A model generated the notes under the pieces. The model made no database searches. It saw only the letters and a list, made by a program, of their open reading frames with translations, and had not been told where the DNA came from. A DNA stretch of 33,215 nt from a virus, in IMG/VR virus record IMGVR_UViG_3300026519_000044, positions 1 to 33,215 of that record; one strand, given 5' to 3'. Position 1 is the stretch's first letter. Each line of letters opens with the position of its first letter. The position numbers were made by a program, and so were the translations under genes. Shown one piece after another: positions 1 to 33,215 of this stretch.

Positions 1-9
1 GGCGCTCAT
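1..9 (-). CDS. start of a leftward gene leaving the window
   Basis: Reading the reverse strand, an ATG at 9-7 overlaps the TGA of the preceding gene (8-6) in an ATGA junction, the same coupling used between the other genes of this leftward group. Only three codons (Met-Ser-Ala) lie inside the window, so nothing can be said about the product. The call rests on the junction alone. Confidence 0.4.
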
Positions 10-278
10 GACAGCACCCCCTCCCGCCGGAGCACCTCGTCCGCGAGGCGCTCCTGGGCATTGGCCGGCCAGCCTTCGCCGTGGCGAGGGAAATCGTGGG
101 CCATGTCATACAGACCGCGAGCACGGGCCAAGGACATGGACGCACGACGGCGCCGGCGGGGCGCGTCCTGCGCCTCGCCGACGATCTCGCCCATACCGTA
201 CTGGGCGGCCAGCTCCGTGGCCGCTTCAATGTCGGCCGCGGTGACGCGGCCGCCGGTGGAAGTGAGGTAAGCAGGCAT
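6..278 (-). CDS. hypothetical protein of the leftward early operon
   Basis: A 90-residue protein of no family I recognise. It has an Arg-rich stretch near residues 41-46 and a charged C-terminal half, with no membrane segment or signal peptide, so it is probably a small cytoplasmic protein. I prefer the ATG at 278 over the GTG one codon upstream, because the ATG overlaps the TGA of the upstream gene (TGATG) and AGGAGG lies about 8 bases before it. It is the second gene of a leftward group driven from the control region near 490, and its own stop overlaps the next start. The function is unknown; early phage operons in this position commonly carry host-takeover or replication accessory genes. 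Confidence 0.6.
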   Translation of the reverse strand: MPAYLTSTGGRVTAADIEAATELAAQYGMGEIVGEAQDAPRRRRRASMSLARARGLYDMAHDFPRHGEGWPANAQERLADEVLRREGVLS

Positions 279-460
279 CACTTATCCTCCTGGGCAACCC
301 ACACATTGGGCGCCCAAACCGGATCGGACTGGACTGCTCCAGTCCGATCCCGCCACTCCTCGAATTCCCGCAGCGCCGGCAAGAACCGGCAGTCCTCCGG
401 ACACTTGATCTCGCCGCAGTACATGCTGGTACATGCGGCGGGGTATATTCTCTTTTGCAT
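278..460 (-). CDS. small Cys-rich protein, first gene of the leftward operon
   Basis: A 60-residue protein with four cysteines between residues 9 and 20 (C-x4-C-x4-C-x3-C), followed by a Phe-Glu-Glu-Trp segment and an acidic tail. The cysteine spacing suggests a small metal-binding knuckle, but I recognise no named family. The ATG at 460 is chosen because AGGAGG sits 5-8 bases upstream and a good sigma-70 promoter gives a leader of about 20 bases. A longer in-frame reading starting further upstream would cross this promoter and is rejected. It is translationally coupled to the next leftward gene. The 67-residue rightward protein at 795-998 has a similar cysteine cluster followed by Phe-Asn-Glu-Trp, so the two may be distant relatives. 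Confidence 0.7.
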   Translation of the reverse strand: MQKRIYPAACTSMYCGEIKCPEDCRFLPALREFEEWRDRTGAVQSDPVWAPNVWVAQEDK

Positions 461-487
461 AATGTCCTCCTCTTTCCTAACGCCCAA

Positions 488-516
488 AGTAAAGCACATG
501 CCTGTCACCGTGTCAA
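488..516 (-). promoter_or_regulatory. leftward early promoter
   Basis: On the reverse strand a perfect TTGACA (516-511) is followed, after 17 bases, by TTTACT (493-488; four of six consensus bases). The predicted start near 481 gives a leader of about 20 bases carrying AGGAGG before the ATG at 460. The promoter forms the left arm of the control-region palindrome. Confidence 0.65.
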
Positions 517-530
517 GCAAATTTTCGGGA

Positions 531-559
531 TTGACACGAACCTGGCTATGTGCTTGACT
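531..559 (+). promoter_or_regulatory. rightward promoter of the Cro/YdaS-like gene
   Basis: A perfect TTGACA at 531-536 is followed after 17 bases by TTGACT at 554-559, a weak -10 with three of six consensus bases. The predicted start falls at about 566, on the A of the regulator's ATG, so the transcript would be leaderless. This is the mirror image of the leftward promoter and weaker, which fits a regulated promoter. Confidence 0.5.
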
Positions 560-565
560 TTCCAC

Positions 566-757
566 ATGGATATTCGGAAGTTCATCACCACATACGGCCA
601 GGCCAGGCTGGCCAGAAGGCTTGGGGTCACACGGCAGTGCGTCTGGCAGTGGGCCCGGGGCGAGCGCCGGATCCCTCGCCGGCACTGCGAAGCCATTGAG
701 GAAATGACCGGCGGGCGCCTGAAGGCCCGAGACATCAACCCCAAGGCGTTCCAGTAG
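566..757 (+). CDS. Cro/YdaS-like helix-turn-helix regulator
   Basis: A 63-residue protein with a helix-turn-helix over residues 9-30: the ARLARRLGV helix, a short turn, then QCVWQW, followed by basic residues. Size and pattern fit the Cro/YdaS family of small phage DNA-binding proteins, whose members bind operators in divergent early control regions. The ATG at 566 starts the compact domain. No Shine-Dalgarno sequence precedes it, and the promoter places the RNA start at about the same base, so leaderless translation is likely, as for lambda cI from PRM. An ATG at 548 in the same frame would add six residues but lies upstream of the -10. A strong terminator follows the stop directly. It probably represses the flanking promoters; whether it acts as Cro or as a prophage repressor cannot be decided here. 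Confidence 0.75.
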   Translation: MDIRKFITTYGQARLARRLGVTRQCVWQWARGERRIPRRHCEAIEEMTGGRLKARDINPKAFQ

Positions 758-781
758 CCGCCATCTGGCGGCTTTTCTTTT
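758..781 (+). terminator. rho-independent terminator after the regulator gene
   Basis: CCGCCA-TC-TGGCGG at 758-771 forms a GC-rich hairpin starting right after the TAG stop, followed by TTTTCTTTT. It would uncouple the regulator from the Cys-rich gene at 795 or attenuate read-through to it, like the early terminators of lambdoid phages. Confidence 0.75.
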
Positions 782-794
782 CCGGGGGAGTATT

Positions 795-998
795 ATGGGA
801 AATCTCCATTGGTCAGAATCAGACTGGGAAACGGCTCCGTGCAACGGATGCCCTCATGAGCGCGACTGTGCGACACGGCGCCTATCGTGTCGGGGATTTA
901 ACGAGTGGGTGCGTCGGGGAGCGAATATGGGCCCTACACCTCCGAGCCGTGCTCATTATCTCTCACTGTTTCCTGGAGAACGCCATGGACTCCGCTGA
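795..998 (+). CDS. small Cys-rich phage protein
   Basis: A 67-residue protein with a cysteine cluster at residues 16, 19, 25 and 31 (C-x2-C-x5-C-x5-C) followed by Phe-Asn-Glu-Trp-Val. This suggests a small zinc knuckle, but I know no named family. The ATG at 795 has GGGGGAG a few bases upstream. It lies just after the regulator's terminator, so expression may need read-through. The next gene starts inside its last codons (985), suggesting coupling. It may be distantly related to the 60-residue leftward protein across the control region. Confidence 0.65.
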   Translation: MGNLHWSESDWETAPCNGCPHERDCATRRLSCRGFNEWVRRGANMGPTPPSRAHYLSLFPGERHGLR

Positions 999-1206
999 TC
1001 AGGCTGGTCAGGAGCTGGAGGAATGGCTGGAGAAGTGCATCCAGGCTGCGCGAGGCGTCAAGCCTCCACAGGATGGTCCGCTTCAGTGCGAGGACTGCGG
1101 CGCCGAGATTCCGCTTGAGCGCCGGCGCGCGGTCCCTGGGTGCACGCGGTGTGTAGACTGTCAGGATATTGTGGACCGCCTGTGCGCTTCAGGACTGTCG
1201 CCGTAG
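985..1206 (+). CDS. DksA/TraR-family C4 zinc-finger protein
   Basis: A 73-residue protein with an N-terminal acidic helix (about residues 1-30) and a C-terminal C4 zinc finger, C-x2-C-G then I-P-x-x-R-R, then P-G-C-x2-C-x2-C-Q. This is the signature of the short TraR/YbiI-like branch of the DksA family. Such proteins enter the RNA polymerase secondary channel and alter promoter choice; plasmid TraR mimics DksA plus ppGpp. Phage copies presumably retune host transcription, though a role here is inferred. The ATG at 985 gives the compact form and is preceded by CTGGAGAA. It overlaps the upstream gene's 3' end by 14 bases. A longer in-frame extension from 856 only reads through that gene and is rejected. 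Confidence 0.85.
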   Translation: MDSADQAGQELEEWLEKCIQAARGVKPPQDGPLQCEDCGAEIPLERRRAVPGCTRCVDCQDIVDRLCASGLSP

Positions 1207-1324
1207 GCGCAACAAGAGCCCATTACAGGCGACTTCTCTCCCAAGTAGTACCCCAACTATTGGGCAAGAAAAATCTTCTGAGATCGCTCAGGAGACAGTC
1301 AAGAACAAGTATTAGAATATTATA

Positions 1325-1349
1325 AAAAAGCCCCGGCTAATGCCGGGGC
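1325..1349 (-). terminator. terminator of the reverse-strand zinc-ribbon gene
   Basis: Read on the reverse strand, GCCCCGGC-ATTA-GCCGGGGC (1349-1330) is a perfect hairpin followed by CTTTTTTAT. It lies about 90 bases downstream of the stop of the reverse gene at 1442-1726. On the forward strand the hairpin is followed by an A/C-rich stretch, so it is a poor forward terminator. The rest of 1207-1441 holds no gene I can support. Confidence 0.7.
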
Positions 1350-1441
1350 AAACCAACCAAGAGGAGGAAGAGATGTTGTTGTGAAGCTTGGCCAGTTATC
1401 TCTGACTCAATGAAGGAATTATAGCCTGCCCGTTTACAAAG

Positions 1442-1726
1442 TCAATCACAATACTTGAACCCAATTCCAAGACTTTCATCCCATGGTGGAATATCCGGGT
1501 CGTCCCACAGGGGGAAATTGTGATTCGGGTAGGTGATACGGAAATCTGTTGACTTGTTTCTTGGTCTCTTGCCCTTGATTCTAGCAACTGTGTTCCTGAT
1601 GTTACTGCAATCATCCCAATGATCTGAACCGTCAAGATTGCAAGGTTCAATCTTTCCGTTGCGCCGGCGCCTGAATGTAATTACAGCGCCGCATTTCCTA
1701 CATTTTGCCTTTCCAAATGTGCTCAT
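1442..1726 (-). CDS. zinc-ribbon protein, lone reverse-strand gene
   Basis: A 94-residue protein with an N-terminal zinc-ribbon half (C-R-K-C-G-A at residues 9-14, then N-G-K, then D-G-S-D-H-W-x-D-C ending near residue 40) and a polar tail rich in Pro, Trp and Asp. The pattern resembles small phage zinc-ribbon proteins of unknown function, with the second metal half built from the His and Cys near residues 37-40. The start at 1726 begins just before the conserved part; no strong ribosome site is visible, so the start is uncertain. It is visibly more AT-rich than its neighbours, runs opposite to the genes on both sides and has its own terminator, which looks like a moron acquired by transfer. 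Confidence 0.65.
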   Translation of the reverse strand: MSTFGKAKCRKCGAVITFRRRRNGKIEPCNLDGSDHWDDCSNIRNTVARIKGKRPRNKSTDFRITYPNHNFPLWDDPDIPPWDESLGIGFKYCD

Positions 1727-2061
1727 ACATTTTCTATAGACAATAAGGGTCTTTTTGACCGTCCATGCCTGGATCATGTTTCGATCCTGGCATCGGGGCA
1801 AGGTCAGTCAACCCCAGAGCCCTAATGCACGCACCTGCTGTCAGCGAAGGGTTTCGCGGAGTCCACCCGCTGCACGGGAACCCCCAACCGCTAGAACATC
1901 CATGTCTCAACGCTTTTGATCGCTGTTTTGCCCTGCTTCCTCGATTTTGGCAAGGTCACAGGATTGAGCTGCGCCGGTCTAAGCGCACGCGTGCATACCT
2001 GCTTTTCTGACTGGCGGCCACAGGTGGAGGCCCACAACTGACGGGAGTCGTGCCGGTCACC
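1727..2061. other. non-coding stretch between the reverse gene and the first RNA unit
   Basis: No reading frame here has a ribosome site, a recognisable motif or sensible context. Visible structures are an imperfect palindrome at 1768-1790 (CCTGGATC, 7-base gap, GATCCTGG), a short GGTC/GACC inverted repeat at 1747-1760, and a pair of GGGTT/AACCC arms near 1849-1885. The first two lie upstream of the reverse-strand gene and could be operators. No promoter with both elements is evident for that gene. Confidence 0.4.
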
Positions 2062-2090
2062 TTGACCACGCGAGGGGGATTGGTTAGACT
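2062..2090 (+). promoter_or_regulatory. sigma-70-type promoter of the first structured RNA
   Basis: TTGACC at 2062-2067 (five of six) and TAGACT at 2085-2090 (four of six) are separated by 17 bases, giving a predicted start near 2097. No coding sequence follows before the terminator at 2226-2250. Confidence 0.5.
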
Positions 2091-2096
2091 TTCCTC

Positions 2097-2250
2097 TCGT
2101 GGTGTAGTGACATCATCACATTACCGCAGTTACTTGGCCTGATCAACCTGTAACGTCACGGGCTTGGGCGATTACAGGATGGGCTGGGTAGTCTGGGCGA
2201 CCAGATCCCGGTAACTGCGTCCTCCAAGGGGCCCTTCGGGGCCCCTTTCT
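2097..2250 (+). ncRNA. candidate structured non-coding RNA, about 150 nt
   Basis: Between a promoter (2062-2090) and a terminator (2226-2250) the sequence folds by eye as a multibranch RNA. A 9-bp closing stem pairs CGCAGTTAC (2125-2133) with GTAACTGCG (2211-2219). Inside it, CCTGTAA (2147-2153) pairs perfectly with TTACAGG (2172-2178), and TCTGG-GCGA-CCAGA (2192-2205) is a perfect hairpin with a GNRA tetraloop. A small GTGA/TCAC hairpin (2107-2119) precedes the closing stem. No open reading frame of note is inside. I do not recognise a known riboswitch or phage RNA class. It could be a trans-acting sRNA, a ligand-responsive attenuator or a late-operon regulator. Confidence 0.45.
2226..2250 (+). 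terminator. terminator with UUCG tetraloop ending the first RNA
   Basis: AAGGGGCCC-TTCG-GGGCCCCTTT forms a very stable hairpin with a UUCG tetraloop, followed by TCTATT. It begins seven bases after the closing stem of the structured RNA, as expected for an intrinsic terminator of that transcript. Confidence 0.75.
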
Positions 2251-2251
2251 A

Positions 2252-2280
2252 TTGACACCAGCATGTAAAGCAGAGACAAT
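2252..2280 (+). promoter_or_regulatory. candidate late promoter
   Basis: A perfect TTGACA at 2252-2257 is followed after 17 bases by GACAAT at 2275-2280 (four of six). It is the last good promoter before the late genes, with a predicted start near 2287. It begins two bases after the preceding terminator, a compact tandem arrangement. Confidence 0.6.
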
Positions 2281-2286
2281 GACTGT

Positions 2287-2369
2287 GCCCCGTCTGCGCA
2301 CGGGGTTCCGCTATAGCGGGTTGAAGGCGAAGGCGCTAGGGGCCAGGCTTCGGTCTGGCCCTTTCTTTT
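2287..2369 (+). ncRNA. structured late leader RNA (6S/put-like arrangement)
   Basis: The predicted transcript of about 80 nt starts directly with a hairpin CCCCGT-CTGCGC-ACGGGG (2288-2305), then CCGC-TATA-GCGG (2308-2319), then the terminator hairpin (2340-2369). In lambda the late promoter makes a short 6S RNA that stops at a terminator unless Q acts, and in HK022 the put RNA forms two hairpins directly downstream of the promoter and suppresses termination. The arrangement here matches that logic; the sequence itself does not let me choose between a Q-like protein and an RNA-based mechanism. No Q-like gene is seen in the window. Confidence 0.45.
2340..2369 (+). terminator. terminator between the late promoter and the first late gene
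   Basis: GGGCCAGGC (2340-2348), a TTCG loop and GTCTGGCCC (2353-2361) form a hairpin with one G-U pair, followed by TTTCTTTT. It stands 60 bases before the first late gene (2430), so full-length late mRNA must read through it or arise elsewhere. Confidence 0.75.
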
Positions 2370-2429
2370 GCCTTCACAAGTCAAGCGCCCTGTGCCATAA
2401 TTGGACAAATCCATACCGGAGGACAGGGT

Positions 2430-3086
2430 TTGAAACCTGCCGCTGTCGTTGGGGTGACCCGCCGGATCCAGACGCTGAGCGATGGGACGTGCCGGGTCGT
2501 GATCGATTTCGAGCCGGACGACCTTCTGGAGGTGGTTCAGTCCTTCGGCGCCCCGGGGACGGCCGTGGCAGTAGCTCGTCTATCTGATCCGGCCGCACTC
2601 TCTGCGGCACAATCCCACAGATTTGGAAACGAGGCCCAGGCCCTGCGCCAGTCCGGGTTCTTCCGCCGACCTGCCGTGTGGCGGCTGGTGGGGGATGATT
2701 GCGAGTACCTGTCATGGTTGCGCCTGCAGAAATGTTGCGTGAAAGGTGGGGGTCATGGCGGTGACGTTCAGGCTGCCCATGTCCGCAGGGTTGCCGCTGG
2801 TGCAGGGACTGGCGTCAAGCCAGAGTATTCAGCGGTCCCCATGTGCGCCATCCATCATGATGAGCAGCATCGAAAGGGAGAATCCGCAGTGGGGGGGCGG
2901 GAGTTTCTGGAGGAGCAGGCGGTCAAGCACGTTGAAGAATGGGCCTGGCATATGCTGAAGGCAACGCTTGGGTTTTCTCACTGGTACGAGGTCCCGCCCG
3001 AGATCCTGGCCGAGTGGGCCATGGAGCGTGACGTGTTTCACTTCCTGCCAGAGTGCTACCGGGAGGCGCTGGGTGAGCAGGTTTGA
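2430..3086 (+). CDS. HNH-type nuclease-like protein, first gene of the late cluster
   Basis: A 218-residue protein. Its C-terminal part has an HNH/DUF968-like layout: Cys-Cys at 102-103, an A-A-H at 115-117, and C-A-I-H-H-D-E-Q-H at 139-147, as in NinG/Ref-type phage nucleases that bind zinc and cut DNA. The N-terminal part (1-95) is a separate domain of unknown function ending in an F-F-R-R segment. The usual second CxxC pair of this fold is not obvious, since Gly-rich sequence follows the Cys-Cys, so metal binding may be altered. The TTG at 2430 is chosen because GGAGG lies 8 bases before it and no ATG fits. The endolysin gene starts inside its last codons, so this gene heads the lysis cluster. 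Confidence 0.7.
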   Translation: MKPAAVVGVTRRIQTLSDGTCRVVIDFEPDDLLEVVQSFGAPGTAVAVARLSDPAALSAAQSHRFGNEAQALRQSGFFRRPAVWRLVGDDCEYLSWLRLQKCCVKGGGHGGDVQAAHVRRVAAGAGTGVKPEYSAVPMCAIHHDEQHRKGESAVGGREFLEEQAVKHVEEWAWHMLKATLGFSHWYEVPPEILAEWAMERDVFHFLPECYREALGEQV

Positions 3087-3636
3087 GGACGCGATAGGGG
3101 TGGTCCTCGCTCACGAGGGAGGCTATGTCAATCACCCGGAAGATCCGGGAGGAGCGACGAAGTTCGGTATTTCCCTGCGGTGGTTGCGGCAGGAGCTTGG
3201 GGATGATGCTGATTTCGATCTCGATGGGGATGTGGATGCAGAGGATGTCCAGTCGCTGACCGAGGAACAAGCGAAGGAAATTTACCGGGTGCATTGGTGG
3301 GACAAGTACGGGTACGGCAGGATCGTGTCGCAATCCATCGCCACCAAGGTACTCGATCTGGCTGTCAATATGGGCGCCAGGCAGGCCCACAGGATCGTGC
3401 AGAGAGCGCTTGCCTCGTGCGGTAAGCAGGTGAAGGATGACGGGATCCTGGGGCCGGTGACATTGGGGGCCGTCAATGGTGTCGGATACACGATGCTGTT
3501 GGCGGCGATCCGTTCCGAGGCGGCCGGGTTCTATCGCGGGCTGGTGATGCGCAACGCCGCATTGCGTAAGCATGGAATCAAGGCGCCGGATTTTTCCGTG
3601 TTTCTCAAGGGGTGGCTGCGGAGGGCATACTCATGA
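3073..3636 (+). CDS. endolysin, GH108 family muramidase
   Basis: A 187-residue endolysin. The N-terminal glycoside hydrolase 108 domain shows the H-E-G-G-Y-V motif at residues 14-19, with E15 the expected catalytic acid, then D-P-G-G-A-T-K-F-G-I at 24-33. A Ca-binding dockerin/EF-hand-like loop (D-F-D-L-D-G-D-V-D) lies at about 47-55, an insertion seen in this family. The C-terminal half fits the companion peptidoglycan-binding domain. There is no signal peptide, so export would need the holin. The GTG at 3073 follows GGGAGG and overlaps the upstream gene by 14 bases; a longer extension lies wholly inside the HNH gene and is rejected. The holin-like gene overlaps its stop. Confidence 0.9.
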   Translation: MSRFEDAIGVVLAHEGGYVNHPEDPGGATKFGISLRWLRQELGDDADFDLDGDVDAEDVQSLTEEQAKEIYRVHWWDKYGYGRIVSQSIATKVLDLAVNMGARQAHRIVQRALASCGKQVKDDGILGPVTLGAVNGVGYTMLLAAIRSEAAGFYRGLVMRNAALRKHGIKAPDFSVFLKGWLRRAYS

Positions 3637-3845
3637 AGTACCGGGGGATCGTGAAGAGGTCGCGGACGCTGGATGCTGCCGTGCTGGTGGCCGTGCTGGG
3701 GGCGGTAGAGCTGAATTTCCCGCTTCTCCAGGACATGCTCGGAGAATGGTACGGAGTGTCCTACATCTTCATCGCGGGTTTGATGGCCTATCTGCGTTTC
3801 GTGACCACGGGCCCGGTGGGGCAGAAAGATGATCTCGAAGATTAA
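3633..3845 (+). CDS. holin-like small membrane protein
   Basis: A 70-residue protein with a short basic N-terminus, a first hydrophobic stretch at about residues 16-30 and a second at about 41-58 that includes I-F-I-A-G-L-M-A-Y-L, then an acidic tail. Two short membrane segments, a position directly after the endolysin and before the spanins, and the ATGA coupling (3633 over the TGA at 3634-3636) all fit a holin. Similar small proteins sit next to phage GH108 endolysins. Holins are too diverse for motif proof, so the call rests on size, topology and context. Confidence 0.65.
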   Translation: MKYRGIVKRSRTLDAAVLVAVLGAVELNFPLLQDMLGEWYGVSYIFIAGLMAYLRFVTTGPVGQKDDLED

Positions 3846-4101
3846 GACATGGGGACTGGTGGTTCTTGGCCTCGTGTCGGCCGGCGCGGTGGCAATGGCG
3901 CAGTTCTTCCGGGCCCGTGCGGAGGCCGTGCGCAGGCAGATGGCCGAGAACAGGGCCCGGGCCAGGGCGAGGAGAGAATACCTGTTGAGGCGGGCCCAGG
4001 AGGCCCAGAGTCGCGCACGGGCGGAGGGTCAGAAAAATGTGGAACATGCACGGACTGAAGGCCGCCGGGGCCGCTTTACTGGTTGGACTCGCAAGTGGTA
4101 G
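3829..4101 (+). CDS. inner-membrane spanin (Rz-like)
   Basis: A 90-residue protein with an N-terminal membrane anchor (about residues 6-25) and a long Arg/Glu/Ala-rich helical region (28-85) typical of the periplasmic coiled coil of i-spanins. Paired with the lipoprotein-like o-spanin it would bridge inner and outer membranes and fuse them after cell-wall breakdown. It overlaps the holin-like gene by 17 bases, and the o-spanin gene starts inside it in another frame, the classic nested Rz/Rz1 arrangement. The C-terminus past residue 80 overlaps the o-spanin signal region and may be less constrained. Confidence 0.75.
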   Translation: MISKIKTWGLVVLGLVSAGAVAMAQFFRARAEAVRRQMAENRARARARREYLLRRAQEAQSRARAEGQKNVEHARTEGRRGRFTGWTRKW

Positions 4102-4318
4102 CTGTGCATGCGATCCGGTCGTGGTGGAGCCGCCACCGCTGCCGCTGCCGCCACGGCCGGACTTGGAGACGATTCAGCAGGAGGATATTCGTGTATCACG
4201 TCCAGGATGGTATGAGATCAGAGATGAGGCCCTTATTAATCTCTACACGCGAGAAGCGCAGATCAAGGCGTATGCCGAAGAACTGGAGGGGATCATTCGC
4301 TCGACGCATCAGCAGTAG
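4037..4318 (+). CDS. outer-membrane spanin (Rz1-like)
   Basis: A 93-residue protein with an N-terminal hydrophobic signal (about residues 7-20), cysteines at 23 and 25, a proline-rich stretch at 30-42, and a segment R-P-G-W-Y-E-I followed by a helical C-terminus that resembles other phage o-spanins. The lipobox is imperfect (S-G-S-C), so lipidation is likely but not certain. GGAGG at the right distance favours the ATG at 4037 over the one at 4046. The gene starts inside the i-spanin gene, as in lambda Rz/Rz1. Confidence 0.75.
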   Translation: MWNMHGLKAAGAALLVGLASGSCACDPVVVEPPPLPLPPRPDLETIQQEDIRVSRPGWYEIRDEALINLYTREAQIKAYAEELEGIIRSTHQQ

Positions 4319-4412
4319 CTGGGGCGAGCTGTCAAAGATAGAACAAGTAGGTCTCGTGGTGGGGTATGTGTTTGCCGCGGTCGTTGTCGTGCTTGTCGTT
4401 GTGATGAGATGA
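4272..4412 (+). CDS. 46-residue membrane protein nested in the lysis cluster
   Basis: A small protein with a basic N-terminal third and a very hydrophobic Val-rich membrane helix at about residues 26-44, ending Met-Arg. The ATG at 4272 lies inside the o-spanin gene in another frame, without a strong ribosome site. Its stop overlaps the next gene's ATG (4409) in an ATGA junction, the arrangement used by its neighbours, which supports it being real. It could be a second holin component, an antiholin or another membrane effector. No family recognised. Confidence 0.45.
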   Translation: MPKNWRGSFARRISSSWGELSKIEQVGLVVGYVFAAVVVVLVVVMR

Positions 4413-4609
4413 GCTATACTGTTGAAAAGACAGAGAAAGGCTGGATCATACGGAACAAGTATGGCGATCAGATCAACAGGCTGTGCTGGAAAGAGAAGCG
4501 TCTCGCCGTCAGGTACGCAAAATTCCTGTCGAGCATGTGGGGCGGTGAAGTTCACGATAGCGGGGAGGCCGCAGCCGAAGCAGCGCCCCAGGACGATCAG
4601 GAAGGGTAA
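4409..4609 (+). CDS. hypothetical protein
   Basis: A 66-residue protein with no recognised family: a basic N-terminal domain (to about residue 45) that reads like a small beta-rich fold, with G-W-I-I-R-N-K-Y-G-D near residues 11-20, and an acidic Glu/Ala-rich tail. The tail overlaps the start of the RusA gene (4545) in another frame, which may explain its low complexity. The start is fixed by the ATGA junction with the preceding small membrane gene. Function unknown; expected to be co-expressed with RusA. Confidence 0.55.
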   Translation: MSYTVEKTEKGWIIRNKYGDQINRLCWKEKRLAVRYAKFLSSMWGGEVHDSGEAAAEAAPQDDQEG

Positions 4610-4943
4610 CAGGGTGTGGACATACACGCCGGCAAAAACGAAAGCATGGTGTGAACTCGTGGGGATTCTGGCGAAACTTGCGATGCGAGGCATGGCGCCA
4701 TTCACGGGCCCGGTCAGCCTGACTGTGAACGTGTGTTATGCCGGCGGGACAGGGCCTCATGACAGGCGCCCGGACCTGGACAACATCATCAAATCCGTCA
4801 AGGACGGGCTGAACGGCGTGGCATATCACGACGATTCACAGGTCTGGAGAGTGACGGCGACGAAAGTGTGGGGAGAGAAGGACGAGACAACGGTTGAGGT
4901 GAGGAGTGCACGTGGCACGGGAGAAGGTGGTCATGGAGAATGA
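4545..4943 (+). CDS. rusA: RusA-family Holliday junction resolvase
   Basis: A 132-residue RusA-type endodeoxyribonuclease. It opens with the family's short beta-strand and G-R-P-x-P-K-Q-R-P segment and has the catalytic block R-P-D-L-D-N-I-I-K, then D-G-L-N, then H-D-D-S-Q-V at about residues 77-103, which supplies the metal-binding acidic residues. RusA proteins resolve Holliday junctions, in phages probably to debranch replicated DNA before packaging. The GTG at 4545 gives the normal family length; the extension from 4422 reads another gene's frame. It overlaps the previous gene by 65 bases and the next by 11. Placing a resolvase among lysis genes is unusual but it is still just upstream of packaging. 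Confidence 0.9.
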   Translation: MKFTIAGRPQPKQRPRTIRKGNRVWTYTPAKTKAWCELVGILAKLAMRGMAPFTGPVSLTVNVCYAGGTGPHDRRPDLDNIIKSVKDGLNGVAYHDDSQVWRVTATKVWGEKDETTVEVRSARGTGEGGHGE

Positions 4944-5094
4944 GCGCCAGACGCTCAGGGTGCTGCTCGCGCCCTCCGGATACCGCGTGCGGGCCCGCAC
5001 CGAGAGGGGATGGACTGAGGTCCGTCACGGCCTGACGCTGGCGCAGGCCCACCGTGTATTCGTTGCTATGGGAGGGGAATATGGACCCCATTGA
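4933..5094 (+). CDS. small hypothetical protein
   Basis: A 53-residue basic protein with a short beta-strand pattern (Y-R-V-R-A-R-T, then G-W-T-E-V) and a final helix; no family recognised. The ATG at 4933 follows GAGAAGGTGG and gives a compact product. A GTG at 4906 preceded by GAGGTGAGGA in the same frame is an alternative that adds nine residues. It overlaps RusA by 11 bases and the next gene by 14. Confidence 0.5.
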   Translation: MENERQTLRVLLAPSGYRVRARTERGWTEVRHGLTLAQAHRVFVAMGGEYGPH

Positions 5095-5389
5095 TCGCTG
5101 GTGCGAGGAGTTCGACCTGCCCCGGGAGCACGGGGAGGAGATCCTGGAGTGGGCGCTTTACATGATGGACCAGGCAAGAACGTCAGGAGTCCAGCCCATG
5201 AGCGTGCTGCAGGCCGCAGGCATGCTCTATGCCATGGCCGGAGCTGCCTGCGACATGCCGTATCCCAAGGCCCGGGAATTGTGGGAGAAGGCCATGGAAC
5301 ACTGGTACGCAGTGGCCCGGGACGAGATGGATCATGCCGAGTCCGACGAGAGCAGGGTCGTCAGGGGCGGTCTGGAGATCGTTACATGA
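5081..5389 (+). CDS. hypothetical alpha-helical protein
   Basis: A 102-residue mostly helical acidic protein rich in Met, Ala, Glu and Trp, with no membrane segment and no recognised family. GGAGGGG lies just before the ATG at 5081, which decides the start over the upstream in-frame ATG at 5054. It overlaps the preceding gene by 14 bases and its stop overlaps the next ATG (ATGA). The composition suggests a helical bundle; the role is unknown. Confidence 0.6.
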   Translation: MDPIDRWCEEFDLPREHGEEILEWALYMMDQARTSGVQPMSVLQAAGMLYAMAGAACDMPYPKARELWEKAMEHWYAVARDEMDHAESDESRVVRGGLEIVT

Positions 5390-5469
5390 GGTGGATTGAG
5401 ATCAGTCTGTCGGTGGTGGTCGTGGTCTGGGCCGTGGTGACCACGTACCTGATCGTGATGGGGTACTGA
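5386..5469 (+). CDS. 27-residue single-span membrane peptide
   Basis: A very short gene encoding Met-Arg-Trp-Ile-Glu followed by a Val-rich membrane helix and ending Met-Gly-Tyr. It is coupled on both sides: its ATG overlaps the previous TGA (5387-5389) and its own TGA overlaps the next ATG at 5469 (TGATG). The double coupling and clean hydrophobic span argue it is a real gene of the kind automated annotation misses. A lysis-accessory role is possible by context only. Confidence 0.5.
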   Translation: MRWIEISLSVVVVVWAVVTTYLIVMGY

Positions 5470-5627
5470 TGCCCAAGGAATTCGAGAAGTGCGTCAAGCA
5501 GGGAGGCCGGGTGAGAACGAAAACCCTGTCCGGAGGCAGGTATATGAACATCTGTTTCAAGGACGGCAAGAGTTACCCCGGCGAGGTGAAAAAGAGAAAG
5601 GGCCTCTCGCGGGAGTTCATGCGATGA
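5469..5627 (+). CDS. small basic hypothetical protein
   Basis: A 52-residue Lys/Arg/Gly-rich protein with two cysteines and a beta-rich pattern (G-G-R-V-R-T-K-T, then G-R-Y-M-N-I-C-F). I recall similar short proteins in other phages but no name. Its start overlaps the previous stop (TGATG) and its TGA overlaps the next ATG (5624), so it sits firmly in the coupled cluster. Confidence 0.55.
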   Translation: MPKEFEKCVKQGGRVRTKTLSGGRYMNICFKDGKSYPGEVKKRKGLSREFMR

Positions 5628-6055
5628 AAGCGGAGATCAGGTGGTCCCTGGTACGGCTGTTCGGGTCAGTCATCTCGGCTGTAGCGGCGTCTGCGGCGGT
5701 CTGGGGGTTGGTCGGGGCCCTGCTTGCTGCAGGACTGTTCTACGGCACGTGGATTTATTACGTGGCCGTGATGCACCTGGCGTCACTCCGGGATCAATAT
5801 CGGACGCGCGGGGAGAAGCCGCCGTTCCTGTTCCGGTGGTTTGCGTGGCCGGCGGCCTACCTTTTCCTTGTCGTTGATGTGCTTTTCAATGCCGTCTACG
5901 GGACGATTCTGTTTCTTGAGGTTCCTCGTGAGTGGTTGTTCACAGATCGGGTGAGCCGGTGGAACGATTCGGACGATTGGCGCGGAGACCTGGCGAGGTT
6001 GATATGCCGGCAGCTCCTGGACCCGGCAGATCCGACGCGGAGGCATTGCTCATGA
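5624..6055 (+). CDS. phage membrane protein
   Basis: A 143-residue protein with hydrophobic segments at about residues 12-35, 38-55 and 75-100, and a charged C-terminus after a V-P-R-E-W-L-F-T motif. Proteins with this final segment occur near lysis genes of other phages of Gram-negative hosts, without a known function. The ATG at 5624 overlaps the TGA of the preceding gene (ATGA); a longer in-frame extension runs through that gene and is rejected. Its own stop overlaps the next ATG at 6052. It is presumably an inner-membrane protein. Confidence 0.65.
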   Translation: MKAEIRWSLVRLFGSVISAVAASAAVWGLVGALLAAGLFYGTWIYYVAVMHLASLRDQYRTRGEKPPFLFRWFAWPAAYLFLVVDVLFNAVYGTILFLEVPREWLFTDRVSRWNDSDDWRGDLARLICRQLLDPADPTRRHCS

Positions 6056-6486
6056 ATGAAGAATGGGTCTGGCCGGCCATTGTGATCGCGGCCACGTTCG
6101 GAGCTGTGATGGGGATGGCAGATGCCAGGGAATACCCTTACAACGAAATGGTCTATGCCCAGGAGTGGTGCCAGAAGGTGGGGGGATACGGGGCCGGTCA
6201 TCCTGCAAACACGATCCGGCACAAGGTGACAGGCAGGGTCCTAGGTTTTTCTGACTGCATCACAGAGGATTACGTCATCGAGGTGGACTTCGGCAAGAAG
6301 TGGCGGGACTGTATTGCTCAGGCGCTATGGTACTCTATGAACACCGGACTTAAAGCAAAATGTGTACTAATAACAAAGCCCTACGGTGAATACCACCGCA
6401 GGGCCTTGTTTTTCTCGCACCACTACACGCTCCCTGTGGAGGTGGATATATTCAATCCACCTGGTCAAGCAGGATCTGGCGGATGA
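6052..6486 (+). CDS. predicted exported protein with a nuclease-fold-like core
   Basis: A 144-residue protein with an N-terminal signal-like segment (about residues 7-25, with A-D-A-R as a possible cleavage region) followed by a compact domain. The core reads C-I-T-E-D-Y-V-I-E-V-D-F-G-K-K-W, then an A-x-x-Q-A-L-W-Y helix and V-L-I-T-K. The E-V-D-x-x-x-K-W pattern resembles small PD-(D/E)XK-like proteins found in phages, plasmids and bacterial genomes; catalytic activity is unproven. Two cysteines could pair outside the cytoplasm. ATG 6052 overlaps the previous stop. A terminator lies inside the 3' part of the gene (6372-6413), and the last 35 bases overlap the convergent reverse-strand gene. 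Confidence 0.6.
   Translation: MNEEWVWPAIVIAATFGAVMGMADAREYPYNEMVYAQEWCQKVGGYGAGHPANTIRHKVTGRVLGFSDCITEDYVIEVDFGKKWRDCIAQALWYSMNTGLKAKCVLITKPYGEYHRRALFFSHHYTLPVEVDIFNPPGQAGSGG
6372..6413. terminator. terminator between converging gene groups
   Basis: A long hairpin: AACAA (6372-6376) with TTGTT (6406-6410), GCCCT (6378-6382) with AGGGC (6400-6404), CGGTG (6384-6388) with CACCG (6394-6398), with two single mismatches. TTTTT follows on the forward strand; on the reverse strand the flank is also T-rich (TTGTTATTAG), so it may serve both directions. It lies inside the coding part of the gene at 6052-6486. Confidence 0.65.
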
Positions 6487-6634
6487 TCCTGGCCGCGCTC
6501 CATCCCGTCCGCTTCTGCAGGCGCCGCAGGACGGCGTTGGCGTCGGGCGGGATTTCCAGGCAGATCCTCCGGCCACCGGCACGGCGGAGCGCGTCCTTGC
6601 GCTCACGCTGCCACTTGGTCCGGTTAAAGGTCAT
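6452..6634 (-). CDS. small ribbon-helix-helix-like DNA-binding protein
   Basis: A 60-residue protein with a basic N-terminal arm (residues 1-22), then a beta-strand-like R-I-C-L-E-I-P and two helices (A-N-A-V-L-R-R-L-Q-K-R, then S-A-A-R-I-I-R-Q-I-L-L). This order and length fit an Arc/MetJ/CopG-type ribbon-helix-helix dimer that binds palindromic operators. It is the last gene of the reverse cassette, overlapping the DUF3560 gene by 11 bases. A near-perfect 18-bp palindrome lies over the cassette promoter, so autorepression is plausible. The family call is from secondary-structure pattern, not a strict motif. Confidence 0.6.
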   Translation of the reverse strand: MTFNRTKWQRERKDALRRAGGRRICLEIPPDANAVLRRLQKRTGWSAARIIRQILLDQVD

Positions 6635-7421
6635 AGCCCAGTTCCTTAGCCACCACCTGGGCCTTGTAGCGCCCGGCGTTGTTCAGCATCCGGACCCAGG
6701 CACCACGGCTCGGGCTCCACTTGAATCCGTTCCGCTTCAGCAGGGCCCGCACCTCTGCATCAGGCTTATCCGGGAACACGAACTGGACGCGGTTGTCCTC
6801 CTCCTTGTAAACCACTTCGTCCCCAAGATCTTTCTCCACGTCTTCCCGGTCAGCGGCCGCCCGAAGTTCCGTCAGGCGCTTCTCCATGCGCTTGATGTTG
6901 GCCAGGTTGTTTTTGAGCTGCCACTGGGCGAATCCGTATCCGCCAATCAGTCCTTCGTCCGTAATGGCGTTGGCCGTGCGTTCGGACAGTCCCAGCTCCA
7001 CCAGATCCGGGATGGCGTCCTTGACGTTGCCGGCCTTGGCCGCCTTGCGAATCACCCGGTTGGCGGCCTTCATCATTTCCTGCTCGTCCTTGGCCTTCTT
7101 GATCTTCTGCTCCAGCTTGACCGCCGCATCGGGGTCATCGGAAGAGATGCCACCGCGCCCGACACCCGCGGCCTTGGCGCGGTAGTAGGCGGCCTTCTTG
7201 TCCGCCTCTACCGACTTACGGATGAACGCATCCATGCGCCCGATGTCACGGCGGTGGCGTTTCTCGCTGTGGTGCCCCACCAGGATAGGCTGCCCCATGG
7301 GGATCATGTCGCCAATCTGGCGGAACCGGCGGTAGGCGTCTTGGGATTCCGCCTCCGCCTTCTCGGCCAGCTCAAGGTATCGCTGGCGCTTGGCCTCCAG
7401 TTTGCTCTCGTACTCGTTCAT
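6624..7421 (-). CDS. DUF3560-domain protein
   Basis: A 265-residue protein. The N-terminal 60-70 residues match the DUF3560 pattern: a charged helix, then G-Q-P-I-L-V-G-H-H-S-E-K-R-H-R-R-D near residues 43-59. This domain occurs in proteins of plasmids, integrative elements and phages, often with other accessory domains, and its biochemical role is unknown to me. Residues 75-190 are helical and Lys/Ala-rich. The C-terminal 50 residues contain F-K-W-S-P-S-R-G-A-W-V-R, a small module also seen in mobile-element proteins. ATG 7421 follows GGGAGG and overlaps the upstream stop (ATGA). It sits in a reverse cassette inside the late region; an anti-defence role is a guess from context. Confidence 0.75.
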   Translation of the reverse strand: MNEYESKLEAKRQRYLELAEKAEAESQDAYRRFRQIGDMIPMGQPILVGHHSEKRHRRDIGRMDAFIRKSVEADKKAAYYRAKAAGVGRGGISSDDPDAAVKLEQKIKKAKDEQEMMKAANRVIRKAAKAGNVKDAIPDLVELGLSERTANAITDEGLIGGYGFAQWQLKNNLANIKRMEKRLTELRAAADREDVEKDLGDEVVYKEEDNRVQFVFPDKPDAEVRALLKRNGFKWSPSRGAWVRMLNNAGRYKAQVVAKELGYDL

Positions 7422-7654
7422 TCGTTTTCCTCCCTCAGCACTGAAAACACCTTGATTCCGGATGCCCGCTCCAGGGCGTCCTCCGCCTCGCGGAAGGCCA
7501 TCAGGACCTCACCCTGTCCGGACTCCTCGCCGGGGTACAGCTCGCACAGCTCGGCCAGGGCCTCGGCCTCGTCGGGGGCGGCGAAGCACGCCTCCTTGAG
7601 AGCCTCCTTGTCCACGCACTCGAAGAATTCAGCGATGGTGAAGTATGAACTCAT
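7418..7654 (-). CDS. acidic hypothetical protein heading the reverse cassette
   Basis: A 78-residue strongly acidic helical protein (many Glu, Ala and Leu) without a recognised family. Small acidic proteins can be DNA mimics or partners of basic neighbours, but nothing here proves that. The ATG at 7654 has GAGGAGG about 8 bases upstream and a good promoter begins transcription near 7681, so it is the first gene of the cassette. Its stop overlaps the DUF3560 start (ATGA). Confidence 0.65.
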   Translation of the reverse strand: MSSYFTIAEFFECVDKEALKEACFAAPDEAEALAELCELYPGEESGQGEVLMAFREAEDALERASGIKVFSVLREENE

Positions 7655-7686
7655 GCTTCGTTTCCTCCTCTCTCAACTGACGCTGA

Positions 7687-7704
7687 CAGTATAGCGCAAT
7701 ACTG
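7687..7704. promoter_or_regulatory. palindromic operator over the cassette -10
   Basis: CAGTATAGCGCAATACTG is an 18-bp palindrome with a single mismatched central pair. It covers the -10 and the adjoining spacer of the reverse-cassette promoter, so a dimeric repressor bound here would block polymerase. The ribbon-helix-helix-like protein encoded by the last gene of the cassette is the obvious candidate binder (inference). Confidence 0.6.
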
Positions 7705-7715
7705 AGCCATGTCAA
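7688..7715 (-). promoter_or_regulatory. promoter of the reverse cassette
   Basis: On the reverse strand a perfect TTGACA (7715-7710) is followed after 16 bases by TATACT (7693-7688; five of six). The predicted start near 7681 gives a short leader with GAGGAGG before the ATG at 7654. The -35 overlaps the first codons of the forward small-terminase gene. Confidence 0.75.
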
Positions 7716-8179
7716 GCAAAAAAACATCAAGCAAAACAACGTCTAAGAAAAAAGTTGCCAAGCGCAAGGTCGGCAGGCCCAGCACGTACAAGCCGGAATA
7801 TTGCGATGTGGTGCTGGATATCATGCGACAGGGCGGGACAATCGCTTACGTAGCGTCAGAACTTGGTACATCCAGGTCTGTGATCTACCAATGGGCATCG
7901 AAGAATCCGGAGTTTGCGGCCGCCCTCGAAAAAGGCCGCGAGTTGACGGAGCGTTGGTGGACGCAGTTCGGTCTGGCGGGAATGAGGGGTGAGTACCCGA
8001 AATTTGCACAGGGCGCGTGGGTATTCGCGATGAAGAATATCTGCAAGTGGACAGACCGCCAAGAGATTTCGGGACCTGACGGCAAGCCGATCCGGACGGA
8101 ATCGACGCAACGACTACCGCAGGACCAGGTAGACGCCATCGTCAAGGCAGTCGAGGCGAGACATGGCAAACAGGGCTGA
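7709..8179 (+). CDS. terS: terminase small subunit
   Basis: A 156-residue protein with a Lys/Ser/Thr-rich N-terminal tail (1-20), the G-R-P-S-T-Y segment, and a helix-turn-helix around residues 45-62 (A-Y-V-A-S-E-L-G-T-S-R-S-V-I-Y-Q-W), then a helical core and a C-terminal tail containing G-P-D-G-K-P. This layout is typical of phage small terminases that recognise the packaging site, form a ring and hand DNA to the large subunit. The start is close to the reverse-cassette promoter and has only a weak ribosome site. The large-subunit gene overlaps its last 17 bases. Confidence 0.85.
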   Translation: MSSKKTSSKTTSKKKVAKRKVGRPSTYKPEYCDVVLDIMRQGGTIAYVASELGTSRSVIYQWASKNPEFAAALEKGRELTERWWTQFGLAGMRGEYPKFAQGAWVFAMKNICKWTDRQEISGPDGKPIRTESTQRLPQDQVDAIVKAVEARHGKQG

Positions 8180-9611
8180 TGATCTGTTCAGATATGTCAC
8201 GCCTGAGCAGTGGTGCACTGCTGACCTGCTGGCGTACACCTGCGCGATGTGGCCGCAGTATCAGATCGGACGGCATCATGCGCTCATCGCCCAGAAGCTG
8301 GAGGATGTGGCGCGGGGAAAATGCAAGCGATTGCTCATCATGGCTCCGCCGAGACACGGGAAAACCCTGCTGGTCAGTCAGTTTTTCCCGCCATGGTTCA
8401 TGGGTCGTGAGAGGGAGGCGTCCGTCATCTACGCTACCTATGCGCAGGACAGGGCCAATGACGTGGGGAGAGCGGTGCGGGACGTGTTGATGGACGAGAC
8501 TCATCGCATCATCTTCGGCCAGAAGTTGCGCGATGACTCGAAGGCGGTGCACAGGTTCCAGACAGACACCGGAGCCCAGTATTTCGCCGTTGGTGTCGGC
8601 GGGCCCGTGACAGGACGCGGCGCGGATGTATTCATCATAGACGATCCGCACAAGGGGCGGAAGGATGCATCGAGCGAGACCATGCAGCGCCGTGCCATCC
8701 AGTGGTACTCGTCCGTGGCTTACACACGGCTGCACCCGGGTGCGGCCATCGTGATGATCCTGACGCGCTGGGACGAGCGCGACCTGGCTGGCCAGATCTT
8801 GGAGCGCGGAGGCGAGGACTGGGAAATCATCCGCCTGCCGGCCCTGGCTGAGGATGGCGACATTTTGGGCCGGCAACCTGGGGAGGCGCTGTGGCCGGAG
8901 AGGTACAGCGCCGAGGAGCTGGAGCGCATCCGGTCGGTCATGCTGCCCGCGGACTGGATGGCCCTCTACCAGCAGGCGCCGACGGCGGCCGACGGAGACC
9001 TGTTCCGGCGAGAATGGGTGCGGCGGTACAAGGCCCTGCCGAAGGATGTAGTTTACTACGTGACGGCTGACTACGCGGTGACGGAAGGGGCCGGGGATTA
9101 CACCGAGATCGCGGTCTGGGCCGTTGATACGCGGTGGAACCTGTATGCAGTGGACTGGTGGTACGGACGTGAAGACTCCAGCGTCTGGTCCGAGAAGACC
9201 ATAGACACGATAAGGTACAAGCCCCTGTCTGCCTACTCTGAATCAGGCGTCATCCGGCGCGCGGTTGAGCCCTGGCTGCGCATGAGGATGCGTCAGCGCC
9301 AGCAGTACATCGCCATGCAGTGGCTGCCGACGATAGGAGACAAGACTGCGAGGGTACGGTCGTTCCAGGCCAGGATGGCAGCGGGACAGGTCTACTGGCC
9401 GGAGACAGACTGGGCGGACCGGGTGATCGATCAGCTCATGCGATTCCCGCACGGGCGGTATGATGATGCCGTGGATGCCTGCGGACTGATGGGCCGGGCG
9501 ATGGATGCACGAGCCGCCCATGCGGCGAAGAAGCAGGGCAGGACAGGGCTGGTGCCATTCACCCAGGAATGGCTGGAATACGAAGAAAAACGCGAGGTTA
9601 GACCGTTTTGA
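8163..9611 (+). CDS. terL: terminase large subunit
   Basis: A 482-residue packaging motor and nuclease. The ATPase domain has Walker A A-P-P-R-H-G-K-T at residues 61-68, Walker B V-F-I-I-D-D at 156-161, and a coupling segment I-L-T-R-W-D near 193-199. The RNase H-like nuclease domain starts at T-A-D-Y-A-V with Asp303 and closes with Y-D-D-A-V-D-A (Asp434, Asp435). Both domains are full length and no key residue is missing. It would dock on the portal, pump DNA into the prohead and cut it. It overlaps the small subunit upstream and shares TGATG with the portal start. Confidence 0.95.
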   Translation: MANRADDLFRYVTPEQWCTADLLAYTCAMWPQYQIGRHHALIAQKLEDVARGKCKRLLIMAPPRHGKTLLVSQFFPPWFMGREREASVIYATYAQDRANDVGRAVRDVLMDETHRIIFGQKLRDDSKAVHRFQTDTGAQYFAVGVGGPVTGRGADVFIIDDPHKGRKDASSETMQRRAIQWYSSVAYTRLHPGAAIVMILTRWDERDLAGQILERGGEDWEIIRLPALAEDGDILGRQPGEALWPERYSAEELERIRSVMLPADWMALYQQAPTAADGDLFRREWVRRYKALPKDVVYYVTADYAVTEGAGDYTEIAVWAVDTRWNLYAVDWWYGREDSSVWSEKTIDTIRYKPLSAYSESGVIRRAVEPWLRMRMRQRQQYIAMQWLPTIGDKTARVRSFQARMAAGQVYWPETDWADRVIDQLMRFPHGRYDDAVDACGLMGRAMDARAAHAAKKQGRTGLVPFTQEWLEYEEKREVRPF

Positions 9612-11386
9612 TGCACGAAGAACATGAGGAGCAGAAGCTCCCAAAAATCTGGTCCGAGCGCATCGAGAAGGCGCTGAAGGACGAGAGGCACGAGCACAAG
9701 CGTATCACCGCGCTACGGCAGTATGTCTCAGGACGGTATTCCGACGACATGCGAAGCCAGTACGCGGTCCGCGTCAACGTGGTTATGGCCACGCTCCAGG
9801 GCCTCATGCCACACGTTTACGCGCAGGCCCCGGACGTGGCGGTCACGGCTGTCCCGGGCGTCACCGGGACGGTGGATCCGATGGTCAAGCGTTTTGCTGG
9901 CACACTGGAGGGTGTGCTGTCACGGCAGCTCAAGGACGCTAGGCTGCGCAAGCTGGGCAAGCGGTGCGTGCGCGCGGCCATGACCACTGGGCTGAGCTGG
10001 GCCAAGGCGTCGTACCAGCGCGACATCTACCGCGATCCGCACATCGAGCGCCGGATCCAGGATGCCCAGGAAGAACTCAGGCGCCTGGAGCATCTGATGG
10101 ATGAGTGCGAGGACGACACGAAGGAGGAGCACGAGGCCAAGATGGAGATGCTCCGCGATCTCGTCAGGTCGCTGGAGGAGAAGGTCGAGGTCGTCCGACA
10201 GGAAGGCTTGGTGCTTGACTACGTGAGGGATGAGGACATCATCGTGTCACCTGCGGTGGCGACGCTGGAGGACTACATCTTTGCTCCCTGGATCGCGCAT
10301 CGGATCTGGATGACCCAGGACCAGGCCGCAGAGACATTCGACCTGGATTCCGATGACCTGGCCAAGGCGGACAAGTGGCGCAAGCCGGGCGACGAAGATA
10401 CCGATTCGACCGACAGGTCGCAATGGGTTGCGGTGCTGGAGATCTGGGACTCAACGTTCAAGACGGTCTATACCCTCATTCAGGGCATGGATAAGTGGGC
10501 GCGAGATCCGTTCTCTCCCACGAAGACCGGGGAGCGGTGGTACCCGTTCTTCCTGCTGGCGTTCAACTGGGTCGATGGTGAGCGAAGGCCGATCAGCGAT
10601 GTCGAGCTGTGGGCCGACCTGCAGGACGAATACAACGACACCCGGACGAAATACCGTGAGCACCGAAAGAAGGCCGTGCCGGCCAGGGTGGGGGCGGCTG
10701 GCTCACTGAGCCCGGAAGACGCCAGGAAGCTGGCCAATCCTGATCTCAACGAGTACGTCCTGGCAGACCTTCAGACTGGCCAAAGGGCATCGGATGTCGT
10801 GGGGATCATTCCCTATCCTCCCGTCGATCCGGGGCTGTATGACACCAGCCAGATCAGGTCTGACCTGGAGATGGTCTCCGGTCTGCAGGACGCCGCTCGC
10901 GGCACCGTGGCCAGGGCCAAGACAGCGACAGAGGCGGAGATCCTGCAGATGGGGCTCGTCTCGCGCACGACAGAGAGACAAGCTTCGGTGGAGGAGTGGA
11001 TCGAGGAAATGGCACAGTATTGTGCCGAGATCTTGCTGCAGAACATGACCAAGGAGCAGGTGATGAGAATCGTCGGGCCGGATGCGGTGTGGCCGGAGCT
11101 TGACAAGGAAGACATCTTCAACATGGTCAACATCGAGGTCCGTGCCGGGACCACTGGACGGCCGGACCAGCGCAGAGAACAGCAGACCTGGATGCAGCTT
11201 CTTCCTCTCATCCAGCAGACCATCCAGCAGATCGCCCAGGCCGAGGCCCAAGGGATGGAATCCTTGGCCAATGCCGGAAGGTATCTGCTCCAGGAAACAC
11301 TCAGGCGGTTTGACGAAACCATAGACATTGACGAGGTGATGCCCAAGCAGGCAGCGCCGATGCAACTTGTGGAGGGTGTGCAATGA
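9611..11386 (+). CDS. portal protein
   Basis: A 591-residue portal of the podovirus type, forming the dodecameric ring at the head vertex through which DNA enters and leaves. It is identified by position between terminase and scaffold, length, and portal-like features: an N-terminal R-V-N-V-V-M-A-T-L-Q-G-L segment, a long charged coiled stretch (about residues 135-200), a conserved middle with aromatic strands, and an A-R-G-T-V-A-R-A-K-T-A-T-E-A segment near 430-445, as in portal core helices. The ATG at 9611 overlaps the terL stop (TGATG); a TTG one codon upstream is less likely. A Gln-rich helical C-terminus ends at the scaffold start (ATGA). Confidence 0.85.
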   Translation: MHEEHEEQKLPKIWSERIEKALKDERHEHKRITALRQYVSGRYSDDMRSQYAVRVNVVMATLQGLMPHVYAQAPDVAVTAVPGVTGTVDPMVKRFAGTLEGVLSRQLKDARLRKLGKRCVRAAMTTGLSWAKASYQRDIYRDPHIERRIQDAQEELRRLEHLMDECEDDTKEEHEAKMEMLRDLVRSLEEKVEVVRQEGLVLDYVRDEDIIVSPAVATLEDYIFAPWIAHRIWMTQDQAAETFDLDSDDLAKADKWRKPGDEDTDSTDRSQWVAVLEIWDSTFKTVYTLIQGMDKWARDPFSPTKTGERWYPFFLLAFNWVDGERRPISDVELWADLQDEYNDTRTKYREHRKKAVPARVGAAGSLSPEDARKLANPDLNEYVLADLQTGQRASDVVGIIPYPPVDPGLYDTSQIRSDLEMVSGLQDAARGTVARAKTATEAEILQMGLVSRTTERQASVEEWIEEMAQYCAEILLQNMTKEQVMRIVGPDAVWPELDKEDIFNMVNIEVRAGTTGRPDQRREQQTWMQLLPLIQQTIQQIAQAEAQGMESLANAGRYLLQETLRRFDETIDIDEVMPKQAAPMQLVEGVQ

Positions 11387-12348
11387 GCGACGAGAAAACG
11401 AACGAGAACGAGGAGACCCTGGAGGCGGCCATTGAAGCTGCGCTGGGGGCGGATACGACTGAAGAGGAGAAGGACACGGCGCCGGACGAAGATTTGGACG
11501 GGAAGGAAGAGGATAAGTCCGAAGGGGAAGACGAGGGTGAAAAGTATCATGAGAAGGAAGAAGAGGAGGGTGAAAAGGGCGAAAAGCAGGAGACTGACGA
11601 GGAAGAACTGGATGACGACAAGCTGATCGCGAACCTGTCCGAACGGGCGCAGAAGCGGTTCCGTGACCTGACACAGAGACTGTCAGAGGCAAACGAGCGC
11701 CTGCAGCAGTGGGAGGAGGTGATCAGCCAGACCAAGGCATCATCGGAAGAACTGGCCATGCTGCTGGAATATTCCCGGCTAGTGCATGGCACGGATGAGG
11801 ACAAGCGCAAGGCCCTGCAGATCCTGGAGCAGGAGCGCCAGGCGCTGGCGCGGCAGATCGGCGAACCGGTGCCCGGCGTCAATCTGCTGGACGATCACCC
11901 GGACCTCAAGGCTCGCGTGGCCGAGATGGAAATATCGGAAGAGGATGCCATTGCCATCGCCAAGGCCCGGAATCTGGAAAAGCGGGTACAGGAGCAGGCG
12001 CAACAGCAACAGCAGGCTGAGCAGAAGTCGCAGGAAGAGGCCCAGAGGGTGGAGCGCGCCCTGAACCAGCTTGACGCACTGGGGACCCAGCTCAAGCAGC
12101 AGGACCCGGATTACGAGGCCAAGATCAAGATCCTGAGCGAGCACACCATCCCGTGGATCAGGGAGAACCTGCCGCCTGAGTCGTGGGCAGAGGCCATTGC
12201 ACGGGAATACCAGATGCTTTCATCCGTCGCGGCCAAGCCACAGCCGGACCAGTCTCCGCTGAGGCCGACAGCAGGCAGTGGAGGCGGCAAGAAAGAGCCC
12301 AAGAGCATGGAGGACGCCATTGCCCAGGCACTGGACGGGGCGGCATGA
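11383..12348 (+). CDS. scaffold-type head assembly protein
   Basis: A 321-residue protein, extremely acidic in its first 85 residues (Glu/Asp/Lys runs) and strongly helical to about 250 with a Gln-rich coiled coil (R-V-Q-E-Q-A-Q-Q-Q-Q-Q near 197-207), ending in a basic, Gly-containing tail. No enzymatic motif is seen. Composition and position between portal and major capsid gene match phage scaffolding proteins, which direct coat assembly and leave before maturation. It overlaps the portal gene by four bases (ATGA). No sign of a protease fused to it. Confidence 0.8.
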   Translation: MSDEKTNENEETLEAAIEAALGADTTEEEKDTAPDEDLDGKEEDKSEGEDEGEKYHEKEEEEGEKGEKQETDEEELDDDKLIANLSERAQKRFRDLTQRLSEANERLQQWEEVISQTKASSEELAMLLEYSRLVHGTDEDKRKALQILEQERQALARQIGEPVPGVNLLDDHPDLKARVAEMEISEEDAIAIAKARNLEKRVQEQAQQQQQAEQKSQEEAQRVERALNQLDALGTQLKQQDPDYEAKIKILSEHTIPWIRENLPPESWAEAIAREYQMLSSVAAKPQPDQSPLRPTAGSGGGKKEPKSMEDAIAQALDGAA

Positions 12349-12351
12349 TCG

Positions 12352-12500
12352 TGCTATAACGTTTGTAAACATGCGCTCACTGCGAGCGCTTGCCACGCTG
12401 GGCGTAAGCCGGGTTCGCCGCCGGCGCGCAGTCAAGCAGGGTGTCGCGCCCCTGCCGGTGTGTGAAACGTAGTTCGTGACACACAGACAGGAGGTGCGAC
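12352..12500 (+). promoter_or_regulatory. promoter and hairpin-rich leader of the major capsid gene
   Basis: An extended -10 element TGCTATAAC (12352-12360) lacks a good -35 and would start RNA near 12367. The leader then contains four perfect small hairpins: GCGCTC/GAGCGC (12373-12389), GCCGG/CCGGC (12408-12425), GCAGGG/CCCTGC (12436-12455) and TGTGTG/CACACA (12459-12485). AGGAGG follows at 12490-12495. There is no T-run, so they are not terminators. They may stabilise the capsid mRNA, act as a processing site, or tune the ribosome site. A 33-codon frame starting at 12371 has no ribosome site and is not called. Confidence 0.4.
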
Positions 12501-13532
12501 ATGCCTTTCACGTCAGCCGAGATCCAGCAGGCCGGAAAGGCCGCGCTGGACTTCTACATGAAGAACAAGCCCATCGACCAGGTGGGCACCGAGCGGCCGC
12601 TGCTCAAGAAGCTGATGGCCACCAAGAAGCCCTTCCCGGGCGGCAAGCAGTACATCGTCGAGCAGCTTCGGAAGTCCTACGACTCGAACTTCCAGTGGTT
12701 CTACGGCGACGGACAGGTCAGCTACAACAAGCGCAAGACTATCGAGCAGGCCCAGTTCCCCTGGCGGTCCTGCCATGACGGCTTTGCCTTGTCGGAAGAT
12801 GACCTGTTCCAGAACGGGATCACGATCATCGAGGGCAAGGGCGGCAACAACAGCGGAGCAGAGCGGGTGCAGCTCACGAACCTGCTGCAGGAGAACATCG
12901 AAACCCTGCGGTTGGGCTTCGAGGAGAAGTTCGACTACGAGCTGCACCAGGACGGGACCCAGTCCGCGGACGCCGTCGCTGGCCTGGACCACCTGATCGC
13001 GCTGAATCCGACCGTTGGTACGGTGGGCGGGATCGACCGCGCCACGAACACCTGGTGGCGGAACGGGTACGTGACCGGGCTTACCACTGCCAACCTGCTG
13101 GACAACATGGAACAGCAGTGGCGTAACTGCGTGCGCAACGGAGGCAAGCCGGACTTCATCATCGCCGGCGAGGACTTCATCGATGCGTACCGCTCGGCCA
13201 CGTCTTCCAGCAACCGCGTCATTATCCAGAACGGCAGCACTATCCAGGCCGAGGGAGGCACCGTGGAGTATTCATTCCATGGCGTTCCCATCGTTTGGGA
13301 CCCTGTGTTCCTAGACCTGGACACCAATCTGCTGCCCCCGACCCCGTGGCAGAAGCGGTGCTACTTCATCAACACCAAGCACCTGAAGCTGAAGCCCGGG
13401 CAGGGTCATGACATGGTGACCCGCACGCCGCCCCGTGTTTACGACCGCTATACGTACTACTGGGGCCTGACCTGGAAGGGCGGGTTGTGTGCCAACCGCC
13501 TGAACGCTCATGCCGTGCTGGCTATTGCGTAA
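12501..13532 (+). CDS. major capsid protein
   Basis: A 343-residue coat protein, placed directly after the scaffold gene and preceded by the strongest ribosome site in the region (AGGAGG) and a structured leader, as expected for the most abundant phage protein. It has an N-terminal helix (A-E-I-Q-Q-A-G-K-A-A-L-D-F-Y), a central G-L-D-H-L-I segment and a C-terminal Y-Y-W-G-L-T-W-K-G-G-L pattern, typical of HK97-fold major capsid proteins of podoviruses. The length is normal. No internal cleavage site is apparent. It should form the icosahedral shell around the scaffold. Confidence 0.85.
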   Translation: MPFTSAEIQQAGKAALDFYMKNKPIDQVGTERPLLKKLMATKKPFPGGKQYIVEQLRKSYDSNFQWFYGDGQVSYNKRKTIEQAQFPWRSCHDGFALSEDDLFQNGITIIEGKGGNNSGAERVQLTNLLQENIETLRLGFEEKFDYELHQDGTQSADAVAGLDHLIALNPTVGTVGGIDRATNTWWRNGYVTGLTTANLLDNMEQQWRNCVRNGGKPDFIIAGEDFIDAYRSATSSSNRVIIQNGSTIQAEGGTVEYSFHGVPIVWDPVFLDLDTNLLPPTPWQKRCYFINTKHLKLKPGQGHDMVTRTPPRVYDRYTYYWGLTWKGGLCANRLNAHAVLAIA

Positions 13533-13544
13533 GGAGGGATAACG

Positions 13545-13856
13545 ATGCAGACGAAAGTCATTGGCGAGGCCATCAACCTGACCGTTGCGGCGGCGGGTAC
13601 GGCGGTGACCCTGAACGGCACGCCGTTCATGCAGAACCGTGAAGCCACGGTGGTGATTTCCACCAGCGGCCTTGCGGGGGCGACCCTGAGGATCCAGACC
13701 TCGGAGGACAACTCCACGTGGACCGACCTGGTGACAGTCAATTCTCAGGGCCCGGTGAAGATGGCTCAGTTCCGAGTTACGCCGTACATCCGGTACAACG
13801 TGACCACGGCCGGAACCGGCGGGACCGCAAACGTCTACCTGCTCGGCGCAGCGTAA
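13545..13856 (+). CDS. small beta-rich virion protein (possible head decoration)
   Basis: A 103-residue protein rich in Thr, Val, Gly and Ala with alternating hydrophobic strands, W-T-D-L-V-T-V near residues 59-65 and V-Y-L-L-G-A-A at the end. It reads like a compact beta-sandwich with no enzyme motif. AAGGAGGG precedes the ATG at 13545 by about 7 bases, implying high expression. Its place right after the coat gene suggests a capsid decoration or cement protein, but a head-fibre role is equally possible. Confidence 0.6.
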   Translation: MQTKVIGEAINLTVAAAGTAVTLNGTPFMQNREATVVISTSGLAGATLRIQTSEDNSTWTDLVTVNSQGPVKMAQFRVTPYIRYNVTTAGTGGTANVYLLGAA

Positions 13857-13865
13857 GGAGGTCAC

Positions 13866-14291
13866 ATGAAACTGTTCAGGTGTGTAATCGTCCGCGACCC
13901 GATGGAGAAGATCGTGCGTGAGATTTTCGCGCACGAGCTTCCCATACTCCAGGCAATGCACGGGGAATCGGCGGTGGTCATCGAGGAGGAAATCGAGGCC
14001 AGCCTGGACCGTGACCCGTCGTCCGAGTACCAGCGGCTCGAAGGGCTGTATGGGTTGCATCCGGAGGCCGGCGTGCCCTGGGTCCAGGTCGTGTACGGTC
14101 TGGAGATGGAAGGTCGCCTGGCCAAGGCCATGGGCGGGCGTTCCGTGTCGTCCGGGGCGGTGCCTGACGAGATGGATTACGAGTCATTCACCGCCGTGGA
14201 GCTGCGGGCCCTGCTGGACGAACGCGGGGTGGAAGTTCCATCCCGCGCCAGCAAGGGTGAGTTGGTGGCGCTGGCTAAAGCCACGGCCTGA
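13866..14291 (+). CDS. head-region protein with a C-terminal SAP/HeH-like motif
   Basis: A 141-residue protein. The first 95 residues are helical and unassigned. The last 35 (E-L-R-A-L-L-D-E-R-G-V-E-V-P near 114-127, then S-K-G-E-L-V-A-L-A) form the helix-extension-helix pattern of SAP/HeH/Rho-N-like modules, which bind nucleic acid and occur as tails on phage head and connector proteins. AAGGAGGT precedes the ATG. Position after the capsid and decoration-like genes suggests a head-completion or minor virion role. Its stop overlaps the next start (TGATG). Confidence 0.55.
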   Translation: MKLFRCVIVRDPMEKIVREIFAHELPILQAMHGESAVVIEEEIEASLDRDPSSEYQRLEGLYGLHPEAGVPWVQVVYGLEMEGRLAKAMGGRSVSSGAVPDEMDYESFTAVELRALLDERGVEVPSRASKGELVALAKATA

Positions 14292-14608
14292 TGGCCTACC
14301 AGATCCCGCAGTTCACAGGGAACCGCACACGCCACCGGGAGACGGTTCCGTCGTCCACCACGTCCACGCCGGTCTGGCTGGACTGGCCAGGGCGATGGCC
14401 GCTCTCGGTGGCCGTGTATACCACGTCACTGGCTCGCATCGAGTACACGCTTGACGACAAGGCGGCCGTAGATGGCGGGACGGCGACGTGGATCGCGTGG
14501 TCGGAGGGAGACGTGACGAAGGACACGGCAAACACTCTCGATGGTCCGATCGCCGCGGTGCGGTGTGTCACCGGGTCTGGATCTGCAACCTTCGTGATAC
14601 TGGGGTGA
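14291..14608 (+). CDS. small beta-rich structural protein
   Basis: A 105-residue protein of alternating hydrophobic strands, Trp-rich in the first half (P-V-W-L-D-W-P-G-R-W near residues 27-36), with no helix-rich part and no enzymatic motif. No family recognised. Its size and position between capsid and connector genes suggest a minor virion protein, and the strand pattern fits a small beta-barrel. The ATG at 14291 is fixed by a TGATG junction. Confidence 0.5.
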   Translation: MAYQIPQFTGNRTRHRETVPSSTTSTPVWLDWPGRWPLSVAVYTTSLARIEYTLDDKAAVDGGTATWIAWSEGDVTKDTANTLDGPIAAVRCVTGSGSATFVILG

Positions 14609-14612
14609 TGTC

Positions 14613-14870
14613 ATGTGGCCTTTCAAGAGACGCGCGCCCGCGCAACTTCCTGAACTCAATACCCATCCTGTCCACCTGAACCAGCCCATTCCTGTAGCTC
14701 GGCACCTGGGCCGGGTGGCCCGCCTCATGCGGGCGATGCAGACCGAATCTGACAAGGCCAGGCTCGCATCCTACCAGGATGAGCTGGATCGGAGGATCCT
14801 CATGCTGCGCGCCGCTGGAGTGAAGGTTCCGAGAACGGCAGAGGAGGCGGAGGCGATGCTCAATGGCTAA
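14613..14870 (+). CDS. hypothetical helical protein
   Basis: An 85-residue protein beginning M-W-P-F-K-R-R, Pro-rich in its first third, then helical and charged (residues 30-85). Such N-termini are seen in short phage head-region proteins of unknown role. No enzyme motif and no convincing membrane segment. Its end overlaps the next start by eight bases. Confidence 0.5.
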   Translation: MWPFKRRAPAQLPELNTHPVHLNQPIPVARHLGRVARLMRAMQTESDKARLASYQDELDRRILMLRAAGVKVPRTAEEAEAMLNG

Positions 14871-15306
14871 CCTGAACATCTATGACACGTTCCGCAAGAA
14901 CCGCCTTGATCCGTCACAGGGGGCTGTTGCCGGGACACTTAGAGTCGCTCTGGTCACGGCGACATACACTCCAAACCAGAACACGCACGAATTCTGGTCA
15001 GATGTATCGGCCAACGAAGTCAGCGGAACGAATTACACGGCTGGCGGAAACGCTGCGGCCAATGCCACCGTGACGATGGATGCCGCTGGCCTGGTGAAAT
15101 TCGATGCAGACGACCCGGCGGCGTGGCTGCAGAGTGCAACCGGGTTTTCAAACGCCAGGCGGGCAATCATCTATTACGACACCGGAATCGCCACGACATC
15201 TCGCCTGGTTGCCTACTCTAACGATTTCGGCGCGGACAAGGGAAACACCGGAGGGGATTTCTCCATCGCGTTCGACGCGAACGGGATCTACGACCAGGCG
15301 AGGTAG
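14863..15306 (+). CDS. virion protein, beta-rich
   Basis: A 147-residue protein that starts with an N-I-Y-D-T-F-R-K-N segment followed by L-R-V-A-L-V-T-A-T-Y-T-P, then alternating strands with Gly/Asn/Thr-rich turns and F-S-I-A-F-D-A-N-G-I-Y near the C-terminus. I recall proteins with this opening in the structural regions of many phages, always without assigned function. The layout suggests a beta-sandwich subunit of the capsid surface or neck. It overlaps the preceding gene by eight bases. Confidence 0.6.
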   Translation: MANLNIYDTFRKNRLDPSQGAVAGTLRVALVTATYTPNQNTHEFWSDVSANEVSGTNYTAGGNAAANATVTMDAAGLVKFDADDPAAWLQSATGFSNARRAIIYYDTGIATTSRLVAYSNDFGADKGNTGGDFSIAFDANGIYDQAR

Positions 15307-15308
15307 TC

Positions 15309-16412
15309 ATGGCGGCGCCTGTAATCGAGGGAACATATACTGCCACGTCTAGCGGTGCGATCACGTGGGACATAACGGGTGTCGTTATTCCGGCAGGATT
15401 AACGGACGGTTTGCTGGTCGTCGGCAACAGTTACGAGTACGGGAACGGTGGTGCAGAGTCGCTGGTAAACAGCGTCGTTATTGATCCGGGCGGTGCGAAC
15501 GAGGCTGCGTTCACACGAGCGGTGAATGCGAGTGTCTTCGCTTCATACGGGAACGAGGCGAGTATCTGGTATCTGAAGGGTGCGAGTATTCCACCGGCCG
15601 GGACTTACACAGTCAGGATCAGCACAGATCTTCCAAGCGGAAGTGCCTACACGGTTTATGCAGCGAGCGGATGCTATGTGCTCAGCGGCGCGGACCAGAC
15701 CACGGTCCCGGACGCCACGGCTAATCAAACTGCAACAGTTAATGCAGGTCTGACGACGAACATTACGACTGTTGCTGCCGATACGCTGGTCCTGGACAGC
15801 TATTCGCAGGGCGATAACAACGCGCCGACGGCCAATGCCGGGCAGACGGTGCGATGGGATCTGGCGAGCGGGACGAGCCGGGGGACGAGTTCGACGAAGG
15901 GTCTCACAAGTGCCGGGACGGCAAGTCTAGGCTATACACATGCGAGTTCCAATCGCGTAGCCCATTCGCTGGCATCGTTTGCCGCGACTGCTACGGGCGG
16001 GGGGACGGTGACGCTCACCAAGGCAACCCTAAAATCTGTATCGGCAAATCCAGCGAAAGCAAACGAGCAGGCCCTGATGGCCAAGTCCCAGATCCAACCC
16101 ATATCTCCACAGCCTGCATCTATCAACGAGCAGATCCAAATAACGATGGTATCAATGCAATCGTTGTCGGCCTATCCCATTCTGGTATCAGAAGCCATCA
16201 TCATTGCCCTGGTATCTCTAGCAGCAATATCGGCCAAGCCGTTGCAGGTTATTCAGAACGTCCTTGTATCATTGTCTGTGTCGTCGTGGAAGAGGGTGTT
16301 TGGGCGCCCCGTAACGATTCCCGGGGCGCCTCAGTCAATATGGAGGATGTTTCGGCCCATTACCAATGCACACGGTGAACAAATTATGAGGCCATGCGAT
16401 AGGAAGAAATAA
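15309..16412 (+). CDS. surface protein with about 21-residue repeats
   Basis: A 367-residue protein. The N-terminal 230 residues are beta-rich with Ser/Thr/Gly-rich loops and no helices, like an Ig- or adhesin-type domain. From about residue 232 there are four to five degenerate repeats of about 21 residues, beginning T-V-T-L-T-K-A-T-L-K-S-V-S-A-N-P and continuing with S-Q-I-Q-P-I-S-P-Q-P, S-M-Q-S-L-S-A-Y-P and S-L-A-A-I-S-A-K-P. V-T-L-T-K-A-T-L-type repeats occur in other phage structural proteins. The final 45 residues are basic. The repeat part is visibly more AT-rich than neighbours. It may decorate the head or neck; no ligand is predicted. The next gene overlaps its TAA (TAATG). Confidence 0.6.
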   Translation: MAAPVIEGTYTATSSGAITWDITGVVIPAGLTDGLLVVGNSYEYGNGGAESLVNSVVIDPGGANEAAFTRAVNASVFASYGNEASIWYLKGASIPPAGTYTVRISTDLPSGSAYTVYAASGCYVLSGADQTTVPDATANQTATVNAGLTTNITTVAADTLVLDSYSQGDNNAPTANAGQTVRWDLASGTSRGTSSTKGLTSAGTASLGYTHASSNRVAHSLASFAATATGGGTVTLTKATLKSVSANPAKANEQALMAKSQIQPISPQPASINEQIQITMVSMQSLSAYPILVSEAIIIALVSLAAISAKPLQVIQNVLVSLSVSSWKRVFGRPVTIPGAPQSIWRMFRPITNAHGEQIMRPCDRKK

Positions 16413-17071
16413 TGGCACTTCCAGCAAAAAGAACTCTTGGTGAACTGCGTGCCGAACTTCGTGTGAGGCTAGGCTTTGCAGCCGTGGGTGCATCCGGCGG
16501 GCCCAACGACACGACACTGGACTCGTTTTTGAGAACGGCTCAGGAATACCTGTACTGGCAATATGAACTACCTGAACTGAGGACGTATTTCGATCTGAAC
16601 ATCGGTAAGGATCAGAACGTTCTAGACTATCCGGATACGTGCGAGCCCAGGAAGATCAAGGAGATCTGGGCCTACTATTCCGGGTGGTGGCACAAGCTCA
16701 AGGAAGGAATAAATTCAGACCATGAATCCACCATGGATACGTTGTCGTGGCCGATGCGGTTCGAGTTGCGAGATCAGATCAGGTTCTGGCCGAAATCGGA
16801 TTCGACTTACAAGATCAGGATCGACGGGCTCATCCGTCTAAACAGATTCACTCAAGACTCTGACCGGGCGACGCTGGACGATCAGATCGTGTTCGATGTC
16901 GCCTTGATGAATGCGAAGCTGCATTACAGGCATCCTGATGCCCAGGCATATGCGGACCAGGTGGGGATCAGGTTGTCTTCGTTGAAGGCCGGCGCTCACG
17001 GGACACAGCGCTATTTTGCCGGTGAGGTTCAGCGGGAGACGATGCCGAGGCCGGTGCTCAAGACGAGTTGA
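16412..17071 (+). CDS. head-to-tail adaptor (P22 gp4-like)
   Basis: A 219-residue protein with the N-terminal layout of phage adaptors: T-L-G-E-L-R-A-E-L-R-V-R-L-G-F, then T-L-D-S-F-L-R-T-A-Q-E-Y-L-Y-W-Q-Y, followed by an aromatic-rich beta region and a C-terminal helical part around residues 145-200. In P22 and T7-like phages this protein binds under the portal and extends the channel to the tail hub. It precedes the gp10-like gene, matching P22 order. The ATG at 16412 overlaps the previous TAA. Confidence 0.75.
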   Translation: MALPAKRTLGELRAELRVRLGFAAVGASGGPNDTTLDSFLRTAQEYLYWQYELPELRTYFDLNIGKDQNVLDYPDTCEPRKIKEIWAYYSGWWHKLKEGINSDHESTMDTLSWPMRFELRDQIRFWPKSDSTYKIRIDGLIRLNRFTQDSDRATLDDQIVFDVALMNAKLHYRHPDAQAYADQVGIRLSSLKAGAHGTQRYFAGEVQRETMPRPVLKTS

Positions 17072-17075
17072 GACG

Positions 17076-17336
17076 ATGGACGAGCAGGCAATCAAGAAAC
17101 TGTTTCATGAGGTTCTTGACGAGCGTGATCGGATCGACGCCGAGACACACCGAGAAGATCATGAGTGGATCCACGTCAAGAGAGAACGAGAAATGAGACG
17201 ACAGAAGATCATCACCAGGGCACGTGATTCCGCCATTGGGACCATCATCACTGCCTTGATCATGGGAATGATCGGAGGCTTGGCGTGGATTGGGAGAATG
17301 GTCTGGGAGGGGGTGCACAGAAACCCGCCGCACTGA
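17076..17336 (+). CDS. small single-span membrane protein between connector genes
   Basis: An 86-residue protein with a highly charged N-terminal helix (residues 1-50) and one membrane span (about 53-75, I-G-T-I-I-T-A-L-I-M-G-M-I-G-G-L-A-W-I). The ATG at 17076 is chosen; an extension from 17016 lies inside the adaptor gene and is rejected. Similar small proteins sit among podovirus connector genes in other phages. It could be a superinfection-exclusion factor, a lysis factor or a virion protein that enters the membrane at ejection. Its stop overlaps the next ATG (TGATG). Confidence 0.5.
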   Translation: MDEQAIKKLFHEVLDERDRIDAETHREDHEWIHVKREREMRRQKIITRARDSAIGTIITALIMGMIGGLAWIGRMVWEGVHRNPPH

Positions 17337-18895
17337 TGCCTGCGATCACGTTCGACGTATTTGATGCCGGCCTGGATGTATCCAAGGGTCGAAGCGTTGC
17401 CGGTGCAAACCAGCTCCGGACGCTGACCAATGCCTATGTGACGACCGGAAAGGCATTGAGAAAGCGCCCGGGACTGACTAAGGTGGCGACGCTTGAGGCG
17501 GGCACCAAGGGCCTGGTCGGAGCCAAGGGGAAGCTGCACACGTTCTATGCAAAGGGATCAATCACTCATTCCAACACCCTGTTCCAGGCAAATTTCATCC
17601 CTCATCCGAACAACTCTGCGCAGGATGTCAATAAGATCCATTCCGGCACGGATTTCAACGGCTACATCTACGTGGTGGCGGAATATGACGACACCAACGT
17701 ATACCATCACTACCTTGATGATCCGGGAGCGTGGGCGGCATCCACCGCATATAACCTGGGAGATTTTCGCCGGCCGACGACACCGAACGGATTCAGGTAT
17801 GAAGTGACAACGGCCGGCACGTCGGGTGGATCGGAACCGGCGTGGCCCACTACAGTTGGCACGACGGTGACGGATGGCACCGTAGTATGGACGTGCCGAT
17901 CGCACAATGTCACGGACGCCAACTGCCCGCAGTCCAAGGCGATTGCAAAGACGGCCCAGAAAATCTGGGCCATCGACAACGAAGTGGTGCGATTCACAGC
18001 AACCGCATCCCCGAGGGACTGGACCACGGCGAACGATGCGGGGTTCCTCCCTACCGGACTGCAGGCCCTTGGAGATCCAACGGCCACCGCACTGGGGACG
18101 TTTCGCAACTATCTTGCCGTGTTCGGCGGGGCATGGGTCCAGGTGTGGGTTGTCGATCCAGATCCGGCAAAGCACTCACTGTTCGACCAGGTGCAGGGAC
18201 TTGGGACGACGTTTCCGCGATCGGTAGCAGATCTCTCTGGAGACAGCTATTTCCTGTCTTCACTAGGGTTCCGCAGCGTGACGCTGGCGTCGGCAACGCA
18301 GAACATCAAGGATCTGGACGTGGGCTCGGCCATAGACAAACTCGTTCGTCAGGACATCCCGGGCATGACCGATCCGGTCGGGATCTATTGGCCCGGCGGC
18401 GGGCAGTATCTGTGCGCGGACAAGACAACCGTCTGGGTCTATTCGTTCTCGCGAACCGCCAAGATTTCCGGATGGTCGAAATACACTCTTCCGGTGTCTG
18501 TGGATGACATGACCGTGCTTGGGGGCGATCTGTATATCCGGTCAGGTGACGAGGTCTACAAGCTCGACGATTCTGCATACACAGACAACGGTTCCGTATT
18601 CAAGGTCAACATCGATCTGCCATACATGGATATGAAATCTCCGGGCGTGCTCAAGCAGATCATCGGCGTGGATACCGTTGTGGACGGGTCCGGAAAGGTC
18701 GCCATCGCCTACGACGCCAGGGATACCACCCGGGTGACACAACAGATCGCAATCTCAGGAAACACACGTCCGGGAGACATTACTCCCGTGGAAGTATGCG
18801 CGACTGAGGCATCAGTCATGATCGAAAACGAGGATGACAAGGCATTCGAGCTGCAGGCGGTCACGATGTACTACGAAAACCTTGGGCCGGTATGA
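17336..18895 (+). CDS. tail hub / DNA stabilisation protein (P22 gp10-like)
   Basis: A 519-residue protein. It begins with a D-V-F-D-A-G-L-D segment followed by A-L-R-K-R-P-G-L-T-K near residues 40-50, the signature of gp10/tail-tubular-protein-B-like subunits that close the connector and carry tail fibres or spikes. Strand-rich blade-like repeats follow. Residues about 131-185 look like an inserted carbohydrate-binding-type module (W-A-A-S-T-A-Y-N-L-G-D, later T-D-G-T-V-V-W). The ATG at 17336 overlaps the previous TGA; the longer frame from 17285 is rejected. It pairs functionally with the gp4-like adaptor just upstream. Confidence 0.75.
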   Translation: MPAITFDVFDAGLDVSKGRSVAGANQLRTLTNAYVTTGKALRKRPGLTKVATLEAGTKGLVGAKGKLHTFYAKGSITHSNTLFQANFIPHPNNSAQDVNKIHSGTDFNGYIYVVAEYDDTNVYHHYLDDPGAWAASTAYNLGDFRRPTTPNGFRYEVTTAGTSGGSEPAWPTTVGTTVTDGTVVWTCRSHNVTDANCPQSKAIAKTAQKIWAIDNEVVRFTATASPRDWTTANDAGFLPTGLQALGDPTATALGTFRNYLAVFGGAWVQVWVVDPDPAKHSLFDQVQGLGTTFPRSVADLSGDSYFLSSLGFRSVTLASATQNIKDLDVGSAIDKLVRQDIPGMTDPVGIYWPGGGQYLCADKTTVWVYSFSRTAKISGWSKYTLPVSVDDMTVLGGDLYIRSGDEVYKLDDSAYTDNGSVFKVNIDLPYMDMKSPGVLKQIIGVDTVVDGSGKVAIAYDARDTTRVTQQIAISGNTRPGDITPVEVCATEASVMIENEDDKAFELQAVTMYYENLGPV

Positions 18896-19353
18896 TTGTC
18901 GAGGCGACACTGGCGCACTTGCTGTCCATCTGCTACAGGATGGAAGAAGAGCAACGCAGGGAATGGGCGCTGCTTTCGTGGTCTGGAAAGTTCATGCCTG
19001 ATGAGGTGGCGATGAAAATTGCGCAGAACATGAGTGTTGGACTCGTGCTGCTAGACGACCAGAAGGTACCGCAGGCGGCCGGAGGGTTTTCGGTGGCACG
19101 ACCTGGAGTGCTGGCCACGTGGATGGTGGGGACGGACGAGATGAACAAGCACATTCTTGAGCTGACCAGGGCTACAAAACGAGCCATCAAGGCCGCCCTG
19201 GAAGGGGATGAAGTCAAGCGCATTGAGACGGTATCATCAGTTGAGCACGAAGCGGCCCACAAGTGGTATCGCTTGTTGGGGTTGAACAAAGAGGCTGTAT
19301 TGGCCGCATACGCCGGCGGGGTGGACTTTCTGATGTTCGGGAGGGTTGCATAA
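18892..19353 (+). CDS. T7 gp13-like / GNAT-like internal virion accessory protein
   Basis: A 153-residue protein with an acyltransferase-like layout: an N-terminal strand and helix, V-G-L-V-L-L-D-D near residues 43-50, A-G-G-F-S-V-A-R-P and V-L-A-T-W-M-V-G-T-D, then A-H-K-W-Y-R-L-L-G-L-N near 124-134, the place where GNAT folds have their last helix. Proteins of this type (T7 gp13 and DUF2833 relatives) precede internal virion proteins in podoviruses. The canonical acetyl-CoA loop is not clear, so activity is doubtful. It overlaps the previous gene by four bases (ATGA) and the next by one. Confidence 0.6.
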   Translation: MIVEATLAHLLSICYRMEEEQRREWALLSWSGKFMPDEVAMKIAQNMSVGLVLLDDQKVPQAAGGFSVARPGVLATWMVGTDEMNKHILELTRATKRAIKAALEGDEVKRIETVSSVEHEAAHKWYRLLGLNKEAVLAAYAGGVDFLMFGRVA

Positions 19354-20165
19354 TGTGCGGCGGAGGTGGCGGCGGAGGAGAACTTGAGCGCATCGAGGCG
19401 GAGCGCCAGCGTCGTATCCAGAACACGATCCGCGCAATCAACGAGGCGATGGGGATTACAACCGGGCCTGATATCGAAGAACTGCAAGCCCAGATAGACG
19501 CGCAACGAAGAACCGTCGAAGCTCTGAGGAAGCAGTCTCCAAGGATAAGTGATGCCGAATCTATTGTACGTGCCGTCAGGGATGACTCAGGTTTCGCGTC
19601 TGCTCAGAACAAGTTGGCTGAGCTGGAGTCCATGCTGCGCGCGAGGCAAACTGGGATTGAGCGTGCGAAAGAATATGAACAACAGCAGCAGGATGTGCTG
19701 GCTCGGCTGATGGAAGACTTGCAGACCCAGAAGAAGGATACCGACATCACGCTTCGCCAGGCCCTGGCAAGGCGTGGGTTGATCGGAGGGTCTGCCCAGA
19801 TCGATGCCGGCGGCAGGGTACAGGAGAGATTCCAGCGGGGGCTGTTGTCTGCCGAAGGTATGGCCCAGGATGCCGCCAACCAGTTGAGGGCCGCGGATGA
19901 ACAAGCACGACAGCAACTTCTGGGGTTGGCACAAAGCGGGCTCGACGCGACTACCGCCACACAGCAGGCGCTGGCTGCGCTCCAGTCCAATCTGTCCCAG
20001 GCCGAGGCCCAGGAGAAACTCGCCACTCTGGGGGACGTATTTGCCGGCGTATCTGACATCTATGCACTGGACCAGGTGCGGAAAGGACGTGAAGCGGCCA
20101 GGAGCGGATCGCTGACTTACTTCCCGCGCCGCGCCAGATCGACAGGACGAGTGACGGGGTATTGA
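19353..20165 (+). CDS. internal virion (ejection) protein with MCGG N-terminus
   Basis: A 270-residue, almost wholly helical protein rich in Gln, Ala, Glu and Arg, starting Met-Cys followed by seven glycines. This N-terminus is common in podovirus internal virion proteins that leave the head before DNA and form a channel across the envelope. Coiled-coil character is strong at about residues 45-230, and a small basic C-terminus (R-R-A-R-S-T-G-R-V) ends it. The ATG at 19353 overlaps the previous TAA (TAATG); an upstream extension is rejected because it is in the previous gene. Position in the T7 gp14 slot fits. Confidence 0.7.
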   Translation: MCGGGGGGGELERIEAERQRRIQNTIRAINEAMGITTGPDIEELQAQIDAQRRTVEALRKQSPRISDAESIVRAVRDDSGFASAQNKLAELESMLRARQTGIERAKEYEQQQQDVLARLMEDLQTQKKDTDITLRQALARRGLIGGSAQIDAGGRVQERFQRGLLSAEGMAQDAANQLRAADEQARQQLLGLAQSGLDATTATQQALAALQSNLSQAEAQEKLATLGDVFAGVSDIYALDQVRKGREAARSGSLTYFPRRARSTGRVTGY

Positions 20166-20167
20166 CC

Positions 20168-20824
20168 ATGTGCACTGGCGGAGAACTTGCGCTCATACTC
20201 GGTGGAACGGCCTTGTCATACAAGGCAAATCGAGATGCCGTTCGCAGGATGCAGCGCGAATCGGAACGGGCGGCGCTCCAGCAGCTTCGCAGGACAGAAG
20301 AGGCCCAGCAGGCCATTGCCGGGCGAACCGAGGAGATCACACCGGAGGCGAGAGCTGAGAGAAAGCAGGAAATCGTCGAGGAGAGCCTGGGATCTTTCCA
20401 GAAGGCGCTCGATGATGCGGTGGCCAGGGGTGAGAATGTCGCCGGCCCTGAAGTATCAGGCGCCCTGTCGGACGCTTTCATCACTGGGAGGGCGCGCAGG
20501 ACAGCAGAAAATCTGCGCAAGGCGTCCCGCATGGCCGAGCTGATTGCACGAATTCGTGGAGCCGGAGGATTACGGCAGGAAGAGGCGTTTGACGTTGCCG
20601 ACCTTGCCGGCCGCCTTGGTCTGATTGCGAATTTTGCTGGCGGCGAGGGAGTTGTTGCTGAGAACAGGATCGCACAGGCCGGAAACCCTGATCCACTTCT
20701 GTCTGTCATAGGACAGGGGCTAACTGCATACGGAATTGGCAGGGCATACAGCAAGGCGTATACGGGCAAGAAAACGCCGAGCCTGACGGGCAAACAATAT
20801 CCGGTCGGAAAGAGGGGCTTCTGA
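20168..20824 (+). CDS. internal virion protein with MCTGG N-terminus
   Basis: A 218-residue protein beginning Met-Cys-Thr-Gly-Gly and a short hydrophobic segment, then long Arg/Glu/Ala-rich helices (residues 20-150), and a Gly/Ala-rich C-terminal part with a possible membrane-interacting stretch near 180-200. The start resembles that of the gene just upstream, suggesting a related class of ejection proteins. I take the ATG at 20168 because it begins at the Cys-Gly motif; a TTG two codons upstream (20162) is possible. It overlaps the following gene (TGATG). Confidence 0.65.
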   Translation: MCTGGELALILGGTALSYKANRDAVRRMQRESERAALQQLRRTEEAQQAIAGRTEEITPEARAERKQEIVEESLGSFQKALDDAVARGENVAGPEVSGALSDAFITGRARRTAENLRKASRMAELIARIRGAGGLRQEEAFDVADLAGRLGLIANFAGGEGVVAENRIAQAGNPDPLLSVIGQGLTAYGIGRAYSKAYTGKKTPSLTGKQYPVGKRGF

Positions 20825-21645
20825 TGCCGAGAGGAACAGCACGACTAGGGGAAGGACTTGGGGCCTTGTTCAAGACGCTCGGGGCGGGCCCGGCCTTGCG
20901 CCAGCAGGCCCAGGAGCAGAGGGAAAAGGATTTACTTTCTATTGCCCTTGGCCAGGCCAGGCTTGATAAAACAGGTTTGGAAGCAGATTTGCTTTCGGAT
21001 CGGTATCAGGCAAGGCAGAACCTTGAGCAGAGTCTCGGCAAGCTGTTTGCTGGACGAGACATTGATCCTGGTGCACTGGCATCTGCAGCCCGCGCGGCAG
21101 ACAGGTTGAGCTTGTCCGACATATCCAGGTTCACTGGCGGGGCCCAGGAGCAGGATTTCCGCAGACAGGCGGTAGAGGCCCTGTCTGGCGGGGATCCGGT
21201 GAGGGGGCAAGCGCTTCTCGCCGCTGGAGGACGTACACCACTGACCATGACCAGGGTGGGTGAAGACGTTGCGTACAATCCTCTTCTCCCTCCCCAAGAG
21301 ACGGCGATCCGCGAACTCCCACAAGTGCCCGGACGGACGGATCGGACTGGTGGTGCGAGTGGTGTCAAGGCGCTGTCGTCTACCCTGGCGAAGGTGTTCA
21401 TGGAACCAGTCTTTGACAGCGAGGGCAACCCTGCCATCAACCCGATGACTGGAGCACCGATCACGCAAATCAATCCGGAGAAACTGGCCGATTTCCTCAT
21501 CTGGTGGCGTGAGTCCGGGATCAATGACATGAATGTTGCGTTGTCATCATATCTTCAGAGACAGCAATCCCAGGAGACCAAACCTGCGGACGTTGAATAT
21601 GTCTTTGATCCTGCAACTGGAAAGCTGGTTCCGGTGACGAAGTAG
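20824..21645 (+). CDS. internal virion protein
   Basis: A 273-residue protein, helical and Gln/Arg/Leu-rich in its first 110 residues, with a looser Pro/Gly/Thr-rich second half (P-L-L-P-P-Q-E-T near 152-159) and a D-P-A-T-G-K-L-V-P end. No enzyme motif is seen. Location between small ejection proteins and the giant protein, and composition, suggest a further component injected with the genome. Near the stop, GACGAAGTA occurs as a direct 9-bp tandem repeat (21638-21652), which supplies the stop and the spacer before the next ATG. Confidence 0.6.
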   Translation: MPRGTARLGEGLGALFKTLGAGPALRQQAQEQREKDLLSIALGQARLDKTGLEADLLSDRYQARQNLEQSLGKLFAGRDIDPGALASAARAADRLSLSDISRFTGGAQEQDFRRQAVEALSGGDPVRGQALLAAGGRTPLTMTRVGEDVAYNPLLPPQETAIRELPQVPGRTDRTGGASGVKALSSTLAKVFMEPVFDSEGNPAINPMTGAPITQINPEKLADFLIWWRESGINDMNVALSSYLQRQQSQETKPADVEYVFDPATGKLVPVTK

Positions 21646-21653
21646 ACGAAGTA

Positions 21654-24600
21654 ATGGCAAAGATCGTCAGCATTCCAGGAAAGGGCCGGATCAGGTTCCC
21701 GGATGAAATGACCGAGGACCAGATCCAGCAGGCCATCTATAACAACTTCCCGGACCTGAAGCCGGAAGAGGGATTTTTTGCGGCAACGGGAGACGTATTG
21801 TCCCGTGTCGCAGAATCAATCCCGGACATCGGGAGGCAGATGATCGGGGGGCTCAAGACCACCGCCGAAGTCGAGCGCCGTGAAGCCGTGCAGGACGTTC
21901 TTGACCGGGCTGGCCTGGTTCCTCCTCCACCTGGAATCGTTCGCAGGGAGGCGGAGCAGATAGCGGAATCGCAGATCACTGGCATGCCGCGCCGGTTTGG
22001 AACTGGCCTCATCAGGACAGATCCGCTGACCGGGGAGCCAATTAACCCTAATATCGAGGGGGAAGTCCCTGCCGAGGTGACAGTTCCGCCACAGCCCGTG
22101 ATTCAGGACAAGGGCAGGCTGGCCACGTTCCTGCAATATCAACGTGAGCGTGATCTCCAGCCCCTGAGAGAGCTTCAGCGGGAGCTGAACAGGCCCCTGG
22201 CGGAAATCGTTGCCGAGATGCAGCAGATCGCGCAGAGGATCCAGGGGCGCCGTCCGGAAGGGGCAAAGGGTGTTGCGTATGACGTTCTGACGACCACGGC
22301 GAAGATGATCCCGTCCATCTCTGCGGGGTTGGCGGCCAGAAACCCCAATGTGACGCTTGGGATGATGTACGGACAGGTCTACGGCGAGAGGCTGGCTGAT
22401 ATGCTGTCACGGGGGCTTGATCCGGACACAGCCCGGGTGCAGGCGCATGCCGGCGCGGCCATCGAGACGCTGACGGAGAAAATCCCGCTTGACATTCTGT
22501 TCTCACGGATAGGTCGCGAAGGGATCAGGAAGTTGATCGATTTCACGGTCGCAGAGGGGCTCCAGGAAGGGGCTTCAAGCCTTCTTCTATCGGCATGGGA
22601 GAAGGGGACCATCGATCCCAACAAGACCTTGGGTGAAGCCCTGCGGGAAGCTGGCTATGAGACGCTGGTAGGAGGTCTGGCGGCGCCGCTGATTGGTGGG
22701 CCCGCCATCGTGGCCCAGAGAATCGGAAGGCGGCGAACACCGGATCAGGCGCCAGTAATCCAGGACCAGGATGTCAGAACCCCAGAGCAGATCCTTGAGG
22801 AACTGCAGCAGGCGGAGCCTGGGGCTCAGAGAGTAGATATTCCTGAAACCAAGACCCAACCCACGGCTGCGGAAATACAGCCTGAAACGGCTCCTGAGGC
22901 GGTCTCAGAACGTCCACCGGAACAAGTACAGACTAATGTTCCACGTGGAACATCCACGAAGATTTCCACACCAGATGGCATGGAAATAGAGGCAGGATAT
23001 GATGTCGTTGAGCTTGACTCCCTGATCCCCTCACACAAGGAATCAGGTCGTCCAAACGAGGAATATCCGTCCTACCTGCAGCCGAGGCAGCGTGATCGGG
23101 TGGCGTCACAGGCGCAGATCGAGAAGATCGCAAGAACCCTGCGCCCGGAGCTTCTGGGAGAGAGTCCCTATGCCGGCGAAGGGGCGCCCATCGTATCCCC
23201 GGATGGCGTGGTGGAATCCGGAAACGGCCGCGTTCTTGCCCTTCGGAAGGCATACCGGATCGGGACCGGGGAGAAATATAAGCAATTCCTGAAAGATAAT
23301 GCACAGAAATTCGGTCTTGACCCATCCCAAATTGAAGGGATGAAGAACCCCGTTCTCGTCAGGGTGAGAACAACACCCCTCTCAGAAGAACAGAGAGCCG
23401 CTTTTGCCCAGCAGGCCAACCGACCAACTGTTGCGCCCATGTCTGCGGCAGAACAGGCCAATGCGGATGCCCAGATTCTGACAGACGAGGACATCATGCA
23501 ATTCCGGCCTGATGATGACGGCAACGTGCTCTCGCCGTCAAACCAGGAATTCATGCGCCGGTTCGCATCCAGAATAGGGCAGGATGCCGGCGGCCTCCTT
23601 ACTCCTGATGGAAGGTGGACGAAGCAGGCCGCAGATCGTGTGACCGCGGCGATGTTTGCCAAGGCATACGATGATCCTAATCTCGTCCAGATCATGGCCG
23701 AAGAGGCCGATCCGGTCATGCGTAATGTCCTGCGGGCCCTGACCATCGCGGCACCGGATTTCGCGCGGGCCCGGGCACTGGCCCCCGATCTGGGCGGGAT
23801 CGACCTCCCTGGAGCCATTGCCAAAGCGGCGGATCTGGTCAGGCAGTCCAGAACGCAGCGCCGGGCCCTGTCAGAAATTCTGGGGCAGCAAGGTCTTTTT
23901 GACCAAGGCATCGAGTCAGATGTGGCCCAGATTGCCCGCCTGTTCGACGAAAACCCCAGATCTCCGCGCCGCATGGCGCATGCGCTCAAGACCATGGCCC
24001 AGGCCCTCAATTCGCACCTCGAAGGGAGGCAGACAGCAGATCTCTTCGGGCAAGAGGCCCCTACGACAGAGCAAATAGTCCAGAGAGGGCAGGAGGCGAT
24101 AGATGAAACACAAGGTACGCTCTTTGCAGATCGCAAGGTGGCTGAGGGCCGCCGTTCAGTCCGCGAACAAGATGAACGTCAACGAGCCGAAATTGACGCT
24201 GAAGGGATCAGGCGCCAGGTTGAAGAACTGACAAAGAACTGGAAGGGCGCCCCAGAGATAGTTGTCGTAGATCGGGTCCAGGATCTCCCGGGAGAGAATC
24301 CTCCGGACACGGATGGTCTCTGGGAAGACGGTAAGGTCTGGCTTGTCGCTGAAAACATCCCCACTGCCAAACGGGCCGTGGAAACTGTCCTTCATGAAGT
24401 CGTTGGGCATGACGGAATTCGTGGCCTTCTTGGGGACAGAATGAACAAGGTTCTGGATGGGATCTGGCAGGCCCACGAACAAGGGAAGCTGAGTGGACGC
24501 GATCCGTACTTCAACCTTGATCAGATCGCAAGAGAATACGAGATCGACACATCGACCGTTGATGGACGTAGAGAGGTAGCAGAAGAATACCTTGCACGAC

Positions 24601-27600
24601 TTGCCGAGCGCGATGTGAGAAACAACTGGCTCACCAAAATCGTGGTCATGCTAAGAAACTGGCTGCGAAAGATCATGCCGTCGATGTCGTTCTCAAGGTC
24701 CGATCTGGTGGAGATTGTTGCAGAGGCAAGGAAAACGGTTGAAACCGGGAAGCCTGTCGAGAAAGGGATCGCATCGCGTCTGTTACGCAGAACGACTACT
24801 GAATCTCCCAGCGCACAAGAACAGGGCGTGGAGGATGAGAGGTTCAAGATCATGGGTGTAGAACTCATGCAGGACCTCGGAATAAATCCTCCACGCCCTG
24901 TTGTCCCAGACAATCACCCACTGCTGATTGAGACCATATCGAAACCTGGGCGGGATCAAATCCATACAAGAATCATTGAAAATTACATCTCCAAAATGCA
25001 GCCGGCAGAAGGTCAACCCGTAGCCGTTCTCATGGGTGGCGGTGGAGCCTCCGGAAAAGGGTTTGTGCTCAAGAGCCTGCAGGAAGCCGGAATGGTGCCC
25101 AGGGACGCCGTAGTCATCGATCCAGACGAGGTCAAGACACAGATACCGGAATACCAGGAATTGCTCAAGCGCAACGATTACCGGGCTGCGTCCGTTGTGC
25201 ATGAGGAATCATCGCAACTGTCGAAAAACGTGCTGGATGAGGCGATCAAGCGCCAGTCCAATGTCGTTATCGACAAGACCATGGGGAACCCGGACAAGGC
25301 AGCCGCCGAGATAAAGCGCCTGAAGAACGCCGGATATAAGGTCATTCTGTTCGGGGTCTCTGCGGACACCCGCGTGGCCTTGGACCGCATGGCCAAGCGC
25401 TACCAGAGAACCGGACGATTTGTGCGTATTCCGGATATGCTGGCCGCCCACAAGGGCTTTTCATCAGGATTTGAACGTATAGCAGCCCTATCAGACGAAG
25501 CCTATCTGTTTGATACTTCTCAGGACAGACAAGCCCGCCTCATCGCAGCTAAAACTGATGGTGGTAGTCTGGATATTATTGACTATACCAGTTATAATAT
25601 GTTCCGGAGGAAGAGCAGGATCAATCCAAATGCGCGACGAGTTGATGAAATTGAAGAAGATGCTGGAGGACCCCGACCTGCAGAAGCGGGCATTCGAGCA
25701 GTACCGCAAGGAGCAGGAGAAGCAGGAGGCGGAACTAAAGCGCAGGCTGGGGCTCAAGCACAACCCGCCAGTTATGTACCTTCCAAACGAGTAAAGCGTT
25801 CTATACGTCTTCAAGAAGCTGATCTTCCAGAAGATCACAATCTATATTTCGATCTCGGCATAAATCACGAGACGGTTCCGTTAGACAAGCTCAAGCTGTC
25901 CAAGGACGAGGCGGAACTGTCAGAGCGCGAAATGCGTGCCCTGGCGAACATGCTCAGGGCCGAGAAGGGAGAGATCCCAAAGCGCGAGCCCATCACGGTG
26001 CGCAAGGTCAAGGATGGATACGAGGTGCTAGATGGCAATGCCACCACGCAGGTACTGAAATCCGCCGGCTGGGAATCTGTGCCAGTTCGGATCGTTGACA
26101 AGCGCTACAGCAGGCCGAAGGAATCGATGTCTGACGCACTGTCTGAAGACAGAGACATTGATCGCCAGTCTTTTGCGAACTGGTGGAAGGAGAATGTCGG
26201 GGACAGGGTATGGGAGAAGCTGGACGCCGGTACCAAGGCGCTTCTTGGCAACAAGATGTTGAAGTCTGTTGGACTCAATTTGTACGAGGACGTTCCCAAG
26301 GAATTCAAGATCATGATGCGCCGGTTCCGTGCTCAGGTCATGGAATCAGGAGTTGTGGCGGAAGAATTCATGAAGGCGTCAAGGGATATGACTCCGCAAG
26401 AACGCGAGATGATCTCGGACTACATCGAGGGAGAACTGAAGGCCGGGGTTGTCCCCCCGGAAAGAATTGTCGAGATAGGCAACAGGATGCGGTCCGCCAT
26501 GGATGCGCAGGCCGATGAGCTTGTCAAGCTCGGCATGTTGTCCAGGGAGTCACGTGAACGTTGGAGAGGAAAGTACCTTCCAAGGTACTACTCCAAGCAT
26601 CTGTTTACGTCGCCATTCGATAAGATGCTGCGCGCGGCGTACAAGAAGATCGACGGCTCCCACCTCAAAGGACGTGGGTTGTTTGAAGCTGTCAAGAAAC
26701 GGGATATAGAGAAATACAAGAAACTGGGGTGGGAAATCCGGGGCCAGGAACAGATCGACATCGGCAATCTCAGGGACGAGGATACTGTCATCATGTGGCG
26801 GGACTTCACGAAGAAGGAGCGCGAGCGCATGGGTGAAATCCGAGACGCCGCGTACAGATTTGCCAGGGGGTACGTGGAGATCCAGAAAGACATCGCCATG
26901 GGCCGGCTGTTCAAGAATGTCGCAGAGAGGATTGCACGTGATGTGCAGCCGGCGGAGGACTGGGTTCAGGTCCCGGATACCACCATTCCGAACACTGGCG
27001 GACTGAAGCGGTTTGGTGCACTGGCTGGGAAGTGGGTTCCGTCAGATGTCATGGCATCGCTTGAGGCGACCCGTGGAGAGACCTCGGATCTGATGAGAGC
27101 CTATCTTAAGGCCCTGTCGGCGTGGAAGGCCGGGAAAACTGCGCTTAACCCCGTGGTGCACGGAAACAACGTGATCAGCACCATCGTCATGGCTGACCTT
27201 GCTGGCGTGCATCTGTATACCAAGCGCGGGGTGGACTTGTACCGCAAGGCAATGCGGGAATACCTGAACAAGGGTAATGATTACCTTGAGGCGAGAAAGG
27301 CGGGGCTCTTCGGTACGGAGTTCTATGCGGCAGAGATCAAGGAAATGCTCCCGGAGCTGACGAGCGAGGTATCGCCGTCTGAGATCTCGTCGGCCATCAT
27401 GAGAAGGATGACTAAGATCCTGAGCACGACAGGCAAGCCGGCAAAATGGTACATGCAGAAAATGTCTCGCCTGTACGAGGCCGAGGACCAGTTTTTCAAG
27501 ATGCTGCTGTACCTGGACGCCAGAAGCCGCGGGGAGTCGGTGGACTCGGCAATAGACTGGGCGGAGAAATGGGTATTCAACTATGCGGACATTCCGCCCG

Positions 27601-28499
27601 GCGTGAGGAAGATCAAGACATGGGCACTGCCGTTCTTCTCGTACACCTACAAGGCTGTTCCTGCGTTGACCTATGCAGCGGTATATACGCCGTGGAGATT
27701 CGTGCCGTGGATTGCATTGTTCAACGGCATGAATTGGTTCGCGTATTCATGGTTGTTCGGAGCAGATGCAGACGACAAGGAAGAATTCGAGCGCAAGGTT
27801 ATTCCGGAGTACATGCGCGGATATACAGTAATGCTGACGCCAAAGGTCGTTCGGTGGCCGGCAAATACTGATGACGGTCAGGCGTTGTTTCTTGATCTAT
27901 CCCGCAGGATGCCGCTTGGTGACATATTCGACGCGAACAACCAGGCTGGTGGGTTGCCCATATTGCAGCCGCTGATGCCTAATAACCCGATTCTGAACAT
28001 CATGGCTGGTATGATCTGGAATATCGACACCTTCACTGGAAAGAAGGTGGTCAAGGACCACGATGACGCATGGAATGCGGCAGTCAAGCGGTCGGCATGG
28101 ATCTATCGCCAGCTTGCCCCGAACACGCCTGTTCTGCCCGGAACATATTCTTGGAACAAGGTGATGAACGGCATTGCCGCATCAACCGGTGAGCCTCTGG
28201 TTGTCGTACCAGGGATCGCGGAATATACGGGGAAGGATTACTTCGGCCGGGAACAGTCGTTGCCTCGGTCATTGGCGGATACGCTGACTGGCACGAAGAT
28301 CCGCGCCGTGGATGTGGACAAGGAGCAGCGCATGAGAATCCTTGAACTCAATCGACAACTCAAGGGGTTGATGTTCGAGAAAGCATCCGTTGCTCGTTCA
28401 AAATCAAAGACTCCCAGGATCAAGCGCAAGGAGATTGACGACATCAACAGCAGGATTAAGATCATAAGGGACAAGATGCAGGAAATGAGGGCACGGTAA
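21654..28499 (+). CDS. giant polyvalent internal virion protein
   Basis: A 2281-residue protein at the end of the ejection-protein group. Visible parts, in order: an N-terminal P-D-E-M-T-E-D-Q-I segment (15-23); a hydrophobic helical stretch (about 200-360); a DdrB/ParB-like nuclease domain (about 440-710, with V-S-P-D-G-V-V-E-S-G-N-G-R); an HExxH peptidase-like region with H-E-V-V-G-H at 914-919; a zeta-toxin-like kinase (about 1085-1320, P-loop G-G-G-G-A-S-G-K-G at 1128-1136, then V-V-I-D-P-D-E-V-K); a low-complexity linker (1325-1380); a second ParB-like domain (about 1390-1490, with D-G-N-A-T-T-Q-V); and a long C-terminal phage-specific region (1500-2281) with a hydrophobic span near 2000-2040. 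Such polyvalent proteins travel in the virion to act in the new host early in infection; individual activities are unproven. Confidence 0.8.
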   Translation: MAKIVSIPGKGRIRFPDEMTEDQIQQAIYNNFPDLKPEEGFFAATGDVLSRVAESIPDIGRQMIGGLKTTAEVERREAVQDVLDRAGLVPPPPGIVRREAEQIAESQITGMPRRFGTGLIRTDPLTGEPINPNIEGEVPAEVTVPPQPVIQDKGRLATFLQYQRERDLQPLRELQRELNRPLAEIVAEMQQIAQRIQGRRPEGAKGVAYDVLTTTAKMIPSISAGLAARNPNVTLGMMYGQVYGERLADMLSRGLDPDTARVQAHAGAAIETLTEKIPLDILFSRIGREGIRKLIDFTVAEGLQEGASSLLLSAWEKGTIDPNKTLGEALREAGYETLVGGLAAPLIGGPAIVAQRIGRRRTPDQAPVIQDQDVRTPEQILEELQQAEPGAQRVDIPETKTQPTAAEIQPETAPEAVSERPPEQVQTNVPRGTSTKISTPDGMEIEAGYDVVELDSLIPSHKESGRPNEEYPSYLQPRQRDRVASQAQIEKIARTLRPELLGESPYAGEGAPIVSPDGVVESGNGRVLALRKAYRIGTGEKYKQFLKDNAQKFGLDPSQIEGMKNPVLVRVRTTPLSEEQRAAFAQQANRPTVAPMSAAEQANADAQILTDEDIMQFRPDDDGNVLSPSNQEFMRRFASRIGQDAGGLLTPDGRWTKQAADRVTAAMFAKAYDDPNLVQIMAEEADPVMRNVLRALTIAAPDFARARALAPDLGGIDLPGAIAKAADLVRQSRTQRRALSEILGQQGLFDQGIESDVAQIARLFDENPRSPRRMAHALKTMAQALNSHLEGRQTADLFGQEAPTTEQIVQRGQEAIDETQGTLFADRKVAEGRRSVREQDERQRAEIDAEGIRRQVEELTKNWKGAPEIVVVDRVQDLPGENPPDTDGLWEDGKVWLVAENIPTAKRAVETVLHEVVGHDGIRGLLGDRMNKVLDGIWQAHEQGKLSGRDPYFNLDQIAREYEIDTSTVDGRREVAEEYLARLAERDVRNNWLTKIVVMLRNWLRKIMPSMSFSRSDLVEIVAEARKTVETGKPVEKGIASRLLRRTTTESPSAQEQGVEDERFKIMGVELMQDLGINPPRPVVPDNHPLLIETISKPGRDQIHTRIIENYISKMQPAEGQPVAVLMGGGGASGKGFVLKSLQEAGMVPRDAVVIDPDEVKTQIPEYQELLKRNDYRAASVVHEESSQLSKNVLDEAIKRQSNVVIDKTMGNPDKAAAEIKRLKNAGYKVILFGVSADTRVALDRMAKRYQRTGRFVRIPDMLAAHKGFSSGFERIAALSDEAYLFDTSQDRQARLIAAKTDGGSLDIIDYTSYNMFRRKSRINPNARRVDEIEEDAGGPRPAEAGIRAVPQGAGEAGGGTKAQAGAQAQPASYVPSKRVKRSIRLQEADLPEDHNLYFDLGINHETVPLDKLKLSKDEAELSEREMRALANMLRAEKGEIPKREPITVRKVKDGYEVLDGNATTQVLKSAGWESVPVRIVDKRYSRPKESMSDALSEDRDIDRQSFANWWKENVGDRVWEKLDAGTKALLGNKMLKSVGLNLYEDVPKEFKIMMRRFRAQVMESGVVAEEFMKASRDMTPQEREMISDYIEGELKAGVVPPERIVEIGNRMRSAMDAQADELVKLGMLSRESRERWRGKYLPRYYSKHLFTSPFDKMLRAAYKKIDGSHLKGRGLFEAVKKRDIEKYKKLGWEIRGQEQIDIGNLRDEDTVIMWRDFTKKERERMGEIRDAAYRFARGYVEIQKDIAMGRLFKNVAERIARDVQPAEDWVQVPDTTIPNTGGLKRFGALAGKWVPSDVMASLEATRGETSDLMRAYLKALSAWKAGKTALNPVVHGNNVISTIVMADLAGVHLYTKRGVDLYRKAMREYLNKGNDYLEARKAGLFGTEFYAAEIKEMLPELTSEVSPSEISSAIMRRMTKILSTTGKPAKWYMQKMSRLYEAEDQFFKMLLYLDARSRGESVDSAIDWAEKWVFNYADIPPGVRKIKTWALPFFSYTYKAVPALTYAAVYTPWRFVPWIALFNGMNWFAYSWLFGADADDKEEFERKVIPEYMRGYTVMLTPKVVRWPANTDDGQALFLDLSRRMPLGDIFDANNQAGGLPILQPLMPNNPILNIMAGMIWNIDTFTGKKVVKDHDDAWNAAVKRSAWIYRQLAPNTPVLPGTYSWNKVMNGIAASTGEPLVVVPGIAEYTGKDYFGREQSLPRSLADTLTGTKIRAVDVDKEQRMRILELNRQLKGLMFEKASVARSKSKTPRIKRKEIDDINSRIKIIRDKMQEMRAR
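25570..25598 (+). promoter_or_regulatory. internal promoter-like sequence in the giant gene
   Basis: A perfect TATAAT at 25593-25598 lies 17 bases after TGGATA (25570-25575; four of six). The surrounding 60 bases are conspicuously AT-rich for this genome and sit between the zeta-like and second ParB-like domains. A start here (near 25605) would make an RNA covering the overprinted ORF at 25630 and the last third of the giant gene. Confidence 0.4.
25630..25794 (+). CDS. overprinted 54-residue ORF within the giant gene
   Basis: In a different frame from the giant protein, the ATG at 25630 opens a 54-residue ORF encoding a charged helical protein (M-R-D-E-L-M-K-L-K-K-M-L-E, a Q-K-Q-E-A-E-L-K-R-R-L-G-L region and a V-M-Y-L-P-N-E end). 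GCAGGA lies 9 bases upstream. This frame reads like ordinary protein, while the giant protein's own frame over the same DNA is low-complexity Ala/Gly/Gln, so this segment may have started as a separate gene that was later fused through. A perfect -10 is 32 bases upstream. Partner or antitoxin-like function for the zeta-like domain is speculation. Confidence 0.4.
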   Translation: MRDELMKLKKMLEDPDLQKRAFEQYRKEQEKQEAELKRRLGLKHNPPVMYLPNE

Positions 28500-29041
28500 T
28501 GGCTCAGGCGCCGAAATACGTCAAGGGAACAGATTTCTCGGACGAGGAATCAAGAAACGTCGGAGGTCGTTCAACGATCAGGACGGCAGCGTTGGATGCA
28601 GAGTTGGATGCCCTTGGGACAACAGCAAATGCGTTGAGAGACAATCTTGCACTGGTTCAGAGATCTGACGGACGTATCGCAGACGGTGTTGTAGAGCCGC
28701 ACACTCTTTCAATATCGACAAAGGCACTTATCGGTGGCGGATGGAATCCGAGAGGTAACTGGACCACGTCAACGTCGTATGCCGTAAAGGATGTCGTGGA
28801 GTACAACAATAAAAGTTATGTATGCGCGACTGCGCACACGTCGTCGGCGGATTTCAACACGGATGATGCGGCCGGGTACTGGGTGATCTTGAGCGAAGTA
28901 CAGGGAATAGCAGGGAATGTATCTTTTGATCCAACACCAACAATCAGCGCAACTAGAGTGCAGACTGCAATCGAGGAACTAGACGACGATCTCAGGCCGT
29001 CCAATGTTCAAATGTCTCATTATCATTTCAGGGGGCTGTGA
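28499..29041 (+). CDS. tailspike adaptor with carbohydrate-binding-like module, copy 1
   Basis: A 180-residue protein. Residues 1-70 match a widespread phage adaptor N-terminus (T-D-F-S-D-E-E-S-R, G-R-S-T, A-L-D-A-E-L-D, Q-R-S-D). Residues 80-130 form a CBM5/12-like module (W-T-T-S-T-S-Y, V-V-E-Y, S-Y-V-C, D-A-A-G-Y-W), and a helix with V-Q-T-A-I-E-E-L-D follows. It likely anchors the following tailspike to the tail hub. A paralogue of the same length lies at 30887-31429. Its start overlaps the giant gene's stop (TAATG) and its stop overlaps the tailspike start. Confidence 0.7.
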   Translation: MAQAPKYVKGTDFSDEESRNVGGRSTIRTAALDAELDALGTTANALRDNLALVQRSDGRIADGVVEPHTLSISTKALIGGGWNPRGNWTTSTSYAVKDVVEYNNKSYVCATAHTSSADFNTDDAAGYWVILSEVQGIAGNVSFDPTPTISATRVQTAIEELDDDLRPSNVQMSHYHFRGL

Positions 29042-30798
29042 TGTTTAACCTTGCTCTTTTGACAGAGGCATACAGGAATAAGAGCGTGCCGAGAGTAGAC
29101 GGCATATCCAGTCTTAGGGCAATAGCCCCAGAAAATGGCGAGTACATCTACTTGTCCTACCACACAACCGAAGGTGACGGAGGACACGGAGTATTCCGCG
29201 GTGTCACGGGAGCATTATCAGGAACCTACACGGACGATAACGGAATCACGATTGTCCCGACTGGCGGAAATGGATCTGCTGCATGGATTAGAGAGTTTTC
29301 TGGTGCTGTAAACGTCAAGTGGGTTGGGGCGAAGGGGAACGGTGCTACTGATGATACTACAGCGATACAGTCCGCGATAGATTATGTGGCATCTAATGGC
29401 GGTGGTGTAGTGTTCTTCCCTCAGGGGGAGTACAAAGTAACTAGCATTACTCTGAAAGAAAACGTGTCTCTTAAAGGACAAAAGAGTGTTTCTGGATTAA
29501 CTACAGAAAGCACTTGGCTTAATGGAACCACAGGATATAACGTGATCACCATTGCTACTCCGCAAGCTGGTGCAAGCACAACAAACATGGAGATAGATGG
29601 CGTCTCAATTACAGGGGGCGATAGAGGAATTGTGTCTTATGAACAGACAGTATGGTTGTCTGTCAAAAATCTGCGTATTTATAGTCCTGTGTATGAATGT
29701 TTCCACGTTAAAGGATTCATGCAGGATTTATATATTGAAGAAGTTGATTTCTTAGGCGGCACATACGGGTATAGGCAGGAAGCTGTTACAGGCCCAGTGA
29801 CAGGTGCAACGAGCCTTCTTGACAAGTCGCTGTTCTCTCATGTTCGAGCGTCTGGTCAATCAGAAAACGGGATTAGAATAGAAGCATCCTACTCCAACAG
29901 TGTTACTTTGTTGCGTGTGACATGCAACAACACCGGCAGACATGGGATGTATATTGATGCAGGTGTCTCGCAACTTCAGATAATAGATGCGAATTTTGAA
30001 GCCATTGGCTATTCTGATCGAGGGAAATCTGTTCGATCCACAGGTAGCATATCGTCAGGTTCTACTACACTAACTGTGTCAACCACGGGATTCCAAAACG
30101 GAGACATATTGACTATAGCAGGTGCAGGTCAGTATGGGAGAGATCTCGAAGCTACTGTTGTGTCGGGAGGAGGAACTACAACACTTACTCTGAGTGCTTC
30201 CGCGTCTACAACTGTGTCTAATGTAGAAGTCATTAATGACAGGTATGACTGTATCTTTATAGATAATACTAACGGCAGTAACTCTGGCATAACAATTATC
30301 GGGATGGCCGGCACAGATGGTGTCGCCGGTGCATATACAAGATATGGAATTAATGACCAGACAGGTGGGGCCACGCAGCTTATCGGATGCAACCCGGTGC
30401 GCCCCGCGTACGACCCCAGCCTGTCTATACGTGTGTTTGGCGGGCAGGTGGATCACAGGGTCCCGTCTAGTTTAAGCATTTACAACTTCCTGGCGACGAC
30501 GCTCCCGTTAAAGGGGCAACGCGCAGTAATCGGTAGTCCGAAAGGAGGAGACATAATTCTCGGACTGGAGGATTCAAACGCTAATGGAACAGGAAATACC
30601 GGGAGTGTTCAAATACGATTACACAACGCAAACAGAACTAGAGTGCTGCAAATAGACGGAACAACCAGTCCGCCATCAAACCAAACTGTCATGGTTTTGG
30701 CATGGCATGATGGCACAGCATACAGATTTGACCGTGTGGCAGTAGGTCCAGCAGACTCGGGCGGTGCTGGGTATAGAGTGCTAAGAGTGCCTAACTAA
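29041..30798 (+). CDS. tailspike with pectate-lyase-like beta-helix
   Basis: A 585-residue receptor-binding protein. After a short head-binding region, the segment G-A-K-G-N-G-A-T-D-D-T-T-A-I-Q near residues 96-112, followed by A-S-N-G-G-G-V-V-F-F-P and G-E-Y, is the hallmark of the pectate_lyase_3 right-handed beta-helix found in phage tailspikes that bind and often cleave surface polysaccharide. Strand-turn repeats continue to about residue 440, with a separate C-terminal region. The gene is visibly AT-richer than the head genes, as often seen for exchanged host-range genes. ATG 29041 follows the adaptor's TGA (TGATG); the GTG one codon earlier is an alternative. Confidence 0.85.
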   Translation: MFNLALLTEAYRNKSVPRVDGISSLRAIAPENGEYIYLSYHTTEGDGGHGVFRGVTGALSGTYTDDNGITIVPTGGNGSAAWIREFSGAVNVKWVGAKGNGATDDTTAIQSAIDYVASNGGGVVFFPQGEYKVTSITLKENVSLKGQKSVSGLTTESTWLNGTTGYNVITIATPQAGASTTNMEIDGVSITGGDRGIVSYEQTVWLSVKNLRIYSPVYECFHVKGFMQDLYIEEVDFLGGTYGYRQEAVTGPVTGATSLLDKSLFSHVRASGQSENGIRIEASYSNSVTLLRVTCNNTGRHGMYIDAGVSQLQIIDANFEAIGYSDRGKSVRSTGSISSGSTTLTVSTTGFQNGDILTIAGAGQYGRDLEATVVSGGGTTTLTLSASASTTVSNVEVINDRYDCIFIDNTNGSNSGITIIGMAGTDGVAGAYTRYGINDQTGGATQLIGCNPVRPAYDPSLSIRVFGGQVDHRVPSSLSIYNFLATTLPLKGQRAVIGSPKGGDIILGLEDSNANGTGNTGSVQIRLHNANRTRVLQIDGTTSPPSNQTVMVLAWHDGTAYRFDRVAVGPADSGGAGYRVLRVPN

Positions 30799-30799
30799 T

Positions 30800-30880
30800 A
30801 TGATTTTTCTATCCGCAGGCCACCATCCATCAAAACCTGGAGCATGTTTCGGATCGTTCTGCGAGCATGACGAGGAGTAA
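30800..30880 (+). pseudogene. N-terminal fragment of an N-acetylmuramoyl-L-alanine amidase
   Basis: Directly after the tailspike, an ATG at 30800 opens 26 codons ending at TAA 30880. The product M-I-F-L-S-A-G-H-H-P-S, then P-G-A-C, F-C-E-H-D-E-E, matches from memory the first residues of phage amidase_3-type enzymes, including the zinc-binding G-H and the conserved E of F-C-E-H. The rest of the enzyme is missing, and the stop falls in GAGGAGTAA, whose GAGGAG serves as ribosome site for the next gene. It looks like a leftover at a recombination joint. It could instead be a short peptide gene used for coupling. Confidence 0.5.
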
Positions 30881-30886
30881 AGATAA

Positions 30887-31429
30887 ATGGCTCAACCGCA
30901 ATCATATACTAGACTCACTGATTTCTCTGATGAGGAATCCAGGTCTGTATCTGGTCGATCAACAGTGAGAACATCTGCGCTGGATGCGGAATTGGATAAT
31001 ATCGCCACGTCTCTTAATCAGGTCGTTGCTAACCTTAAAATCATACAGAGAAGCGATGACAAGCTGGCAGACGCGGTTGTTGAGCCACACACGTTCAATT
31101 CTGCATCGCTTCTTCTTATGGGTTCAAAGTCGTGGTCTGTCAAGGGACAGTGGGCATCGTCAACGTCGTATTCGGTTGGAGACCTTGTTGAGTATTCAGG
31201 AGAGTCATATGTGTGCTCGGTGGCGCATACATCAAGCGCCAACTTCACGGCAGATGATGCCGCAGGATATTGGGTGCAAGTATCGAAAAACCAATCGGCA
31301 TCAAGCACATCGTTTTCCCCAACCACGACGATTTCATCTTCAACAGTGCAAACAGCGATTGAGGAAGTAGACAATGAGCTGCGTCCTCTTGTCATGATCA
31401 ACGCCAGAGAAACGCTAGGAGGGTTATGA
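30887..31429 (+). CDS. adaptor with carbohydrate-binding-like module, copy 2
   Basis: A 180-residue paralogue of the protein at 28499-29041: the same N-terminal T-D-F-S-D-E-E-S-R, G-R-S-T, A-L-D-A-E-L-D, Q-R-S-D and V-V-E-P-H-T blocks, the same CBM5/12-like block (S-S-T-S-Y, V-E-Y, S-Y-V-C, D-D-A-A-G-Y-W) and the same V-Q-T-A-I-E-E end, with roughly half the residues identical by eye. GAGGAG precedes the ATG. It probably anchors the second receptor-binding unit (the two following genes) to the tail. The duplication gives the particle two parallel adaptors. Confidence 0.7.
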   Translation: MAQPQSYTRLTDFSDEESRSVSGRSTVRTSALDAELDNIATSLNQVVANLKIIQRSDDKLADAVVEPHTFNSASLLLMGSKSWSVKGQWASSTSYSVGDLVEYSGESYVCSVAHTSSANFTADDAAGYWVQVSKNQSASSTSFSPTTTISSSTVQTAIEEVDNELRPLVMINARETLGGL

Positions 31430-31430
31430 A

Positions 31431-31844
31431 ATGGCAACACAACCGCAGTTCCCGGGCACCATCAAGTCAGCGGCTGTTCAAATCGCCAGTGCAGACGGTA
31501 CCAATTTCAAGGATTTGTTTACTGCAGGAGCAAGCGGCTCCAAGGTGGAATCAATCAGTGCCTGTAATACGGATGCAGCAAACGCATATGTGATCCAGTT
31601 CGCAGTAAATGTTGGCGGCACGGACTACGTCATCGGGGAGGTCAACGTTCCCGCAGGGGCCGGGACCAATGGGACCACGAAGGCGGTCAACGTTGTTAAC
31701 CAGACAGATCTGCCATGGGTCAAGGACGACGGCGTGAGGACATACATCTACCTTGCAAACGGCGACAAGCTGCGAGTGAGAAGCAAAACTACCCTGTCCG
31801 GGTCGAATACCGTTGATCTGTTTGTTCAGGCTGGCGATTTCTGA
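31431..31844 (+). CDS. small virion protein of the second receptor-binding module
   Basis: A 137-residue beta-rich protein with A-V-Q-I-A-S-A-D-G-T-N-F-K-D-L near residues 14-28 and D-K-L-R-V-R-S-K-T near 110-118. Similar short proteins sit next to tail fibres in many phages, without an assigned function. No enzyme motif. It starts one base after the adaptor's stop, and its own TGA overlaps the glycine-rich gene's ATG (TGATG). A chaperone, cap or fibre-shaft role would fit. Confidence 0.55.
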   Translation: MATQPQFPGTIKSAAVQIASADGTNFKDLFTAGASGSKVESISACNTDAANAYVIQFAVNVGGTDYVIGEVNVPAGAGTNGTTKAVNVVNQTDLPWVKDDGVRTYIYLANGDKLRVRSKTTLSGSNTVDLFVQAGDF

Positions 31845-32647
31845 TGTTTGACCCAATCCGACTTCTATACAAGAAGATCACAAAAGTTGCCGGTGCAACA
31901 TCCGGCAATATACCAATCTTGTCATCTGATGGGTCATTATCAGATTCTGGTGTACCTCCATACGGGCAATTGTCGAATGTCGTGATATACAACACGCCTG
32001 GAACGTACTCATACAATCTTCCATCGAACGTGAAGTATGTTATTGCTGCCGTGTGTGCTGGTGGCGGAGCGGGAGGTGGTGTACCAACGACTGCCGCGGG
32101 CCAATACGCTGCGGGTGGAGGTGGAGGAGGGGGTGGTACAGCAATCGCGGTAATATCATCAACTGCGTTATACACGACAGCGTCTATAACCGTTGGTAGT
32201 GGAGGGACTGGAAATGTTGGAGCAAATGGGGGAGATGGAACTGATTCAATAATCACTGTTGACGGCTTAGGCCTGATTCAGGCATACGGTGGGAAAGGAG
32301 GATTCGCTGGGACTGCGACGACATCCACGTCAGCAACGAGCGGAGGTGCTGGTGGAGGAGCATATACTGATACTGCCAAGGTACAAACGACCATTCTGTT
32401 GATTGGGGGGCAATATGGAAAAAGCGGAGTAGTCGTTCCTGGGTCAGGGTTGTATTATGGTGGTGATGGAGGAGATAGCTACTTTGGAATTGGATCTATC
32501 GGGAAACAGATTGTTCAGGGATTGGGTATACCTGGTAGTGGGTACGGATCCGGAGGGGCTGGATCTGCGGCAGGACAGAATAGTGGATCTGCGTATTATG
32601 CTATAGGTGGTAGCGGCGGAATAGTGCTCATTTACGAATACAAGTAG
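31844..32647 (+). CDS. glycine-rich tail adhesin
   Basis: A 267-residue protein. The first 60 residues link to the fibre; the rest is packed with Gly-rich loops (G-G-G-A-G-G-G, G-G-G-G-G-G-G-G, G-S-G-G-T-G-N) separated by short strands, closing with G-G-S-G-G-I-V-L-I-Y-E-Y-K. This Gly-rich pattern with a final I-V-x-I-Y-E-Y-like end is typical of phage receptor-binding tip proteins that present variable loops on polyglycine-type lattices. Such proteins set host range. It ends 8 bases before the convergent methyltransferase gene, with no obvious terminator between. Confidence 0.75.
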   Translation: MFDPIRLLYKKITKVAGATSGNIPILSSDGSLSDSGVPPYGQLSNVVIYNTPGTYSYNLPSNVKYVIAAVCAGGGAGGGVPTTAAGQYAAGGGGGGGGTAIAVISSTALYTTASITVGSGGTGNVGANGGDGTDSIITVDGLGLIQAYGGKGGFAGTATTSTSATSGGAGGGAYTDTAKVQTTILLIGGQYGKSGVVVPGSGLYYGGDGGDSYFGIGSIGKQIVQGLGIPGSGYGSGGAGSAAGQNSGSAYYAIGGSGGIVLIYEYK

Positions 32648-32655
32648 CGTCCATA

Positions 32656-33189
32656 TTAAATCTCCAGCCTCTCATATACCGCCGGCCCGCCCCACGGGGT
32701 CAGCAGACAGATGGCCGATGGGCCGGGCGGTGAGTCTCCGGGTGTCCCGTCAGGCCGCAAAAATCTGATCCGCCTCGTCGGCATCATGATCAGTGATGCC
32801 TGTGGATCGATGTATTCCTGCCACCAGGTGGTATCTGGCGCATGGGGTACGAGACAGGCGATCATGTGCCTGTTGTTTGCCAATCTCATCGCCTCCGAAG
32901 TCCACCTCGACAGATTGCCGCGAGAATACGGAGGGTTCATCCACGCGATGCCGGGGCCCGTCTCCCCTGTGATAAGCGTCATCCACTCTGCCCAATCCTG
33001 ACTCATCGCATCCTCGCGCACGCCGCCAGGTCCAAACCATGTGCGTGCCTTTGTGCTCGAACGAGTTGAGCACACATCAAGAACGACAGGCATCCCGATT
33101 CGGTCCACAACCGCATCCACGACTTCCTGCGGAGTCTCCCATAGGTCCTTGTCGTCGATGGGAGTGTTGGTTGTGGCGTGTGGTTTCAT
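32656..33189 (-). CDS. phage N6-adenine methyltransferase (Dam-type)
   Basis: A 177-residue protein of the phage DNA N6-adenine methyltransferase family: the catalytic N-P-P-Y-S at residues 86-90, preceded by I-A-W-M, the substrate-side W-E-T-P near 17-20 and a D-V-C-S-T segment near 38-42 in place of motif I. It would methylate adenine in the phage's own DNA, usually to evade host restriction or mark replication. The ATG at 33189 follows GGAGGGA. It is convergent with the tail genes and is probably the first gene inward of an early operon lying to the right. Length is normal for this small family. Confidence 0.85.
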   Translation of the reverse strand: MKPHATTNTPIDDKDLWETPQEVVDAVVDRIGMPVVLDVCSTRSSTKARTWFGPGGVREDAMSQDWAEWMTLITGETGPGIAWMNPPYSRGNLSRWTSEAMRLANNRHMIACLVPHAPDTTWWQEYIDPQASLIMMPTRRIRFLRPDGTPGDSPPGPSAICLLTPWGGPAVYERLEI

Positions 33190-33215
33190 AGTCTCTCTTC
33201 CCTCCGCCTCAATGT

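Follow-up and report, generated by a model that had tools for sequence, protein, structure and literature searches.

A candidate tightly folded small RNA in a tandem promoter-to-terminator array ahead of the late genes of a P22-like phage

In the late leader of lambdoid phages, RNA polymerase starts at pR′ and halts at tR′, and Q allows its passage. The 6S RNA of phage lambda is a stable by-product of this leader. In Stx phages, the PR′–tR′ transcript is made constitutively and terminated, yielding the noncoding RNA StxS, which undergoes RNase E processing, binds Hfq and base-pairs with mRNA (PMC7873438). Pairs of Hfq-binding small-RNA genes, AsxR/EcOnc27 and AgvB/EcOnc06, lie in the late-promoter/lysis region, and at least one of these dyads has an antisense arrangement (PMC7873438). 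In Gifsy-1, the small RNA IsrK comes from a promoter that is read through a terminator into prophage genes, isrK lies downstream of antQ, and Q lets polymerase pass the terminator that precedes the late genes (PMC4825925). The put RNA of HK022, which has ∼70 nt in two stem-loops and serves early operons, brings about antitermination in cis via the zinc-binding domain of the RNA polymerase beta′ subunit (PMC9378689). Phage late-control regions are repeated sources of small RNAs, and enteric phages account for most of the known cases. The sample would be widened by a tandem pair in a P22-like phage that is remote from that group.

The stretch analyzed here (the window) is the whole 33,215-base IMG/VR record IMGVR_UViG_3300026519_000044, which is classed as a virus. 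We assign the phage to the P22-like group because of its terminase (phrog_38), portal, head protein, endolysin and spanin-like genes and because of its nearest named relatives. By terminase, these are Pseudanabaena phage Pam1 (46%) and phage CBW1004C-Prop1 (42%), whose annotation includes needle, adaptor and DNA-stabilizing proteins. The segment of interest, RNA 1, stands at the Cro-to-late junction of this phage. On its 3′ side, the HNH gene is followed by endolysin (phrog_315), spanin-like and RusA genes, and the terminase, portal and capsid genes are on the same strand. The DksA/TraR-like gene on its other side sits where a late regulator might be sought. The features of the region are as follows.

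455–757: Cro-like repressor (phrog_35, YdaS/P22_Cro), upstream of RNA 1
856–1206, plus strand: DksA/TraR-like zinc-finger gene (phrog_54), adjoining the Cro-like gene, upstream of RNA 1
2062–2090, plus strand: promoter-like site P_a, TTGACC-17-TAGACT, 9/12 consensus match, predicted start near 2097
2097–2250, plus strand: predicted small RNA 1, ∼150 nt, without a coding ORF, minimum free energy −72.4 kcal/mol
2099–2124, plus strand: 5′ hairpin of RNA 1, 7+3 bp, abutting P1, from the ensemble fold
2125–2219, plus strand: predicted three-way junction of P1, the P2 arm and P3, pairing probabilities 0.83–1.00
2220–2225, plus strand: single-stranded linker UCCUCC, the main unpaired stretch of RNA 1 outside loops
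2226–2253, plus strand: intrinsic-terminator-like hairpin T1 with tail, UUCG loop, modest U-tract
2252–2280, plus strand: promoter-like site P_b, TTGACA-17-GACAAT, 10/12, beginning at the T1 tail
2287–2370, plus strand: predicted small RNA 2, two short hairpins, a linker and UUCG terminator T2 (stem 2338–2363)
2373–2401, plus strand: promoter-like site P_c, TTCACA-17-CATAAT, with extended −10, at the HNH gene
2430–3086, plus strand: HNH endonuclease (phrog_96), first gene of the late/lysis region, GGAGGA then a TTG start

The order on the plus strand is thus P_a, RNA 1, T1, P_b, RNA 2, T2, P_c and the HNH gene. Two promoter-to-terminator units stand in tandem, at 2062–2253 and 2252–2370, and RNA 1 is the product predicted for the first. 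Within the 390 bases from 2040 to 2430 there are three plus-strand promoter-like sites, all with 17-bp spacers, against 0.1 expected; these sites are predicted by consensus matching. The T1 hairpin, AAGGGGCCC-UUCG-GGGCCCCUU (2226–2247, −18.8 kcal/mol), is followed by UCUAUU; it was missed by a generic terminator scan and caught by a script that uses a different stem and tail rule. Across the whole 33-kb contig, exactly two promoter-to-terminator units are found on the plus strand, and both are here and adjacent. Shuffled contigs hold 0.03 units per strand, and a tandem pair arose in 0 of 200 shuffles. This rarity is the strongest evidence, at the level of sequence, that the region makes short RNAs. 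Very probably, the phage makes a tightly folded noncoding RNA of ∼150 nt just before its lysis and late genes.

Two smaller features of these units may be recorded. An imperfect, operator-like inverted repeat, CCACGCGAGG/CCTCTCGTGG, surrounds the −10 element of P_a (2066–2075/2092–2101, 9/10). In RNA 2, the linker GAAGGCGAAGG can pair with sequence just beyond T2, which would give a long hairpin upon readthrough.

The predicted minimum-energy structure of 2097–2250 consists, in order, of the 5′ hairpin, the three-way junction and the UUCG terminator hairpin. P1 is a perfect 9-bp helix, CGCAGUUAC (2125–2133) with GUAACUGCG (2211–2219), which an inner U-G pair lengthens to 10 bp (2125–2134/2210–2219). 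CCUGUAA (2147–2153) and UUACAGG (2172–2178) form P2, a perfect 7-bp helix. P3, GUCUGG-GCGA-CCAGAU (2191–2206, with pairing of 2191–2196 and 2201–2206), sits on a further 3-bp GGG/CCC stem (2186–2188/2207–2209). Pairing probabilities are 0.95–1.00 for P1, 0.91–1.00 for P2 and 0.83–1.00 for P3. An earlier note on this DNA had described three mutually compatible helices in a gene-free stretch bracketed by a promoter and a terminator. All three helices are present at the coordinates given there and are compatible in the predicted fold, and the bracketing by P_a and T1 is borne out by the sequence. The GNRA-capped hairpin, described there as 5 bp, does carry a GNRA loop (GCGA), and its stem is 6 bp here including one G-U pair. 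The 5′ hairpin at 2099–2124, the second unit and the third promoter were absent from that description. Because the 5′ hairpin scores a z of only −1.1 when folded alone, it is weak evidence. GTTAC-like motifs are repeated in the stems; an operator reading of them was considered by eye.

The fold is more stable than its composition would predict. Positions 2100–2250 reach −69.1 kcal/mol, compared with −53.2 ± 4.1 in dinucleotide shuffles (z −3.87, 0 of 200 as low), and the junction without the terminator gives z −3.38, again with 0 of 200 shuffles as low. RNA 2, folded without its terminator, is not significant (z −1.70). Among 105-nt windows of the contig, 10 of 946 (∼1%) score as low as the junction, so folding energy alone is notable and not overwhelming. 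Likewise, 9-bp inverted repeats with a span like that of P1 occur in the contig as 25 raw matches, ∼13 of them distinct; a 9-bp helix enclosing a 7-bp hairpin is a single case. The earlier judgment that this combination of elements is unlikely by chance is upheld by the two z-scores, this lone nested arrangement and the low expectation for promoter-to-terminator units.

The open reading frames across RNA 1 have no family match and no clearly coding codon score. Since the codon score separates short genes poorly (the Cro-like ORF is also negative), it is weak evidence. A minus-strand ORF at 2172–2414 was rejected as a gene: no family matches it, its codon score is low, and both terminators lie within it. 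The 15th release of Rfam (Rfam 15) gave 0 matches to its covariance models at gathering thresholds, those of riboswitches, 6S/SsrS and tmRNA included. The best subthreshold match in RNA 1 is BjrC68, at 22.7 bits against a threshold of 39, over 2185–2254 with the terminator included. The earlier failure to match the RNA to a known one is reproduced within Rfam, with only subthreshold noise. The sequence of RNA 1 is new to Rfam 15, and its kind, a small RNA of a phage late-control region, is already known.

Relatives of RNA 1 were sought in several ways. When IMG/VR was scanned with exact or gapped patterns, those for P1, the P2 arm, the P3 hairpin and the minus-strand unit described below matched sequence that is unrelated as judged by context, and RNA 2 had no match. 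A blastn search of phage and plasmid records gave only matches of 22 to 39 nt with E ≥ 0.06. The HNH protein yielded no relatives in IMG/VR or phages, and the terminase alone as a query gave only a 29% match. Relatives from terminase alignment, at 46–48% at best, supplied 160 loci, which six other loci brought to 166. In these 166 loci, a covariance model with RNA 1 as its only sequence gave no credible match (best 17.4 bits, compared with 128.7 for the window itself), and its best score in the pattern-scan loci plus Pam1/Pan3 was 16.4 bits. In 7 + 369 + 297 genomes (∼670) it gave two matches, of 21 and 23 bits, both with P1 broken; such matches are expected by chance given the number of genomes searched. 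A single-sequence model reaches close relatives only, so an empty search is no proof of absence. By these searches, which gave chance-level matches only, RNA 1 is an orphan sequence. Of the "new structured RNA" that had been proposed, the discrete, noncoding, structured unit stands as a sequence feature; a conserved family finds no support, as no second member was found.

In 75 terminase-related loci (652 kb of upstream sequence), the rule applied to the contig finds only three promoter-terminator units, so the tandem layout is not shared across the clade. The gap before terS in Pam1 holds one unit (20534–20631), in which a strong terminator comes after a 9/12 promoter; it is similar in layout and unrelated in sequence.

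The explanation that we tentatively favor, at somewhat less than an even chance, is that a phage late promoter gives rise to RNA 1 as a short leader transcript that is terminated. The RNA polymerase of the host would start at P_a, transcribe ∼150 nt that fold as they emerge, and stop at T1. Late in infection, a modified polymerase would pass T1, T2 and later terminators and so reach the genes for lysis and structure. Once released, the RNA would persist as a stable by-product, like lambda 6S RNA, and it may act in trans as StxS does. At the sequence level, a promoter, a predicted short transcript and an intrinsic terminator (the latter with a modest U-tract) do follow one another, and they lie between early control genes and lysis and late genes on the same strand. 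Farther downstream there are a plus-strand terminator between the lysis genes and terS (6378–6404, z −4.6), an opposing gene block between the same genes (6624–7654), and, from 4449 to 10215, no plus-strand promoter that scores 9/12 or better; any long late transcript would therefore have to cross terminators. The single unit before terS in Pam1 is likewise in favor of a leader.

As a predicted short transcript that runs from promoter to terminator where the late genes begin, with lysis genes first, RNA 1 resembles the lambda pR′–6S RNA–tR′ arrangement. The locus differs in its two tandem units, which are unlike a classical single leader, in its extra promoter at the first gene, and in having no recognized Q and no sequence relation that we found. 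Against a leader, P_c lies right at the HNH gene, so the late genes may be transcribed independently of readthrough from P_a, and the scarcity of such units in the 75 related loci also counts. For a Q-type antiterminator, there was no match to PF06530 or PF03589, and hmmscan applied to the main ORFs near the junction gave none, in a contig that may be a fragment; a PF06323 search was uninformative, its control being silent. RNA 1 would resemble IsrK in being a small RNA whose promoter is read through a terminator, but isrK lies downstream of antQ and no Q-like gene is recognized here. Like StxS, RNA 1 would be a noncoding late-promoter leader that ends at the leader terminator. StxS is characterized by its Hfq binding, processing and pairing, whereas RNA 1, known from sequence alone, is predicted to be far more closed.

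This closed fold also bears on a second, rather unlikely explanation, in which RNA 1 and RNA 2 are stand-alone genes for trans-acting sRNAs with no leader role, whose targets would be mRNAs or proteins of the phage or its host. Both units come with a separate promoter and terminator, P_c serves as a promoter for the late operon itself, and a third unit, on the minus strand (1445–1322), exposes CU-rich sequence. The AsxR/EcOnc27 and AgvB/EcOnc06 pairs are comparable as small-RNA gene pairs in a late-promoter/lysis region, although RNA 1 and RNA 2 are in tandem on one strand. RNA 1 could pair via its UCCUCC linker or the P2 loop, or could bind a protein by its fold; yet it is predicted to be almost fully paired, with little open seed. 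The linker together with position 2219 complements GGAGGAC (2418–2424) ahead of the HNH gene. This complementarity is that of any CCUCC to a Shine-Dalgarno sequence, and it is weak evidence because GGAGGAC is present eight times on the plus strand of the window. The U-tail of RNA 1 is short, whereas a typical Hfq-binding sRNA has a longer one. In support of independent genes, E. coli O157 Sakai has at least eight lambdoid phages with a dyad of Hfq-binding sRNAs in the interval from lysis genes to late promoter (PMC7873438).

A quite improbable alternative to the terminated leader is a put-like role for RNA 1: as an antiterminator in cis, of a new class whose fold is unrelated to that of HK022 put, it would open the late operon. 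The nascent fold would bind the RNA polymerase that is transcribing it and carry that enzyme across T1, T2 and the terminators beyond; no Q protein would be needed, because the folded RNA itself would act on the transcribing polymerase. A compact fold at the predicted 5′ end, near the promoter as putL is (PMC9378689) and upstream of terminators that must be crossed, is consistent with this mechanism, as is the lack of a recognized Q gene. The structures disagree: put is two stem-loops with no closing stem, which RNA 1 is not, being a closed 95-nt junction with a 9-bp closing stem in a late region. Should the closed junction prove to act in cis on RNA polymerase, the phage would have a late switch that needs no protein.

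It is also improbable, to much the same degree, that the inverted repeats act at the DNA level or are incidental and that no stable RNA is made. The modest scores of P_a (9/12) and of the T1 U-tract, the equally stable windows and common 9-bp repeats of the contig, and the operator-like repeat over P_a (2066–2075/2092–2101) are all compatible with this possibility. The GNRA and UUCG loops, the compatible nested helices and the improbable order of promoter, terminator, promoter, terminator, promoter and gene argue against it. A riboswitch or other ligand-sensing leader, suggested by a multihelix junction upstream of a terminator, is highly improbable and was rejected, since T1 and the junction share no bases and fold together without competing, no gene directly follows T1, and no Rfam riboswitch family matches. 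The sensing role that had been proposed for this entrance to the late region lacks support for the same absence of shared bases and because the next element after T1 is another promoter. RNA 1 is, on its sequence features, a well-delimited candidate.

Other elements of the contig deserve mention. The minus-strand unit at 1322–1445 has a TTGACT-16-TATAAT promoter match (11/12), a predicted transcript of ∼85 nt and a strong terminator. It includes the unpaired CU-rich stretch CUCUUCCUCCUCUU. Its subthreshold matches in Rfam are to SorX, GcvB and PrrF, and the terminator seems to account for most of this likeness. Opposite this unit, the plus strand reads AGGAGG-ATG-TTG-TTG-TGA. On the plus strand at 1191–1365, two neighboring windows (z −5.3 and −5.7) are more stable than the RNA 1 region; they hold several short hairpins and the opposite-strand reading of the terminator of the minus-strand unit. 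Just before terS, the palindrome CAGTATAGCGCAATACTG (7687–7705) lies over the −10 element of a minus-strand promoter, TTGACA-16-TATACT (11/12).
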